In this document: in pieces, positions 1 through 64,000 of the stretch
How the letters are laid out: each line of letters opens with the position of its first letter
Numbering within the stretch: the first letter of the stretch is position 1
Source: an alpha proteobacterium SCGC AAA536-G10
GTDB lineage: Bacteria; Pseudomonadota; Alphaproteobacteria; Puniceispirillales; Marisalimonadaceae
DNA length: 64,000 nucleotides
Assembly (NCBI GenBank): GCA_000384615.1
Contig: ARQU01000010.1
Location: 1 to 64,000, forward strand
Reading direction: 5' to 3'
Position numbers and translations under genes: made by a program
Notes under the pieces: model-generated
Told to the model about the DNA's origin: nothing
Database searches by the model: none
Seen by the model: only the letters and a program-made list of their open reading frames with translations

Positions 1-519
1 TTAATCAATAACAGTTACAGCACGTCTGTTTTTTGACCAAGCCATACTATTAGAACCAACAACTGCGGGTTTTTCCTTTCCATAAGAAATTACCTTAATT
101 CTGTCAGGATCAATACCTTGTATAACTAAATAATCTCTTACAGCAGTTGCTCTTTGCTCACCTAAAGCTAGATTGTATTCCCGTGTGCCTCTTTCATCAC
201 AATGACCTTCAACTATGAAGTTCAAGTCGGTATTAGCTCTAAGAAATCTTGACTGAGCATCAAGCATTATTTTAGCACTTGAATCTAATTTAGCTGAGTC
301 ATAATCGAATAAAACTCTATCACCAACAGCAATTAATTTATCTGAAGCTGTTTGCTTAGCTTGTGCAAATAAACTTTTGTTTTTGTCAACTGAGCTTGAA
401 GCTGAGGTAGATCCACTTGATGAAGTTGAGCTACCACTAGTAACTACTTTTTGAGATGCAGTCTCACAAGCTGAAAGTAAAGCAACCGCACCTATTAAAG
501 CAATAATTCTCTTATTCAT
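1..519 (-). CDS. pal: Peptidoglycan-associated lipoprotein Pal
   Basis: Outer-membrane lipoprotein that anchors the outer membrane to peptidoglycan and binds TolB during constriction. The 172-residue product starts with a lipoprotein signal ending in the lipobox LLSAC (Cys18), followed by a Ser-rich linker (about 28-45) and an OmpA-like peptidoglycan-binding domain (about 65-170) with the typical segments FDYDSAKL, EGHCDERGTREYN and SYGKEKP. It is the last gene of the minus-strand tol cluster, 108 bp after tolB. Its stop codon occupies the first three bases of the window, so the gene is complete. The cpoB/ybgF gene that usually follows would lie outside the window. Confidence 0.96.
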   Translation of the reverse strand: MNKRIIALIGAVALLSACETASQKVVTSGSSTSSSGSTSASSSVDKNKSLFAQAKQTASDKLIAVGDRVLFDYDSAKLDSSAKIMLDAQSRFLRANTDLNFIVEGHCDERGTREYNLALGEQRATAVRDYLVIQGIDPDRIKVISYGKEKPAVVGSNSMAWSKNRRAVTVID

Positions 520-627
520 TTCAAACTCCTTAAAACTTGCTAGTTCAAATATATTAATAATATTTTTAATTTGTAAACATTAAACTACTTAACTTTAAAA
601 TTCAACTTTTTTTAAATATGATTTTAA

Positions 628-1968
628 TCAGTTCGGAATGAGCGGAGACCAAGCAGGGTCTGATCCGTCACTAGGCGTAATAACTCTTGTTTCTCTAAAG
701 CCTGTAATATCAATTTTATATAAATTTACATTTGAGCTTTTGCCATCGTCTACAGGAGCCTCTTGCTTAAAATACATTAAAACTCTTCCATTAGGCGCCC
801 AAGTAGGACCTTCGACTAAATAACCTTTCGCCAACAATCTTTCTCCGGACCCATCTGGCGACATTACACCAATGTAGAATACATTCTTAAGCATTTTTGT
901 AAATGCAATTAGTTCTCCTTTTGGAGCCCATACAGGTGTGGCGTACCTACCTTTTCCATAAGAAATTCTTTTAACATTTCTTCCATTGGCATCCATGATA
1001 TAAATTTGTTGGGATCCACCACGATCAGAGTTAAATATAATTTTTTTACCATTCGGAGAAAAACTTGGAGATGTATCTATAGAAGGGCTGTTTGTAAGCC
1101 TGGTCACTTTTTGATTATTCAAATTCATAGTATAGATATCTGTTACACCTTTTTCTGCCAAACTCATAATAATTTTGTCTCCAAGTGGAGAAAATCTCGG
1201 AGCAAAAGTCATCCCTGGGAAAGATCCTAATAATTCTTGTTGGCCTGATTCTAAATTAAATATATAAACTCGTGGTTCATTTTTAAAGTAAGCTAGATAG
1301 GTTATTTCTTGTGTTGTTGGGGAAAACCTTGGAGTTAAAACTAGAAAACTCCCATCTGTTAGATATTGATGATTTTCACCATCTTGGTCCATAATAGCTA
1401 GTCTTTTTAAACGCTTGTTTTGAGGGCCAGATTCTGCGACATAAACTATCCTTGTATCAAAATATCCACTATCTCCCGATAATCTCTCAAATATTTCATC
1501 TGAAATTATGTGAGCTACTCTTCTCCAAGCTTTAGAGTCAACACTCAATCGTAATCCTATTAAATCAGTTTCAGCAATGATATCCCATAATCTAAACTCT
1601 ACTTCTATCTCCTGTGCACTTATATTTTTAACTGAGCCTGTTATTAAAGCTTTTATTCCAAGGGGTGTCCAGTCCGTAAAGTTTGGTCTAACTGAAGGAC
1701 TTGTAGGTGGGGCTATAAAAGCTGCGCTTTCAACTGCTTTAAATTGCCCTGATCCAACTAAATTATTTGATATAACTTCTGCAATTTGCCTGCCAATTTC
1801 GTTTGCCTTACCGTCTTTTCCAGTAAAATCAGCAATAGCTATTGGTAAAGGTTCAACCTGACCTGAATTAATTTTTATTCTAATATCCTCGGCAAAAACA
1901 TTAGAAATTAGAAAAGAATAAATTAAGATTAAAACTTTTAAAAATGATGTATTTAAATAATTGCCCAA
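628..1968 (-). CDS. tolB: Tol-Pal system protein TolB
   Basis: Periplasmic TolB links the inner-membrane TolQRA complex to Pal. The 446-residue product has a signal peptide (hydrophobic 10-25, likely cleavage after VFA at 26), an N-terminal TolB domain (about 28-165) and a C-terminal beta-propeller built of PD40-type blades, visible as repeated SP-G-KI/APNG motifs ([48 protein letters not shown]). The length is normal for the family. It lies 76 bp downstream of tolA and upstream of pal on the same strand, the standard order. Confidence 0.97.
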
Positions 1969-2044
1969 AATCTACCCCAAAATTATTTAGTTATGTCTAA
2001 TTACTTTATAAGGCAGGATTATGGCAATTGTTAAAATATTTAAA

Positions 2045-2923
2045 TTAATAGTTGTTTATAAAGGATGGGTCGAAATCAAATAAAAAATTTTCAAATTTTT
2101 TTTCTTTCCCTTTTGGTAATGGCAATGGAGAACTATCTAATACTGCTCTTCTGGCAGTATCTGCTGTTGCACGATAAAATTTATTTTTTTGATATAAATT
2201 TTTGTCATAAATTTTGACACTTTTAATACTTCCGTCAAAACTAGTACTTATTTTAAGAGTTATGACCATTTTAACTTCACTTGCAGCATAAGAAACATTC
2301 CAAAATTTTTTAACATGATTTTGGATTTTATTAATATCCGTAATACTTAATTTTATTTCAGTTTGTTGAATTTGCCTGTTTGAATTACCAGCTATTTTTT
2401 TAATTTTTTTTAATATTTCAGTATTATTATGCTGCTTCTTATTTTTTTTATTATCTTCAACATTTTTTTGAGGCTTTGCAAGTGTATTTAGAATACCTTT
2501 TGCCAAATTCTGTTTTTGTATGTTCTTTATTTTTTCTGGCTTTTTCTCTACTCTAGGTATAGATATTTTTTTTACTTTTTTTATCTTAGGCTTAGGTTTT
2601 TTTTTAATTAATTGTGCAATTTCTCTAATTTCTTTTTTCTTCTTTAACTCCACATTCTTTTTATCAATCATTTTTTTACTAGGTAACGGTGGTGGTGACA
2701 TTTTTTTTACTTTTTCCTTTTTTATCTCCTTTTTATTTTTTTTAACTTTTTTTACTTTTTTTTCCCCTAACTTAAGAGATGTTTTGGAACTAATTGGAGT
2801 GTCTTCAACAATATCAATAGGTAACTCAACAGGTTCTTTAACTCTAAAAGAAGGTAACCCATAATAAGCAACCATAATAAAAAAGACATGGAACCCAATC
2901 GAGATAAAAGTTGACTTAATCAT
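2045..2923 (-). CDS. tolA: TolA-like Tol-Pal energy-transducing protein
   Basis: Inner-membrane protein expected to span the periplasm and couple TolQR proton flow to TolB/Pal. The 292 residues show one N-terminal membrane segment (about 5-25), a long Lys-rich low-complexity stretch (about 45-185, many KK and KKIKK repeats) that stands in for the helical TolA II domain, and a C-terminal TonB/TolA-fold domain (about 195-290) with SPLPLPKGKEK near the end. The Lys-rich stretch makes the template poly-purine, so the opposite strand shows a meaningless Phe-rich frame. It sits 4 bp after tolR. Identity rests on position and architecture, since TolA sequences are poorly conserved. Confidence 0.88.
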   Translation of the reverse strand: MIKSTFISIGFHVFFIMVAYYGLPSFRVKEPVELPIDIVEDTPISSKTSLKLGEKKVKKVKKNKKEIKKEKVKKMSPPPLPSKKMIDKKNVELKKKKEIREIAQLIKKKPKPKIKKVKKISIPRVEKKPEKIKNIQKQNLAKGILNTLAKPQKNVEDNKKNKKQHNNTEILKKIKKIAGNSNRQIQQTEIKLSITDINKIQNHVKKFWNVSYAASEVKMVITLKISTSFDGSIKSVKIYDKNLYQKNKFYRATADTARRAVLDSSPLPLPKGKEKKFENFLFDFDPSFINNY

Positions 2924-2927
2924 CAGC

Positions 2928-3353
2928 TCAACTTTCTTTTAACTTAGCTACTAACGCAACCTTCTTAAAACCAGACCTTTTTATTTTCGCTATTATATCT
3001 AAAACTATTCCATATGGAACATTTTTGTCACCTCTGACATAAATTCTAAGATTTTTATTTCCGGAACTAATAGCCTTAAGACGAGGTAAAAGATTAAGAG
3101 CATCAATTACTCTTTCTTGAATATATAAGTCACCATTTTGTTTTATACTAACTACTATTGGGTCACCTTTTGAGTTTAATTGAGCTGCCTTTGTTTTTGG
3201 AAGATCTACTGTAACACCTACGGTTAGTAGAGGAGCGGTAATCATGAAAACAATTAACAAAACCAACATAACGTCAACAAATGGCGTAACATTGATTTGG
3301 CTCATCATCTTATTTTTTTTATAATTATTTTTATTAAGGATCCGGTTATACAT
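2928..3353 (-). CDS. tolR: TolR/ExbD family biopolymer transport protein
   Basis: Stator-like subunit of the TolQR proton channel. The 141-residue protein has the ExbD signature QINVTPFVDVMLVLLIVFM, with the conserved membrane Asp at position 27, one membrane helix (about 24-44), and a periplasmic ExbD domain with PKTKA and RGDKNVPYG. It directly abuts tolQ upstream and is 4 bp from tolA downstream. The stretch before Met16/Met17 is a Lys/Asn-rich tail, so translation could start at either Met; I kept the first ATG. Confidence 0.96.
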   Translation of the reverse strand: MYNRILNKNNYKKNKMMSQINVTPFVDVMLVLLIVFMITAPLLTVGVTVDLPKTKAAQLNSKGDPIVVSIKQNGDLYIQERVIDALNLLPRLKAISSGNKNLRIYVRGDKNVPYGIVLDIIAKIKRSGFKKVALVAKLKES

Positions 3354-4067
3354 TTAGTTTTCTTCAACCTGTCGTTGTAAAATTGATGAAAATTCTATTG
3401 AGAAATATTCTAAATTGTTAGATAATTTTTCTAAATCATTCGAAAATTTGTTGTAGGCTGCTACTGCAGGTATAGCTGCTAATAAACCTAAAGCTGTTGC
3501 AAACAAAGCCTCTGCTATTCCAGGTGCAACCACTGCCAGACTTGTATTATTACTAATAGCTATTGATTGAAAAGCATTAACTATACCCCAGACTGTACCT
3601 AACAAACCTATAAAAGGTGCGACAGAACCTATTGAGGCTAAAAAACTCATACCTATTTCTAATTTTTCAATCTCTCTACTTATAGATATGTGCATAGAAT
3701 TATTAATTCTTTGAAATATCTCGTTAAATTTGTTTGTAGATAAAGAATGCTTTGAATTTACTCTATTAAACTCTCTCATGCCAGTTATAAAAACTCTTAC
3801 ATGAGCACTGTTAGTATTTTCAGAATAATCTTGATACAATTCATCTAGATTAATACCTGACCAAAAAACATCCTCAAATTCAACAGAACTTTTTTTTTCT
3901 CTTCTTATTGTATTTGACTTATTAATAATAATAGTCCAACACCAAATAGATGCAAATATAAGAAGAAACATGACCCCTTTAACAAAAGGATCCGCCTGAA
4001 AAAAAAGGCCTAATATAGTTAAATCTGGGCCATTTGAAATAAATTCTGTCTTAACTTCTGGATTCAT
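3354..4067 (-). CDS. tolQ: TolQ proton channel protein
   Basis: Inner-membrane MotA/TolQ/ExbB proton-channel protein that energises TolA. The 237 residues contain three membrane helices (about 29-48, 141-165 and 184-204). The last two carry the family motif SVAPFIGLLGTVWGIV and the ATALGLLAAIPAVAAYN helix. Length and topology match TolQ. It is immediately upstream of tolR with no gap and 22 bp downstream of ybgC, the conserved ybgC-tolQ-tolR-tolA-tolB-pal order. Confidence 0.97.
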   Translation of the reverse strand: MNPEVKTEFISNGPDLTILGLFFQADPFVKGVMFLLIFASIWCWTIIINKSNTIRREKKSSVEFEDVFWSGINLDELYQDYSENTNSAHVRVFITGMREFNRVNSKHSLSTNKFNEIFQRINNSMHISISREIEKLEIGMSFLASIGSVAPFIGLLGTVWGIVNAFQSIAISNNTSLAVVAPGIAEALFATALGLLAAIPAVAAYNKFSNDLEKLSNNLEYFSIEFSSILQRQVEEN

Positions 4068-4089
4068 TTTTAAACCTTTATAATTACTG

Positions 4090-4548
4090 TCAATTATTTT
4101 GAAAAAAAGGGTTTTTTAAAATTCTATTAATACGCTTTATTTTAAAGCTCCTACTCATAGCTACTATTTGAATAGTACCTGAAACTAACAATTCTTTTGT
4201 TTGATTCATGTTGCTATACCTATATGCTAATTGTTGTATTGTTATACTGGTGTTTTTGGCATATTTAAGGCAGGTTTCTATTAATAATGTGTCATTCAAT
4301 ACAGCCGGTTTTAACCATCTTATGTCAGCCTTTCTAACAACTAAAATAATATCATAAGTTTTTGTTAATTTTATTTGATCTATTTTTATTAAGTTTAAAA
4401 GAGAGGTACGCGCCCTTTCAAAATATTTTAAATAATTTGTATGATAAACAATCTGACCTGCATCAGTATCTTCGTAAAAAACTTTAACGACATAATAATG
4501 TTTATTATTATTGATTATACCATCAAGATTTTGAAAATTAATTTTCAT
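4090..4548 (-). CDS. ybgC: YbgC-type acyl-CoA thioesterase (hotdog fold)
   Basis: Hotdog-fold acyl-CoA/acyl-ACP thioesterase usually encoded as the first gene of the tol-pal cluster. The 152-residue sequence carries the 4-hydroxybenzoyl-CoA thioesterase motif YEDTDAGQIVYHTNYLKYFE, including the catalytic Asp. The substrate cannot be told from sequence; the family prefers short-chain or phospholipid-related acyl thioesters. It is 20 bp downstream of ruvB, so the ruv and tol clusters are probably co-transcribed. Confidence 0.94.
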   Translation of the reverse strand: MKINFQNLDGIINNNKHYYVVKVFYEDTDAGQIVYHTNYLKYFERARTSLLNLIKIDQIKLTKTYDIILVVRKADIRWLKPAVLNDTLLIETCLKYAKNTSITIQQLAYRYSNMNQTKELLVSGTIQIVAMSRSFKIKRINRILKNPFFQNN

Positions 4549-4568
4549 TTACCTAAATAATCTAAAAA

Positions 4569-5627
4569 TTATTTCTCTGTCGAATTCATCATATCAGTCT
4601 GCTCTTCGGCATTTTTTGGCGGATTTAAACCTAAATGTCTCCAACCTGAAGCAGAAACGAATCTACCTCTTGAAGATCTTTGAATTAAACCCCGTTGTAA
4701 TAAATAAGGTTCTATTACTTCTTCTATCATATCTTTTTGTTCTGACAAAATTGCAGATAAAGTATCTAGTCCTACTGGACCACCTTGATATTTTTCAATA
4801 ATAACATTTAGATATTTTCGATCAATTGCATCCAAACCAGATCGATCAACATCCAACTGTGTTAAAGCATTGTCAGCAAATTTTTGATCTATTTTTGGAT
4901 TGTTTGATATAGAAAATATATCTCTAACTCTCCTTAGAAGTCTTCCTGCAACTCTTGGGGTTCCTCTTGAGCGTTTCGCTATTTCGTAAGCACCACTTTC
5001 CTCAATATTTAATTGCAGTTTTTCAGCTAACTTAAGAAGAATTGTTACTAAATCTTTAGAACTATAAAACTCCATTCTAATTTGAATACCAAACCTATCT
5101 CTTAATGGTGTTGTTAACAAACCAGACCGTGTAGTTGCACCGACAAGGGTAAAGGGAGGTAAGTCAATTTTAATAGTTCTTGCCGAAGGGCCTTCGCCAA
5201 TAATTAAATCTAACTGGAGATCTTCCATAGCTGGATATAAAATTTCTTCTATATTTGGGGATAAACGATGTATTTCATCTATAAATAAAACATCTTTAGG
5301 TTGTAAGTTTGTTAATAAAGCTGCTAAATCACCAGCCTTATTTATAATAGGGCCCGATGTAGACCTAAACCCAACTCCTAATTCAAATGATATAATTTGT
5401 GCTAAAGTTGTCTTTCCAAGTCCAGGTGGTCCAAATAATAACACATGATCCATAGCCTCTTGTCTTGTGCAGGCTGCAGAAATAAATGTAGATAAATTTT
5501 TTTGAACTTGAGGTTGACCAATAAACTCTTTTAACTGTTTTGGTCTTAAATTTAAATCTTTATTTTCTTTTTGTTCGAAAACTTTAAGATCAACCAACCT
5601 ATCACCCATTTTATTTTCATCAATCAT
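4569..5627 (-). CDS. ruvB: Holliday junction branch migration helicase RuvB
   Basis: AAA+ motor that, with RuvA, drives branch migration of Holliday junctions. The 352-residue protein has the Walker A GPPGLGKT (66-73), Walker [10 protein letters not shown], the arginine-finger region with GATTRSG, and a C-terminal winged-helix domain (about 270-335). The start codon overlaps the ruvA stop by four bases, indicating translational coupling; an internal ATG at codon 7 is an alternative start. It is followed by ybgC. Confidence 0.98.
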
Positions 5628-6301
5628 TCTATTGATCCTGACAATCGCTTTAGAGCTATTGGTACGATTTTGCTAACAGTAAAATTTTTATATGTTTCTA
5701 GACTAGTGTCATTCTTAATTTTCATTACTACTGAAAATACATCACTTCTCGAATATCCTAAATTTACCAATGCTGAAATGATATCCTCAACTTCCACTGA
5801 TAGATCAGTAAGATTATCGTCTTTATTTAAATTTAACTTTTCTTCAATTATGTTGGGCAAATTATTACCAATGAAGTTATTTGATATACTATTATTAAAA
5901 TTTAATACCTTCTCAACTAATTCTGTTGTTATTCTTCCAGCAACCTTGGGACCAATCCCATCTGCCCGTGAAATCATTGCTTTATCTGCTGAAGTAATAG
6001 CCAAAATTATTTCTTCGACATTCAAGGTTGAAAGAATTGAAAGAGCGGCTCTAGGACCAACCCCTTGAACAGTTTGTAATAATTTAAAGATATTTTGATC
6101 TTTATACGATGAAAAGCCATACATTACAATTTTATCATCTTTTATTTGCATATCTGTGAATAATGTTAATTTTGATCCAATTCCATCTAAAGAGGCTATT
6201 AATTTTGATGAAACATTCAAAAGATAACCAACGCCATTTACTTCCAATACTATCTCAGACTTACCTATTAAGGATAGTATACCATTTAAAGAAGCTATCA
6301 T
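5624..6301 (-). CDS. ruvA: Holliday junction DNA-binding protein RuvA
   Basis: RuvA tetramers bind four-way junctions and recruit RuvB. The 225-residue product opens with the OB-fold ([23 protein letters not shown]) and has two helix-hairpin-helix motifs ([17 protein letters not shown] and [12 protein letters not shown]). The C-terminal UBA-like domain (about 175-222) is reached through an Asn-rich linker. It lies 30 bp after ruvC and overlaps ruvB by four bases. Confidence 0.97.
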
Positions 6302-6331
6302 ATAGGACCTAAAAATTAATTACTAAAAATA

Positions 6332-6880
6332 TTACACATTTTTTTCTTTTAATAAAGCTTTAGCTATAGCTGAGTTCAAACCAATATTATCGTCTAATAA
6401 TTTTGAGTTGATATTGTCGTAACCAACGTGTTGCGCAGAAATTGCTATTGCTAATGCATCTGAGCTATCTTCGTTTTTTGGGACAATATTTAATAATTTT
6501 TCTATCATTGATTTTATTTGATCTTTTGACGCAGAACCGTAACCCGTAACTGTTTTTTTCACTAACTTTGGTGCCAGCTCTTTAATACTAAGACCTGCTT
6601 GTGCTAGCACTAATATCGAAACACCTCTTGCCATTCCAAGCTTCAAACTTGAACCAGTCCCTGGCCCTACAAAAATCTGCTCTATTGCAGATAAATTTGG
6701 ATCATACTTTTCAATAATTACAGTTAACTTATTTTTTAAAAATAGTAGTCTTTCTCCAACTAAAGATATAGGAGGGGGGGATATCCTTCCATCAGCAACA
6801 TGAACTAATCTATTACTTTTTAACTCAATAATTCCCCAACCTGTATTCCTTAAACCTGGATCAATACCAATTATACGCAA
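6332..6880 (-). CDS. ruvC: Crossover junction endodeoxyribonuclease RuvC
   Basis: Resolvase that cuts Holliday junctions symmetrically. The 182-residue protein keeps the RNase H-like active site: Asp7 in IGIDPGLRNTGWG, Glu67 in SAIEQIFVG, and Asp138 and Asp141 in EDSSDALAIA. Its place between yebC (14 bp upstream) and ruvA is the usual alphaproteobacterial yebC-ruvC-ruvA-ruvB order. Confidence 0.97.
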   Translation of the reverse strand: MRIIGIDPGLRNTGWGIIELKSNRLVHVADGRISPPPISLVGERLLFLKNKLTVIIEKYDPNLSAIEQIFVGPGTGSSLKLGMARGVSILVLAQAGLSIKELAPKLVKKTVTGYGSASKDQIKSMIEKLLNIVPKNEDSSDALAIAISAQHVGYDNINSKLLDDNIGLNSAIAKALLKEKNV

Positions 6881-6894
6881 AATTACACCCTTTT

Positions 6895-7641
6895 TTATAA
6901 ATCAATTTTTTCCAGAATTTCTTCTTTAATTTCAAAATTACCATATACGCTCTGAACATCTTCACAATTGTCAAGTGTGTCTAAAAGCTTTAAAATTGAA
7001 GTTGCTTTTTTTTCATCATCAATTTGAATATAATTTTCGGGGTACCATATCAACTCAGCTTGGTCTGGAATTCCCAAAAGACTTTCAAGTTTTTCACGAA
7101 CGTTGTTAAACTCATTGACTGAAGTAATTATCTCATAATTAGTGTGATCTGATTTTACATCATCAGCTCCAACTTCTATAGCGATATCAAAAATTTCGTC
7201 ATCACTCTTTATATTTTTTTGATATACAATTTGACCTACATTATTAAACATAAAAGATACTGAACCAGTCTCTGCTAAGTTACCACCATACTTTGCAAAG
7301 GAAGATCTTACTTCTGCAGCGGTTCTATTTCGATTATCTGTTAGTGCATCTACAATTAAAGCCACACCACCTGAAGCATATCCCTCATATCTAACCTCTT
7401 CTAAGTTAGAACTTTCTCCATCTTCTGCTTTTTTAATAACCCTTTCGATATTGTCTTTGGGCATATTTACAGCTCTACAAGCCGATAGTGCAGATCTTAA
7501 TCTAGGATTGCTAGATGGATCCGGTCCACCTCGAACTGCCACTTGTAATTCTTTTGTGAGTCTAGCAAATTTTTTAGCTCTTCTAGCATCTTGAGCTCCT
7601 TTGCGATGCATAATATTTTTAAATTTTGAGTGCCCAGCCAT
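6895..7641 (-). CDS. yebC: YebC/PmpR family protein
   Basis: Conserved YebC/PmpR/TACO1 family protein; members act as transcription regulators or help ribosomes through difficult sequences. The 248 residues start with the signature MAGHSKFKNIMHRKGAQDARRA and keep the acidic three-domain architecture, with YEGYASGGVA and NRNRTAAEVRS in the middle. Length is typical. It is co-oriented with ruvC (14 bp) and preceded by the YmdB-type gene. Confidence 0.96.
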   Translation of the reverse strand: MAGHSKFKNIMHRKGAQDARRAKKFARLTKELQVAVRGGPDPSSNPRLRSALSACRAVNMPKDNIERVIKKAEDGESSNLEEVRYEGYASGGVALIVDALTDNRNRTAAEVRSSFAKYGGNLAETGSVSFMFNNVGQIVYQKNIKSDDEIFDIAIEVGADDVKSDHTNYEIITSVNEFNNVREKLESLLGIPDQAELIWYPENYIQIDDEKKATSILKLLDTLDNCEDVQSVYGNFEIKEEILEKIDL

Positions 7642-7669
7642 TTAAATATTCCTATTTTTTATAAATTAG

Positions 7670-8479
7670 TTATATTAAACTAGTTTGTTCTAATTTACCT
7701 CCCAATCTTAAAGGAATTATTGATTTACTCAAACCATTTGTGTCAGTTTCTATAACAACACCACATAGAGTTGGTTCACCAGATGAAACTTCAAGCCTAG
7801 ATTTTTTTTCATTAGGATACATAAATCTGTTAAGAGCATCATTTTTATTCATACCTATAATAGAGTTATAATCACCACTCATTCCAACATCAGTTATATA
7901 AGCAGTTCCATTTTCTAAAATTTGATGATCTGCTGTTGGCACATGCGTGTGGGTGCCGACAACTGCAGATACCTTACCATCAAGTGCAAAACCTAGAGCC
8001 ATCTTTTCAGAAGACGCCTCACCATGAACATCTACTAAGGAAAAATCAACATTATTTGTTAATTTAAGATTATTAATAATTAATGGTATTTTGTCAAAAA
8101 CATGATCTGATCTCGACATAAATAAGTTTGTCATAATATTAGCCACACCTATGGTACCACCTTTTACTTCAACAATTGTAATACCTAAACCAGGCGTGCC
8201 TTCAATCATGTTCATAGGCCGAAGTAATCTGTCAGATTTAGAAATATATGAAATTATTTCTCTTTTATCCCAAATGTGATTTCCAGTAGTCAAAACATCA
8301 GCACCTGCTTTGAAAAAATCATCACATATTGCAGGTGTTACTCCAAATCCACCAGCAGCATTTTCAACATTTATTATAATAGCATCAAGTTTTAATTGCG
8401 TTTTAAATTCAACTATTTTTTTTTGTGCTAAACTTCTTGCATTTCTTCCGACAATGTCTCCTAAAAATAAAACTTTCAT
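7670..8479 (-). CDS. YmdB-type metallophosphoesterase (2',3'-cyclic nucleotide phosphodiesterase family)
   Basis: Calcineurin-like metallophosphoesterase of the TIGR00282/YmdB family, whose characterised members hydrolyse cyclic nucleotides. Metal ligands can be placed: Asp8 (LFLGDIVGR), Glu39/Asn40 (NVENAAGGFG), Asn67/His68 (TTGNHIWDK), His152 (VDVHGEASSE), and His177 and His179 (GTHTHVPTAD). The 269-residue length is normal. It lies between the 5-formyl-THF cyclo-ligase gene and yebC, a frequent alphaproteobacterial arrangement. Its substrate in this organism is unknown. Confidence 0.92.
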   Translation of the reverse strand: MKVLFLGDIVGRNARSLAQKKIVEFKTQLKLDAIIINVENAAGGFGVTPAICDDFFKAGADVLTTGNHIWDKREIISYISKSDRLLRPMNMIEGTPGLGITIVEVKGGTIGVANIMTNLFMSRSDHVFDKIPLIINNLKLTNNVDFSLVDVHGEASSEKMALGFALDGKVSAVVGTHTHVPTADHQILENGTAYITDVGMSGDYNSIIGMNKNDALNRFMYPNEKKSRLEVSSGEPTLCGVVIETDTNGLSKSIIPLRLGGKLEQTSLI

Positions 8480-8503
8480 TGATTCCTTCTTTAAAAAAAT
8501 AGT

Positions 8504-9091
8504 TTAATATGATTTAGATAAAATTTCTTTTTCTGTAACTATATAGTCTAAATTTACATCATGATTTTCATTTGGTATTTTTTTGAATTCTTGTTTGCTA
8601 TATGCAAGGCCAATTGTAGCAAAAAACCTTTTTTCTTTATGAAAGTATTTTTTTAAATTAAAGATTGATTTATCATAATACCCACCTCCATACCCAAGTC
8701 TAAATAATTCTCTATCAAACATTAACATAGGAACAATCATAATTTGAGGTAAAATAATATCCTTAGCATGGGTAGGTTCTAAATTACCCAAAGGACCTAT
8801 TCTTAATTCATCGCCAGGTGACCATCTCCTAAATAACATAGATTTCTTAATGATATCCACAACTGGCATACTCATAATGATATTTCTATCCTGAAAATAT
8901 TTGACAAATTCAAAAGGGTCCAATTCGTTATTAATGGGGTAGTATAAAGATGCTGTTTCTATATTATGATTATAAAAAGAAATATTATTCAAACAATATT
9001 TTATTTGTTTGGTTAAATTAGTTTTAGAATCATCACCTAATTTAATCACCAATCTTTTTTTTTTTGCTAAAATTCTTAAGGTATTCTTCAT
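8504..9091 (-). CDS. 5-formyltetrahydrofolate cyclo-ligase
   Basis: Converts 5-formyl-THF to 5,10-methenyl-THF using ATP. The 195-residue protein has the YgfA/MTHFS motifs: a basic N-terminus, the acyl-binding region YYPINNELDPF, RIGPLGNLEP, and the nucleotide-binding GYGGGYYDKS. It lies directly downstream of the 6S RNA gene, the same ssrS-ygfA linkage seen in many proteobacteria, so its mRNA may come from the same transcript. Confidence 0.94.
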   Translation of the reverse strand: MKNTLRILAKKKRLVIKLGDDSKTNLTKQIKYCLNNISFYNHNIETASLYYPINNELDPFEFVKYFQDRNIIMSMPVVDIIKKSMLFRRWSPGDELRIGPLGNLEPTHAKDIILPQIMIVPMLMFDRELFRLGYGGGYYDKSIFNLKKYFHKEKRFFATIGLAYSKQEFKKIPNENHDVNLDYIVTEKEILSKSY

Positions 9092-9104
9092 TTATCTGCT
9101 CAAT

Positions 9105-9268
9105 AGAAGATTCGAAAGCCAGATAGTCGTTGGATAAGTTATCCTATGTTGCCTGTTAAACAGGTGGGCGCCATATACTGAAACCAGAGTTAAAGAAGTG
9201 ACGGCTCCCTAAAGATACTTATGGCCCCAAGGATTAAAGTTCCTAACAAAAAATCCAGCCTTCAGTCA
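9105..9268 (-). ncRNA. ssrS: 6S RNA (SsrS)
   Basis: Regulatory RNA that mimics an open promoter and binds the housekeeping RNA polymerase holoenzyme. Read on the minus strand, the region contains 6S-like conserved blocks (CCTTGGGGCCATAAG, TTTAGGGAGC, GGCGCCCACCTG). The ends can form a terminal stem: GAAGGCTGG (minus strand of 9255-9263) pairs, with G-U wobbles, with CTGGCTTTC (minus strand of 9114-9122). It fills the gap between zapA and the 5-formyl-THF cyclo-ligase gene, the canonical location. End points are approximate. Confidence 0.9.
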
Positions 9269-9272
9269 TATT

Positions 9273-9593
9273 TTATTTATTTTCAAGTAAAATTGCAACT
9301 CTATTCATTTTTTCAGTAGCTTTAGCTAACCATGCATTCAAATCTTCAATTTGACTAATATTCAAGTTATTATCAGTAATTGATTCTTTGTTTAATAATT
9401 TGTCCGCTAATATTAGAGTAGTCATAGCTAATAGTCTTGTCTCACCAATGACGCCAGAGACACTTATTAAATCTTTAATGATTTTATTTACTTCATGAGA
9501 TGACTCAATGAGTCTTTCTTCTTCACCAGATAAACATGACACAGGATACTTAATACCATTGACGTCTACATTAACTGTTATTTTATTTGACAT
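9273..9593 (-). CDS. zapA: Cell division protein ZapA
   Basis: Small FtsZ-ring-associated protein that cross-links FtsZ filaments. The 106 residues show the ZapA N-terminal segment (VNVDVNGIKYPVSCLSGEEERL) followed by helices with ETRLLAMTTLILADKLL and a C-terminal coiled coil. It is immediately upstream of 6S RNA and 11 bp after the small coiled-coil gene, matching the alphaproteobacterial zapA-ssrS neighbourhood. Confidence 0.93.
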   Translation of the reverse strand: MSNKITVNVDVNGIKYPVSCLSGEEERLIESSHEVNKIIKDLISVSGVIGETRLLAMTTLILADKLLNKESITDNNLNISQIEDLNAWLAKATEKMNRVAILLENK

Positions 9594-9604
9594 GAGTCGC
9601 CTTA

Positions 9605-9847
9605 CTAATTCTCTTTATCTAATTCTTGTCCATTATTTAATTCAATTTTAAGATTGTCTAGGCATCTTTCTGCATCGATAAATTTTAAATTAGCCTCTTT
9701 TAAATCTTTTTTTATTGCTTCGAGTTTAATTTTGTTTGTAACACTTTCAGCAACACTTTTTTCTAACTTTTTAATACTCTCTTCAAAGTTTTTTTGCATA
9801 TTTTTTAATTCTTCAAGTTTAATAATTTTTTTATCGTTAAAGTTCAT
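9605..9847 (-). CDS. Small coiled-coil protein (DUF4164-like)
   Basis: An 80-residue, highly charged protein predicted to be almost wholly one coiled-coil helix (residues 8-72, Lys/Glu/Leu heptads). Short coiled-coil proteins of the DUF4164 kind are commonly encoded just upstream of zapA in alphaproteobacteria, and this gene is 11 bp from zapA on the same strand. Function is unknown; a role with ZapA at the division ring is only inferred from linkage. The assignment rests on position and composition because coiled coils carry little family information. Confidence 0.7.
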   Translation of the reverse strand: MNFNDKKIIKLEELKNMQKNFEESIKKLEKSVAESVTNKIKLEAIKKDLKEANLKFIDAERCLDNLKIELNNGQELDKEN

Positions 9848-9928
9848 TAGTTAAATCACTTCCAAATATTTTATATAGTATATTAGATAAAATATCTAAC
9901 AGTTCAAATTTTTAATAGATTAATTTTA

Positions 9929-9957
9929 TTGAATTTAATAATGTTTGGAATTATAGA
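9929..9957 (+). promoter_or_regulatory. Candidate sigma70-type promoter of the aldolase-efp operon
   Basis: TTGAAT (9929-9934), a 17-bp spacer, then TATAGA (9952-9957), about 54 bp before the aldolase start. The spacing is optimal and both hexamers are close to consensus, and the region lies between divergent genes where a promoter is needed. Chance matches are common in DNA this AT-rich. Confidence 0.4.
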
Positions 9958-10010
9958 CAATAATATTTAAAACTTAATAATTATCAAAAACTTCTAAAGG
10001 AATTTTATAT

Positions 10011-10937
10011 ATGAAAATAACTAGAAATATAAAAAATATATTGAATAATTATGAAAGTGATAATCCAGGTGTTAAAGCAAACTTGGCAAGAATTTTAATG
10101 TCTGGCAAATTGGCTGGCACAGGTAAACTAGTAATTCTTCCAGTGGATCAAGGTTTTGAACATGGTCCAGCAAGATCTTTTGCAAAAAATACATCAGGCT
10201 ATGATCCTCATTATCATTTTAAGCTAGCAATAGACTCAGGCTTGTCTGCTTTTGCAGCCCCTTTGGGAATGTTAGAAGCAGGTGCCGATACTTTTGCAGG
10301 TCAAATTCCTTTAATCATGAAAGTAAATAGTTCTAACTCTTTATCAAGAGAGAAAGAAGCTCCATCTCAAGCTATTACGGGTTCTGTTAGCGAAGCAATT
10401 AGACTAGGATGTTCAGCGGTAGGATTCACTATTTATCCTGGATCCGATGCAGCTTTGGATATGATAACAGAAATACAGGAGATTGCTCTTGAAGCTAAAG
10501 ATGCAGGTCTCGCTGTTGTAATTTGGAGCTATCCAAGAGGGGGAGGTATAAGTAAAGATGGAGAAACGGCAATAGATATTGTTTCTTATGCAGCTCACAT
10601 GGCCGCACTAGTAGGGGCTCATATAATTAAAGTAAAACCTCCAACTTCTGTTATCGAGCTTGATGATGCCAAAAAAGTTTATGTGTCTGAGAATATCCCA
10701 ATTGATACTTTAAGTGAACGTATAAAACATGTAGTGCAATCATGCTTTCAAGGGAAAAGGTTAGTTGTATTTTCTGGGGGATCCTCTAAGGATAAAGAGA
10801 GTCTTTTAAAAGAAGTTAAAGAATTATACCTAGGTGGAGCAAGTGGTTCAATAATTGGAAGAAATTCTTTTCAACGGCCATATGACGAGGCCCTATATTT
10901 ATTAAAACAAATTACAAATATTTACAGAGGAAAGTAA
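10011..10937 (+). CDS. fbaB: Fructose-bisphosphate aldolase class I (DhnA/FbaB type)
   Basis: Schiff-base aldolase of the archaeal/FbaB type, cleaving fructose 1,6-bisphosphate or working in the gluconeogenic direction. The 308-residue TIM-barrel shows LPVDQGFEHGPARSF (about 43-57), WSYPRGGG (172-179) and the Schiff-base strand HIIKVKPPTS (lysines 207/209), plus a phosphate-binding FSGGSS loop. A ribosome-binding site (AAGGAA) precedes the ATG. It is the first gene of a plus-strand run with efp and the SuhB-like gene. DhnA-family members with other keto-acid or transaldol substrates exist, so the exact substrate is inferred. Confidence 0.88.
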   Translation: MKITRNIKNILNNYESDNPGVKANLARILMSGKLAGTGKLVILPVDQGFEHGPARSFAKNTSGYDPHYHFKLAIDSGLSAFAAPLGMLEAGADTFAGQIPLIMKVNSSNSLSREKEAPSQAITGSVSEAIRLGCSAVGFTIYPGSDAALDMITEIQEIALEAKDAGLAVVIWSYPRGGGISKDGETAIDIVSYAAHMAALVGAHIIKVKPPTSVIELDDAKKVYVSENIPIDTLSERIKHVVQSCFQGKRLVVFSGGSSKDKESLLKEVKELYLGGASGSIIGRNSFQRPYDEALYLLKQITNIYRGK

Positions 10938-10938
10938 T

Positions 10939-11505
10939 TTGAAAGTCAATGGAAACACAATAAAACCGGGTAATGTAATAGAACATAAAAGTGATTTGTG
11001 GGTAGCAACTAAAACAAATCATGTAAAGCCGGGTAAAGGAGGTGCATTTGCACAAATTGAGCTCAGAAACTTAAAAGATGGTTCAAAACTTAATGAACGC
11101 TTTAGGTCCTCTGAAAATGTGGAGAGGGTCATCTTAGAGGAAACACCTTATGTATTTTTATATAAAGAAAATGATAATCTTATATTTATGAATAATCAAA
11201 CATTTGAACAAATTACTGTAAGTATTAACATGATAGGTGAACAAGCTGCTTTTTTACAAGATGGTATGAGTGTTATTATAAATTTATATAATGAAAACCC
11301 TGTGTCTATTATTATGCCTGATAACTGTGTGGAAGAAATAATTGAAGCTGACGCTGTTATAAAAGGCCAAACGGTTTCCTCATCTTTTAAACCAGCCATT
11401 TTAAAAAATGGCATCAAAGTAATGGTGCCTAGTCATATTGAAGTTGGTACTAAAATAGTAGTTAGACCTTCAGACTGCACTTATATAGAAAAAGCTAAAA
11501 CTTAG
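10939..11505 (+). CDS. efp: Translation elongation factor P
   Basis: EF-P rescues ribosomes stalled at polyproline. The 188-residue protein has the KOW-like N-domain with the modification loop KPGKGGAF (Lys33 would be the modified residue), the central OB domain and the C-terminal OB domain ending near GTKIVVRPSDCTYIEKAK. The start is TTG at 10939, one base after the aldolase stop codon. This start is supported by AGAGGAAAG at 10926-10934 and by the canonical N-terminus KVNGNTIKPGNVIEH. No lysine-modifying enzyme (EpmA/EpmB) is in this window. Confidence 0.96.
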   Translation: MKVNGNTIKPGNVIEHKSDLWVATKTNHVKPGKGGAFAQIELRNLKDGSKLNERFRSSENVERVILEETPYVFLYKENDNLIFMNNQTFEQITVSINMIGEQAAFLQDGMSVIINLYNENPVSIIMPDNCVEEIIEADAVIKGQTVSSSFKPAILKNGIKVMVPSHIEVGTKIVVRPSDCTYIEKAKT

Positions 11506-11543
11506 AAACATTAAATATATCAAATAACCAATTTGGAGTGAGA

Positions 11544-12341
11544 ATGAGCAATAAGTCACCACTTTTAAATATTATTTTTCAATCTTTAAATAAGATTTCA
11601 AGAAATGTTGTTAGAGATTTTGGAGAGATTGAAAATTTGCAGGTTTCCCCAAATTCTGTCGATAGATTTGTATCAAAAACTGAACATAAAATTTATTCTT
11701 CGTTATTAGAAGATTTAACTAAATCTAGGCCAGAATGGAGTGTAAAATTAAATGCAAATGAAGCAAGTATAAAAGACAAGTATTACTGGATAATTGATAC
11801 ATTAAATGGACAATTTAACTTTTCTCATGCTTTACCATATTTTGCTATTTCAATTTCTGTGGAATTTAATAATGAAATTATTTCAACCGTTATTTTGGAT
11901 CCATTAAGAGACGAGATATTTTTCGCAGAAAAAGGTAAAGGATCATTTCAAAATGATAGAAGAATTAGAGTCTCTAGAAGAAATTCGATAAATTCGAGTG
12001 TATTTTCAATATATAATGATATTAAAACAAAAGATGACAAAATTACCGACAATATTTTTAAACCAATATATGCTTTAGCATCCAAGAATTCATCAGTCAC
12101 ACGAGAATTTGGATCCTCTGCTTTAAGCTTTGCATGGCTGGCTTCTGGAAAAATTGATTGTTTATTTACTCATAATTTAAACAAAAATCAAATTGCATGT
12201 GGAGAACTTATAATAAAAGAGTCTGGAGGATACTTAACTAATTTAAAGTATATTAATGCATATAAAACCTCTGGTGATTTATTAATTGGGGCAAACCCAA
12301 CCTTACATAAAGATATTCTGAAGAAAATGAATAAATTTTAA
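11544..12341 (+). CDS. SuhB-like inositol monophosphatase family protein, active site degenerate
   Basis: Member of the inositol monophosphatase/SuhB fold by overall alignment: WIID..NG..NF..LPYFAISIS, DPLRDEIFFAEKGKG, and a GS-ALSFAWLASGKID segment. Against the four acidic metal ligands of SuhB/IMPase, Glu73 and Asp85 are present. The DPLDGT motif reads DTLNGQ (Asp to Asn88, Thr to Gln), and the C-terminal WD motif reads NQ (Asp to Gln216). Phosphatase activity is therefore doubtful. The ATG at 11544 is chosen over the in-frame GTG at 11538 because GGAG at 11535-11538 overlaps the GTG but is well spaced for the ATG. It follows efp by 38 bp. A non-catalytic role like that of E. coli SuhB with RNA polymerase is possible but unproven. 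Confidence 0.85.
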   Translation: MSNKSPLLNIIFQSLNKISRNVVRDFGEIENLQVSPNSVDRFVSKTEHKIYSSLLEDLTKSRPEWSVKLNANEASIKDKYYWIIDTLNGQFNFSHALPYFAISISVEFNNEIISTVILDPLRDEIFFAEKGKGSFQNDRRIRVSRRNSINSSVFSIYNDIKTKDDKITDNIFKPIYALASKNSSVTREFGSSALSFAWLASGKIDCLFTHNLNKNQIACGELIIKESGGYLTNLKYINAYKTSGDLLIGANPTLHKDILKKMNKF

Positions 12342-12423
12342 AACATGCTAATAAAATAATAATTTTGTGTCATCAAAAAGTCATGATTTAATGACGTAAT
12401 TAAAGTAAAATGTGAGGATAGAA

Positions 12424-13476
12424 ATGACAGATCCGAATAAGTACGCTTTTAGAATGCTACTCTTGTTAATGATAGTAATTATTCTAATCTCTTTTTTATT
12501 TGAACCTTTAAAACAAGCTTTTGAAGGAAATACTGCACTAAATAGTGTAATTATTGGCACTTTTATCTTAGGTACTATCTTTTCATTTAGGCAAACCTTT
12601 CGTTTGAGCAAAGAGGCTAAATGGCTGAGATTTATTAAAAGAAAAGATAGTTTAATGCCTGCTAATGTTGTTCTTAAAATAAAGCCAACACTTCTTGCAC
12701 CAGTAGCAGCTGTCCTTACTGAAAATAGGAAAGATAACCCCTCATTATCTGCAAATTCATTGGGAACTATTCTAGACGGTGTTTCATCGAGATTAGATGA
12801 AAGTAGAGAAATTTTGAGATATATGATTGGACTTCTTGTTTTTCTGGGTTTACTAGGTACATTTTGGGGTCTGCTACAAACAATTTCATCTGTTTCTGGA
12901 GTTATAAATACAATTGATTTTAATATAGGTAATAATCCGAATGATGGTAACTCCTTATTTATGGATATTCAAAAAGGACTAAGTGCTCCTCTTAATGGAA
13001 TGTCTACAGCTTTTTCTTCGTCCTTATTTGGTCTTGCTGGCTCACTTATTTTGGGATTTTTAGATCTTCAAGTTGGTCAGGCAAGTAATCGCTTCTTTAA
13101 TGAACTAGAAGATTGGTTGTCTCAAATGGCTATTTTTACAGCAAGTGAAGGAGGAAGCACTAGTTTAAGTGAGGCAGCTGTAGAAAATTTAGCAATTGTA
13201 TCCAAACGTGCCAACCAAAATGAGAATGAAAGAGTAAGGATTACTGAAAATATAAACGAATTAACAATTGTTTTAAATCGACTTGTTGAAAAACTTGATG
13301 AAGATAGAAGTGTGAAAGATCATTTAATTACTATTTCATCAATTCTTAAAAATTTAAGTGAACAAAACACTAATAGTATTTCAGAATTTCAATCTAATTT
13401 AACTCTAGAGTTAAGAGCCATTTCAAAACAATTATCAGAAATGGAAAAATCATATAACAAGCTCAATAATAAATAA
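12424..13476 (+). CDS. MotA/TolQ/ExbB-type proton channel protein (non-flagellar)
   Basis: Inner-membrane protein of about 350 residues with four predicted membrane segments (about 9-26, 42-56, 133-157 and 193-215). The last two carry the proton-channel motif GLLGTFWGLLQTISS and MSTAFSSSLFGLAGSLILGFLDL. A hydrophilic, partly helical tail follows (about 230-350). The ATG at 12424 is preferred to the GTG at 12412 because GAGGA (12414-12418) is correctly spaced for it. It is followed 32 bp later by a MotB/OmpA-type partner, and no flagellar genes are in the window. This pair occurs widely in alphaproteobacteria beside SuhB-like genes; its load and function are unknown. Confidence 0.85.
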   Translation: MTDPNKYAFRMLLLLMIVIILISFLFEPLKQAFEGNTALNSVIIGTFILGTIFSFRQTFRLSKEAKWLRFIKRKDSLMPANVVLKIKPTLLAPVAAVLTENRKDNPSLSANSLGTILDGVSSRLDESREILRYMIGLLVFLGLLGTFWGLLQTISSVSGVINTIDFNIGNNPNDGNSLFMDIQKGLSAPLNGMSTAFSSSLFGLAGSLILGFLDLQVGQASNRFFNELEDWLSQMAIFTASEGGSTSLSEAAVENLAIVSKRANQNENERVRITENINELTIVLNRLVEKLDEDRSVKDHLITISSILKNLSEQNTNSISEFQSNLTLELRAISKQLSEMEKSYNKLNNK

Positions 13477-13508
13477 AAATATTTTAAGATTTGAAGAATT
13501 AATTTGTA

Positions 13509-14651
13509 ATGTTAAATAAAGTTAGAAGAAGACAAGTGGATTATACATGGCCGGGGTTTGTAGACGCATTGGCTAGTTTATTGATGGTAATTATTTTTGT
13601 CTTAATGATATTTGTTTTATCACAATTTTTTCTTTCACAAAAAATGACTGGTCAAGATGAAGCTCTAGTTGAGTTAAGGAATAATTTAGTTGAGTTAGGT
13701 GAAATGCTTTCTTTAGAAAGGCAAACAACAACAGAATTAACAACACAATTATCTTTGTTGGAAACTAAAATAGTGGAAGTTAAAAAAAATTTAAACGACG
13801 AAAAAGAACTTGTGACTCAATTTAAAGAAGAGCTAGCTGGTCAAAGCAACATTCTACGCCTAAATCAGAGTGAAATTGAAGATTTAAAAGAAAAACTAAA
13901 AATAAAGTTACAAGATTCACTTGTTTTAAAGAATAATCTTTCACAGTTAGAGAAAAGAATAAATAAAAAAGATAAAGATATAAATGAAAAGAATGAAACT
14001 ATTAATGCAAACAAAAAAGAAATAAATCAATTAATCTCTGCGTCTCTTAAATTACGAAATAAATTGTCTCAACTACAAACTCTTTTATCAGCCTACAAGG
14101 CAAAAGATAAAAAAGAAAAAGTTAAAACAATTAATATAGGAAAAGAAATGAATTCGGCTCTTGCTAGAAGAGTAGAAGAACTTCAGAAATTCAAATCAGA
14201 TTTTTTTGGTAGAGTAAGAGAACTTATCAAAGGACGTAAAGAGATAAGAATAGTAGGGGATAGATTTGTTTTTCAATCAGAAGTTCTCTTTAAAGTTGGT
14301 TCAGAAGAATTAGGCATTAAAGGACAAGAAGAAATGGCTAAACTTGCAATAACTTTAATGGATATAGAAAAATCATTACCTACTGATATTGATTGGATAC
14401 TCCAAATTGATGGACATACAGATAACTTACCAGTTAAGAAAGGGCAGAATTACCTAGATAATTGGGAGCTATCAACAAAAAGAGCTTTATCTGTTCTAAG
14501 ATTTTTAATAAAGCAAGGTATTAAACCAGATAGGTTGTCTGCCTCAGGCTATGGAAGTTTTCAGCCAATTGATAAAAAAAATACAAATGTTGCAAGAGCA
14601 AAAAATAGACGGATTGAAATGAAAATAACACAGAGCACAAAAACTAATTAA
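13509..14651 (+). CDS. MotB-like OmpA-domain protein, partner of the MotA-like channel
   Basis: A 380-residue protein with one N-terminal membrane helix (about 17-43) that carries an Asp (Asp19, in WPGFVDALAS) in the position of the MotB proton-binding residue. A long coiled coil follows (about 50-210), then a C-terminal OmpA-like peptidoglycan-binding domain (about 240-378) with QIDGHTDNLP, WELSTKRALSVLRFL and NRRIEMKI. The architecture predicts a peptidoglycan-anchored stator with the preceding MotA-like gene. The long coiled coil distinguishes it from flagellar MotB. No flagellar or Zorya defence partner gene lies nearby. Confidence 0.87.
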   Translation: MLNKVRRRQVDYTWPGFVDALASLLMVIIFVLMIFVLSQFFLSQKMTGQDEALVELRNNLVELGEMLSLERQTTTELTTQLSLLETKIVEVKKNLNDEKELVTQFKEELAGQSNILRLNQSEIEDLKEKLKIKLQDSLVLKNNLSQLEKRINKKDKDINEKNETINANKKEINQLISASLKLRNKLSQLQTLLSAYKAKDKKEKVKTINIGKEMNSALARRVEELQKFKSDFFGRVRELIKGRKEIRIVGDRFVFQSEVLFKVGSEELGIKGQEEMAKLAITLMDIEKSLPTDIDWILQIDGHTDNLPVKKGQNYLDNWELSTKRALSVLRFLIKQGIKPDRLSASGYGSFQPIDKKNTNVARAKNRRIEMKITQSTKTN

Positions 14652-14662
14652 TAAGAGAAAAA

Positions 14663-14959
14663 ATGATAGAAAAACTAGTTAATAAATTTAAAGCAAATTC
14701 AATACGGCATTTATTTATAATTTTTATTATATTTGCCTTAAGTGGATCCGGTTCTTTATTTATATCCTCTCCAATTTTAGTTGTACTAGGTTTAGATAAA
14801 TTAATTACGTTTTATCCCTTATATATTTTTATAAGAATAATTTTAATTATTCCCATTTATCAATTTATATTAATTATAATAGCCTCACTTTTTGGGGAGT
14901 TTGATTATTTCTGGAAATTTGAGAAAAAATTTCTTCAACGGCTTAGAATTATAAAATAA
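14663..14959 (+). CDS. Small membrane protein (DUF6787-like)
   Basis: A 98-residue hydrophobic protein with about three predicted membrane segments (about 16-34, 48-66 and 68-82) and a basic C-terminal tail (EKKFLQRLRIIK). The pattern of a GSGS turn after the first helix, then a final helix followed by FGEFDYFWKFEKKFLQRL, resembles small proteins annotated DUF6787, though I cannot run a profile. It lies 11 bp after the MotB-like gene with consistent orientation, so it is probably co-expressed with the channel pair. Function unknown. Confidence 0.65.
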   Translation: MIEKLVNKFKANSIRHLFIIFIIFALSGSGSLFISSPILVVLGLDKLITFYPLYIFIRIILIIPIYQFILIIIASLFGEFDYFWKFEKKFLQRLRIIK

Positions 14960-15028
14960 TTCAAATAACTTGTATTTATTAAAATTTAATTGTAGACATT
15001 TATAAATTAACGAGTTTAAGAGATTAAT

Positions 15029-15256
15029 ATGAAAAAAGATATTCATCCTGATTACCACGAAATTACTATTATTATGACTGACGGAACTGAATATAAGACT
15101 AAATCCACCATGGGAAAAGCTGGAGACACCCTTAAACTCGATATAGATCCAAAATCTCATCCTGCTTGGACAGGCCAGCACAGAATATTAGATTCCGGTG
15201 GTCAGGTTGCTCGTTTTAATAAACGCTTTTCAGGGCTCGGGATTAAAACCGACTAA
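15029..15256 (+). CDS. rpmE: Large ribosomal subunit protein bL31, cysteine-free form
   Basis: Ribosomal protein L31 of 75 residues, recognisable by [19 protein letters not shown], the central SHPAWTG and the C-terminal [13 protein letters not shown]. It contains no cysteine, so it is the C-minus type that does not bind zinc and cannot serve as a zinc store. Its last four bases overlap the 3' end of convergent glyS, leaving no room for a separate terminator. Confidence 0.96.
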
Positions 15257-17346
15257 TTCTCTACATAATGAAAATTACTAAATTTTAATATTCTTTCTGT
15301 TAATGTCGTTAATAGTTTAATACGGTTTAATTTTATTTTCTCAACTTCATGATTTACAATTATTTTTTCAAAAAATGAATGTATAACATAATGTAAATTG
15401 ATAATTTCTTTCAAAATAATCCCTTGATGTTCTAGATCTGTTAAATATTTTTTTAAATTAATATCTAAATTCTGAGACTTATCAAAAATTTCTTCTTCTT
15501 CAGAACTCTCAAAAAGATGTGGATTAACTTTCACATTCGATGTATCAGAAAGTTTATTAGATTTGATTATATTGTTTAATCTTTTGAAATTGACTAAAAA
15601 TGTTTTAAAATCTTTAGTATCTTTAATATCATTAAGACAGTTAACTCTTTGATAAAGAATCGGAAATAAATAATTTTTAGACTCTTTTAAACTGATAACT
15701 GACTCAATGATATCATCCCTGAAATTTTGTTTTTTTAAAATGAATTTTACTTTATCGATTATAAAATCAACCAAATCTAATTTAATTATTTTTGATGAGT
15801 TTTTATAAGACTTGAGTGCTTCAGTAAAAAGATCATTTATTGAAATATTTACTTTTGATTTCATTAAAATTTGAACTATGGAAAAACCTGCCCTTCTAAG
15901 ACCAAATGGATCTTTTGAGCCACTCGGCTTTTTATTTATTATGAAAAAACCTGTCAAATTATCAATGTTATCAATCATAGAAAGCATGCAACCAAGTTTA
16001 GTTTTAGGCATATCATTTGAAATACCCTTTGGTTTATATTGATCAAAGATTGCTTTTGAAACCTCATTAGGTTTTCCATTTAATTTAGTATAATATCCTC
16101 CCATAATTCCCTGTAACTCAGGGAACTCTCCAACCATTTCTGAGACAAGATCAAATTTTGATAAAAGAGAAGCTTCTCTGGCCAAATAACTATCTACACT
16201 AAATAAACTAGAAAAATATTTAGAAACTGTGGATAATCTAATTGTTTTCTCATGTAAAGAACCTAATCCTTCGTAAAATAAAACCCTTTTTAATTTCTCA
16301 TTGAAATTTTCAATTTTAATAGAAGTATCTGTCTTCCAGAAGAAATCAGCATCAGACAATCTAGCTTTTAATACCCTTTCATTACCCTCAATTATAGTTT
16401 TGTCTCTTTCTTTTTTAGGAATCGTGTTTGAAACAAATAAGAATTTAGGCACTATATTATTTTTATCATCAATAATTGAAAAATATTTTTGATGAACTTT
16501 CATTGCAGTAATTAATACTTCTTTAGGCAAGTTCATAAATTGTTTATCGATAGTTCCAATTAAGACATTAGGAAATTCTACTAATCCTAAAACTTCGTCT
16601 AGCAAATAGTCATCACCTAATAATTTTATATCTTTGTCTTTTAATAATAAATTTGTATCGTTTATTATTTTGTTTTTTCTTTTTTTTCTATCTAATATAA
16701 GATAATTATTTTCTAATAATCTTTCGTATTCATCAATACTTTCCACCTTTATTTTTTTATTTTCATTTCTATGTCCAAAAGTATAATTAGAAAAAATTAA
16801 AGAATTATTTTTATCTATTGCAACCTTTCCTTCTATTGGTTGATTGTTGAATAACAACAAAATATTTCTGAGTGGTCTAGCCCATCTCAATTCAGAATAA
16901 GCCCATCTTTGACTTTTAGGCCAAACGAAATTATTTATAATTTCGTTAATAATCTCTGGCAAAACTTCAGAAGTATTTTTTCCATTAATTTGGTTAAGAT
17001 AAAAATAAAATTTTCCATTTTTTGTGTCTTTAATAACAATATCATTTTCTTGTAGATTATTTGATTTTAAGAAGCCATGAATAGCCTTTTCGTTTGATCC
17101 AAGTCTGGGGCCTCTTTTTTCAATTATTTGGTTTTTTTGTTTCAAATCTATATTTTTTATAATGACTGATAAATGTCTTGGACTGGAAAAGGTTAAAATT
17201 TGTCCATAACCTATATCCCTGTTCATAAACGACTTTTCAAATAGACTTGTTAACTGTTTTTCTGAGCCAGTTTGCATCCTAGCTGGTATTTCTTCAGAAA
17301 AAAGTTCTAAGAGCAGGTTGCCTTTTGCACCTTTATTGTTAGGCAT
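15253..17346 (-). CDS. glyS: Glycyl-tRNA synthetase beta subunit
   Basis: Beta subunit of the heterotetrameric bacterial GlyRS; it binds the tRNA. The 697 residues include the N-terminal signature [15 protein letters not shown], the GSGLPKRMRW-like segment [19 protein letters not shown], the GVV-type core, the HD-like region with [20 protein letters not shown] and [12 protein letters not shown], and a C-terminal anticodon-binding-like domain. The start overlaps the glyQ stop by eight bases, consistent with translational coupling. It converges on rpmE with a four-base overlap. Confidence 0.97.
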
Positions 17347-18226
17347 TTGATTTGCCCATCCAAGCTAAACAACATGATCTTGACATGTTTCTTACCCTTA
17401 AAATATAAGCTTGCCTTTCTGAAACAGATATAACTCCTCTTGCGTCCAATAAATTAAAAATATGGCTTGCTTTGATACACAGGTCATAGGCAGGAAGAGG
17501 TAAAGGGTTAATTTTATCTTCTAGTAAAAATGAGCATTCTTTTTCAGCATCATTGAAATGTTGAATTAAAACAGATGAATTTGACTTTTCAAAATTATAA
17601 ATTGAAAATTCTTTTTCTTGTTGTAAAAAAATATCTCCATAAGTTTTTCCACCTTTGTCTTTATCTAATCCATCCCAGTCTAAATGATAGACATTTTCAA
17701 CTTTTTGAATAAACATTGCTAATCTCTCTAAACCATATGTAATTTCGCTAGCAACGGGTTTTACTTCTATTCCTCCAACTTGTTGAAAATATGTAAATTG
17801 ACTTATTTCCATACCATCGCACCAAATTTCCCAACCCAAACCTGAAGCACCTAATGTTGGGCTTTCCCAGTCATCTTCTACAAATCTGATATCATGATTT
17901 TTGGAATTTAAGCCAACAGCATTTAAACTTTCCAAGTAAAGGTTCTGTATATTTTCTGGAGATGGTTGAATAATTACTTGAAATTGATAATAATGCTGGA
18001 GTCTATTAGGATTTTCTCCATACCTTCCATCAGTTGGTCTACGACATGGTTGAAGATAAGCTGCTTTCCAAATAGGATCTGGACCCAAAACTCTCAAAAC
18101 TGTAGCAGGATGGAATGTTCCTGCACCAACTTCAGTGTCATAAGGTTGCATTAAAACACAGCCTTGATCCATCCAATAATACTGCAGCTTCATAATAATA
18201 TTTTGAAATGATTTATTTTTATCCAT
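17339..18226 (-). CDS. glyQ: Glycyl-tRNA synthetase alpha subunit
   Basis: Catalytic alpha subunit of GlyRS. The 295-residue protein shows the class II signature blocks: [54 protein letters not shown], and the downstream [20 protein letters not shown]. Length is canonical. It precedes glyS with an eight-base overlap, and the gene pair points away from the small zinc-ribbon gene 82 bp upstream. Confidence 0.98.
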
Positions 18227-18308
18227 TGAAAAGCTTTTGACCTAATTATAATAATTTTATTCTATGTTTGAATACTCATAAATAATTCAGATGATATCAA
18301 AATTAAAC

Positions 18309-18521
18309 TTATGAACATTCTTTATTGTTGCAGCGGTCACCTGTACTCCATAAACCACATTTATCACATTTAAATGCGTCAATGCCTTTTTTATTGGTAT
18401 CTGATTTATTTTCATTTTTATTTCTAAAGTTAAGTTTTCTTTTTTCTATTATTTTAAAAATGTACCATACTGAAACAAGAATAATTAATAGCCAAAAAAT
18501 TTTACCTACAGAAAGCATCAT
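18309..18521 (-). CDS. Small membrane protein with C-terminal four-Cys zinc ribbon (PP0621-like)
   Basis: A 70-residue protein with one membrane helix (about 8-24), a basic/Asn-rich linker and a C-terminal treble of CDKCGLW..CNNKEC (Cys52, 55, 64, 69) that looks like a zinc ribbon. The longer frame back to 18560 would overlap sppA; the ATG at 18519-18521 begins one base after the sppA stop codon, so I chose it as a coupled start. The layout (helix, linker, CxxC..C) resembles PP0621-type small proteins, but the match is not close. Linkage suggests a partner of SppA; this is inference. Confidence 0.65.
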   Translation of the reverse strand: MMLSVGKIFWLLIILVSVWYIFKIIEKRKLNFRNKNENKSDTNKKGIDAFKCDKCGLWSTGDRCNNKECS

Positions 18522-18522
18522 T

Positions 18523-19332
18523 TTACAATCCAAACTTGTTAAAAGCACTTCTTTCTTCAACTTTATTAATCAACATATCTAAAGCTCCAGATAATAAACT
18601 TCCAAAACCAAAAAGTTTTTTCTTTGGTGCAAATTCTTTTATTTTTAGATTTTCTCCGAACCTATCTTTTAAAACCGCTTTCATTTCACCAAAAGAATCT
18701 ATTAATCCAAGTTCTAAACTTTTTTCGCCTGACCAAAAAGCTCCAGTAAATATTTCTTTATTTTCATTTGTAATTTTACTACCTCGTCTTGACTTAACAA
18801 ATGAAATAAACTGATTATGCAATTCTTTTTGAATCCCTTTTAATCTTTTAACATCATCTTTATTTTCAGGTAAAAATGGATCTAAAATCGCTTTATTATC
18901 ACCTGAAGTGTAGAGGCGGCGCTCTACTCCAAGTTTTTGAATTGCTTTGTCAAAACCAAATCCAGAAGATACAACACCTATTGAACCAATTATTGAAGCT
19001 TTGCTTGCAAAAATTTCGTCTGCTGAACATGCTAACCAATATCCACCAGATGCTGCAACATCTTCAACAAAGGCTATAACTGGAATACTTTTTTTCTCTG
19101 ATAGACTTCTAATGCGTTTAGAGATCATTTCAGATTGGACAGGTGATCCACCAGGAGAATTTATCTGCAATGCAACAGCTTTTAAATTTTTTGCTGAAAA
19201 GGCATCTTCAATATTTTTGTCGATTTCATTTAAATTCAATCCTTTTCTTCTACCCATATTAGGTGCAATAATTCCATTAAGTGGGATTACCGAAACATTT
19301 TGAGACTTTCTAAAAATAGAAAGGAGACCCAT
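18523..19332 (-). CDS. sppA: Signal peptide peptidase SppA-type S49 serine protease (short form)
   Basis: Peptidase family S49, degrading cleaved signal peptides or membrane fragments. In 269 residues it keeps the Ser nucleophile in DVAASGGYWLAC (Ser95) and a Lys at 147 (SGDNKAILDPF), the spacing known for the Ser/Lys dyad of short SppA proteins; GSIGVV follows the Ser region. No N-terminal membrane helix is visible before residue 13, unlike classical SppA, so membrane attachment, if any, must be peripheral or through a partner. It is translationally adjacent to the small zinc-ribbon membrane protein gene. Confidence 0.92.
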   Translation of the reverse strand: MGLLSIFRKSQNVSVIPLNGIIAPNMGRRKGLNLNEIDKNIEDAFSAKNLKAVALQINSPGGSPVQSEMISKRIRSLSEKKSIPVIAFVEDVAASGGYWLACSADEIFASKASIIGSIGVVSSGFGFDKAIQKLGVERRLYTSGDNKAILDPFLPENKDDVKRLKGIQKELHNQFISFVKSRRGSKITNENKEIFTGAFWSGEKSLELGLIDSFGEMKAVLKDRFGENLKIKEFAPKKKLFGFGSLLSGALDMLINKVEERSAFNKFGL

Positions 19333-19424
19333 GGAGTACCTCTATCTGTTGATTTGTTATTTAAAAAATTAATGTCAAAATCTTAAAGTACAACATTTAT
19401 TTAATTTCTTAAATAAATTGTTTA

Positions 19425-20171
19425 CTAATAATTAAAAATTCCTACCTCACTTATCATCTTTGCTTTTTTTGTCATCAAACCATTTTTGTTATATAATTTT
19501 AATCCTGACATTAATTCTGTTGAACTTGCACCACCCTTTCTTGCTACTAAAATAATTCTCTTAGATGACTTTTTATAATTCGGCCAAAATGGAAAAATTT
19601 TAAATGAACCAGTTTTTTCTCTTAGATGATGCAATACTAAATCTAAAATTTCACTTGTTATAATTAAGAAAATTATACCTTTACTATTCAGTAATTTAAC
19701 TGAGCTATTTATCCATTGCTCTAAATTTTTCATCACTTTAGCATAATTTTCTAATTCGTTTTTAGATCTATTTTTATACTCTCTATAAAATGGAGGGTTA
19801 GATACAACAATGTCAAAAGTATTAACAAGAGGTTTGTTAATTTTTAAAATATCAATATTCAAAAGTTTAATCTGTTTTTTAAAATTATTATTTAAAATAT
19901 TTTCTTTAGCCAATTCAAGATACTGATCGTTGTTTTCTATTGCAGTAAGATTAATTTTTTCGTTTTTGTAAGCAATTATTAAACTTATAGTGCCTACCCC
20001 GGAACCAACATCAGCCAATAAAACATCTTTTTTTTTATATTGTTTCAAAAACCCGTTTACGAAAGCTGCTAAAAAAACTGCATCAAATCCATATCTGAAA
20101 CCATGTTTCAACTGAATGATTGAAATTTTTCCCTTTAATATATTGTCAACAGTTCTATTCATAGAATACAT
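19425..20171 (-). CDS. TrmN6-like tRNA/RNA adenine N6-methyltransferase
   Basis: Rossmann-fold SAM-dependent methyltransferase of the COG4123/TrmN6 type. The 248 residues have an N-terminal segment (ILKGKISIIQLKHGFRYGFDAVFLAAF) typical of tRNA1(Val) A37 N6-methyltransferases, SAM motif I DVGSGVGTISLII (about 57-69), and the N6-adenine catalytic motif NPPFY. The target base is inferred from the family, not shown. It is divergent from the polyprenyl synthase gene, with an 80-base shared upstream region. Confidence 0.85.
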   Translation of the reverse strand: MYSMNRTVDNILKGKISIIQLKHGFRYGFDAVFLAAFVNGFLKQYKKKDVLLADVGSGVGTISLIIAYKNEKINLTAIENNDQYLELAKENILNNNFKKQIKLLNIDILKINKPLVNTFDIVVSNPPFYREYKNRSKNELENYAKVMKNLEQWINSSVKLLNSKGIIFLIITSEILDLVLHHLREKTGSFKIFPFWPNYKKSSKRIILVARKGGASSTELMSGLKLYNKNGLMTKKAKMISEVGIFNY

Positions 20172-20257
20172 AATATCTCTTAAATTAAAGTTATATAAAG
20201 ATTTAATATATTTTATTAGCGAGTTATAATATAAAAATTGTAGTTTGGAAAATATTG

Positions 20258-21262
20258 ATGAATAAAATTATTAAAGAAAAATCTAGAGATAATGTAATTA
20301 AACTACATAAAGCTCTTGAACAAAGCTTACATGATGTTGATAAAGAAATAATAATTAGACTTGATAAATCTATACCCCTAATCAATGATATCGGAAAGCA
20401 CCTAATTAAAGCTTCAGGTAAAAGACTTCGTCCTCTTCTCACATTAGCTATGGCAGCACAATTTAACGATTATTCTAAAAATCCAAAAATATTAGCTGCT
20501 GCTGTTGAGTTTATTCATACTGCCACATTACTTCATGATGACGTTGTAGATGAATCATATTTAAGAAGAGGAAAAAAAACTGCTAATATGATTTGGGGGA
20601 ATGAATTTAGCGTTCTAGCTGGCGATTTTTTATTTGCTCAATCATTTGAATTAATGGTTGAAACAGGATCAATTAAAGCTTTGTCATGCTTAGCGACAGC
20701 ATCCTGTAAAATTACTCAGGGTGAGTTTCAACAAATGCAAATTTCAAATAAACCAGATACCAGTATTGAAAAATATTTTGAAGTTATAGGAAAGAAAACA
20801 GCTGAGTTATTTGCAGCGTCTTGTGAAAGCGGTGTAATAGTTGCTAGTGGGAATGTTAAGCAGCAAAAAGCTGCTTATAACTATGGATATAACTTAGGCT
20901 TAGCTTTTCAAATCGTTGATGATCTTATGGATTTTAATAATAATTCAAATAAAATGGGTAAAAATTTAGGTGATGATTTTAAATTAGGCAAGGTAACTCT
21001 GCCAATCATTTTAGCTTGGAAAAAAAGTAACTCATCAGAAAGAAAGTTTTGGGTTAAAACAATTAAAGAACTAAAACAAGAAACTTCTGATTTTAGCCAA
21101 GCATTAACTATCTTAAACAAATATAATATATTTGACGAGTGTAAAAATAAAGCACAAGAATTTATATCAATAGCTCAACAAGCGCTTTTTAAATTACCAA
21201 ATACAAAGTTTAAAGAATATTTATTTGGTTTAGCGGATGAGAGCATAGAAAGATCTAAATGA
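20258..21262 (+). CDS. ispB: Polyprenyl (octaprenyl-type) diphosphate synthase
   Basis: Long-chain trans-polyprenyl diphosphate synthase that makes the ubiquinone side chain from IPP and allylic diphosphate. The 334-residue protein has KRLRPLL, the first Asp-rich motif LLHDDVVDES (Asp94-98) and the second motif FQIVDDLMDF with GDDFKLGK. The annotated ATG at 20258 follows an in-frame TTG at 20255; the ATG is better spaced from GGAAAA. The chain length is not decidable from sequence. The divergent neighbour is the TrmN6-like gene; downstream is an HTH regulator 8 bp away. Confidence 0.95.
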   Translation: MNKIIKEKSRDNVIKLHKALEQSLHDVDKEIIIRLDKSIPLINDIGKHLIKASGKRLRPLLTLAMAAQFNDYSKNPKILAAAVEFIHTATLLHDDVVDESYLRRGKKTANMIWGNEFSVLAGDFLFAQSFELMVETGSIKALSCLATASCKITQGEFQQMQISNKPDTSIEKYFEVIGKKTAELFAASCESGVIVASGNVKQQKAAYNYGYNLGLAFQIVDDLMDFNNNSNKMGKNLGDDFKLGKVTLPIILAWKKSNSSERKFWVKTIKELKQETSDFSQALTILNKYNIFDECKNKAQEFISIAQQALFKLPNTKFKEYLFGLADESIERSK

Positions 21263-21270
21263 GAATATAA

Positions 21271-21921
21271 ATGAATAAAGTCTCAAAAAATAATTTTAAG
21301 TATAAAAAAGATATAGAAAATGACAATATAAGAGAGAAAATAAAAATTATTATTAAAAGAGATAAAAAGTATAATCTTCGTGATTTGTCCAGATCTCTAA
21401 ATAAAAATGATGCATATTTACAACAATATCTATTTCGAGGTACTCCTAAAATTCTTCCCGAGGAATATAGACACAGATTAGCTCAAATTCTTAATGTGAA
21501 GATCACAGAACTAACACCAAACTGGTTAAAAAAATTTACAGCTGAAGAAAAACTAATAACGATTAAAAATATAAAGACAGATTCACTTGATAACAACTAT
21601 ATCTCAATTTCACAAAAACTATTATTTGATACAGACTTCTCAAAATTAGAAAATTTATTTTTTTTCCAAAATAATACGAATAAAGGTATGGTAACCACTA
21701 TTGTGGATGTTGGAATAAATAAATATACAAAGCCTGACATATACCTTCTAAATGATAAAAAAAATTTCTTTTTGGCTTACATTGAAATAAGTCAAGTTAA
21801 TAATACTAAAATGAGTATAAAGCCATACTTAGAAACATTTTATCCATTCCATATCTCATCAGAAATATTAAAAGTAAGTGGAAAAGCTTTGTGGCAAGGA
21901 TCTAAAATATTTCAAAAATGA
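21271..21921 (+). CDS. HTH regulator with degenerate S24 (LexA/CI-like) C-terminal domain
   Basis: The 216-residue protein has an N-terminal helix-turn-helix region (about 38-75: NLRDLSRSLNKNDAYLQQYL, then ILPEEYRHRLAQILNV) as found in a group of alphaproteobacterial S24-peptidase-type regulators (NDAYLQQFL-type). The C-terminal half (about 105-215) has the length of an S24/LexA domain, but I cannot find the catalytic GDSM Ser or the partner Lys, so self-cleavage is unlikely. It overlaps the next methyltransferase gene by four bases. The family call is moderate; a DNA-binding regulator of unknown signal is the safest description. Confidence 0.65.
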   Translation: MNKVSKNNFKYKKDIENDNIREKIKIIIKRDKKYNLRDLSRSLNKNDAYLQQYLFRGTPKILPEEYRHRLAQILNVKITELTPNWLKKFTAEEKLITIKNIKTDSLDNNYISISQKLLFDTDFSKLENLFFFQNNTNKGMVTTIVDVGINKYTKPDIYLLNDKKNFFLAYIEISQVNNTKMSIKPYLETFYPFHISSEILKVSGKALWQGSKIFQK

Positions 21922-23261
21922 AAAGAAAAAATAAATTACCTCAAAACTTTGACTCTAAAGTTCTTGCAATTAACCACATTGGATCAAAAGGAGAAGGTGT
22001 TTCATATTTACATACGGAATTTAATTATAAAGAAAAAGAGTATAATTTTTTTATTCCTTTTAGTTTACCTAATGAAACAATTATAGCTCGACCTACTCAT
22101 TTTTCTTCAGAGGGAATAAGAGCAGAAATAATTGAAATAAAAGAGTCATCAATAGATAGAAACGATCCTCAATGCAGACACTTTTTTAAGTGCGGCGGAT
22201 GTACACTTCAACATTGGAAATTTAATAAGTATAAAAATTGGAAATTTAAAAAAGTTTCAACTCCAGTTTTAAAATTATCTTCAAATACTCATGTTAAGCC
22301 AATTATGGTATCATCTTTAAAAAGTAGAAGACACACTAAGTTTATGGCAAAAAAAATTGAAACTACTACAATAGTTGGTTTTAATGAATATAGAACTAAT
22401 TTTATTACTAAAATAAATGAATGTATTATAATTGATGAACAACTTGTAAAATTAATAAATAATATAGAAAAACCTCTTAATAATCTTCTTCAAATTGGTG
22501 AAACAATTAATATTCATGCTAACCTTTTAGATAATGGTATTGATTTGTTGATAGATGGATTAGATAAAGTTCCTTTCAATCAATTTACCGAACTTAATGA
22601 AACTTTATTACAAAATAATGTTATTAGATTTAACCGTAAGAGTGGAGATAAAACAACAGATCTTGTATTTATTACAACAAATACAAGCTTATCAAATAAA
22701 TTATTTTCCACGACTGTTTACCCTACTCCTGGTGGATTTTTACAGGCAACTATTGAAGGTGAAAACGCCATTATTAACAATACAATTAGTGCCCTAGAAA
22801 ATATCAATAAAAGTAAGCTGATATGTGAGCTTTTTTCTGGCTGTGGTACAATAACTATACCTCTTCTTTTAAAAAAGTATAAAATTCATGCTTTTGAAAT
22901 AAATAATGAAACTCTTGAGGCAATTAATAAAGTAGCAAGAAAACATGGCTTAAGTAATAACGTTGTTACAAAAAACAGAAATTTAAAAAAAACACCATTA
23001 AAACCAGAAGAATTAACAAAATATGACGCGATTATCATTGATCCACCAAGGTCAGGTGCACATTTGCAATTTTCAAATATTGCAACGTCTAAAGTACCAA
23101 TTGTAGTGAGTATTTCTTGCAATATTAATACATTTATTAGAGATTCCAAATCATTGATTGAAAATAATTATGAATTAAAATGGGTTCAACCAATTGATCA
23201 ATTTCTATTTTCTTCACATGTTGAAATAGTTGGTCTTTTTGAGATAAGAAAGGTTGATTAA
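21918..23261 (+). CDS. RlmD/TrmA-type 5-methyluridine RNA methyltransferase
   Basis: Class I SAM methyltransferase of the TrmA/RumA family that makes m5U in 23S rRNA or tRNA. The 447 residues include a TRAM-like N-terminus, four iron-sulfur cysteines (Cys86, Cys92, Cys95 in CRHFFKCGGCTLQHW, and Cys169 in INECII), SAM motif LFSGCGTITIPLL, IIDPPRSGA, and the catalytic Cys loop ISCNINTFIRDSKSL. It begins with a four-base overlap with the upstream regulator and is followed at once by the ribbon-helix-helix gene. Which uridine is methylated cannot be read from sequence. Confidence 0.92.
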   Translation: MKRKNKLPQNFDSKVLAINHIGSKGEGVSYLHTEFNYKEKEYNFFIPFSLPNETIIARPTHFSSEGIRAEIIEIKESSIDRNDPQCRHFFKCGGCTLQHWKFNKYKNWKFKKVSTPVLKLSSNTHVKPIMVSSLKSRRHTKFMAKKIETTTIVGFNEYRTNFITKINECIIIDEQLVKLINNIEKPLNNLLQIGETINIHANLLDNGIDLLIDGLDKVPFNQFTELNETLLQNNVIRFNRKSGDKTTDLVFITTNTSLSNKLFSTTVYPTPGGFLQATIEGENAIINNTISALENINKSKLICELFSGCGTITIPLLLKKYKIHAFEINNETLEAINKVARKHGLSNNVVTKNRNLKKTPLKPEELTKYDAIIIDPPRSGAHLQFSNIATSKVPIVVSISCNINTFIRDSKSLIENNYELKWVQPIDQFLFSSHVEIVGLFEIRKVD

Positions 23262-23465
23262 ATGTTAATCAAAAGATCTATAACGATAAATAAACACCGA
23301 ACTTCATTATCTCTAGAGAAAGAGTTTTGGGAAGCTATAAAAATAGTTTCTAAAATAAAAAATTGTTCGATTGAAAGTTTAATTACTCTAATAGATTTTA
23401 ATAGAAAAACCTCTTTAGCATCTTCTACAAGAGTTTTTCTATTACAATTTTTTAAAAATAATTAA
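23262..23465 (+). CDS. Ribbon-helix-helix domain protein (RHH_4-like)
   Basis: A 67-residue protein whose whole length matches the small RHH_4 (PF13467) pattern: KRSITINKHRTSLSLEKEFW, SIESLITLIDFNR and LASSTRVFLLQFF. The family binds DNA as dimers; target unknown. It starts in the base after the methyltransferase stop codon, so it is part of the same operon, and its 3' end overlaps the convergent uxaA-type gene by four bases. Confidence 0.85.
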   Translation: MLIKRSITINKHRTSLSLEKEFWEAIKIVSKIKNCSIESLITLIDFNRKTSLASSTRVFLLQFFKNN

Positions 23466-25009
23466 CCAGTAATTCCAATCTGCCATGGAGCAAATTCGTG
23501 ACGACCAAGGTTTAAAATTTCACTTTTTGTTTTTTTACCGGAGGCAAACGAAATAAATTCTTCAAAAATTTCAGCTCCCATTTCATCGATATTTTTGTTA
23601 CCGTCAATTACTAACCCACAATTAATGTCCATATCTTCGTTCATTTTTTCATAAAGATTAGTATTAGTGGCAAGTTTTATAGAAGGAGTTGGCTTAGCAC
23701 CAAAACATGATCCTCTTCCAGTAGTAAATGCGACTAAATTTGCACCTCCAGCAATTTGGCCTGTTGCAGAAACGGGGTCAAAGCCGGGGGTGTCCATAAA
23801 TACAAAACCCTTTTTAGTAACTTTCTCTGCATAATTATAAACTTCCATCAATCCACTTGTACCACCCTTCATTGCAGACCCTAGTGATTTTTCTAAAATA
23901 TTTGCAAGCCCTCCTTTTTGATTACCTGGGCTTACTATTCCATTTATTTGTACATCTCTACCTACAGAATAAACTTCTTTCCACCAAGTAACTTTGTCCA
24001 TTAATTTTTCTGCTACAGAAACACTCACAGCCCTAGCAGTTAAACTATTTTCAACACCATAAATTTCTGGTGTCTCTGACAAAATAGCAGTACCTCCATG
24101 ACTTACTAATATATCAACAGCTTTTCCTAAAGATGGGTTGGCAGATAAAGATGAAAAAGCATCTGAGCCACCACATTGAAGCCCAACCATCAGATATGAT
24201 AGAGGAGCCTCTTGCCTTTTAATTTTGTTAGCCTCATCTAACATTTCTTCTACATATTTTATACCAGCTTTAATTGTTGCGGTTGTTCCACCATTATCTT
24301 GCATAACTAAAGTTTTTAAATTTGAACTTTCATGTAACCCTTGATTGGTAAAAAGACCACCGACCTGACATCTTTCGCAACCTAATCCAACAACTAAAGA
24401 TGAGGCTACATTTGGGTGATTTATATATCCTCCCAGAGTTCTATGAAGCAGGTCCATAGGCTCTCCAGAAAGTTCCATTCCACATCCAGTAGAATGACTA
24501 AACGCAGCCACGCCGTCAACATTAGGATAATTTTTAAGAATTTCGTCAGTAAAATGTGCTGCAATTTCATGTACTACAGTCGCAGAACAATTTACTGTTG
24601 AAACTACTGCAATAAAGTTTCTAGTACCTACATTTCCATCTGGTCTTTTGTATCCCAAAAATGTTCTTTCACTTGATGCTTTTACAAATCTAGTTGGTTG
24701 ATATTTTGAACAGTATTCGTGGTCTCTACTAAATTCTTTAAAAACAACATTTGAATTAGTTAAAACCTGACCTTTAACTATATTAGAATCAGCAAAACCT
24801 ATAATGGTTCCATATTTATATATTGGGCTGCCTTTAGAAATATTCACTCTTGCAATCTTCTGTCCAGATAATATCGGCGAATCTAAAATAATATCAAAAT
24901 TTTTTAAATACTGTCCAGCTTTCATATTGTCTAATGCAATAATTATGTTATCTGAATCATTTAAAATTATACTTTTTAATTGTTCCTCATAAGTCTGATT
25001 ATGGTCCAT
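23462..25009 (-). CDS. UxaA family altronate/galactarate-type dehydratase
   Basis: Full-length (515 residues) UxaA family hydro-lyase: an N-terminal SAF domain (about 13-90, DSDNIIIALDNMKAGQYL) and a C-terminal catalytic domain with YKRPDGNVGTRN, HSTGCGMELSGEP, CGGSDAFSSLSANPSLG and TGRGSCFGAKPTPSIK. The family dehydrates aldonates or aldarates such as D-altronate or galactarate; the substrate here is not fixed by sequence. It is the last gene of a minus-strand cassette behind RraA-like and IlvD/Edd-like genes, suggesting sequential breakdown of a sugar acid. No transporter is linked in the window. Confidence 0.9.
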   Translation of the reverse strand: MDHNQTYEEQLKSIILNDSDNIIIALDNMKAGQYLKNFDIILDSPILSGQKIARVNISKGSPIYKYGTIIGFADSNIVKGQVLTNSNVVFKEFSRDHEYCSKYQPTRFVKASSERTFLGYKRPDGNVGTRNFIAVVSTVNCSATVVHEIAAHFTDEILKNYPNVDGVAAFSHSTGCGMELSGEPMDLLHRTLGGYINHPNVASSLVVGLGCERCQVGGLFTNQGLHESSNLKTLVMQDNGGTTATIKAGIKYVEEMLDEANKIKRQEAPLSYLMVGLQCGGSDAFSSLSANPSLGKAVDILVSHGGTAILSETPEIYGVENSLTARAVSVSVAEKLMDKVTWWKEVYSVGRDVQINGIVSPGNQKGGLANILEKSLGSAMKGGTSGLMEVYNYAEKVTKKGFVFMDTPGFDPVSATGQIAGGANLVAFTTGRGSCFGAKPTPSIKLATNTNLYEKMNEDMDINCGLVIDGNKNIDEMGAEIFEEFISFASGKKTKSEILNLGRHEFAPWQIGITG

Positions 25010-25044
25010 ATGATTTAACTCCCCTTACTTATGAAATATATACA

Positions 25045-25752
25045 TTAATTACTCTTTGACCAATCCTCGAAATCACTTTTCTCTTGTTCATCTGTTAATG
25101 GATATAACCCTTTTATTGACGAACCTTTTCGAACTTTTTCAATTACGTAATCCTCATAAATTGTCATGGATTTTACCTCATCAGCAATCCCTTTTACTAT
25201 ATGAGCTGGTATTACCACCACTCCTTCTTTATCGCCTACCAATAAATCTCCGGGCCATACTGCTACATCACCACAACCTATCGGCACATTAATGTCCACA
25301 GCCTGATGCAATGTAAGGTTAGTAGGAGACGACGCCCTATTATGATATGAGGGTATTTGCAAATTTTTTATCTCATTTGAATCTCTAAAACCTCCGTCTG
25401 TCACTACCCCAGCACACCCTTTAACCATTAATCTAGTAATCAAAATAGCGCCTGCAGAAGCGGCTCTTGGATCTTTACGACTATCAAATATTAAAACATA
25501 GTCCTTTGGACATTCCTCAACTGCAACTCGTTGAGGATGATTGGGATTTTTGAAAACTTCTAACGTATTGAGATCTTCTCTTGCTGGAATATATCTAACA
25601 GTAAACGCTAAACCAATCATATTTGGAAGATTTGGGTTAAGAGGAAAAATACCTTGAATAAACTGATTTCGAAACCCTCTTTTAAATAATGCTGTACATA
25701 TTGTTGCAACGCTTGAATTTAAGTAAGTTTTTTTTATTTCTTTATTTATCAT
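25045..25752 (-). CDS. RraA-like / 4-hydroxy-4-methyl-2-oxoglutarate aldolase family protein
   Basis: A 235-residue member of the RraA/HMG-aldolase fold. Signature segments are DYVLIFDSRKDPRAASAGAI, the Arg-containing GVVTDGGFRDSNEI, and GCGDVAVWPGDLLVGDKEGV. In the family these residues bind a divalent metal and a 2-keto acid; members include aldolases, decarboxylases and sugar-acid enzymes as well as the RNase E inhibitor RraA. The two neighbours act on sugar acids (9 and 35 bp away), so a keto-acid aldolase or decarboxylase is more likely than an RNase regulator. Substrate unknown. Confidence 0.85.
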   Translation of the reverse strand: MINKEIKKTYLNSSVATICTALFKRGFRNQFIQGIFPLNPNLPNMIGLAFTVRYIPAREDLNTLEVFKNPNHPQRVAVEECPKDYVLIFDSRKDPRAASAGAILITRLMVKGCAGVVTDGGFRDSNEIKNLQIPSYHNRASSPTNLTLHQAVDINVPIGCGDVAVWPGDLLVGDKEGVVVIPAHIVKGIADEVKSMTIYEDYVIEKVRKGSSIKGLYPLTDEQEKSDFEDWSKSN

Positions 25753-25760
25753 GTGACACC

Positions 25761-27494
25761 TTAAAAAATATCTGGTTCTTTAGCAGATTTTCCAAAATTT
25801 GTTTCTAAAAAATCAAAGTCACAACCATTATTTGCTTGTGTTACATGATTACTGTACATCCATAACCAACCCCTTCCCGCTTTAGGTTCTTTAGGTTTAA
25901 TTTTTTTTCTTCTTAAGGATAAAATTTCATTATCAACCAACATATTAATTGAGCGCAATTCGATGTCAATTTCAATAATATCGCCGGTCTCTAACAAGGA
26001 TAATGGACCACCTATAAAACTTTCAGGAGCCACATGAAGAATACACGCTCCATAGCTAGTGCCACTCATTCTGGCATCTGATATCCTAACCATGTCTCTA
26101 ACTCCTTTTTTGAGAAGTTTTTTTGGAATTGGCATCATGCCCCATTCAGGCATACCAGGACCACCAACTGGGCCAACATTTCTTAGCACTAAAATATGAT
26201 TTTCTGTTACATTAAAATCATCTCTGTCAATTATTTCTTTCATTTCAGGGTAACTATCAAAAACTATAGCTGGACCTTTATGTTTAAAGAATTTCATATC
26301 ACATGCAGCTGGTTTAATCACACAACCATCAGGAGCTAAATTACCTTTAAGCACTGCTAATGATCCTTCTTTATAAATTGGATTATCCAATGGACGAATT
26401 ATATCATCGTTGATAGTTTTTGTTTCAGAAATAATTTTTCTTAAACTTAGGCCTGAAACTGTTATTTCATCTAAATTAAGTTTTTCTCTCAATTCATGCA
26501 TTAGAGCTAAAATACCACCCGCATAAAAAAAGTCTTCCATTAAATAGTCTTTACCTGATGGTCTAATATTAGCAATAAGAGGAATTTCTCTTCCTTTTTT
26601 ATCTAAATCATCCATTGTTAAATTAACACTTGCTCGCCTTGCCATAGCAATTAAGTGAATGATAGCATTCGTAGAACAACCCATTGCCATAGCTACAGTA
26701 ACAGCATTATCAACTGATTTTTCAGTTATTATTTTAGATGGAGTTAAATCCTCCCAAACCATTTCAACAATTCTTCTTCCTACATCTGTTGACATTCTTA
26801 TGTGGTTTGAGTCTGCGGCAGGAATAGAACTGGCACCTGGTAAGGATAACCCAAGGGCCTCTGTTATAGCAGTCATTGTACTTGCGGTTCCCATTGTCAT
26901 ACAATGTCCGTAGGATCTAGCAATTCCAGCTTCAACATCTTCCCAATCTTTATTACTTATATTGCCCGCTCTTAATTCGTCCCAATATTTCCAACCATCA
27001 GAACCACTTCCTAAAAATTTACCTTTAAAATTACCTCTTAACATTGGACCAGCTGGTAAAAAAATCATGGGTAAATCTAAACTTATTGATCCCATTGTTA
27101 AAGCTGGTGCTGTTTTATCACAACCTCCCATTAAAACAACACCATCTATAGGATGGGATCTTATTAACTCTTCAACTTCCATTGACAGCATGTTTCTATA
27201 AAGCATGGTAGTAGGTTTTACATACATCTCTGCAAGAGAAATAGCAGGAAGTTCGACTGGAAACCCTCCAGATTGATATATACCTTTTTTAACGTCTTCA
27301 ACTCTCTGTTTAAAATGTGTATGACAAGGTTGTATATCAGACCACGTATTAATTATACCTATCAATGGTTTATTTTCCCAGTCATCTTTGCTCAAACCCA
27401 TCTGCATCGCTCTGGATCTGTGACCAAAAGACCTAACGTCTTGAGGGGAAAACCATCTTGAACTTCTTAAATCTTTATATTTTTTTTTAGTCAT
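25761..27494 (-). CDS. IlvD/Edd family sugar-acid dehydratase
   Basis: Iron-sulfur dehydratase of the IlvD/Edd superfamily, 577 residues. Cys ligand motifs can be placed: QPCHTHF (about 56), GGCDKTAPALTMG (about 123) and GHCMTMGTASTMTAI (about 196). TSYGACILHVAPES is present near the C-terminus. The length, GHRSRAMQMGL and genomic partners point to a pentonate/hexonate dehydratase group rather than branched-chain DHAD, but the exact substrate is not decidable. It is the first gene of the cassette, 92 bp after tRNA-Ile2 on the same strand, and the RraA-like gene follows 8 bp later. Confidence 0.9.
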   Translation of the reverse strand: MTKKKYKDLRSSRWFSPQDVRSFGHRSRAMQMGLSKDDWENKPLIGIINTWSDIQPCHTHFKQRVEDVKKGIYQSGGFPVELPAISLAEMYVKPTTMLYRNMLSMEVEELIRSHPIDGVVLMGGCDKTAPALTMGSISLDLPMIFLPAGPMLRGNFKGKFLGSGSDGWKYWDELRAGNISNKDWEDVEAGIARSYGHCMTMGTASTMTAITEALGLSLPGASSIPAADSNHIRMSTDVGRRIVEMVWEDLTPSKIITEKSVDNAVTVAMAMGCSTNAIIHLIAMARRASVNLTMDDLDKKGREIPLIANIRPSGKDYLMEDFFYAGGILALMHELREKLNLDEITVSGLSLRKIISETKTINDDIIRPLDNPIYKEGSLAVLKGNLAPDGCVIKPAACDMKFFKHKGPAIVFDSYPEMKEIIDRDDFNVTENHILVLRNVGPVGGPGMPEWGMMPIPKKLLKKGVRDMVRISDARMSGTSYGACILHVAPESFIGGPLSLLETGDIIEIDIELRSINMLVDNEILSLRRKKIKPKEPKAGRGWLWMYSNHVTQANNGCDFDFLETNFGKSAKEPDIF

Positions 27495-27586
27495 TTTTAC
27501 CCTTAAAGGTTTTATAATTTAAATAATCATAAAATATATTAATTAAAATTTCTCTAAAAAAATAATTAAGAATATTTTTTGGAAAA

Positions 27587-27663
27587 TGGTAGGCCTGGAG
27601 GGACTTGAACCCCCAACCACTCCGTTATGAGCGGAGGGCTCTAACCAGTTGAGCTACAGGCCT
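27587..27663 (-). tRNA. tRNA with CAU anticodon, probably tRNA-Ile2 (lysidine-modified)
   Basis: On the minus strand a complete cloverleaf of 77 nt including encoded CCA: acceptor arms AGGCCTG/CAGGCCT, D-arm GCTC...GAGC, anticodon stem CTCCG/CGGAG with loop CTCATAA (anticodon CAU), and a T-arm stem with GTTCAAG. CAU may mean elongator Met or Ile2. Known isoleucine determinants are satisfied: an A1-U72-type start, C4-G69, U12-A23, C29-G41 and A73, which favours Ile2. It lies between rpoD and the sugar-acid cassette, with no other tRNA nearby. Confidence 0.9.
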
Positions 27664-27668
27664 ATATA

Positions 27669-27687
27669 ATTATGATTTCTTCATAAT
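27669..27687 (-). repeat. Short inverted repeat in the leader of the tRNA gene
   Basis: ATTATGA and TCATAAT form a perfect 7-bp inverted repeat around a 5-base loop, six bases before the tRNA 5' end, between the rpoD stop and the tRNA. On the minus strand no U-tract follows, so it is not a classical terminator; it may affect processing of a tRNA-containing transcript. Short AT-only palindromes can arise by chance here. Confidence 0.35.
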
Positions 27688-27751
27688 ATTTATGCTGGTT
27701 TATACAATCACAAATTAACTATGTAAAGAGTAAGTATATAAAGATTAAACC

Positions 27752-29737
27752 TTAATTTTCTAAAAATGATCTTAATTTTTTTGATCTTGTAGGATGTTTC
27801 AACTTTCTTAGTGCTTTTGCTTCAATCTGACGAATTCTTTCTCTTGTAACACTAAATTGTTGTCCAACTTCTTCTAAAGTATGATCAGTATTCATACCAA
27901 TACCAAATCGCATTCTTAAAACTCTTTCTTCTCTAGGCGTTAGACTAGCCAATATCCTAGTAGTAGTCTCACGTAAATTTGCGTGAATAGCAGCTTCTAG
28001 TGGCTGAACTGCCATTTTGTCCTCTATAAAGTCACCTAAATTACTATCATCCTCATCACCTACTGGCGTTTCGAGTGAGATTGGTTCCTTAGCAATCTTC
28101 AGAACTTTTCTTACTTTATCGAGTGGCATTGATATCTTTTCAGATAATTCTTCAGGGGTAGGTTCTCTACCTATTTCATGAAGCATTTGTCTCGAAGTCC
28201 TAACAAGTTTATTAATTGTTTCAATCATGTGAACAGGAATTCTAATAGTTCTTGCTTGATCTGCAATTGAGCGTGTAATAGCTTGTCTAATCCACCAGGT
28301 AGCATATGTAGAAAACTTATAACCCCTTCTGTATTCAAATTTATCTACTGCTTTCATTAAACCAATATTACCTTCTTGAATAAGATCTAAAAATTGTAAA
28401 CCTCTGTTAGTATACTTTTTAGCAATAGATATAACTAATCTTAAATTTGCTTCTACCATTTCTTTTTTAGCTCTGGCTGCTTCTCTTTCACCTCGTTGAA
28501 TTATTTGTATAAGTTTTTTATATTCTTGAATAGGCAAACTGACATTATTTACAATATCAAATATCTGATCACAAATGCCCACTATTTGATCGTTATAATC
28601 TGATGTGAATTTATCCCAAGCTTTAGAATTTCCTGGTTTAATTGCCCAATTGTGATTAATTTCGTTCCCAACCCAGCTGTTAATAAAATCTTTTCTTTTT
28701 ACACCAGAGTTTTCAGCTAACCTTAACAAAGACCCTTCTACGTTAGAAATTTGCCTATTAAGGCCATACATCTGATCTATTAGCTCTTCTTGTCTATTAT
28801 TATTAAGGTAAATTTTTTCCATTTGTTCAATGAGTATAATTCTTAACTCACTTAGTTTTTTTTCAGACCTTGGAACTAAAGCTTCATTTTTTCTTAATCT
28901 TGCTATTCTTCTATCACTAAGGGTAAGAATTTCTTTAAAAGTTTTAGCAACTTCGTCAATCATTTTTATAATTTGTTCTTTTATCTCTGATTCCATCGCA
29001 ACTAGAGATAAGTTAATATCATCTTCCTCACTATCGTCTTCGATTTCATCTTCAGTAATATCATTATCACTTTTTAATTTGTCTTTTTCTTCATTTTTAA
29101 TAATGTCGTCTGTACCATTATTTTTTAAAATAGGATCCAACTCGGTTGATTTGATACTCTTAAGATTATCATTCGCAACTGCGGGTTCATTCGCTCCTCC
29201 ATAAATGCGAGAATATGTTGTCTCAAGATCAATAATATCTCTTAACAACATTGTACCGTCATCAACTTCATCTCTCCATTTAAGGAAAGCTCTCATAGCT
29301 AAGGGTGACTCATAAATTCCCCCAACCATTAGCTCTCTACCAGCTTCAATTCTTTTAGCAATAGAAATTTCACCTTCTCTTGATAAAAGTTCAACAGATC
29401 CCATTTCTTTTAAGTACATCCTTACTGGATCGTCAGAGCGAGCACCATCTTCATCAGTCAAATTTCCACTATTCTTGTCATCTTCTTCTAGAGATATTTC
29501 TTCTTGTTGATCAACTATATTTAGACCCATATCGTTGATTGCAGAATGAATATCTTCAATCTGTTCGGAAGTGTATTCTCCGGGTGGTAAAGCTGAGTTT
29601 AAATCGTCTAGTGTAACGAAACCGTTTAATTTTCCTTTTTTTATTAAAGATTTAATAGCTGATTTGTTAAGATCTAAAATAGGACTATCATTTACATTTT
29701 TATTGGAATTTTTATTATTTGTAGTTTTGGCCAGCAT
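27752..29737 (-). CDS. rpoD: RNA polymerase primary sigma factor RpoD (sigma70)
   Basis: Housekeeping sigma factor, 661 residues. It has an N-terminal region 1.1, the nonconserved acidic insert (about 200-300, rich in Asp/Glu), region 1.2 with [21 protein letters not shown], region 2 with [22 protein letters not shown] and [20 protein letters not shown], region 3, and region 4 ending in [18 protein letters not shown]. It is the last gene of the yqeY-dnaG-rpoD macromolecular synthesis cluster, 13 bp after dnaG. Confidence 0.98.
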
Positions 29738-29750
29738 TAATCATCTCTTT

Positions 29751-31433
29751 TTAATTTTTGTTATTTTCAGCAAAACTAATTTTCCTTATATCTACCAAGT
29801 CCAATAATTCCTGAAAAACTTTATTAATATTTTCATTATTTACACTCTTCAAATCTATGTTTAATCTTGAAGAATAGTTACTTTGCATAAAATTTTTAAT
29901 TTGGGTAGTAAAACCTTTTCCTATCATATCTTTTTGTAAATCTTTGGAGTTTATTTGAGGTGAATCATTGACTGATTTTAATATTGCTTCCTTCAAATCA
30001 TTTAAATCTTTCTTTCTAAAGTCAATTAAAGAAATCTTTTCGTCAAATATTATACTGATATCAGGATATAATAACATAATATAAATAATTGCTCCAATTT
30101 TAATTTCAATCCCAGTTTTAGGTAGATTTTTTCTCTTTGGATATAAATTTTGATTATAAGGTGCTTGATTATTAAGTGAGTTATCATTTTTTCTTCTAAA
30201 AACTCTGATTCTTTTTTCAATTTCATCCCTAAATGCTTGTTTAATATTGTTATTTTCAATAGTATTAACTTTCCCTCTTAAATAATCCCAAAAAAGAGCA
30301 TGACTTTCTGGCTCATTTTCTTGGATTCTTGTTAAGCCTTGCATCCATAGCATGTCTAGGGCTCCCATTCCTTTATCTAAAAGTTTTTCAAATTCTTGCA
30401 AGCCATTTTTATTAATAAATTCTTCTGGATCAAGACGGTCTGGTAGAAAAACAAATTTTAATTTTTTGTTTAATTTTAACTTAGGAAAATATTTTTCAAA
30501 TACTCTTAAAGTAGCATTTTTCCCAGCAATATCTCCATCAAAAACTAGAAAAGCTTCATCAGATATATTGAAAATATTTTCAATATGATTTTCTGTTAAT
30601 GCTGTGCCCAAAGAAGCAACAGATGGATAACCATAAGAAGTTAATGAAATAACATCCATATAACCTTCGCAAATTATTAGTCTTTTATCATTAAGAAGTT
30701 TTTTGGCTTCTGACACCCCAAATAATTGTTTACTCTTTTGAAATAAAAATGTTTCAGGTGAATTTAAATATTTTGGGTTTCCTTCTCTTGTTAATCTTCC
30801 ACCAAAAGCAATTACATTTCCTGAACTATTTAAAATAGGTATCATAAGTCTCTGTTGGAAATAAAAAACATAACTTTTTTTTGGATTTTCTTTAATTAAA
30901 CCTACATCAATCATATCATCAATTGAAAAACCTTCTTCCTTCAGTCGCGATACTAAATAATTATTGGATTTTAAGTTGCCAGAATAACCTATTCTAAAAT
31001 TTTCAATTAGAAATTTATTTATTCCTCTTTTATTCAAATAGTTTCTAACTTGTTCTCCAATAGGTGCATTTAAATTTTTGACGTAAGAATCACAAACCCT
31101 GTTTAAAAGATTTAGTTGCCTCTTTGATTTTGAATTTTCAGAAAAAGTACCATTATTATAATTTATTCCTGATTGATCCGCTAATTTTTTTAAAGCATCA
31201 ATAAAAGATATATTTTCCATTTCCATTACATAACTAAAGATATCTCCATTTTTCCCACATCCAAAACAATGAAAAAAACCTTTGTCATCAGAGACGTTAA
31301 AAGAGGGTGTTTTTTCTTTATGAAACGGACATAAAGCTACGTAATTAGACTTATCGCGTCTTTTTAAAGAAAGATTTTTGCCTATAACTTCAGAAAGTCT
31401 AATAGAATTTTTTATTTCTTCTTTTATGTCCAT
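29751..31433 (-). CDS. dnaG: DNA primase DnaG
   Basis: Primase that lays RNA primers at the replication fork. The 560-residue protein has the N-terminal CHC2 zinc ribbon (Cys35, His38, Cys56, Cys59 in CPFHKEKTPSF and CFGCGKNGD), the catalytic TOPRIM core (IICEGYMDVISL, and FLVFDGDIAGKNA), and a helicase-interaction tail. The C-terminal part is Asn/Lys rich but of normal length. It sits between yqeY (upstream, 31 bp) and rpoD. Confidence 0.97.
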   Translation of the reverse strand: MDIKEEIKNSIRLSEVIGKNLSLKRRDKSNYVALCPFHKEKTPSFNVSDDKGFFHCFGCGKNGDIFSYVMEMENISFIDALKKLADQSGINYNNGTFSENSKSKRQLNLLNRVCDSYVKNLNAPIGEQVRNYLNKRGINKFLIENFRIGYSGNLKSNNYLVSRLKEEGFSIDDMIDVGLIKENPKKSYVFYFQQRLMIPILNSSGNVIAFGGRLTREGNPKYLNSPETFLFQKSKQLFGVSEAKKLLNDKRLIICEGYMDVISLTSYGYPSVASLGTALTENHIENIFNISDEAFLVFDGDIAGKNATLRVFEKYFPKLKLNKKLKFVFLPDRLDPEEFINKNGLQEFEKLLDKGMGALDMLWMQGLTRIQENEPESHALFWDYLRGKVNTIENNNIKQAFRDEIEKRIRVFRRKNDNSLNNQAPYNQNLYPKRKNLPKTGIEIKIGAIIYIMLLYPDISIIFDEKISLIDFRKKDLNDLKEAILKSVNDSPQINSKDLQKDMIGKGFTTQIKNFMQSNYSSRLNIDLKSVNNENINKVFQELLDLVDIRKISFAENNKN

Positions 31434-31464
31434 TTTAATTCTTATATCATGTCAATAAATTATA

Positions 31465-31932
31465 TTAATCATTGTTAGTTAACTTACTTTTAATAACTTG
31501 ACTAACAATTCTAAAATCCATTTTCCCCTTATATTGGTCTTTTATTAATTTTATAATTATGCCCATATCTTTCATGGAAGATGCCCCATATGACTTAATA
31601 ATATTGTCAATGATAAAATTAATTTCTTCATCAGATAATTGCTTTGGTAAAAAATTTGAAATTATTTTTATTTCATTTTCTTCCCTTTTTGCTAAATCAA
31701 CCCTATTTCCTTTCAAATATAGTTCAATAGAAGATTTCCTTTGTTTTATCATGGTTTGAAGGAGTGAAATTATTTCTTCATCATTAATACCTTCTCTATT
31801 TCCTTTACCTTTTGCTAGAATATCTTTATCTTTAATTGATGCTATAATAAGTCTTAAAGTGCTAGTTAAGTCGACATTTTTTTCTATCATTGCTTTTTTT
31901 AAATTATTTTTAACATTTTCTCTTATAGTCAT
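31465..31932 (-). CDS. yqeY: GatB/YqeY domain protein
   Basis: A 155-residue stand-alone YqeY protein, homologous to the tail of the GatB amidotransferase subunit. Typical segments are LRLIIASIKDKDI, ISLLQTMIKQRKSSIELY, and MKDMGIIIKLIKDQYKGKMD. Its role outside GatB is not established; it is a usual first gene before dnaG-rpoD in alphaproteobacteria. It is divergent from carA across a 232-base region that must hold promoters for both. Confidence 0.93.
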   Translation of the reverse strand: MTIRENVKNNLKKAMIEKNVDLTSTLRLIIASIKDKDILAKGKGNREGINDEEIISLLQTMIKQRKSSIELYLKGNRVDLAKREENEIKIISNFLPKQLSDEEINFIIDNIIKSYGASSMKDMGIIIKLIKDQYKGKMDFRIVSQVIKSKLTNND

Positions 31933-32126
31933 TTTCTATCCTAAATTTTATTGTAAATATTGGAAATTAAGCGACAATAAAATTTTAACTTAAATGTATG
32001 TGATCATAATTAACTTTTTAAATTTTATTGACGAAAATAATAATACAATCTAATTACATCCATGATGAAAAATATTCTTGAAAATTATTTCTTTTTTAGT
32101 CCCAAAATTTTATTAATGTTTTACTT

Positions 32127-32146
32127 CTTATAACTTAACTTATAAG
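32127..32146. repeat. Perfect inverted repeat upstream of carA (possible operator)
   Basis: CTTATAA (32127-32133) and TTATAAG (32140-32146) flank a 6-base centre, ending 18 bp before the carA start codon. A symmetric site in this position could be a regulator-binding site or a leader hairpin. No T-tract follows, and the arms are AT-rich, so it may be chance. The divergent partner is yqeY. Confidence 0.4.
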
Positions 32147-32164
32147 TAACAGATAAGGTATAGA

Positions 32165-33394
32165 ATGAAAAAATCAAACCAAAAAAAAGTTTTTCCTGAT
32201 GATTGTTATGTACCGTTTAATTTAAATAGAACTCCTGAAAAGAGTTTTTTAGATTGTATATTGTTATTAAGTGATGGTTCATATTTTTATGGTACATCCT
32301 TTGGTTCTAAAAAAAGAAGTTCTGGAGAAATATGTTTTAATACATCTCTTACTGGCTACCAAGAAATAATTACAGATCCATCATATACTGGCCAAATCAT
32401 TACTTTTACTTTTCCACATATTGGAAATATTGGCTCAAACAATTCTGACAATGAAGGAAAAACCTTGTCTGTTGCAGGTATTGTTGTAAGGCAACTTCCT
32501 ACTAAACCATCTAATTGGCGTTCAGAACAAAGCTTTAATGATTGGTTAATTTTCAATAAAATTCCTGGAATTTCAGGTATTGATACACGCTTACTAACTA
32601 AAACTATACGTAAATATAAAAGCTGTAACGCTATGATATGTTATGATGAAAACGGAAAATTTGATTTAAATGAATTGAAAGCTGAATTAAAAAAACACCC
32701 AAAAATGGATGGACTAAATCTCTCATCTTCAATAACTACGAATTATCAATATCAATTTAATGAATATCCTCACGAGTTAATATCAACAAAATTTTCAATC
32801 AATAACAATTTTAAACCAAAAATAGCTGTCATTGATTTTGGTGTTAAACAAAATATACTCAGACATCTAGTTAATTTAAATGCTGAAGTCATTGTGTTAC
32901 CCGAAAATACTAATATAGAAAATATTTGTAATTTTAAACCAGATGGTATTTTCTTATCCAACGGTCCAGGAGATCCTGCGGCAACAGAAAAAAAATGTAG
33001 GAAAATTCTAAAATCAATTTTCAAATTAAATATTCCTGTTTTTGGAATATGTATAGGACATCAATTAATTGGACTATCTTTTGGAGCTAAAACTATAAAA
33101 ATGTCTCAGGGACATCGAGGTGCCAACCACCCTGTTAAAAATTTGTTAAATGATAAAGTTGAAATAACTTCCCAAAATCATGGTTATGAAATAGATATTC
33201 AATCTTTACCTAAATGTTTTGAGGTTACTCACATTTCTTTATTTGACAAATCTATAGAAGGTTTAAAACACAAATCTTTGCCAATATTTTCTGTTCAATA
33301 CCACCCGGAAGCTTCTCCTGGGCCAACTGAGTCTTCTTATCTATTTAATCATTTTTTAAAACTTATCAAAGTATCAAACAATGCCAAAACGTGA
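32165..33394 (+). CDS. carA: Carbamoyl-phosphate synthase small (glutaminase) subunit
   Basis: Glutamine amidotransferase that feeds ammonia to CarB for arginine and pyrimidine synthesis. The 409-residue product has the N-terminal CarA domain and a C-terminal class I glutaminase with the nucleophile Cys296 ([12 protein letters not shown]), HRGANHPV, and the His/Glu pair in [13 protein letters not shown]. It overlaps carB by 14 bases, which favours coupled synthesis. The 232-base region to the divergent yqeY holds the promoter; I could not identify a convincing one. Confidence 0.97.
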
Positions 33395-36300
33395 AGACAT
33401 AAAATCAGTTTTAATAATTGGGGCTGGACCTATAATAATCGGACAAGCCTGTGAATTTGACTATTCAGGTGCTCAAGCGTGTAAAGCTCTTAAAGAAGAA
33501 GGTATAAGAGTAATTTTAATAAACTCTAACCCTGCAACAATTATGACAGATCCAATGATGGCTGATTCAACTTATATTGAACCTATAGAAAAAGATACAA
33601 TAGAAAAGATTATAAAAATAGAGAAACCTGACGCAATTCTTCCTACTATGGGAGGGCAAACAGCTTTAAATGCTACTCTAGATCTATACAACTCCGGTGT
33701 TCTTAAAAAATATAATATTGAAATTATAGGTGCAAAACCAGCCTCTATTAATAAAGCAGAGGATAGAGAATTATTTAAAAGGAGTATGAGAAAAATAGGC
33801 TTAGAAACTGCAAAAGCAACAATTGCCAAAAATCTAGATGAAGCTAATTCAGCATTGGATTTTGTAGGATTACCAGCAATTATTAGACCATCTTTTACGC
33901 TTGGAGGAGAAGGTGGCGGCATAGCTTACAATAAAGAGGAATTTGTTGAGATTGTGTCAAATGGGCTTAAATTATCACCAAACACTGAAGTACTTATTGA
34001 AGAGTCTCTCCTTGGATGGAAAGAGTATGAAATGGAGGTTGTTAGGGATCATTCTGACAATTGTATAATCATTTGCTCTATTGAGAACGTAGATCCTATG
34101 GGTATACATACTGGTGATTCTATTACAGTAGCTCCTGCTCTAACATTATCTGATAAAGAATATCAAAATATGCGAAATGCTAGCATTGCTGTTCTTAGGG
34201 AAATTGGTGTTGATACAGGAGGTTCAAACGTTCAATTTGCACTTAATCCAAATAATGGGAGATTAATTGTAATTGAAATGAACCCAAGAGTAAGTCGTTC
34301 TTCTGCTTTAGCCTCTAAAGCAACAGGCTTTCCCATAGCTAAAGTTGCAGCTAAACTTGCAATTGGATATAATTTGTACGAATTACAAAATGACATTACA
34401 AAATCTACACCTGCTAGTTTTGAACCTACTATAGATTATGTGGTTACAAAAATACCCCGCTTTACATTTGAAAAATTTCCTGGGTGTAAGAGTTTTTTGT
34501 CAACTTCAATGAAGTCTGTTGGAGAAGTAATGGCCATTGGAAGATCATTCCAGGAATCTCTTCAAAAGGCTCTAAGATCTCTAGAAACAGATTTATCCGG
34601 TTTAAATGACGTGCCGTTTCCAGCTCAAAATGAGGTATTAAATGACAAGGATAATGTATCTGGTTGGCTAGCAGAACAGGTTCCTGAAAGAATTTTAAGG
34701 ATATCAACAGCTTTAAGAAACAAGGTTGCAATTAATGACATTTCAAAAATTACTGGTTGGGACAAATGGTTTTTGGAACAAATATATGGTATTATTGCAG
34801 TAGAAGATAAATTAAAAGAAAGCTTATTTCCTTTAAATGAAACGTTTCTTAGAAACATAAAATCTATGGGATTTTCTGACAAACGTATTTCAGAATTAAC
34901 TAAATTTAGCTCTCAAAAAATATATGATCTTCGTTTTCAATTTAAAATTTTTCCTTCGTATAAAAGAGTTGATACATGTGCTGCTGAATTTTTTTCCGAG
35001 ACAGCTTATTTATACAGTACTTATGAACAAAACGTTGTAAATGAGTGTGAAGTGTACCCATCTACTAAGACTAAAATAATAATACTTGGTGGGGGGCCAA
35101 ATAGAATAGGTCAAGGTATAGAGTTTGATTATTGTTGTGTACATGCAGCATACAGCTTATATTCAAGGTATAGAGTTTGATTATTGTTGTGTACATGCAG
35201 CATACAGCTTATCAGATGTCGGCTACGAGACTATTATGATCAATTGTAACCCTGAAACAGTGTCTACTGATTATGACACATCCAATAAATTATATTTTGA
35301 ACCTCTAACTCACGAGGATGTAATTTCTATTATTGAAAAGGAAAGTAAAAATGGAAATGTGCTAGGAGTAATAGTTCAACTAGGGGGACAGACACCTCTT
35401 AAAATAGCATCAAATCTAGAAAAAGCTGGTATTAAGATATTAGGAACGTCTGTTAAAGCTATCGACCTAGCGGAAGATAGAAAAAATTTTAAAAATCTAT
35501 TAAAAAAGTTAAAACTTAATCAACCTTTAAATGATGTTGCTAGCAGTAAAAATGAAGCAATTAAAATAACTAATAAAATAGGTTTCCCAGTAGTTATTAG
35601 ACCAAGCTATGTCCTTGGCGGTCGTGCAATGGAAATAGTCCATAATAATGAGCAACTACTTAGATATATAAATGATGCGGTAAAAGTGTCAGGCAATAAT
35701 CCAGTTTTAATAGATAGTTTTTTAAAAAATGCTATAGAAGTCGATGTCGACGCTATATGTGATGGTAATGATACATTTATAGCAGGCATAATGGAGCATA
35801 TAGAGGAAGCAGGCATTCATTCTGGCGATTCTGCTTGCGCTCTTCCACCGCAAACTCTTGAAAAAAAAATTATTAATAAAATAATTTTACAAACAAAAAA
35901 ACTTGCAAAAGAATTAAATGTAATTGGTTTTATTAATATACAATTTGCAGTGCAAAGTGATAAAATTTTTATACTTGAGGTTAATCCAAGAGGGAGTAGA
36001 ACAATTCCTTTTGTTGCTAAGTCAACAGGTATTCCTCTTGTAAAACTAGCATCACAAATCATGACAGGTAAAAAGTTATCAGATTTTAGAATTTCGCATC
36101 ACAAGATTAACCACATATCTGTTAAAGAAGCGGTTTTTCCATTTGCACGATTCCCAGGAACTGATGTAATACTTGGACCTGAAATGAAGTCTACAGGAGA
36201 AGTTATGGGCATAGGTTCGACTTTTGGAGAAGCTTTTGCCAAAAGCCAACTTGGTGCTGGTATCAATCTTCCTCTAGAAGGTCAAGTCTTTATTTCCATT

Positions 36301-36672
36301 AAAGATGATGATAAAAAAAATATAATACCAATTGCAAAAAATCTTGAAAGTTTAGGCTTCAAAATATGCGCTACATTTGGCACTGCCAAAACTTTAAATA
36401 ACAATAGTATTAATACAAAATATGTTAAAAAGGTGATTGAGGGAAGACCAAATGCTGTAGATGCAATGTTATCGAAAGAAATACAACTTGTTATCAATAC
36501 AGCAGAAGGAACAAATTCAATAAAAGATAGTTTCTCTCTTAGACAAACTGCACTTTTAAATAAAATTCCTTATTACACTACTGTTCAAGGTGCTAAAGCA
36601 GCAACATTAGCTATCAAATCTATTAAAAATAAAAATTTGGGAATCAAATCACTCCAATCATACTTTGAATAA
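33381..36672 (+). pseudogene. carB: carB, carbamoyl-phosphate synthase large subunit, frame broken by a 52-bp tandem duplication
   Basis: Large subunit of carbamoyl-phosphate synthase. The first frame (33381-35180, 599 residues) covers the N-terminal ATP-grasp half and the start of the second, ending in the junk YSRYRV after the shift. The second frame (35125-36672) resumes with [19 protein letters not shown] and includes the second ATP-grasp half and the MGS-like allosteric domain. A 50-bp sequence is present twice (35111-35160 and 35163-35212), separated by AT. Deleting 52 bp restores one frame of 1,079 residues, the normal CarB size. An assembly error is at least as likely as a true mutation, since carB is needed for arginine and pyrimidine synthesis. 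Confidence 0.93.
35111..35212 (+). repeat. 50-bp direct repeat with 2-bp filler inside carB
   Basis: Two identical 50-bp copies (35111-35160 and 35163-35212), each encoding [16 protein letters not shown], with the bases AT between them. The total insertion of 52 bp is not a multiple of three and causes the carB frameshift. Confidence 0.97.
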
Positions 36673-36724
36673 TGAAAATTTTATATTATAATTTAGTTTT
36701 AATTGATTATGTGGAAACTTTAAA

Positions 36725-37204
36725 ATGGATAAAATTCCTTTTACATCATCTGGACTTGAAAAAATTAAATCTGAGTTGAACAATCTAAAAAAGTTAGAAA
36801 GGCCAAATATCATTCAAGCTATTGCCGTTGCAAGAGAGCATGGTGACCTTAAAGAAAATGCAGAATATCATGCAGCAAAAGATAAGCAGTCTTTTGTTGA
36901 AGGAAGAATTACAGAACTTGAGAATGTTACCAGTAGAGCTGAAGTAATAAACCTGAGTAAATTATCAGGTAAAACTGTTACTTTTGGGACTAAAGTTAAA
37001 ATTATAGACGAAGAAAATGATCAAGAAACAGTTTATCAAATAGTAGGACCATATGAAGCTAATCTGGAATTAGGACACATATCAATAGTTTCACCAATAG
37101 CAAAAGCTTTAATAGGTAAAGAAGAAGGCACTTCAGTCTCTGTTTCCACACCTGGTGGAACAAAAAATTATGAAATATTGTCTATTGAAATTATTTCAAC
37201 ATAG
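36725..37204 (+). CDS. greA: Transcription elongation factor GreA
   Basis: Stimulates RNA polymerase cleavage of backtracked transcripts. The 159-residue protein has the N-terminal coiled coil (about 10-75) with the basic/acidic tip (VAREHGDLKENAEYHAAKDKQ) and a C-terminal FKBP-like domain ending in GGTKNYEILSIEII. It follows carB by 52 bp in the usual carA-carB-greA order and overlaps the 3' end of the convergent lrp-like gene by 14 bases. Confidence 0.97.
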   Translation: MDKIPFTSSGLEKIKSELNNLKKLERPNIIQAIAVAREHGDLKENAEYHAAKDKQSFVEGRITELENVTSRAEVINLSKLSGKTVTFGTKVKIIDEENDQETVYQIVGPYEANLELGHISIVSPIAKALIGKEEGTSVSVSTPGGTKNYEILSIEIIST

Positions 37205-37679
37205 TTTCGAATGGTATTCCTGGTAAACTTTTAGTACTTCTAATATTTAAAGATGTTTTTACATTACTAACTTTAGGAGCTTGTGTAAGATTTTTTGTTA
37301 AAAATGTTTGAAAGTCATCCCAATCTTTAGTTACAATTTTTAAAAGAAAATCTACTTCTCCTACAAGCATATGGCATTCTCTTACTTCTGGAAAAAGAGA
37401 TATATAATTTTCAAAAATTTGCAGATCATTTTCAGCTTGACTTTCAAGGCCAACATGAGCAAACACGGTCACCTTAAAACCTAAAAGTTCGGGATTTAAA
37501 ATAGCACTACATCCACGAATGAAATTTCTATTTTCTAAAGTTTTAACTCTCCTTAAACATGAAGGAGGTGAAATTTTAACAATATTAGCTAATTTTACAT
37601 TACTAATTTTTCCATTTGTTTGTAACTCTTTTAATATTTTAATATCAATATTATCTAACTTAATTTTTTCATTTTTCAT
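37191..37679 (-). CDS. Lrp/AsnC family transcriptional regulator
   Basis: A 162-residue Lrp/AsnC-type protein: an N-terminal winged helix-turn-helix (about 8-55, LDNIDIKILKELQTNGKIS and ISPPSCLRRVKTLENR) followed by an alpha/beta RAM domain (about 75-150) with ECHMLVGEVDFLLKI. It probably binds an amino acid or related ligand. The regulated genes are not evident; it may affect its own promoter. Its 3' end overlaps greA by 14 bases, and the 129-base divergent region to the ELM1 gene may hold its site. Confidence 0.93.
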   Translation of the reverse strand: MKNEKIKLDNIDIKILKELQTNGKISNVKLANIVKISPPSCLRRVKTLENRNFIRGCSAILNPELLGFKVTVFAHVGLESQAENDLQIFENYISLFPEVRECHMLVGEVDFLLKIVTKDWDDFQTFLTKNLTQAPKVSNVKTSLNIRSTKSLPGIPFETMLK

Positions 37680-37808
37680 TTTATTAATATTTCTCTATAG
37701 TAAGTAATAATTATGTTGAAATATTATTACTATAATCGACACTTATAAACAATTTTATTTCATAAAATAATTTATTTATAAAATTTTATAATTTTTGGGA
37801 GAACTAAG

Positions 37809-38771
37809 TTGCTGAAGTCAACAAAAAAAAGTGCTTGGGTAATAAGTGACGGAACCAAAGGAATGGAAAATCAGTCCTTAGCACTAGTTAAATTATTAAA
37901 TATAAATTTCACGTTAATAAACTTTAATACACCGTATTTTCTAAAAAAATTTCCTTTATCTAAAAAATTTTATATTTCCTCTATTAAAAAATATTTCTTA
38001 ACAAACAAGTCTACTCCTTCTTACATTATTACAACTGGCAAAAGAATGGCTGGGGTTTCAATGGCTTTAAAATTAATTCTAAAAGATAAAGTTAAAACTA
38101 TTCACATTCAAAACCCTAAATTGCCCTATGAATATTTTGATTTATTACTCATTCCCGAACACGATAATATAACTGCAAAAAATGTTATAACAACAAAAGG
38201 TGCTCTTTCTTTTTTTAATACTAATGATTTAAAGAATTTTGAAGATAAAAAAATTAAAAACATCAAAAAAAATAAAAAAAGTATTATATTATTAATGTTG
38301 GGTGGAAATAATAAAAGATATAAACCGACCAATTCTGATTATTACTATTTAAGCATGAATATTATGGAAGCAACCAAAAATATAAAAGGTCATTTGATAA
38401 TATTGCCATCTAGACGAACACCTTTAAAGTCTATCAAAATTTTAAATTCTATATTTTTAAAAAATAGTGAAGATTGTCAAATAGTAAATTCATCTGAAAA
38501 AAACCCTTATCCAAATATTTTGACTATTGCTGACTATATAGTGGTTACAAGTGATAGTGTTAATATGATTTCAGAAACTGCAACATTAACTACGCCTTTA
38601 TTTATTTCACATTTCTCAAAAGAAAATGGGAAGATATATAGTTTTTTAAATAATCTTGAAGAGCTTGGTGTTTTAAAAACATTTAAAGGGAAATTGTTTC
38701 TTTATAATAAAAATAAATTGAATACTAATGAGGAGACTCTTTTAAAAATTAATAAGTTTTTTGGACTCTAA
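37809..38771 (+). CDS. ELM1 family protein (mitochondrial fission ELM1-like)
   Basis: A 320-residue member of the bacterial ELM1 (COG3660) family related to plant mitochondrial fission proteins, with a glycosyltransferase-B-like fold. Seen here: WVISDGTKGMENQSLAL at the N-terminus, HIQNPKLPYEYFDLLLIPEHD, LMLGGNNKRYK, and TSDSVNMISETATL. The start is TTG at 37809; GGGAG at 37797-37801 supports it, and there is no nearby in-frame ATG. The bacterial function is unknown. The 3' end overlaps convergent selO by 30 bases. Confidence 0.85.
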   Translation: MLKSTKKSAWVISDGTKGMENQSLALVKLLNINFTLINFNTPYFLKKFPLSKKFYISSIKKYFLTNKSTPSYIITTGKRMAGVSMALKLILKDKVKTIHIQNPKLPYEYFDLLLIPEHDNITAKNVITTKGALSFFNTNDLKNFEDKKIKNIKKNKKSIILLMLGGNNKRYKPTNSDYYYLSMNIMEATKNIKGHLIILPSRRTPLKSIKILNSIFLKNSEDCQIVNSSEKNPYPNILTIADYIVVTSDSVNMISETATLTTPLFISHFSKENGKIYSFLNNLEELGVLKTFKGKLFLYNKNKLNTNEETLLKINKFFGL

Positions 38772-40175
38772 ATAATCACCTAATTTTCTAACTTTCTTGA
38801 TTTTTTGTTCTAAAAACTTCCAATTATTATTTCGATCTATTTGTTTCCATATTTCTTCAACTTCCTCAATCAGCATATTTTGTCTATTCGTTTCTAGCAT
38901 TCTTCTTTTTTTTGATATCCCTTTTAATGAGTGGCAATTTTTAAGAATATCTGCCGTTTTTGAAAATCCTTCAACTTTATATTTCTTTCCATAATTAGTC
39001 TTCATAAGGTCTATTACAGAATCACTTCCACCATAAAAATCATAAAAAAAGGACGCATAATCTATTTTGTATTTTTCACTTTCATTTAACAAAATATTCA
39101 TTATTTCATTAAGATTTTTAGTATCAATATCTTGTATTCCTATTCTCCAACAAAAATGATCTTTTAGAGACAGATGAAAATTTATGGAAAATTCATTCAA
39201 TATCTCAACGATTCTTTTTTCTTTAATTAATTTATTAAGACTTTTGCCCAACTGGGATAAAGCCCACAAAGCTGCTTGTGGCTGTCTGCCAAATGAGTAT
39301 CTACCATTATAATCAAAATAAGCTGCTGTAAAATTATGATTTGCATATTGTATGAATCTCCATGGGCCAAAATCAAAGACTTCACCAGTTACATTAAAAT
39401 TATCTGTGTTTAGAACGCCGTGAACAAAGCCTGAAACAATAATTTTACCCATAGATATTGCAACTTTTTTTACACATTCTAAAAATATAGTTTCTATAAA
39501 CTCCTCACGGTTACTATTCTTATTAATATGAGTGAAATAGTTATCTCCCAAATAATCTAAAAGTATTTCGAGATTATCGTATTGATTTAAATAAGCTAAT
39601 CTTTGAAAAGTACCAATTCTTATATGACCATTGCTTCTTCTTACTAAAACCGCAGACCTAGTTGGAGACGGCTCGTCATTTCTTTGAAGTTTCTCATTTG
39701 TTTCAATTATAGATAAAGTTTGGCTAGTTGCTACACCTAAGGCAGATAAAAACTCTGTAGCTAATAATTCACGAATTGCCCCTTTCAATGTTAATCTTCC
39801 ATCCCCACCTCTACTATATTTTGTTTTTCCAGATCCTTTTGTTCCTAGATCCCATAAGTTTTTATTCTTATCTAAAAATTGTGCTAATAGAAAACCTCTT
39901 CCATCACCTAATTCAGAATTGTAATGTCCAAATTGATGACCATGATATTTTAAAACCAAGGGATCATGATTAACTCCAGGAAATTTAGAAAATTTCCCTA
40001 AATAATCTATCCATTCATCATCTGACAGGTCATCAAAACCTATTGGTTTAGCAGCCCTGTTATTTCTAAACCTTAAAATATGATTTGGGAATAGAGCTGG
40101 TTTAGCAATATCATAAAATGCATTACCTAAACTAAAATGATTATTCATAACTTTAGAATTATTTTTCATAAACAC
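38742..40175 (-). CDS. selO: Protein adenylyltransferase SelO (YdiU family)
   Basis: SelO pseudokinase, a protein AMPylase linked to redox homeostasis. The 477-residue protein has KYHGHQFGHYNSELGDGRG, the nucleotide-binding LGTKGSGKTKYSRGGDGRLT, the segment KGAIRELLATEFLSALGVAT, and catalytic-loop features GVLNTDNFNVTGEVFDFGPW. Length matches E. coli YdiU. It ends without the C-terminal redox-active Cys or Sec of eukaryotic relatives, which bacterial ones may also lack. It lies 12 bp downstream of msrP on the same strand; both are linked to oxidative stress, a suggestive pairing. Confidence 0.93.
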   Translation of the reverse strand: MFMKNNSKVMNNHFSLGNAFYDIAKPALFPNHILRFRNNRAAKPIGFDDLSDDEWIDYLGKFSKFPGVNHDPLVLKYHGHQFGHYNSELGDGRGFLLAQFLDKNKNLWDLGTKGSGKTKYSRGGDGRLTLKGAIRELLATEFLSALGVATSQTLSIIETNEKLQRNDEPSPTRSAVLVRRSNGHIRIGTFQRLAYLNQYDNLEILLDYLGDNYFTHINKNSNREEFIETIFLECVKKVAISMGKIIVSGFVHGVLNTDNFNVTGEVFDFGPWRFIQYANHNFTAAYFDYNGRYSFGRQPQAALWALSQLGKSLNKLIKEKRIVEILNEFSINFHLSLKDHFCWRIGIQDIDTKNLNEIMNILLNESEKYKIDYASFFYDFYGGSDSVIDLMKTNYGKKYKVEGFSKTADILKNCHSLKGISKKRRMLETNRQNMLIEEVEEIWKQIDRNNNWKFLEQKIKKVRKLGDYLESKKLINF

Positions 40176-40187
40176 ATTTACATTCGT

Positions 40188-41147
40188 TTATCTAAAAAGA
40201 TTATTCTGCAAACTTTTCTCTAATTTATTATAAATGGAAGCAACTTGATCACCATATCCATTATAAATAACCGTGGGTATCCTTCCATCAACTCCTAGTT
40301 GTTGCTCAGACTTTTGTGACCATCTAGGATGTGGTATATTTGGATTAACATTAGCCCAAAATCCATATTCTTTAGGCGCGAGTTTTTCCCACAAGCCTAT
40401 GGGTCTTTTATTTACAAAACTAATTTTTACAATTGATTTTATAGATTTAAAACCATATTTCCATGGAAGAATTACGCGTAATGGAGCACCATTCTGATTA
40501 GGTAATTCTTTGCCGTAAATACCCGTGGCAATAAAACTTAAATCATTTTTTGCTTCTTCAATAGTTATACCTTCTTGATAAGGCCACGGATACCACTTTT
40601 GTTTTTGTCCTGGGGCAATATCTGGGTTAAAAAAAGTTTCAAACTTAACAAATTTAGCATCAGTTTTTGGTTCAACAATTGATAAGATTTTATTAACCGG
40701 AAAACCAGCCCAAGGCACAGTCATTGACCATGCTTCCACACATCTAAATCTATAGACTCTTTCTTCAATTCCACCAATTTTTTTTAGTAAATCTTTAACG
40801 TCTATAGTTAATGGTTTATTTACCAATCCATCAATTGTTAATAACCAAGGATCTGTTTTAAGCTGTGCAGCTCTTCTCCAAATATTTTTGCTTGAGCCAA
40901 ACTCATAAAAGTTTGTATAGGTAGTTGCTAGGCTTTCTTTTGTAAGATCTCTGTCTACTTTGTAGAAATTATTATTTATTGGAGGATAAAATGAACTAAA
41001 TGCTTTAAAAGGAATTAATGATGCACTAGGAACAACTAGTGAGCCAACAGCTAAATTTTTTAAAATTTTTCGTCGAGAGTTAAAAACACTTTCGGTTGTA
41101 ATACAGCTTTCTTTTAAATTCCAGATCTTATTTTTTTTTAGAAACAC
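40188..41147 (-). CDS. msrP: Protein-methionine-sulfoxide reductase catalytic subunit MsrP
   Basis: Periplasmic molybdopterin enzyme that repairs methionine sulfoxide. The roughly 319-residue protein has a twin-arginine signal (SRRKILKNLAVGS), the Moco domain with the ligand Cys in YRFRCVEAWSMTVPW, HGAPL-like NQNGAPLRVILPWKYGFKSIK, and WANVNPNIPHPRW. The GTG at 41147 is preferred to the TTG at 41159: GGAG overlaps the TTG but is correctly spaced for the GTG. No msrQ heme subunit lies next to it. It precedes selO by 12 bp. Confidence 0.93.
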   Translation of the reverse strand: MFLKKNKIWNLKESCITTESVFNSRRKILKNLAVGSLVVPSASLIPFKAFSSFYPPINNNFYKVDRDLTKESLATTYTNFYEFGSSKNIWRRAAQLKTDPWLLTIDGLVNKPLTIDVKDLLKKIGGIEERVYRFRCVEAWSMTVPWAGFPVNKILSIVEPKTDAKFVKFETFFNPDIAPGQKQKWYPWPYQEGITIEEAKNDLSFIATGIYGKELPNQNGAPLRVILPWKYGFKSIKSIVKISFVNKRPIGLWEKLAPKEYGFWANVNPNIPHPRWSQKSEQQLGVDGRIPTVIYNGYGDQVASIYNKLEKSLQNNLFR

Positions 41148-41164
41148 GTACCACTCCAAAATTT

Positions 41165-42367
41165 TTAAGATAAGCTTAATACTGCTTTTTCAATCCTATT
41201 CATGGCTTGTTTTAACAAATCTAAACTTGTTGCATAAGACACTCTAAAGAAAGGCTCTAATCCAAAAGCGACTCCAGGCACAGCTGCAACTTCTGCTGTT
41301 TCTAAGAGCCATTCGACAATATCTGTATCATTCTTTAATACTGTTCCATCATTTGTTTTTTTTCCTATTAATCCAGAAACATTTGGATAAGCATAAAAGG
41401 CTCCCTTAGGTAACAAACAACTTATACCTTGAATACTATTGAGTTTACTAACAACAAAATATCTTCTTTCATCAAAAGCTTTTAAACAAGGTTTTAAAAA
41501 GTCATTACTTCCACTTATTCCAGCCAAAGCAGCATACTGAGAGATAGATGAGGCATTGGAAGTTGACTGCCCTTGAATTTTAATCATTGCTTTGATTAAT
41601 ATTTCAGGACCAACTGCATATCCAATTCGCCAACCCGTCATACAATGACTTTTTGAAACACCATTTACTGTTAACACTCTATCTTTTAAATCAGGAGCAA
41701 CTTGAGCAAATGTGAAGAATTCAAAATTATCATAAATTATATATTCATATATATCATCTGTTATAACATATAAATTTTCATGTTTTCTAACAACGTCAGC
41801 AATTTCTTCAAGCTCTTTTCTAGAATAACAAGATCCAGTTGGATTAGACGGACTATTTAATATCAACCACTTGCTTTTTTTTGTTACAACTTGTTCTAAT
41901 TCTTTAGCTGTAAGTTTAAAATTTGTGTCTTGAGAACAACGCACAATAACAGGTTTACCACCAGCCAACAAAGTCATATCAGGATATGATACCCAGTATG
42001 GAGCTGGAATTATCACTTCATCATCTTTATTTATAGAACTAATCAGTGCGTTGAATAAAATTTGTTTCCCACCAGTACCTACAATCACGTCATTTATTGA
42101 ATAACTCAAATCATTATCATTTTTAAACTTATCAATTATGGCTTGCCTAAGTTCTGGTATACCTTCTACGTTCGTATATTTTGTATATCCTTTGCGAATT
42201 GCATTTATAGCAGCTTCCTTTACATGGTCTGGTGTATCAAAATCAGGTTCACCAGCCGATAATCCAATAACTTTTTTTCCTTCTCTTTTTAATTGCGTTG
42301 CTTTGGCTGTTATGACCATTGTTGCAGAAGGTTTTATTCTATTCAAACTGTCAGAAATAAAAGTCAT
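41165..42367 (-). CDS. Aspartate/aromatic-type pyridoxal-phosphate aminotransferase (AspC-like)
   Basis: Fold-type I aminotransferase of the 1-gamma AspC/AspB group, 400 residues. Motifs: GEPDFDTPDHV, VGTGGKQILFNAL, NSPSNPTG, and the PLP lysine in NGVSKSHCMTGWRIGY (Lys239). A longer frame starts at TTG 42382, but GGAG lies within that segment and is spaced for the ATG at 42367. Likely role is aspartate/2-oxoglutarate transamination, possibly with prephenate activity; substrate preference is not visible. It is divergent from uvrB. Confidence 0.92.
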   Translation of the reverse strand: MTFISDSLNRIKPSATMVITAKATQLKREGKKVIGLSAGEPDFDTPDHVKEAAINAIRKGYTKYTNVEGIPELRQAIIDKFKNDNDLSYSINDVIVGTGGKQILFNALISSINKDDEVIIPAPYWVSYPDMTLLAGGKPVIVRCSQDTNFKLTAKELEQVVTKKSKWLILNSPSNPTGSCYSRKELEEIADVVRKHENLYVITDDIYEYIIYDNFEFFTFAQVAPDLKDRVLTVNGVSKSHCMTGWRIGYAVGPEILIKAMIKIQGQSTSNASSISQYAALAGISGSNDFLKPCLKAFDERRYFVVSKLNSIQGISCLLPKGAFYAYPNVSGLIGKKTNDGTVLKNDTDIVEWLLETAEVAAVPGVAFGLEPFFRVSYATSLDLLKQAMNRIEKAVLSLS

Positions 42368-42506
42368 ATTTAAACTCCACAAAAAGAAATTTATTCATTA
42401 ATAAGATCTACTACAAAATATAGTTGTTAAAAATCTTTTTTATTAATTAATAGGTAATTTTTTGATATAAAGCATTTAATGTCAGATTAATTACATATTT
42501 AATAAA

Positions 42507-44570
42507 ATGAACAACATTGAAAAATTAAATTATAATATTTCAAATTCTTTGAAATCTAATTTTAATTTAAAATCTGAATTTATTCCTACTGGAGACCAGC
42601 CACAAGCTATAGACGAGTTGATTTCTGGTGTTAATAATAATGAAAAAGATCAAGTTTTACTTGGTGTTACAGGTTCAGGTAAAACTTTTACTATGGCCCA
42701 TGTCATTAATTCACTAAATAGACCAGCGTTAGTAATGGCTCCCAATAAAACTCTTGCAGCGCAACTGTATGGAGAAATGAAAGATTTTTTCCCTGAAAAT
42801 GCTGTTGAGTATTTTGTGTCATACTATGACTATTATCAACCAGAGGCATATGTCCCTCGTTCAGACACATATATAGAAAAAGAATCAAGTATTAATGATC
42901 AAATTGACAGAATGCGCCATTCTGCAACAAGAGCTCTACTTGAAAGAAAAGATGTTATTATTGTTGCATCGGTATCCTGTATTTATGGTATTGGATCAGT
43001 AGAAACATATTCAAAAATGACGATGACTTTAAAAGAAGGACAAGATTTTCCACGACAAAATTTATTAAGACAATTTACTGAACTACAATACACTAGAAAC
43101 GACATGTCCTTTGTGAGAGGTACATTTAGAGTAAGAGGAGATATAATAGAGATATTTCCAGCGCACTTAGAAACTGTTGCTTGGAGAATCACTTTATTCG
43201 GTGATGAAATTGAAAATTTATTTGAGGTAGATGCTTTAACAGGGCAGAAACTTTCAAAATTAAGTTCGATAAAAATTTATGCTAACTCTCATTATGTCAC
43301 ACCAAGACCAACTTTAAATGAAGCTATAAAGTCTATAAAAGAGGAGTTAAAACATCATTTAGATTTCTTGTACAAAAGTAATAAATTAGTTGAAGCACAA
43401 AGACTTGAGCAACGAACTAATTTTGATCTAGAAATGATGCTTGCTGCTGGGACATGTCCAGGAATAGAAAACTACAGCAGATACCTGTCAGGTAGAAATC
43501 CTGGTGAACCTCCACCTACTCTTTTTGAATATTTACCTGACGATGCACTAGTGTTTACAGATGAAAGCCATATAACAGTAAGTCAAATAGGTGCAATGTA
43601 TAAAGGTGATTTTAGAAGAAAATCTACTTTATCAGAATATGGTTTTAGGTTACCTTCTTGCTTGGATAACCGACCTTTAAAATTTGAAGAATGGGAAGCT
43701 TTTAGACCTCATACTATTCATGTTTCAGCCACTCCTGGAGAGTGGGAACTTAATAAAACAAATGGTATATTTATTGAACAATCAGTTAGACCTACTGGTC
43801 TTATAGATCCTAAAATAACTATAAAACCTACTAAAACTCAAGTTGATGATTTAATTCATGAAACAAAGTTACAATCAAAAAAAGGAAATAGAGTTTTAAT
43901 TACCACACTAACAAAAAAAATGGCTGAAGCTTTGAGTGAGTATATGTTTGAAGCTGGTTTAAAAGTAAGGTACATTCACTCAGACGTAGATACACTAGAA
44001 CGTATTGAAATAATAAGAGATTTGAGATTAGGAATTTTTGATGCGCTAATAGGAATTAATCTTTTAAGAGAAGGTTTAGATATTCCAGAGTGCGCACTAG
44101 TTGCTATATTAGATGCTGATAAAGAGGGATATCTTAGATCAAAAACATCACTTATTCAAACCATAGGACGTGCAGCAAGACATGTTGAAGGTAATGTCAT
44201 ATTATATGCCGATACAATAACTGGATCAATGCAGTACGCGATCGATGAGACAAACAGAAGAAGAAAAAAACAAATTGATTATAACATAAAGAATAAAATA
44301 ACTCCAAAAACAGTTATTAGTAAAATTTCTAATATATTAGAAAATCTTAGTGACGAAAGTGAAGAGAATAAAAGTTCTAAACATGTTGGAAAAAGTATAA
44401 AGCAATCCATTCAAGAGCTTCAATCAGAGATGGAAAAAGCAGCAAGCAACCTTGAATTTGAAGAGGCTGCAAAAATTAGAGATAAAATAAAAATCTTGGA
44501 ACAAAAAGAATTAGGATTGATGGTTGCTCCTAAAGAAAATTTTAAAAGTAAATATAGTAAAAAGAAGTAA
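42507..44570 (+). CDS. uvrB: Excinuclease ABC subunit B (UvrB)
   Basis: Damage-verification helicase of nucleotide excision repair. The 687-residue protein has Walker [11 protein letters not shown] (51-60), the beta-hairpin region with [29 protein letters not shown], the Arg-finger region [10 protein letters not shown], a helicase C-terminal domain with [28 protein letters not shown], and a C-terminal UVR helix (about 640-670). uvrC follows 44 bp later, a compact arrangement that would coordinate repair. Confidence 0.97.
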
Positions 44571-44614
44571 ACACACTATTTATTAAAATTAATTTAAGGT
44601 GCAAAATATACCAG

Positions 44615-46492
44615 ATGAAAAAAAAGACCAAACCTTCTCTTAGAAATGGGATTGAAGTTATAAAAAATGAATTAATAACAATTCCTGATAAATCTGGAAT
44701 TTATCAGATGTTGGGAGAAAACGAAGAGTATTTATATATTGGCAAAGCAAAAAATCTGAAAAATAGAGTTAGTTTTTACACTCAGCCAAAAAGACTTAAC
44801 TCAAGACTAACGTACATGGTCTCAAGTACAGTTAAAATGGAGATCATTATTACGTCGTCTGAAGTTGAAGCTCTATTATTAGAGTCGAATTTAATTAAAA
44901 AATTTGAACCAATTTACAATATATTACTTAAGGACGACAAAAGTTTTAGTTCTATATTATTTAATTTGTCACATCCATTTCCTCAAATATCTTCTCATCG
45001 AGGATCAAGAACTATTAGAGGAGAATACTTTGGACCATTTGTATCTAAAAAAACGATTTACAAAACAATTGAGACATTGCAAAAGGCATTTTTACTTAGA
45101 ACTTGCAATGATAATATATTCAAATCAAGAACTAGACCCTGTCTACAATATCAAATAAAAAGATGTAGTGCTCCTTGTGTCAATTTTATATCTGAAAAAA
45201 ATTACAAAAAAACTGTAGTTGACGCCAAAAACTTTCTAAATGGGAGATCAAAAAAAATAAAACAAAGTTTAATAGACAAAATGTATAATGCGTCTAATAA
45301 ACAAAACTTTGAAGCTGCGGCAATTTTTAGAAATAGAGTTAAAGCTCTAACAGAAGTAAATGCAAGTCAAAACATTAATATACCAAACGTTAAAAATATT
45401 GATTTTTTAGTAATAAAAAAAATTGATAATAAAGTCGTAATTCAAATGACTATTATTAGGAACGGTTGTAACTACGGATCAAAATCTTATTTTCCTAATC
45501 CTGGAAGAATTGGAATTGATGTTAATGAAAATGAAATCATGCAAGCATTTATATGCCAATTCTACGAAAAAAATATTCCAGCAGAGAGTATACTTGTTAA
45601 TGAATATCCTAAAGATAAATACCTCATTGAAGAATTTCTGAGAACAAAACATGCATTTAAAGTTGAAATTGATTCTCCTCAAAGAGGTAAAAAATTAGAA
45701 CTTATTAATTCTACATTAAAAAATGCTGAAGAAAACCTTAACAGAAAAATCTATGAGAAATCATCAAATCAAAAAAATTTATTAAAACTTCAAGATGTTT
45801 TCCATTTTAGAAAGAAAATAAAAAAATTAGAAGTGTATGACAACTCTCACAATCAAGGCAAATCACCTGTAGGTGCAATGATAGCTTTTAATGAGGATGG
45901 TTTTTTGAAATCGCTATATAGAAAGTATAATATAAATTCAGAGTACAAAAACAAAAATTCATTAAAAAACTCTGAAACTCTTAATAATAATGATTATTTA
46001 ATGATGAAAGAGGTCATTGAAAGAAGATTTACTGGCAAATCTTCTTCAAATTATCCTGATTTATTAATAATTGACGGAGGAAAAGGTCATTTGAATATTG
46101 TTTTATCCGTCCTTAAAAAATTAAAAGTTGACAATATTGAAGTATTAGCAGTTTCTAAGGGTATAAAAAGAAATGCAGGAAGAGAAAACTTTTATACCAA
46201 GTATAACGATAAAATTATATTTGAAAAAGATGACACAATTTTATTTTTTCTTCAAAAACTTAGAGATGAAGTTCACAGATACGCCATTACTGGCCATAGA
46301 CTTAAAAGTAAAAAAAGATTGTTTCAAAACCCCTTAGATGAAATAGATGGTATAGGTGCTAAAAGAAAGAAATCATTGCTTGATGAATTCGGTTCAGCAA
46401 AAGCTGTTGGAACAGCTAGTGTAAAGGATTTATTAAAAGTTGAAGGAATTAACAAGTCAACAGCACAGAAAGTATTTAACTTTTTTAATTAA
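44615..46492 (+). CDS. uvrC: Excinuclease ABC subunit C (UvrC)
   Basis: Makes the two incisions around a UvrB-bound lesion. The 625-residue protein has the N-terminal GIY-YIG nuclease domain (about 28-105, GIYQML...EYLYIGKAKNLKNRV), Cys-rich RCSAPCVNFI, the UVR motif (about 205-240), the C-terminal RNase H-like domain with EVYDNSHNQGKSPVGAM and LIIDGGKGHLN, and two terminal helix-hairpin-helix motifs (DEIDGIGAKRKKSLL and VEGINKSTAQKV). It follows uvrB by 44 bp. The Lys/Asn richness matches the local base composition. Confidence 0.97.
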   Translation: MKKKTKPSLRNGIEVIKNELITIPDKSGIYQMLGENEEYLYIGKAKNLKNRVSFYTQPKRLNSRLTYMVSSTVKMEIIITSSEVEALLLESNLIKKFEPIYNILLKDDKSFSSILFNLSHPFPQISSHRGSRTIRGEYFGPFVSKKTIYKTIETLQKAFLLRTCNDNIFKSRTRPCLQYQIKRCSAPCVNFISEKNYKKTVVDAKNFLNGRSKKIKQSLIDKMYNASNKQNFEAAAIFRNRVKALTEVNASQNINIPNVKNIDFLVIKKIDNKVVIQMTIIRNGCNYGSKSYFPNPGRIGIDVNENEIMQAFICQFYEKNIPAESILVNEYPKDKYLIEEFLRTKHAFKVEIDSPQRGKKLELINSTLKNAEENLNRKIYEKSSNQKNLLKLQDVFHFRKKIKKLEVYDNSHNQGKSPVGAMIAFNEDGFLKSLYRKYNINSEYKNKNSLKNSETLNNNDYLMMKEVIERRFTGKSSSNYPDLLIIDGGKGHLNIVLSVLKKLKVDNIEVLAVSKGIKRNAGRENFYTKYNDKIIFEKDDTILFFLQKLRDEVHRYAITGHRLKSKKRLFQNPLDEIDGIGAKRKKSLLDEFGSAKAVGTASVKDLLKVEGINKSTAQKVFNFFN

Positions 46493-46563
46493 TAATAATT
46501 GCTTAACTATAATAGATTTTACCTTTAATGTAGTAGCAAAATAGATATTAACTAAGGCTATTA

Positions 46564-47166
46564 ATGCTAAAAGAACGTTTAATTAAAAGCACAATACCTA
46601 ATTGTTTAACATTGTTTAGATGTTTAACAGCATTAGTACTTCCTTTAATTGTTATCTATGGAGGTGAAATAGGTGCAATAGTTGCAACTCCTTTGTTAAT
46701 TTTAGCTGGAATGACTGACTATTTCGATGGTTTTTATGCTAGAAAATATAAAGTTATTTCCAATTTTGGAAAAATTCTAGATCCAATTGCTGATAAACTT
46801 TTGGTAATTGGATTAATTTTTGCTTTAGGTTCAGAGCACATGTTTGAATATAATTACGCTTTTATACCTGCACTTATAATCGTTTTGAGAGAAATTTTAA
46901 TTAGTGGTATAAGAGAAAGTATTGCTGGTTATGATACAGCCTTAGAAGTAACCTTTCTTTCAAAATGGAAGACTACAATACAACTAATTGCCTGTGGCAG
47001 TTTTTTAGTTTGGCGAACAAATACTTTTTCCTATAATGTAGAAGCATTAGGCATCATTTCATATACTTTACTATGGGTTGCAGCCATAATTACTTTGATA
47101 ACTGGAATTCAATATATTATGAAATTAGTTTTATTTTTTAAAAATAATAAAAATGAGAGTGAATAA
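46564..47166 (+). CDS. pgsA: CDP-diacylglycerol-glycerol-3-phosphate 3-phosphatidyltransferase
   Basis: Membrane enzyme that makes phosphatidylglycerophosphate. The 200-residue sequence has the CDP-alcohol phosphatidyltransferase motif DYFDGFYARKY...GKILDPIADK (D..DG..AR........G...D...D) and about four to five membrane helices. It shares one base with moaD. The upstream gap contains TATAAT at 46508-46513 but no good -35 element, so a promoter is uncertain. The order uvrC-pgsA-moaD-moaE is common in this class. Confidence 0.95.
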   Translation: MLKERLIKSTIPNCLTLFRCLTALVLPLIVIYGGEIGAIVATPLLILAGMTDYFDGFYARKYKVISNFGKILDPIADKLLVIGLIFALGSEHMFEYNYAFIPALIIVLREILISGIRESIAGYDTALEVTFLSKWKTTIQLIACGSFLVWRTNTFSYNVEALGIISYTLLWVAAIITLITGIQYIMKLVLFFKNNKNESE

Positions 47167-47417
47167 TGGTTATAAAATATTTTTCTTGGATTAAAGAACA
47201 TATTGGTAAGTCAGAAGAACTTATTGAACTACCTGATAATGTGAAAAACGTAAGTGAGCTTATTAATTACTTAAATAATTTAAACGATGATTACAAAAAA
47301 GTTTTTGTAAAAAAAGATTTAATTAAAATTGCTGTAAACAGAACATATTGCTCTGTTGAAACAAAAATAAGTAATAATGATGAAATAGCTTTTTTCCCCC
47401 CTGTGACAGGAGGGTAA
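47166..47417 (+). CDS. moaD: Molybdopterin synthase small subunit MoaD
   Basis: Ubiquitin-like sulfur carrier of molybdopterin synthase. The 83-residue protein ends with the required C-terminal Gly-Gly (FFPPVTGG), which is thiocarboxylated. The beta-grasp start KYFSWIKEHIG is typical. It overlaps pgsA by one base and abuts moaE directly, so the two subunits are made from one transcript. Molybdenum cofactor is consistent with MsrP elsewhere in the window. Confidence 0.95.
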   Translation: MVIKYFSWIKEHIGKSEELIELPDNVKNVSELINYLNNLNDDYKKVFVKKDLIKIAVNRTYCSVETKISNNDEIAFFPPVTGG

Positions 47418-47894
47418 ATGGATAAAAAAACAACAATACCATTTAAAATCAAAATACAGAATGAAGATTTTGATGTTTCAGAAGAGACTAAAATTTTACG
47501 AGAAAATCTAACAGGTGCAATTGTAAATTTTGTTGGCGTTGTGAGAGGTTTTGATGAAAGAAATAATAGTTTAATAGATTCAATGACACTTGAGCATTAT
47601 CCTGGAATGACTGAATTAGAAATTGAAAAAATTGTTAAACAAAGTTGTGAAAGATGGAATATTACTGGAGTAACTGTAATACATAGAGTTGGGAAATTAT
47701 TACCCTCAGATCAAATTGTTTTTGTTGGTGTGTCTGCAAAACATAGACAAAATGCTTTCGATAGTTGTAATTTCATAATGGATTGGCTAAAAACAAAAGC
47801 TCCTTTTTGGAAGGTTGAAGAAAATAACAATCAAAAAAAATGGGTTGATTATAATTTGTCTGACGACGAAGCAACAAAAAAATGGGTTGTTTAA
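47418..47894 (+). CDS. moaE: Molybdopterin synthase catalytic subunit MoaE
   Basis: Large subunit of molybdopterin synthase, 158 residues. Motifs include GAIVNFVGVVRGFDERN, LEHYPGMTELEIEKI, RVGKLLPSDQIVFVGVSAKHRQNAF with the basic active-site residues, and the catalytic-lysine segment TKAPFWKVEE. It directly follows moaD without a gap and ends seven bases from the convergent ilvE. Confidence 0.96.
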   Translation: MDKKTTIPFKIKIQNEDFDVSEETKILRENLTGAIVNFVGVVRGFDERNNSLIDSMTLEHYPGMTELEIEKIVKQSCERWNITGVTVIHRVGKLLPSDQIVFVGVSAKHRQNAFDSCNFIMDWLKTKAPFWKVEENNNQKKWVDYNLSDDEATKKWVV

Positions 47895-47901
47895 AATTTT
47901 T

Positions 47902-48780
47902 CTAACCACCATTAACTAAATTTGAATATGCTTTTGTTAATTTTAAACAAAATTCAGCTGGTTTAAACTTGTAATCTCCAATTGATCGAACTGGAGTAAC
48001 TTCTGCCGCTGTACCTGTCAAAAAACATTCTTGAGCCTCAGCCATTTCTTCCGGCATAATTTTTCGTTCAATAATCTCAATACCATTTTCTTCCGCAAGT
48101 TTTATAACTGTTCTTCTTGTAATTCCATCTAGAAAGCAATCAGCTAACGGCGTATGAAGTTTTCCATCTGGCATTCTAAAAAATACATTAGCGCCTGTTG
48201 CCTCAGCAACTTGGCCCCTATAATCTAACATTAGTGCGTCACTGTAACCTTTTGCTTCTGCTTCATGTTTAGATAGTGTACAAATCATGTATAAACCTGC
48301 AGCTTTAGCATGAACGGGTCCACATTCAGGACTTGGGCGTCTCCACTTAGCAATATCAAGTTTGATCCCTTGCATTTTTTGATCTGGATCGAAATAACTT
48401 GGCCATTCCCAAACAGCAATAGCTACATTTATTTTGGTTGACTGTGCAGAAACAGCCATCATTTCACTACCTCTCCAAACTACTGGTCTAACATAAGCAT
48501 CTGACAATGAATTTTTCTCAAGCAAAAGATCTTTTGCTCTTTCTATTTCATTTTTTGAATAAGGTATTTCCATGTCAAGTGAGTTGGCGGAGTTAAACAA
48601 CCGCTCAGTATGTTTCTTTGTTTCAAAAATTTTGCCTTTATATGCTCTTTCACCTTCAAAAACACAACTAGCATAATGTAAACCATGATTTAATACATGA
48701 ATGTTAGCTGTTTTCCATTCAACTAAATTTCCATTATACCATATGTAGCCATCACGATTATCAAATGAAAAGTTATCCAA
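47902..48780 (-). CDS. ilvE: Branched-chain amino acid aminotransferase
   Basis: Fold-type IV aminotransferase for valine, leucine and isoleucine. The 292-residue protein has LNHGLHYASCVFEGERAYKG, the PLP lysine in GPVHAKAAGLY (Lys159), EATGANVFF, and CFLTGTAAEVTPVRSIG. The start is TTG at 48778-48780, chosen because a strong AGGAGG lies eight bases before it and no upstream or nearby ATG fits. It converges on moaE and is divergent from the response regulator gene, sharing a 172-base intergenic region. Confidence 0.95.
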   Translation of the reverse strand: MDNFSFDNRDGYIWYNGNLVEWKTANIHVLNHGLHYASCVFEGERAYKGKIFETKKHTERLFNSANSLDMEIPYSKNEIERAKDLLLEKNSLSDAYVRPVVWRGSEMMAVSAQSTKINVAIAVWEWPSYFDPDQKMQGIKLDIAKWRRPSPECGPVHAKAAGLYMICTLSKHEAEAKGYSDALMLDYRGQVAEATGANVFFRMPDGKLHTPLADCFLDGITRRTVIKLAEENGIEIIERKIMPEEMAEAQECFLTGTAAEVTPVRSIGDYKFKPAEFCLKLTKAYSNLVNGG

Positions 48781-48891
48781 GAAAAATTCCTCCTAATTTA
48801 CACATAATTTATAATCCACATTATAATTAAATAATCAAATATTAAGAAATAAGTTTTGTAATTAATTAAGTATTTTAGTATTTTTATCTTT

Positions 48892-48920
48892 TTAAAGATT
48901 TATTACTGGGTAAATATAAT
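48892..48920 (+). promoter_or_regulatory. Candidate promoter of the OmpR/EnvZ-type operon
   Basis: A perfect TATAAT at 48915-48920 with a weak -35 like TTAAAG at 48892-48897 (17-bp spacing), about 33 bp before the response regulator start. The -35 has only three matches, and chance TATAAT boxes are frequent in DNA this AT-rich. Confidence 0.33.
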
Positions 48921-48952
48921 AAATTCAATGCGGACTGACCTGTTTTTGTAAA

Positions 48953-49681
48953 ATGCATAATCAAGATCTAAAAAAATTATATTTTCATATTTTAATAATT
49001 GATGATGATCAGAAAATTAGACAATTACTAAAAAAATTTTTGGAAAATAATAATTTTCGAGTTTCTGACGCTGAAAATACCCAGAAAGCTAAAAAAATTA
49101 TGGAAACATTAATTTTTGACTTATTGGTTGTCGATATAATGATGCCAGGACAAAATGGTCTGGATTTTTTAAAAGAAATTAGACAAACAAATTCAATACC
49201 AACTCTTATGTTAACAGCTATGTCAAACCCTGAAGATAGACTTGATGGTCTTGAGTATGGTGCTGACGATTATATGACGAAACCATTTGAACCAAGAGAA
49301 TTATTACTAAGAATACAAAATATACTTAAAAGACGTCCTGAAAATCTTAAGAAAACTAATATTGAAGATAATACTAGATTCGGCCCATTTTCTTTTAATC
49401 AAAAATCTTTAAACTTATATAAAAATGATTTACCTGTTTATCTAACTACATCTGAGCAAAAATTATTAAATTGTTTTTGTAAATCTCCAAATAAAGCCTT
49501 TTCTAGAGATGATATTAATGACTCACTTGGTGGCAATATGGAAACTAGATCTATTGATGTGGCTATTGCAAGAATAAGACGTAAAATAGAAGACGATCAA
49601 AGATACCCTATATATCTCCAAACCGTAAGAGGTATAGGCTGGATGCTGCATACTCACGATGATAGAATTAATAATGATTAA
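48953..49681 (+). CDS. ompR: OmpR-type response regulator
   Basis: Two-component response regulator of 242 residues. Receiver domain (about 12-125) has acidic pocket IIDDD, phosphoacceptor Asp61 in VVDIMMPGQNG, Thr in LMLTAMS, and Lys in YMTKPFEPREL. The C-terminal winged helix (about 140-235) is of OmpR type, with SRDDINDSLGG and IDVAIARIRRKIEDD...TVRGIGW. The cognate kinase follows 15 bp later. The signal and targets are not evident; the gene symbol follows the family. Confidence 0.93.
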   Translation: MHNQDLKKLYFHILIIDDDQKIRQLLKKFLENNNFRVSDAENTQKAKKIMETLIFDLLVVDIMMPGQNGLDFLKEIRQTNSIPTLMLTAMSNPEDRLDGLEYGADDYMTKPFEPRELLLRIQNILKRRPENLKKTNIEDNTRFGPFSFNQKSLNLYKNDLPVYLTTSEQKLLNCFCKSPNKAFSRDDINDSLGGNMETRSIDVAIARIRRKIEDDQRYPIYLQTVRGIGWMLHTHDDRINND

Positions 49682-49696
49682 AAAAAAGTATAGATT

Positions 49697-51007
49697 ATGA
49701 GATTGCGCGACATAACACCAAAAAGTTTATTTGGAAGAATGTTGGCTATTATACTTGTTCCAATAATTCTTGTTCAAATTATTTCTGTGTCAATTTTCTA
49801 TGAAAGACACTGGGATTGGGTATCTAGACATATGTCTAAAAATTTAGCAAAAGATTTAGGTTTATTAATTGACGAGCTTGGGAACGAACCCTCAAAAGAT
49901 CAAAGGGCGTTGTCAGCTGTTAGAGCGAGACAATACTTTGATATTATTTTCTACTGGTTGGAAGGAGGTATATTAAAACCTAATCAATCATTTAGTGCTA
50001 AATTTAAAAATTTTCGATCATCTTTGGAATCTAGAATAAAGGAACCTTTCTATTTATCTGCTATCGAAAATTCAAGACAATTTTATGTAGATATACAATT
50101 AGCAAATGGAATAGTTAGAATGCATATAGATAATAAAAGGTTATTTGTTCCTACGGGCATTACTTTTATTATGTGGTCAGTAGGTGCATCAGTAATACTT
50201 TTTTCTATAGCAATTATTTTCCTAAGAAAACAAGTGAGCCCAATATTAAGACTGGCAAAAGCAGCACGTCAAATTGGTTTTGGTAGGGAGGTGGAAAATT
50301 ATAATATTGAAGGCGCAACAGAAGTAAGGATAGCGGGAAGAGCATTTCAAGCTATGAGACATAGAATAAATAAACAAATTTCAGAGAAAACTTCATTATT
50401 AGCGGGAGTAAGTCATGACCTAAAAACCCCACTAACTAGGATGAGGCTTCAATTAGCAGTTATGGAAAACAATAAAGAGATTAGAGAAGATTTTGAAAAA
50501 GAGCTAGTAGAATTAGAAAAAATGATTGATGGCTATTTAGATTTTGCAAGAAATGAACGAGAAGAAGAAATGGTTGATGCGAGTTTATTTAAATTACTAC
50601 AACAAGCCGCTAAAACCTCTGACCCAAATGGAGAAAAAATTAATATTGCAGTACCAGCAGATAATATTCCTATTTTTCCAATTCAAGTACAGTCAATAAG
50701 ACGAGCTCTGATAAATTTATTTACAAATGCAATAAGATATGCAGGTAAAGCAAATGCCCAAATTCAAATTTTTGATGATCATAGTGAAGTTATAATTGAT
50801 GATAATGGCCCAGGAATACCTAGAGATAAAAGAGACGAGGTAATATTGCCGTTTACAAGATTGGATAATTCTAGAAATAATAAAACTGGTGGTACTGGAC
50901 TAGGTTTATCAATTGCCAAGAATTCAGCACTTAATCATGGTGGAGAACTTATTTTAGAAGATAGTCCTTTAGGTGGGTTAAGAGTCAGATTATTACTACC
51001 TTTGTAG
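49697..51007 (+). CDS. envZ: EnvZ-type sensor histidine kinase
   Basis: Membrane sensor kinase of 436 residues. Two membrane helices (about 14-34 and 156-176) bound a periplasmic domain of about 120 residues. Next come a HAMP region (about 178-230), the HisKA motif AGVSHDLKTPLTRMR with His240, and an HATPase domain with RALINLFTNAIRYAG, IDDNGPGIP and GTGLGLSIAKN. It follows the regulator gene in a two-gene operon, and its 3' end overlaps the convergent TetR-like gene by 12 bases. The stimulus (osmotic or envelope) is inferred from family naming only. Confidence 0.93.
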   Translation: MRLRDITPKSLFGRMLAIILVPIILVQIISVSIFYERHWDWVSRHMSKNLAKDLGLLIDELGNEPSKDQRALSAVRARQYFDIIFYWLEGGILKPNQSFSAKFKNFRSSLESRIKEPFYLSAIENSRQFYVDIQLANGIVRMHIDNKRLFVPTGITFIMWSVGASVILFSIAIIFLRKQVSPILRLAKAARQIGFGREVENYNIEGATEVRIAGRAFQAMRHRINKQISEKTSLLAGVSHDLKTPLTRMRLQLAVMENNKEIREDFEKELVELEKMIDGYLDFARNEREEEMVDASLFKLLQQAAKTSDPNGEKINIAVPADNIPIFPIQVQSIRRALINLFTNAIRYAGKANAQIQIFDDHSEVIIDDNGPGIPRDKRDEVILPFTRLDNSRNNKTGGTGLGLSIAKNSALNHGGELILEDSPLGGLRVRLLLPL

Positions 51008-51616
51008 TTGCTTTTTGATAATACCAGTAAAAAGACCAATATCTTCAATGTCTTTTAGATATTTATCTAAATATCTCAGAGTTGAATCGAGGTTGTTGTT
51101 TTCATCTTTTAAAAATACTTCCATTCCTTTTATAAAAACAATATTCAAAGCTACAGATTTAATAGTTTTTAAACCACAATTTTGTTTGTTTTCAACCAGG
51201 TCTATAAGGTTATACATAAAAGAATAATTTTGTTGTAAAAGTTTAAAGAAGATTTCAGTTTTACGATCTAATCCTTCACTAAAAATTTTTAAGGCAGGTC
51301 TATACTCTAAAAGCTTTTCAAACCTTAAAGTTAAGCCTTCTAAAATTTTGTCATAAGTAGTTGATATTGCATCTTCATATATATCAATTTTAAATTCTTC
51401 TAAAGCTTCATTATCTAGTTTAGTAACAAGTATTTTTAAAAAAAAAAATGGGTTACGAACAAAATCTTTAGGTATTAGTTTTTTTGCTTCCTCATAGGAA
51501 ACTTTACTTTTTGAACATAGCTCCTCTAGAGTTATTGAGTTTTTGTTTGAAGCACTTAAAATTGAAAGATATGTTTTGCATAATTTCCATTTTAAATCTT
51601 TGTGTTTATTTTTCAT
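50996..51616 (-). CDS. TetR-like helix-turn-helix protein (unassigned)
   Basis: A 206-residue helical protein. The N-terminal segment (about 20-47: LSASNKNSITLEELCSKSKV and SYEEAKKLI) looks like a TetR-type helix-turn-helix. The remainder is a poorly conserved all-helical domain that could bind a ligand or mediate dimerisation. TetR/COQ9-like genes near proC and lgt are known in alphaproteobacteria; the tryptophan-rich COQ9 tail is not visible, so I do not call COQ9. It is 8 bp downstream of proC and co-oriented. Function unknown. Confidence 0.55.
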   Translation of the reverse strand: MKNKHKDLKWKLCKTYLSILSASNKNSITLEELCSKSKVSYEEAKKLIPKDFVRNPFFFLKILVTKLDNEALEEFKIDIYEDAISTTYDKILEGLTLRFEKLLEYRPALKIFSEGLDRKTEIFFKLLQQNYSFMYNLIDLVENKQNCGLKTIKSVALNIVFIKGMEVFLKDENNNLDSTLRYLDKYLKDIEDIGLFTGIIKKQLQR

Positions 51617-51624
51617 GTAACTAT

Positions 51625-52449
51625 TTAGCCATTAGAATTTAAATCTTTAGCTCTTTTTTTTGCAGCACTAACGGTATTTTCCAATAAATTATATAATCCA
51701 TAATCCTTAGATGCAAGTATTTCTAAACCTGCTTCTGTTGTTCCGCCAGGACTGGTAACGTTTTCCTTTAATACCTTAGGATTAATATTTGACATTTCTA
51801 GCAATTTTGCCGAACCTATTATAGTTTCAATAGCTAATGCCTTTGCATTTTTTTTAGATAAACCTTGATTTAGCCCTATTTCAGATAATACCTCTGCAAA
51901 ATAAAAAACATAAGCAGGACCAGATCCAGATATAGCAGTTACAACATCAATAAAAGATTCAGACTCTAAGAAAACTGCCTTGCCAAAAGCGTTTAATAAA
52001 TCTTTTACATCAAGTAATTCTATTTTATTTACATTATTAGTTTTGCAATAACCAGTTACTCCAAAACCTACTGAAGCTGGTAAATTTGGCATTGCTCTAA
52101 CAAGTTTTATATCTTTTTTAAGATTGAACTGAAACCAATCAAAAGAAAGGCCCGCAGCAATCGAAATAAATAGAGTCTTCGAAAAATTAATTCTAGAAAA
52201 CGTCTTAATTGCTTCACTCATTTGTTGTGGCTTGACAGCAAGGAAAATAATATCAATAGTTTCTACATCAACAAATTTTATTAATTGCGCAAAATTTTCA
52301 TGTGTTTCAATACCATCATTAACTGCAGCACTTCTCAAAGAAGATTCTTTTTCAACCACAAAAAAATTAAAATTTAAACTTTTGAGCATCCAACCTTTTA
52401 CAATGGATGATCCCATTTTTCCAAATCCAAATAAAACTACATTCTTCAT
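51625..52449 (-). CDS. proC: Pyrroline-5-carboxylate reductase
   Basis: Last step of proline synthesis, NAD(P)H-dependent reduction of pyrroline-5-carboxylate. The 274-residue protein has the Rossmann motif VVLFGFGKMGSSIVKG, AVKPQQM, RAMPNLPASVGFG, the SGSGPAYVFYFAE helix and TSPGGTTEAGLEIL near the C-terminus. It is preceded by a YbjN-like gene (47 bp) and followed by the TetR-like gene on the same strand. Confidence 0.95.
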   Translation of the reverse strand: MKNVVLFGFGKMGSSIVKGWMLKSLNFNFFVVEKESSLRSAAVNDGIETHENFAQLIKFVDVETIDIIFLAVKPQQMSEAIKTFSRINFSKTLFISIAAGLSFDWFQFNLKKDIKLVRAMPNLPASVGFGVTGYCKTNNVNKIELLDVKDLLNAFGKAVFLESESFIDVVTAISGSGPAYVFYFAEVLSEIGLNQGLSKKNAKALAIETIIGSAKLLEMSNINPKVLKENVTSPGGTTEAGLEILASKDYGLYNLLENTVSAAKKRAKDLNSNG

Positions 52450-52496
52450 ATTTTACCTAATATATTTTAACAATTATTTTTTGAGCATAACTAGAA

Positions 52497-52994
52497 CTAG
52501 GCGAATCCTTCGATTTCTATAAACATTAATTCAATATAACTTTGATCTATTTTTTCTGCGTATATTAAATTATGTGTCGCCAGTGTAAAATTACGAAATA
52601 AATAATTTGTTATATTTAAATTTTTCTCAATAACTTCTTCTATAAATTTATTTTCTAATTTTACAAAATATTGTTTGTTTATGTGGAACTTAACTTTATC
52701 GGCTTTCAGATCATAAATGAAAAATCCATTTTGAGTTTTTTGATTTACGAAGTTTATCAAATTTTGTAATTCATTTATTTTATCTCTTGGAACCTCTATA
52801 TCTAAGGTATAATCAAACTGTATATAATTATAATTATAGCTTACTGTTAAATAATAATCAGCAATTTCACCTTGATAATTGAAATGGTAATTTTTCTCAG
52901 AATTTGAATAAATAGACCAATGATGTTTTTGGAAAATATTAGATAATTTAGTAGTAAAAAATATGTTTTTGAATTCATTAATCATGATATCCAT
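52497..52994 (-). CDS. YbjN domain-containing protein
   Basis: A 165-residue YbjN-family protein: an alternating alpha/beta sequence with FNYQGEIADYYLTVSYN, LDIEVPRDKINELQNLINFVNQ and GFFIYDLKADKVKF, a pattern shared with the type III chaperone-like fold. The family is thought to influence stress and motility in enterics, but no function is firm. The order ubiK-like, ybjN, proC on the minus strand is common in alphaproteobacteria. Confidence 0.85.
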   Translation of the reverse strand: MDIMINEFKNIFFTTKLSNIFQKHHWSIYSNSEKNYHFNYQGEIADYYLTVSYNYNYIQFDYTLDIEVPRDKINELQNLINFVNQKTQNGFFIYDLKADKVKFHINKQYFVKLENKFIEEVIEKNLNITNYLFRNFTLATHNLIYAEKIDQSYIELMFIEIEGFA

Positions 52995-53057
52995 ATATAG
53001 TATATTTTGATAAATATTAATATCATTATACTATATATTGATTATATAAACAAAGAT

Positions 53058-53312
53058 TTACTTTTTGTTTTTTACAATTTTATTTTTATTTTCCAAATTT
53101 GCTTTTAAAAGATTAAATTCAGAATTTAATTTTTCATGTCTATCAACAAGAGCTTCAAAATCTTCTCTACTAACAATACCTTGAGAATTAATAAATTTTT
53201 CAAACCTACTTTTAACAATATTATCCACTTCGTTTTTCAGGTCAGAAAAAGTTGAAAGAGCTCCTGTAATGACAGATGTAGTATCTTTTAAAAAAAAGTT
53301 ATTTTTTTTCAT
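53058..53312 (-). CDS. ubiK: UbiK-type accessory factor (BMFP domain)
   Basis: An 84-residue protein of the BMFP/COG2960 family, whose E. coli member UbiK assists aerobic ubiquinone synthesis. It shows the expected N-terminal helix (VITGALSTFSDLKNEVDNIV) and a C-terminal coiled coil with FINSQGIVSREDFEALVDRHEKL. It is divergent from lgt across a very AT-rich 99-base gap. Linkage to ybjN and proC on the minus strand supports the family call. Confidence 0.88.
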   Translation of the reverse strand: MKKNNFFLKDTTSVITGALSTFSDLKNEVDNIVKSRFEKFINSQGIVSREDFEALVDRHEKLNSEFNLLKANLENKNKIVKNKK

Positions 53313-53411
53313 AGATTTTCCTTCAACTAATTAATTTTATAATTTTGTATTATTAATTATTATAACATATATATTTTTATTTATTAATTAAATTAATTAA
53401 ATGTTGTACAT

Positions 53412-54209
53412 ATGTTTGATTTTCCAAATATAAACCCTGTAGCTATAGACTTAGGCGTAATCAAAATCAGTTGGTACGCTATATCTTACATATGCGGAAT
53501 TCTTTTAAGCTGGTTTTTAATTTTGAAAATTATAAAATTTAAAAATATCAAAATTAGTAATAAAATTGTGGGCGATTTAATTAGTAATTGTATGATTGGT
53601 ATAATTTTAGGAGGAAGATTAGGTTATGTAATATTTTATAATCCTGAATATTATTTTAATAATATTTTAGATATTTTTAAAATTTGGAATGGTGGGATGT
53701 CATTTCATGGTGGATTTATAGGTGTTGTAATTGCTGTAATTTATACAAGTAAATCAAGCAAGATATCTTTAATGATTTTTTCTGATTTAATCTCAATTGT
53801 TTCACCAATTGGGATATTTTTTGGAAGAATAGCAAATTTCATCAATGGCGAACTTTATGGTAAAGTTACAAACCATAAATTTGGAATGATATTCCCAAAA
53901 GGCGGTAATTTACCTAGGCATCCTAGTCAACTCTATGAGGCTTTTTTTGAAGGTTTAATTTTGTTTATTATATTATGGTTGCTTATGAATATGACTAATT
54001 TTTTTAAAATTAAAGGATTAGTGACAGGATGCTTTATATTTTTATATGGATTTTTTCGTTTCTTTGTTGAATTTTTTAGAGAGCCAGATATTCATATAGG
54101 ATACTTATATCTTGATTTTTCAATGGGACAGTTCTTATCATTACCAATGATTATAATTGGCCTATGCTTTATAATTGTTTTTTATAAAAAGAATAAGAAT
54201 TTAAATTAA
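53412..54209 (+). CDS. lgt: Prolipoprotein diacylglyceryl transferase
   Basis: Integral membrane enzyme that lipidates prolipoproteins, including Pal seen at the left edge. The 265-residue protein has several membrane helices, WNGGMSFHGGFIGVVI, the Lgt signature GRIANFINGELYGK, the conserved RHPSQLYEAFFEG, and a C-terminal FRFFVEFFREPD. It precedes pgeF by 32 bp. Confidence 0.96.
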   Translation: MFDFPNINPVAIDLGVIKISWYAISYICGILLSWFLILKIIKFKNIKISNKIVGDLISNCMIGIILGGRLGYVIFYNPEYYFNNILDIFKIWNGGMSFHGGFIGVVIAVIYTSKSSKISLMIFSDLISIVSPIGIFFGRIANFINGELYGKVTNHKFGMIFPKGGNLPRHPSQLYEAFFEGLILFIILWLLMNMTNFFKIKGLVTGCFIFLYGFFRFFVEFFREPDIHIGYLYLDFSMGQFLSLPMIIIGLCFIIVFYKKNKNLN

Positions 54210-54241
54210 TTTTATATTAGGGGTCACAAATTAACTAATTA

Positions 54242-55021
54242 ATGCCAATACAAAAAATACAACATATAAATTTAGAAAACAAATGTTTAAGCTATGGTTT
54301 TTTTACAAGAAATGGGGGAGTTTCTAAATTTCCATTTAACTCACTTAATTGTAGTTTTAACGTTAATGACAATAAAAATGATGTAGAGGAAAATATTAAA
54401 TTAGTTAGTCATGAACTTAGATTAAAAACAATAATAAAATTAAATCAAATACATTCATCTAAAGTGTTTATAATTAATAATGAGAATAAACAAATTAAAT
54501 CTCTTAATGCTGACGGCTTAGTAACAAACTTATCAGGTATAGGTTTATCAATTCTTGGCGCTGACTGTGCACCAATTTTGTTTTATGACGATAAATCAAA
54601 AACTATCGGCGCCTGTCACGCCGGTTGGCGAGGTGCAATAAATAATATTGTCGAGGCTACAATAAAAAGTATGGTAAAAATTGGGGCAAGTAGAAATAAC
54701 ATAATAGCTGTAATTGGTCCAACAATACAAAAACAGTCATATGAAATAAAAGATGATGTAGCAAAAATAGTTAAACAAAGCTTAATCTTTAAAAGAAATA
54801 ATTCTATTTTATCTCAAATGAATAATAATAAATACCTATTTGATTTACCTTTATTATTAAAGGAAAGTTTAAAAATATCTAAAATCAATAAAATTGGTGA
54901 TATTAATATGAATACATATGATAATAATTTATTTTTCAGTCATAGATATTCTTCTCACCAAAATTCATCAAAAGCAGGTATGACAGGTCGTCATATCTCT
55001 GTGATTGGAATTTTAAAATAG
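54242..55021 (+). CDS. pgeF: Purine nucleosidase/laccase-domain protein (PgeF/YfiH family)
   Basis: A 259-residue YfiH/DUF152 protein; family members are multicopper-like polyphenol oxidases, purine nucleoside phosphorylases or peptidoglycan-editing factors. Ligand residues appear in NQIHSSKV, LGADCAPILF, ACHAGWRGA and SHRYSSHQ. The annotation PgeF (editing of peptidoglycan precursors) is one of several possibilities. It follows lgt; the prs gene comes after a 161-base gap with a small candidate ORF. Confidence 0.9.
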   Translation: MPIQKIQHINLENKCLSYGFFTRNGGVSKFPFNSLNCSFNVNDNKNDVEENIKLVSHELRLKTIIKLNQIHSSKVFIINNENKQIKSLNADGLVTNLSGIGLSILGADCAPILFYDDKSKTIGACHAGWRGAINNIVEATIKSMVKIGASRNNIIAVIGPTIQKQSYEIKDDVAKIVKQSLIFKRNNSILSQMNNNKYLFDLPLLLKESLKISKINKIGDINMNTYDNNLFFSHRYSSHQNSSKAGMTGRHISVIGILK

Positions 55022-55028
55022 GACTAAG

Positions 55029-55094
55029 ATGCCACACTTGATAATTTTTTTTATGTTAATGATTTTTGGATTATTTATTTTAATGTTCATATAA
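55029..55094 (+). CDS. Candidate 21-residue hydrophobic peptide
   Basis: A short open frame (ATG at 55029, stop at 55092-55094) beginning 7 bases after the pgeF stop codon. The peptide has a His-containing start and is nearly all Phe, Ile, Leu and Met, so it could form one membrane helix. The ribosome-binding site is weak (AGGAC). In this AT-rich DNA such frames occur by chance, so it is only a candidate. No homologue was recognised. Confidence 0.3.
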   Translation: MPHLIIFFMLMIFGLFILMFI

Positions 55095-55182
55095 AATAAA
55101 GGAATAATTTATTAAATTTATCTTGCTATAACTTTGTTGAGACTGCTATTAAATTAATGAAATTATCTTGGGATAACACTAA

Positions 55183-56115
55183 ATGAAAATACTGTCTTGC
55201 AACTCTAATATAAATTTAGCAGAGAGTATTTCTAAGTCACTTAATACTCAACTTGTTAAAGTAGACGTAAAAAAATTTTCTGATATGGAAGTTTTTGTTG
55301 AAGTGCAAGAAAATGTTAGAGGTGAAGATATGTTCATTATACAATCAACTTCTTATCCTGCGAATGATAATTTAATGGAATTACTTGTATCATTAGATGC
55401 TCTTAGAAGAGCAAGTGCAAGGAGAATTACAGCAGTCATTCCATACTATGGGTATGCAAGACAAGATAGGAAATCCGGACCAAGAACACCCATTTCTGCA
55501 AAATTAGTTGCAAACCTAATAACTAAAGCTGGCGCAGACAGAATTTTAACCATGGATTTACATGCAGGTCAGATACAAGGTTTTTTTGATATACCTACTG
55601 ATAATTTGTTTGCAGCGCCAGTATTTGTAAAAGATATTGAAAATAGATATAAAAACAAACCTGTAGTTATTGTCTCTCCAGATGTAGGTGGTGTTGTAAG
55701 GGCCAGGGCTATCGCAAGAAGAATAAATGCTAATTTAGCAATAATTGATAAAAGAAGAGAAAAAGCAGGTTTATCAGAAGTCATGAATATCATTGGTGAT
55801 GTTTCAAATCATCACTGTATAATAGTTGATGATATTATTGATTCTGGAGGAACAATATGTAATGCGGCTCAGGCTTTAATTGACGTAGGCGCATTAAGTG
55901 TTGATGCTTATGTTACTCATGGAGTATTGTCTGGATCAGCTGTAAGTAATATTAGTAACTCCCCTTTAACCTCGCTTGTTACTACTGACTCTATAAAAGC
56001 AACAGAGGCTGTACGCATATCTAGTAATATAAGACAAATTTCTATTGCACCGATTATTGGTGAAGCTATTCGTAGAGTCCACACAGAACAATCTGTATCT
56101 AGCCTTTTTGAATAA
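55183..56115 (+). CDS. prs: Ribose-phosphate pyrophosphokinase
   Basis: Makes PRPP from ribose 5-phosphate and ATP. The 310-residue protein has the N-terminal [15 protein letters not shown], the flexible-loop region [28 protein letters not shown], and the PRPP-binding loop [15 protein letters not shown] (about 218-232). Length is normal. It sits between pgeF and rplY, a common order. Confidence 0.97.
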
Positions 56116-56214
56116 TTTTTATATTATTTACTTTATATTTTTTAATTAAAACGTTATGAATGCTTTATTCTTTTACACCCCTGGAGGTAGAAGACTTTTA
56201 GAAGGAGAAAATTA

Positions 56215-56862
56215 ATGGAAACTATTGATATTAAAGCTGAAGCTCGTAGTCAGGTTGGTAAGGGGTCTGCCAGAGCTGCAAGACGTGCAGGGTTAGTACC
56301 TGCAGTTATTTATGGAAACAAACAATCTGCTATGCCCATAACTTTAGATGCCAATAAATGGCGTAAATTAATGCATAAACCTGGTATTTTTAGCCAACTT
56401 ATGAATATTGAAGTTAATAATGAAAAACATTTTGTATTACCACGCGATATCCAACAACACCCTGTTTCAGAAGAGGCAGAACATGTTGATTTTTTAAGGG
56501 TTACCAAAAATGCAACTGTAGCTGTTGGTATTAACGTAGAATTCTTAAATGAAGATAAATGTACAGGATTAAAAATGGGTGGTGTTCTAAATATAGTAAG
56601 AGCACAAGTAGAACTTAATTGCCCTGCTATTTCAATACCTGAAAAGATAACAGTTGATTTAGAAGGTCTTAACGTTGGTCACACAATACATATAAGTTCC
56701 ATAAGTCTGCCAGAAGGTTGTACTCCTACAATTACAGACAGAGATTTTACAGTAGCAACAATAGCTGCACCAAGAGGTGGTTTAGGTGATTCAGAAGAAG
56801 ATGAAGATAAAGATAAAGAAGAAACTGCCGAAGATATCGAAGAAAACAAGAGTGATAGTTAG
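56215..56862 (+). CDS. rplY: Large ribosomal subunit protein bL25 (CTC/TL5 form)
   Basis: 5S rRNA-binding protein of the long form: L25 domain (about 1-95, with RSQVGKGSARAARRAGLVPAVIYG) plus a C-terminal CTC-type domain (about 96-190, LKMGGVLNIVRAQVELNCPA). It ends in a strongly acidic tail (about 190-215). A good AAGGAGA ribosome-binding site precedes the ATG. It is followed by pth. Confidence 0.96.
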   Translation: METIDIKAEARSQVGKGSARAARRAGLVPAVIYGNKQSAMPITLDANKWRKLMHKPGIFSQLMNIEVNNEKHFVLPRDIQQHPVSEEAEHVDFLRVTKNATVAVGINVEFLNEDKCTGLKMGGVLNIVRAQVELNCPAISIPEKITVDLEGLNVGHTIHISSISLPEGCTPTITDRDFTVATIAAPRGGLGDSEEDEDKDKEETAEDIEENKSDS

Positions 56863-56900
56863 AAATAACTGTCACATATTAATGAATAGTAAACTTTAAA

Positions 56901-57458
56901 ATGTTTCTTATAGTTGGCTTAGGGAACCCTGGAAAACAATATAATAATAATAGGCACAATATAGGTTTTAAAGTTGTAGATGCAATAAAAGACATTTATA
57001 ACTTTCCCAAATTTATTAAAAGATTTGATTCTGAGTTTTCAAAATCCAAAATAGATGGAAATATAATTTTCTTAATTAAACCAAAAACCTTCATGAATAA
57101 TTCTGGTATAGCAGTTAAAGAATTTAAAAACTTCTATAATTTCGATATAAATAAAATATATGTCATACATGACGAAATTGATCTAGATCAAGGTCGTATA
57201 AAAACTAAAATTGGCGGGGGTCATAATGGACATAACGGTCTTAAAAGCATAGATCAGTTAGTTGGCAAGGATTACAATAGGATCAGAGTAGGAGTTTCTA
57301 GGCCATCAAAAATATTTGAAAATAAAACAAATGAAAATATTTCAAGTTGGGTGCTTTCTGACTTTTCTTCAGACGAAAAAATTAAATGGGTTGACGATAC
57401 AATTAATAAAATTTCAAAAAATATATCTTTATTAATAAATAATAAAGATTGTTTTTAA
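56901..57458 (+). CDS. pth: Peptidyl-tRNA hydrolase
   Basis: Recycles peptidyl-tRNAs. The 185-residue protein has the catalytic motif VGLGNPGKQYNNNRHNIGF with His19, KPKTFMNNSG, and VIHDEIDLDQGRIKTKIGGGHNGHNG. It follows rplY in the usual rplY-pth-ychF order and is 24 bp from ychF. Confidence 0.97.
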   Translation: MFLIVGLGNPGKQYNNNRHNIGFKVVDAIKDIYNFPKFIKRFDSEFSKSKIDGNIIFLIKPKTFMNNSGIAVKEFKNFYNFDINKIYVIHDEIDLDQGRIKTKIGGGHNGHNGLKSIDQLVGKDYNRIRVGVSRPSKIFENKTNENISSWVLSDFSSDEKIKWVDDTINKISKNISLLINNKDCF

Positions 57459-57482
57459 AACACAAAATTTAGGGATAGCTCA

Positions 57483-58580
57483 ATGGGATTTAAATGTGGA
57501 ATTATTGGTTTGCCAAATGTCGGAAAATCAACTTTATTTAATGCTCTTACGGAAACAGCATCAGCTGAAGCTGCAAATTATCCTTTTTGTACTATTGAAC
57601 CTAATACAGGTATAGTAGCAGTTCCTGATAGTAGATTAAAATTACTATCTGAATTAGCTAAATCTCAAAAGGTAATCCCCGCACAAATGCAATTTGTAGA
57701 TATAGCTGGACTTGTAAGTGGAGCTAGTAAGGGTGAAGGTTTAGGGAATAAATTTTTATCTCACATAAGAGAAGTCGATGCTTTAGTTCATGTATTAAGA
57801 TGCTTTGAAGATGCAGATATTACTCATGTTGCAAACAGTATAGATCCTCTTAGAGATGCTGAGATTATTGAAACAGAATTAATGTTAGCTGACTTGGAAA
57901 GTCTTGATCGCCAAATTCAAAATTTATCTAAGAAAGCTAAATCTAATGATATTGATGCAAAAAATGACCTGCTTCTAATGAAGGAATTGTCAGTTTTTTT
58001 ATCGGATGGTAAACCAATAAGATTAGCTGATTTAACTCTTGATAAAATAAATAGAATTAAAAATTTTAATTTATTAACATCAAAACCAGTATTATATGCT
58101 TGCAATGTAAATGAAAATGATGCCGCCAAAGGAAATAACTTCACAAAAACTATTTTTGACAAAGCTGGCTTTGAAAATTGTGACGCAGTCATAATATCAG
58201 GATCAATAGAAGCTGAAATAGCTATGTTAGATGATAATGAGAAAAATGAATTTCTTAAAGATTTAAATTTAAAAGAATCTGGTCTGTCCAGACTTATTAA
58301 AACTGGTTTTAGATTACTAGATCTAATAACCTTTTTTACAATCGGTCCAAAGGAGTCTAGAGCCTGGACCTTAAAGAATAATTCCACCGCACCAGAGGCA
58401 GCCGGTATAATACATACAGATTTTCAAAAAGGATTTATTAGAGCTGAAACAATATCATGTGACGATTATTTAAATTTAAAAAGTGAGCAAGCTGCAAAGG
58501 ATGCAGGACGGATGAGGGTTGAAGGAGCAGATTATGTTGTAAAAGATGGAGATGTTTTTCATTTTAGATTTAATGTTTAA
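57483..58580 (+). CDS. ychF: Redox-regulated ATPase YchF (OLA1 family)
   Basis: Obg-like P-loop NTPase that binds ribosomes and prefers ATP. The 365-residue protein has the P-loop GLPNVGKST (9-17), FVDIAGLVSGASKGEGLGN, a coiled-coil insertion (about 130-200), and a C-terminal TGS-like domain with RAWTLKNNSTAPEAAGIIHTD. It follows pth by 24 bp and is 13 bp from the dienelactone hydrolase gene. Confidence 0.97.
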   Translation: MGFKCGIIGLPNVGKSTLFNALTETASAEAANYPFCTIEPNTGIVAVPDSRLKLLSELAKSQKVIPAQMQFVDIAGLVSGASKGEGLGNKFLSHIREVDALVHVLRCFEDADITHVANSIDPLRDAEIIETELMLADLESLDRQIQNLSKKAKSNDIDAKNDLLLMKELSVFLSDGKPIRLADLTLDKINRIKNFNLLTSKPVLYACNVNENDAAKGNNFTKTIFDKAGFENCDAVIISGSIEAEIAMLDDNEKNEFLKDLNLKESGLSRLIKTGFRLLDLITFFTIGPKESRAWTLKNNSTAPEAAGIIHTDFQKGFIRAETISCDDYLNLKSEQAAKDAGRMRVEGADYVVKDGDVFHFRFNV

Positions 58581-58593
58581 TAGGAGTTAAAGA

Positions 58594-59256
58594 ATGGGCG
58601 AGTTTTTAGAACTTAAAGCAGAAGATAACAATATTTTTTCAGCATATATTTCTCAACCTTCAGAAAAACCAATAGCAGGAATTGTGATATTACAAGAAAT
58701 ATTTGGGGTTAATAAACACATTAAAGAAGTAACTGATTTATACGCAAGTAAAGGTTATCTCTCAATAGCTCCTGCATTATTCGATAGAATAGAAAATAGT
58801 GTTGAACTTGAATATAATGAAAATGGTATAAGTAAGGGAAGAAAATTAAAAGAATTATGTGATAAAAATGCTCTCAAGGATATTGATGCTGCTATTTCAG
58901 TCGTGTCTTCTGCGGGTAAAGTTGGTATAATAGGTTATTGTTGGGGTGGATCTCTTTCATGGAGAATGGCTTGCCAATCAAATAATTTGTCAGCTTCTGT
59001 ATGCTACTATGGCGGTGACATTCCTAAACTTAAAAACCTTGAACCAAAATGTGGAGTTTTGACACATTTTGGTGAATTAGATCAAGGCATACCGATAGAA
59101 AGTGTTGAAGTTTTTAAATCAGTCAAACCAGAGGTTATTACATATACGTATCCAGCAGACCATGGATTTAATTGTGACCATAGGAAGCAGTATTGTCAAA
59201 TTAGTACTAAAGTAGCCTTAGACAGAACATTAAAATTTTTAAAGGTTAATTTATAA
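58594..59256 (+). CDS. Dienelactone hydrolase family protein
   Basis: Alpha/beta hydrolase of the dienelactone hydrolase family. The 220-residue product keeps the Cys nucleophile in GIIGYCWGGS (Cys116), with Asp163 (FGELDQGIP) and His190 (YPADHGFN) as the likely triad. Substrate is unknown. It follows ychF by 13 bp and ends 4 bases from the convergent petC. Confidence 0.9.
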   Translation: MGEFLELKAEDNNIFSAYISQPSEKPIAGIVILQEIFGVNKHIKEVTDLYASKGYLSIAPALFDRIENSVELEYNENGISKGRKLKELCDKNALKDIDAAISVVSSAGKVGIIGYCWGGSLSWRMACQSNNLSASVCYYGGDIPKLKNLEPKCGVLTHFGELDQGIPIESVEVFKSVKPEVITYTYPADHGFNCDHRKQYCQISTKVALDRTLKFLKVNL

Positions 59257-59260
59257 TAAT

Positions 59261-60055
59261 TTATCTATTTTTTATAGGAGCCCAAATTTGCTTCATTGCT
59301 AAATACGATAAGAGGGTAAGCACTAGTAAAAATAAAATAACTGAAATGCCTAGTCTTTTCCTGTCTTCCATCTCAGGTTCTGCTGCCCATGCTAAAAAGG
59401 CTGTTACATCTTTGGCCATTTGATTTGGTGTAGCTTTAGTTCCGTCTGCATATTCAACGCCGTCTTCGTATAAGGGTTGTGGCATACCTATAAGTTTTCC
59501 AGGATAATATTTATTATAATACATTCCATCTGGAATTTTTTGTTCATCAGGAGCGTCTACATAACCAGTTAATAAAGCGTGTAAGTAGTTAGCACCGTCA
59601 GACCTAGCCTTAACTATTAATGATAAGTCTGGTGGATAAGCTCCTCCGTTAGCTACACGTGCAGCTTTCTCATTGGGATATGGGGAAACAAATTTATCAC
59701 TTGGTCTAGCTTCTCTTTCAACCACCTCTCCATCATCATTGAGAGTATTAACACTATTTTCAGAGGCAAAAGCCTTAATTTCATCATCATTATAGCCAAT
59801 TGCTTTTAAATTTCTGTAAGCTAAAAGTCGCACACCATGACAACCCGCACAAACTTCTTTATAAACTTGAAGTCCTCTTTGCTGAGACGCACGATCAAAA
59901 GTTCCTGTGATACCTGAAAAAGACCAATCGAGCTTGGGGAAGGTTATTTTCTCTCCAGCAGCAAAACATATTTGAGAAGAAAAAAATAAGGATAAAATAG
60001 TACAAGATTGAATTATAAACCTTTTAATTTTAAACCAATAAGGTTTTGCGTTCAT
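59261..60055 (-). CDS. petC: Cytochrome c1 of the bc1 complex
   Basis: Heme-c subunit of ubiquinol:cytochrome c reductase. A signal peptide (about 12-33, cleavage after AA33) precedes the heme motif CAGCH (69-73) and the axial Met191 in LIGMPQPL. The C-terminal helix (about 238-257) anchors it in the membrane. The 264-residue length is normal. It abuts petB directly upstream. Confidence 0.97.
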   Translation of the reverse strand: MNAKPYWFKIKRFIIQSCTILSLFFSSQICFAAGEKITFPKLDWSFSGITGTFDRASQQRGLQVYKEVCAGCHGVRLLAYRNLKAIGYNDDEIKAFASENSVNTLNDDGEVVEREARPSDKFVSPYPNEKAARVANGGAYPPDLSLIVKARSDGANYLHALLTGYVDAPDEQKIPDGMYYNKYYPGKLIGMPQPLYEDGVEYADGTKATPNQMAKDVTAFLAWAAEPEMEDRKRLGISVILFLLVLTLLSYLAMKQIWAPIKNR

Positions 60056-61306
60056 CTATTTCTTCTCCCTAAAGGCAAAAGCTGAAGCTGGAGACGAACC
60101 ACTCAAAACTGGCTCGGATATTGATATCGGTAAAGGTTTTGTTTTTTCAATGTAAGGTAATAATGGGAATAAAATTAAAAAATGAAAGAAATAATAAGCA
60201 GTAGCTATTCTAGATAATATAACATAAATACCTTCTGCAGGCATTGCCCCTAAATATCCTAGTAACACACAGTCGGCTAAAAGAATCCAAAAAAAGATCT
60301 TAAAAATTGGTCTAAACTGGGAAGACCTTACCGAAGATCTGTCTAGCCAGGGGATTACAAATAATACAGCGATAGAACCAAACATAAATAGAACACCTCC
60401 TAATTTATCAGGAATTGCTCTAAGGATTGCATAAAAAGGCAGAAAGTACCATTCAGGTACAATATGGGCAGGTGTCACCATCGGGTTAGCTTCAATGTAA
60501 TTATCAGGGTGCCCCATAAAATTTGGAAAAAAGAAAACAGCCGCCGCGAAAATCGTTAAAAACACACCTAGTCCAAATAAATCTTTAATAGTGTAATAAG
60601 GATTAAATGGCAGTGTATCTTGAGTACCTTTTACATCAATTCCTATAGGATTATTCGACCCAAATCTATGCAAAGCAACAAGGTGGAGTATTACAACGCC
60701 AACAATTACAAAAGGTAAAACGAAGTGAAGCGAAAAGAAACGGTTAAGGGTTGAATTGTCAACTGAAAATCCTCCCCACAACCATGTTACTATACTTTCT
60801 CCAACTAATGGGATAGCTGAAAATAAATTAGTTATAACTGTAGCGCCCCAAAAGCTCATTTGTCCCCATGGTAAAACGTAACCCATAAAGGCTGTAGCCA
60901 TCATTAGTAAAAGAATTAGCACACCCAAAATCCATAAAAGCTCTCTAGGCGCTTTATAAGAGCCATAATAAAGCCCACGAAAAATATGTATATAAACAAC
61001 TATAAAAAAGAAGCTTGCACCATTCATATGTATATATCTAATAAGCCATCCATGATTAACATCTCTCATTATTCGTTCGACAGAATCAAATGCATAATCT
61101 ACATGAGCTGTATAATTCATTGATAAAACAATTCCGGTAATGATCATTGTCACTAGAGCAATACCTGCTAGAGAGCCAAAATTCCAAAAATAGTTTAGGT
61201 TTTTTGGGGTTGGATAGTGGTTTAACTCATGATCCATAAAAGAAAATATTGGCAATCTATGGTCAATCCATTTAACTACAGGGTTTTTAAATTTAGCCTT
61301 CGACAT
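60056..61306 (-). CDS. petB: Cytochrome b of the bc1 complex
   Basis: Transmembrane di-heme subunit with the quinol sites. The 416 residues contain the eight-helix core, including [23 protein letters not shown] and [22 protein letters not shown] with heme histidines, [18 protein letters not shown] (the Qo-site PEWY motif), and [18 protein letters not shown]. It lies 24 bp downstream of the Rieske gene and directly before petC, the fbcFBH order. Confidence 0.97.
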
Positions 61307-61330
61307 TAATTACTCCTAATAAGAAAAAAA

Positions 61331-61876
61331 TTAACCAATTTTAATTAAAGTGTCTGATAAGAATTCATATGAAGGTACTGCCAAATTTGTAGGGGCAGGG
61401 CCTTTTCTAATTCTACCAGAATGGTCATAGTGAGAGCCATGACAAGGACAAAACCAACCCCCATATTGTCCTTTAACATCGCCTGATTTTTGACCGAGTG
61501 GAACACAGCCTAAGTGTGTGCACACACCAACTAATACTATATATTTTTCATTTGTAACACGGTCTGAATCCTTTTCTGGATCTCTCATGTCATCTATTGA
61601 AGCTTCTTGTGCATTCTTAATTTCTTCTGCAGTTCTATGACGTACAAAAACAGGTTTGCCTCTCCACTTAACTGTAATGGCCTGACCTTCTTCTAAAGAA
61701 GACAAATCAATTTCAGTAGACGCAAGAGCCAAAGTGTCAGCAGCAGGGTTCATTTGATCAATTAATGGCCAAGCAAATGAAGCGGCCCCAATTCCAGCCA
61801 TTGCATAAGTTGACACAACTAAAAAATCCCTTTTACCTTCATCTTTATTTTTTTTAGTTTTTGATTTAGTAGACAT
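61331..61876 (-). CDS. petA: Rieske iron-sulfur protein of the bc1 complex
   Basis: [2Fe-2S] subunit that moves electrons from quinol to cytochrome c1. The 181-residue protein has an N-terminal membrane anchor (about 18-36) preceded by KRDFL (Tat-type), the cluster motifs CTHLGC (119-124) and CPCHGSH (143-149), and GPAPTNL. A strong AGGGAGATAT ribosome-binding site precedes the ATG. It is the first gene of the petABC operon, 135 bp downstream of hemF. Confidence 0.97.
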
Positions 61877-62011
61877 ATATCTCCCTGTCGATCATTGATA
61901 TTTATATAAACATTCTTTTAAAAAATTTCTAGTCTTTTTCTTTATGAAAAATATTTTTTTTAACTAAATGTTCTCTAATGAAAAATTTGAACATTAATTA
62001 TTTGTATATAT

Positions 62012-62923
62012 CTAAATCCAAGAGACTTTTGGAGGCAAACTCATTAGAACTGCTTCTGTATTCCCTCCAGTTCTCAATCCAAAAATTGTACCTCTATCAT
62101 ATAAAAGATTAAACTCAACATACCTTCCTCTTTTTATTAATTGAGCTTCCCTATCTTTTTTACTAAATTTTTTTTCCAGTTTATTTTTTATTATTTTTGA
62201 ATACGAAGATAGAAATGTTTTGCCAACATCTTTAATAAATAAAAAATCCTTTTCCCAGTTATCATTATTGAGATAATCAAAAAAAATACCCCCAACACCT
62301 CTAGCCTCCTCTCTATGCGGTAAAAAGAAGTACTCATCACACCAGTTTTTAAATTTTGGATAATATGAGTTATCGTATCTGTCACAACTAATTTTTAAAT
62401 CTTGATGGAATAATTTCGTAACTTCAAAATCCTCAAAGGTTGGAGTTAAATCTCCACCTCCCCCAAACCAAATCTTTTTATTATTACCTTCACCAGTAAC
62501 TAATAGTCTGGTATTCATGTGTGCTGCAGGAATATGCGGGTTAGTCATATGTGAAACGACTGAGATGCCAGAAGCCCAAAAAGTCCCATTTTCTTCTGCA
62601 CCTGGAATTTGTCCTCTAAACTCCTTAGAAAAATTCCCATAAACTGTTGAAATATTTACACCAACTTTTTCAAAAATTTTACCTTTCATAATCGAAATTA
62701 TTCCACCACCTCCACCTTCTCTTTGCCACTTTTTTTGAACAAAGTTAATTTTTGTATTTTTATTTAATTGACTATTTTCAATTTCTTCAAAAGATTTACA
62801 AATTTCATCACGAAGGCTGGCAAACCAAATGGTTGCCGTCTCTTTTTTATCTTCAAGTAAGTTTGCATTATCAAGACATTTTTGTTCTTGTAATTTAGCT
62901 AACATATCCAGTTTAGTTGTCAT
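62012..62923 (-). CDS. hemF: Oxygen-dependent coproporphyrinogen III oxidase
   Basis: Aerobic heme-synthesis enzyme. The roughly 303-residue protein has HMTNPHIPAAHMNTRLL, FGGGGDLTPTFEDFE, the catalytic-loop region HREEARGVGGIFFDYL, and GRYVEFNLLYDRGTIFGL. The ATG at 62923 is preferred to the TTG at 62929. Its start overlaps the upstream polymerase gene's 3' end by 11 bases. A link with cytochrome-rich neighbours (petABC) is plausible as both need heme. Confidence 0.96.
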   Translation of the reverse strand: MTTKLDMLAKLQEQKCLDNANLLEDKKETATIWFASLRDEICKSFEEIENSQLNKNTKINFVQKKWQREGGGGGIISIMKGKIFEKVGVNISTVYGNFSKEFRGQIPGAEENGTFWASGISVVSHMTNPHIPAAHMNTRLLVTGEGNNKKIWFGGGGDLTPTFEDFEVTKLFHQDLKISCDRYDNSYYPKFKNWCDEYFFLPHREEARGVGGIFFDYLNNDNWEKDFLFIKDVGKTFLSSYSKIIKNKLEKKFSKKDREAQLIKRGRYVEFNLLYDRGTIFGLRTGGNTEAVLMSLPPKVSWI

Positions 62924-64000
62924 ATCCAATTTCTTTATCTAAGTAACTCTCTAAAAAATTTAAAATATTTTCAGGCGAACTATTAAAATTGTTATTAACC
63001 CAAAAATCTTCAGCTTTAAATATTAAATCATCAATGTTCTTGAAGTAAGTTTTATCTTGTAAATTTTGTATCTTTTTCCTTGTTAAGGTCAATATCGGCC
63101 ATTTCAAATTAAATAAATCAATTTGTTTAATAATTTCAATAGGAAGTACATGTAATAGTCCAAATTTATACCAATTGAATGGTATCCTGTCTTTTATAAA
63201 AAAACCTTTATTAACCTTATTAATTTTACATCTATATTTCCAAATAAGCTTTAATATATATAATTCTATTTCCTTAGAAGTAAATTTTTTCATAATATTT
63301 TGATTTACTCTAAGTTCGTTGTTTTTCAATTGTTTAATAAAATTAAGAAATTTAATTTTTCTTTTGTTTAATTCAAACCTTTTAATAATTACAGCACAAT
63401 TTTCTAAATTGTATAAGTGCGGCATAACTGTAGATATTAAATCAAGCTTTTCACAATTTATCATATTCAATCCATGTGTTTTGATGTAATTTACTATCTT
63501 GAAATCTTTCGTTATAAAACCTCCATGCTTATATATTTTGTTACTTTTGTTAAATTTTTTTAGAATGTATTTATCGCATTCTAATTCAACTAACATTGAC
63601 AAACAAAGTTCAAAATTTGTAGCCATAAGAATTTTATATAACTCATTTCTAATTCTCATGTTGCTTAATATTGAAATCTTCTTAGCCTTTTTTATAATTT
63701 TTTCTTTTAAATTTTTATCAATATCAATAATAGGGAATGTTCCACAAAAACGGCAAAATCTTAAGATTCTTAAGTGGTCTTCTTCTATTCTACAAATTGG
63801 ATCTCCAATAAATCTTAATTTTTTATTAATTATGTCTTTATATCCACCAAATGGGTCAATTAAGTTCCCTTTTTCATCTAAGTATAATGCATTAATTGTA
63901 AAATCTCTTCTTTTTGCGTCTTCATACAAAGTATGAGTAAAGTCAACAAACGCACTCCTTCCAAAACTTATCAAATCTTTTCTAAAGCTTGTAATTTGAT
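62913..64000 (-). CDS. CCA-adding enzyme/poly(A) polymerase family nucleotidyltransferase, partial (5' end outside window)
   Basis: Class II tRNA nucleotidyltransferase/poly(A) polymerase fragment. The frame is open to the last base of the window. Before the first recorded start it already shows ITSFRKD, homologous to the catalytic TTxRxD segment, then FVDFTHTLYEDAKRRDFTINALYLDE and LRILRFCRFCGTF. The N-terminal G-S nucleotidyltransferase motif must lie past position 64000. In alphaproteobacteria such genes are CCA-adding enzymes or poly(A) polymerases; sequence here does not decide. The 3' end overlaps hemF. Confidence 0.93.
   Translation of the reverse strand, partial: QITSFRKDLISFGRSAFVDFTHTLYEDAKRRDFTINALYLDEKGNLIDPFGGYKDIINKKLRFIGDPICRIEEDHLRILRFCRFCGTFPIIDIDKNLKEKIIKKAKKISILSNMRIRNELYKILMATNFELCLSMLVELECDKYILKKFNKSNKIYKHGGFITKDFKIVNYIKTHGLNMINCEKLDLISTVMPHLYNLENCAVIIKRFELNKRKIKFLNFIKQLKNNELRVNQNIMKKFTSKEIELYILKLIWKYRCKINKVNKGFFIKDRIPFNWYKFGLLHVLPIEIIKQIDLFNLKWPILTLTRKKIQNLQDKTYFKNIDDLIFKAEDFWVNNNFNSSPENILNFLESYLDKEIGYDN

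Follow-up and report, generated by a model that had tools for sequence, protein, structure and literature searches.

In the draft assembly of a marine bacterium of the SAR116 cluster, which is uncultured, the carB gene is split into two reading frames by a 52-bp insertion, a tandem copy of 50 bp plus two filler bases. We consider this duplication more likely to be an assembly artefact than biology: it probably arose at an assembly join and is then absent from the organism. The initial annotation of this DNA had named an artefact or a recent mutation as its possible origins; the artefact is the better reading, on circumstantial evidence, and recent mutation is the lesser rival. The distinction matters for an essential metabolic gene such as carB. 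At face value the draft would count as carB-negative, and its owner as an auxotroph for arginine and pyrimidines. Auxotrophies of this clade are predicted from genomes, often incomplete ones, according to the available portion of PMC12262181, and marking the insertion as suspect guards against an erroneous metabolic inference.

The carAB locus and its interruption

The source genome comprises 148 contigs (2.16 Mb, 90.3% complete), and the stretch analysed here, the window, is bases 1–64,000 of a contig 88,653 bases long. The closest named matches among those listed, from which near records may be missing, are SAR116-cluster records at 85 and 84% identity. On the plus strand, an uninterrupted carA (32165–33394; small subunit, 409 aa, PF00117 and PF00988) overlaps the start of carB by 14 bp. 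The N-terminal carB frame (33381–35180, plus strand, 599 aa) matches positions 1–581 of the 1058 in the profile NF003671; it is CarB to residue 593 and then continues for six out-of-frame residues to a TGA stop at 35178–35180. The C-terminal frame (35125–36672, plus strand, 515 aa from a TTG inside the first repeat copy) matches positions 566–1057 and is CarB-like from about 35164. The plus-strand copies occupy 35111–35160 and 35163–35212, with an AT at 35161–35162 that matches neither flank, exactly where the initial annotation had placed them; they are identical at 50 of 50 positions, and TRF agrees (period 52, 100% match), giving a net insertion of 52 bp. Copy 1 reads in the CarB frame together with the N-terminal part and copy 2 together with the C-terminal part, and because the repeat is in the CarB frame in each, the two frames jointly cover the profile. 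The whole CarB protein is present, split by the insertion. The span 33381–36672 is 3292 nt, and subtracting 52 leaves 1080 codons including the stop, or 1079 residues; the length first calculated for deletion of one unit therefore holds, and the uninterrupted stop-to-stop frames in relatives run from 1080 to 1101. The frame shift had been put at about codon 577, which is indeed where the repeat begins, but the CarB reading is left only after copy 1, at codon 594. Likewise, the break does lie between the ATP-grasp domains, as had been proposed, but specifically inside the second preATP-grasp domain (PF25596) that sits between them; the C-terminal frame matches PF25596 from profile position 17 of 118, the first 16 positions being missing. 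Chance is excluded as the source of the repeat because 20 first-order Markov surrogates generated from the window had longest exact direct repeats (period 10–399) of 12–15 bp, against 50 bp observed.

Could the two frames nevertheless make a working enzyme? In a two-part or recoded CarB, both frames would be translated, or a +1 shift would occur near GTT TGA, with 17 extra residues in the product. The joint span of the two frames over the profile is compatible with this idea, as are the GTT TGA, which lies where +1 slippage would restore the frame (and which we presume to be similar to the prfB site), and an AAGG 8 bases upstream of the TTG at 35125. Yet the parts are not complete domains, given the 16 missing preATP-grasp positions; the TTTGA derives from E-F-D codons and is likewise TTTGA in most listed relatives; the RNA fold is ordinary (z -1.44, with 19 of 200 shuffles folding as well); and the conserved motif at the repeat site is never doubled in the other genomes of the genus that have it. 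We regard a working split enzyme as extremely improbable. Some archaea and thermophiles have a CarB naturally in two pieces, separated between complete halves; the CarB of the source genome is likewise in two pieces, but its cut falls inside a domain and is found in one genome only.

carB in relatives and repeats elsewhere

The comparison with carB of relatives that the initial annotation had foreseen was run. A search of 60 relatives with the C-terminal part as query gave a CarB-level match (E below 1e-150) in 51, the remaining nine (61–88% complete) matching more weakly. In 47 of the 51 the frame is uninterrupted and reaches 1080 aa or more; the other four are G003, G011, G027 and G060, the first three of which stop at a contig end by their coordinates. 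Within the genus, 40 genomes were searched for the repeat-site motif with a degenerate DNA pattern, allowing up to three mismatches; 33 have it, 32 of them once and the source genome alone twice, and the split arrangement occurs in none of the 32 other motif-bearing genomes. The exact duplicate at the junction, not found in relatives, favours an assembly join and counts against a real duplication. CarB loci of named genomes (n = 80) were uninterrupted in 67 cases, L055, L056, L061 and L068 among them, cut at the locus edge in 12 and broken in one. That one, carB of a Robiginitomaculum draft (L074), has several broken frames without any repeat, and its breakage probably reflects sequencing indels.

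When window frames of at least 100 aa were compared with the relatives G021 and G001, matches above 55% identity were obtained for 77 of 81 frames (G021) and 81 of 85 (G001), and carB is, as judged from these alignments, the sole window gene that appears split. Two further multi-part matches involve a plus-strand frame lying over a minus-strand zapA-like gene (in both relatives) and an upstream extension of a dehydratase-like gene (in G001); these names, and that of pal below, are our presumption from the sequences. The C-terminal part of carB lies 34.6–34.9 kb from a contig start in G001, G013, G016, G020, G021, G022 and G030, and near 35.2 kb in the source genome with the 52 bp allowed for; since the placement is similar in the seven relatives, the breakpoint of several assemblies falls within pal or beside it.

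How unusual is such a repeat? We scanned the source genome for exact direct repeats of at least 20 bp with a period of 10–399, covering 921,501 readable bases of the 948,865 taken, and the carB repeat was the only one. This uniqueness, in the source genome as in the genus, is in keeping with an assembly join. The scan returned one 20-bp row in three relatives of the genus (172,000 bases). For G048, a control genome from the order (2,592,803 bp), 400,000 bases were scanned and gave 17 rows, one of 52 bp and one of 56 bp among them, and 16 of the 17 periods are divisible by three. Repeats of such length are thus natural in the order, which tells against an assembly join, but they nearly always keep the frame, whereas the period of 52 in carB breaks it, which tells in its favor.

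Junction, selection and metabolic backup

The main biological rival to an assembly join is that the 52-bp tandem duplication is real and arose very recently, in the cell sampled or in its lineage. CarB would have been lost, arginine and pyrimidines would be needed from outside, and dropping one copy could reverse the change; we hold this to be unlikely, although worth weighing at several points. At the junction, the ends of the duplicated unit share no microhomology and two filler bases are present instead; the junction 16-mer, searched with at most one mismatch as a template for the filler, was found once in the genome, at the junction itself, and a junction 23-mer has no occurrence in the viral contigs searched. 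No match to a Ku gene was found in this genome, which is 90% complete. Lack of microhomology, filler and lack of a Ku match together speak for an assembly join and against a recent duplication. Replication slippage was considered as a source of the tandem copy and rejected, since the microhomology expected at the unit ends is not there and the AT matches neither flank.

The selection estimates bear on age. Against seven relatives, dN/dS of the source genome is 0.051–0.059 for the N half (593 codons) and 0.052–0.081 for the C half (469 codons), ratios that are rough because dS in these pairs approaches or exceeds 0.8; the intact relatives among themselves give 0.053–0.086 (N) and 0.064–0.123 (C) for the 11 of 21 pairs reported. 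Neither aligned half contains gaps that would indicate extra lesions. Both halves thus appear to be under ordinary purifying selection, and a pseudogene under relaxed selection was rejected, dN/dS not being raised and additional lesions being absent. From copies without differences and ordinary dN/dS it follows that the event is either very young or not real; the same observations fit a very young duplication and an assembly join.

A loss of CarB might be tolerated if it were compensated elsewhere, as had been suggested for a mutation, but we found no support for such a backup. Neither a second CarB nor a carbamate kinase over the curated cut-off was found (the kinase search gave no more than a 22-bit fragment, with the cut-off at 358), which is no proof of absence because the genome is about 90% complete. 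Other members of the ATP-grasp family were rejected as CarB, their matches being weak (28–30% over part of the protein). Two transcarbamylase-family genes are retained. This combination counts against a real duplication, and the missing second CarB accords with an assembly join. Moreover, if the genome represents a population consensus, a real null allele must have reached the majority.

Precedents for short duplications do exist. In evolving E. coli, as the accessible text of PMC6941894 describes, a 21-bp duplication arose in carB; it is likewise short and inside the gene, but its length is a multiple of three, it lies at nt 3130 and it weakens inhibition by UMP, whereas the 52 bp here are mid-gene and break the frame. 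In M. tuberculosis, the part of PMC12817950 at hand reports a real 57-bp promoter duplication along with copy-number switching of tandem repeats; that variant is real, tandem and of similar length, but it is in a promoter, in another phylum and supported by long reads. Both cases lend some plausibility to a recent duplication. A more elaborate biological reading is that the repeat is a reversible on/off element in the carB of some cells of this SAR116 species, which would revert by recombination between the 50-bp copies. If true, the repeat would switch off carbamoyl phosphate synthesis, or lower it by +1 frame shifting, giving a switchable auxotrophy for arginine and pyrimidines; we think this very improbable.

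How the duplicate may have been written

We infer the join itself, whereas the repeat, its uniqueness, the intact carB of relatives and the selection on the two halves are observed. An assembly join would have involved two neighbouring assembly pieces that overlapped by 50 bp, with two faulty bases at a tip. The overlap would have been too short or too damaged to be recognized, and the pieces would have been butted end to end, unmerged; the overlap would hence appear in duplicate, the two faulty bases standing between the copies. False duplications in draft assemblies, in which a single sequence is likewise written twice on one scaffold, are described in PMC9516828, and its available sections give wrong gap filling and sequence errors among the causes and false gene calls as a result. 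The cases in that work come from three vertebrates, are mostly haplotype duplications and were judged by read depth, whereas the present case is 50 bp in a bacterium, judged from sequence alone.

The contig ends offer a view of the assembly's own habits. The assembly has 296 contig tips, of which 88 were fetched and 62 were readable. Among the readable ones there are two exact overlaps: the first 80 bp of this contig recur at the end of the small contig C35, and two other contigs overlap by 28 bp. C35 has exactly 80 bp in common at each end, with the window start and with the inside of contig C3, and 80 bases therefore seem to be a set word length in the assembly graph; words of this length common to contigs lie at window 1–80, L194 416–495, L220 1–80 and L259 5631–5710. 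These words suggest a graph step of about 80 bases. At such a step the graph would be unable to merge a 50-bp overlap, which might then be duplicated when pieces were joined later. On the other hand, with words of 80 bases a real duplication totalling 102 bp would also be assembled correctly.

The tip overlaps could be neighbouring contigs left unmerged, but they do not prove failed merging, the 80 bp looking like a branch word and the 28 bp belonging to a dispersed repeat with several more copies in the source genome and relatives. For this reason the odds of an assembly join were lowered and those of two rivals raised. Nor is there a second duplicated-overlap join inside contigs in the 921,501 bases, which also weighs against it, although a single error would need none.

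A second suspicious place lies in C3. This contig tracks G021 (95% identity over 4.1 kb) exactly to the end of the 80-bp word, at C3 base 165709 and inside an open frame; beyond the word it carries other genes without a match in the G021 stretches compared, whereas C35 carries on the broken frame and matches G021 onward. The interrupted frame lies at about 5277–5747 of L259, ending just past the word. Faulty joining, chimera formation, strain variation and true rearrangement could each explain the break. Its abruptness suggests that doubtful joins do occur in this assembly, which favours an assembly join at carB, but the possibility of a real rearrangement or strain difference detracts from that support: C3 and C35 are conflicting paths within the assembly and do not prove faulty joining. 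None of the C35 frames is matched in the 19 kb around pal of the relative G006.

If a single cell was sampled, the insertion could instead be a chimera of whole-genome amplification, in which a displaced 3' end was re-primed 50 bp back on the same strand. The C3 gene-order break could be such a chimera, as could a 94-bp inverted repeat in the small contig L217 (1–94 versus about 4649–4742, near its end). The available part of PMC1855051 reports that 406 of 475 sequenced chimeras were inversions and that, of 11 direct joins within 10 kb, 90.9% had complementary bases; the carB join is direct, very short and without complementary bases, unlike that pattern. In one study, chimeric reads were without substantial effect on single-cell assemblies, at least in the accessible text of PMC6162917. 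An amplification chimera at carB therefore seems to us quite improbable.

Other features of the assembly and window

The dispersed repeat, about 100 bp long (L203 about 354–400; L213 1–100), has multiple copies in the source genome and relatives, with at least six, a few kb apart, in contig C4 of G035; it resembles a cassette array and may be one. Lone N calls stand inside open frames at L121 5293 and L237 11684. No match was found among plasmid records, and no relative was confirmed among viral contigs; one PHROGs family was matched, without known function. A promoter scan returned 28 hits versus 25.8 in shuffles, and a terminator scan 2 versus 2.6. Finally, a gap at window 9092–9272 separates a cyclo-ligase-like gene from a zapA-like gene, presumably the usual place of 6S RNA.
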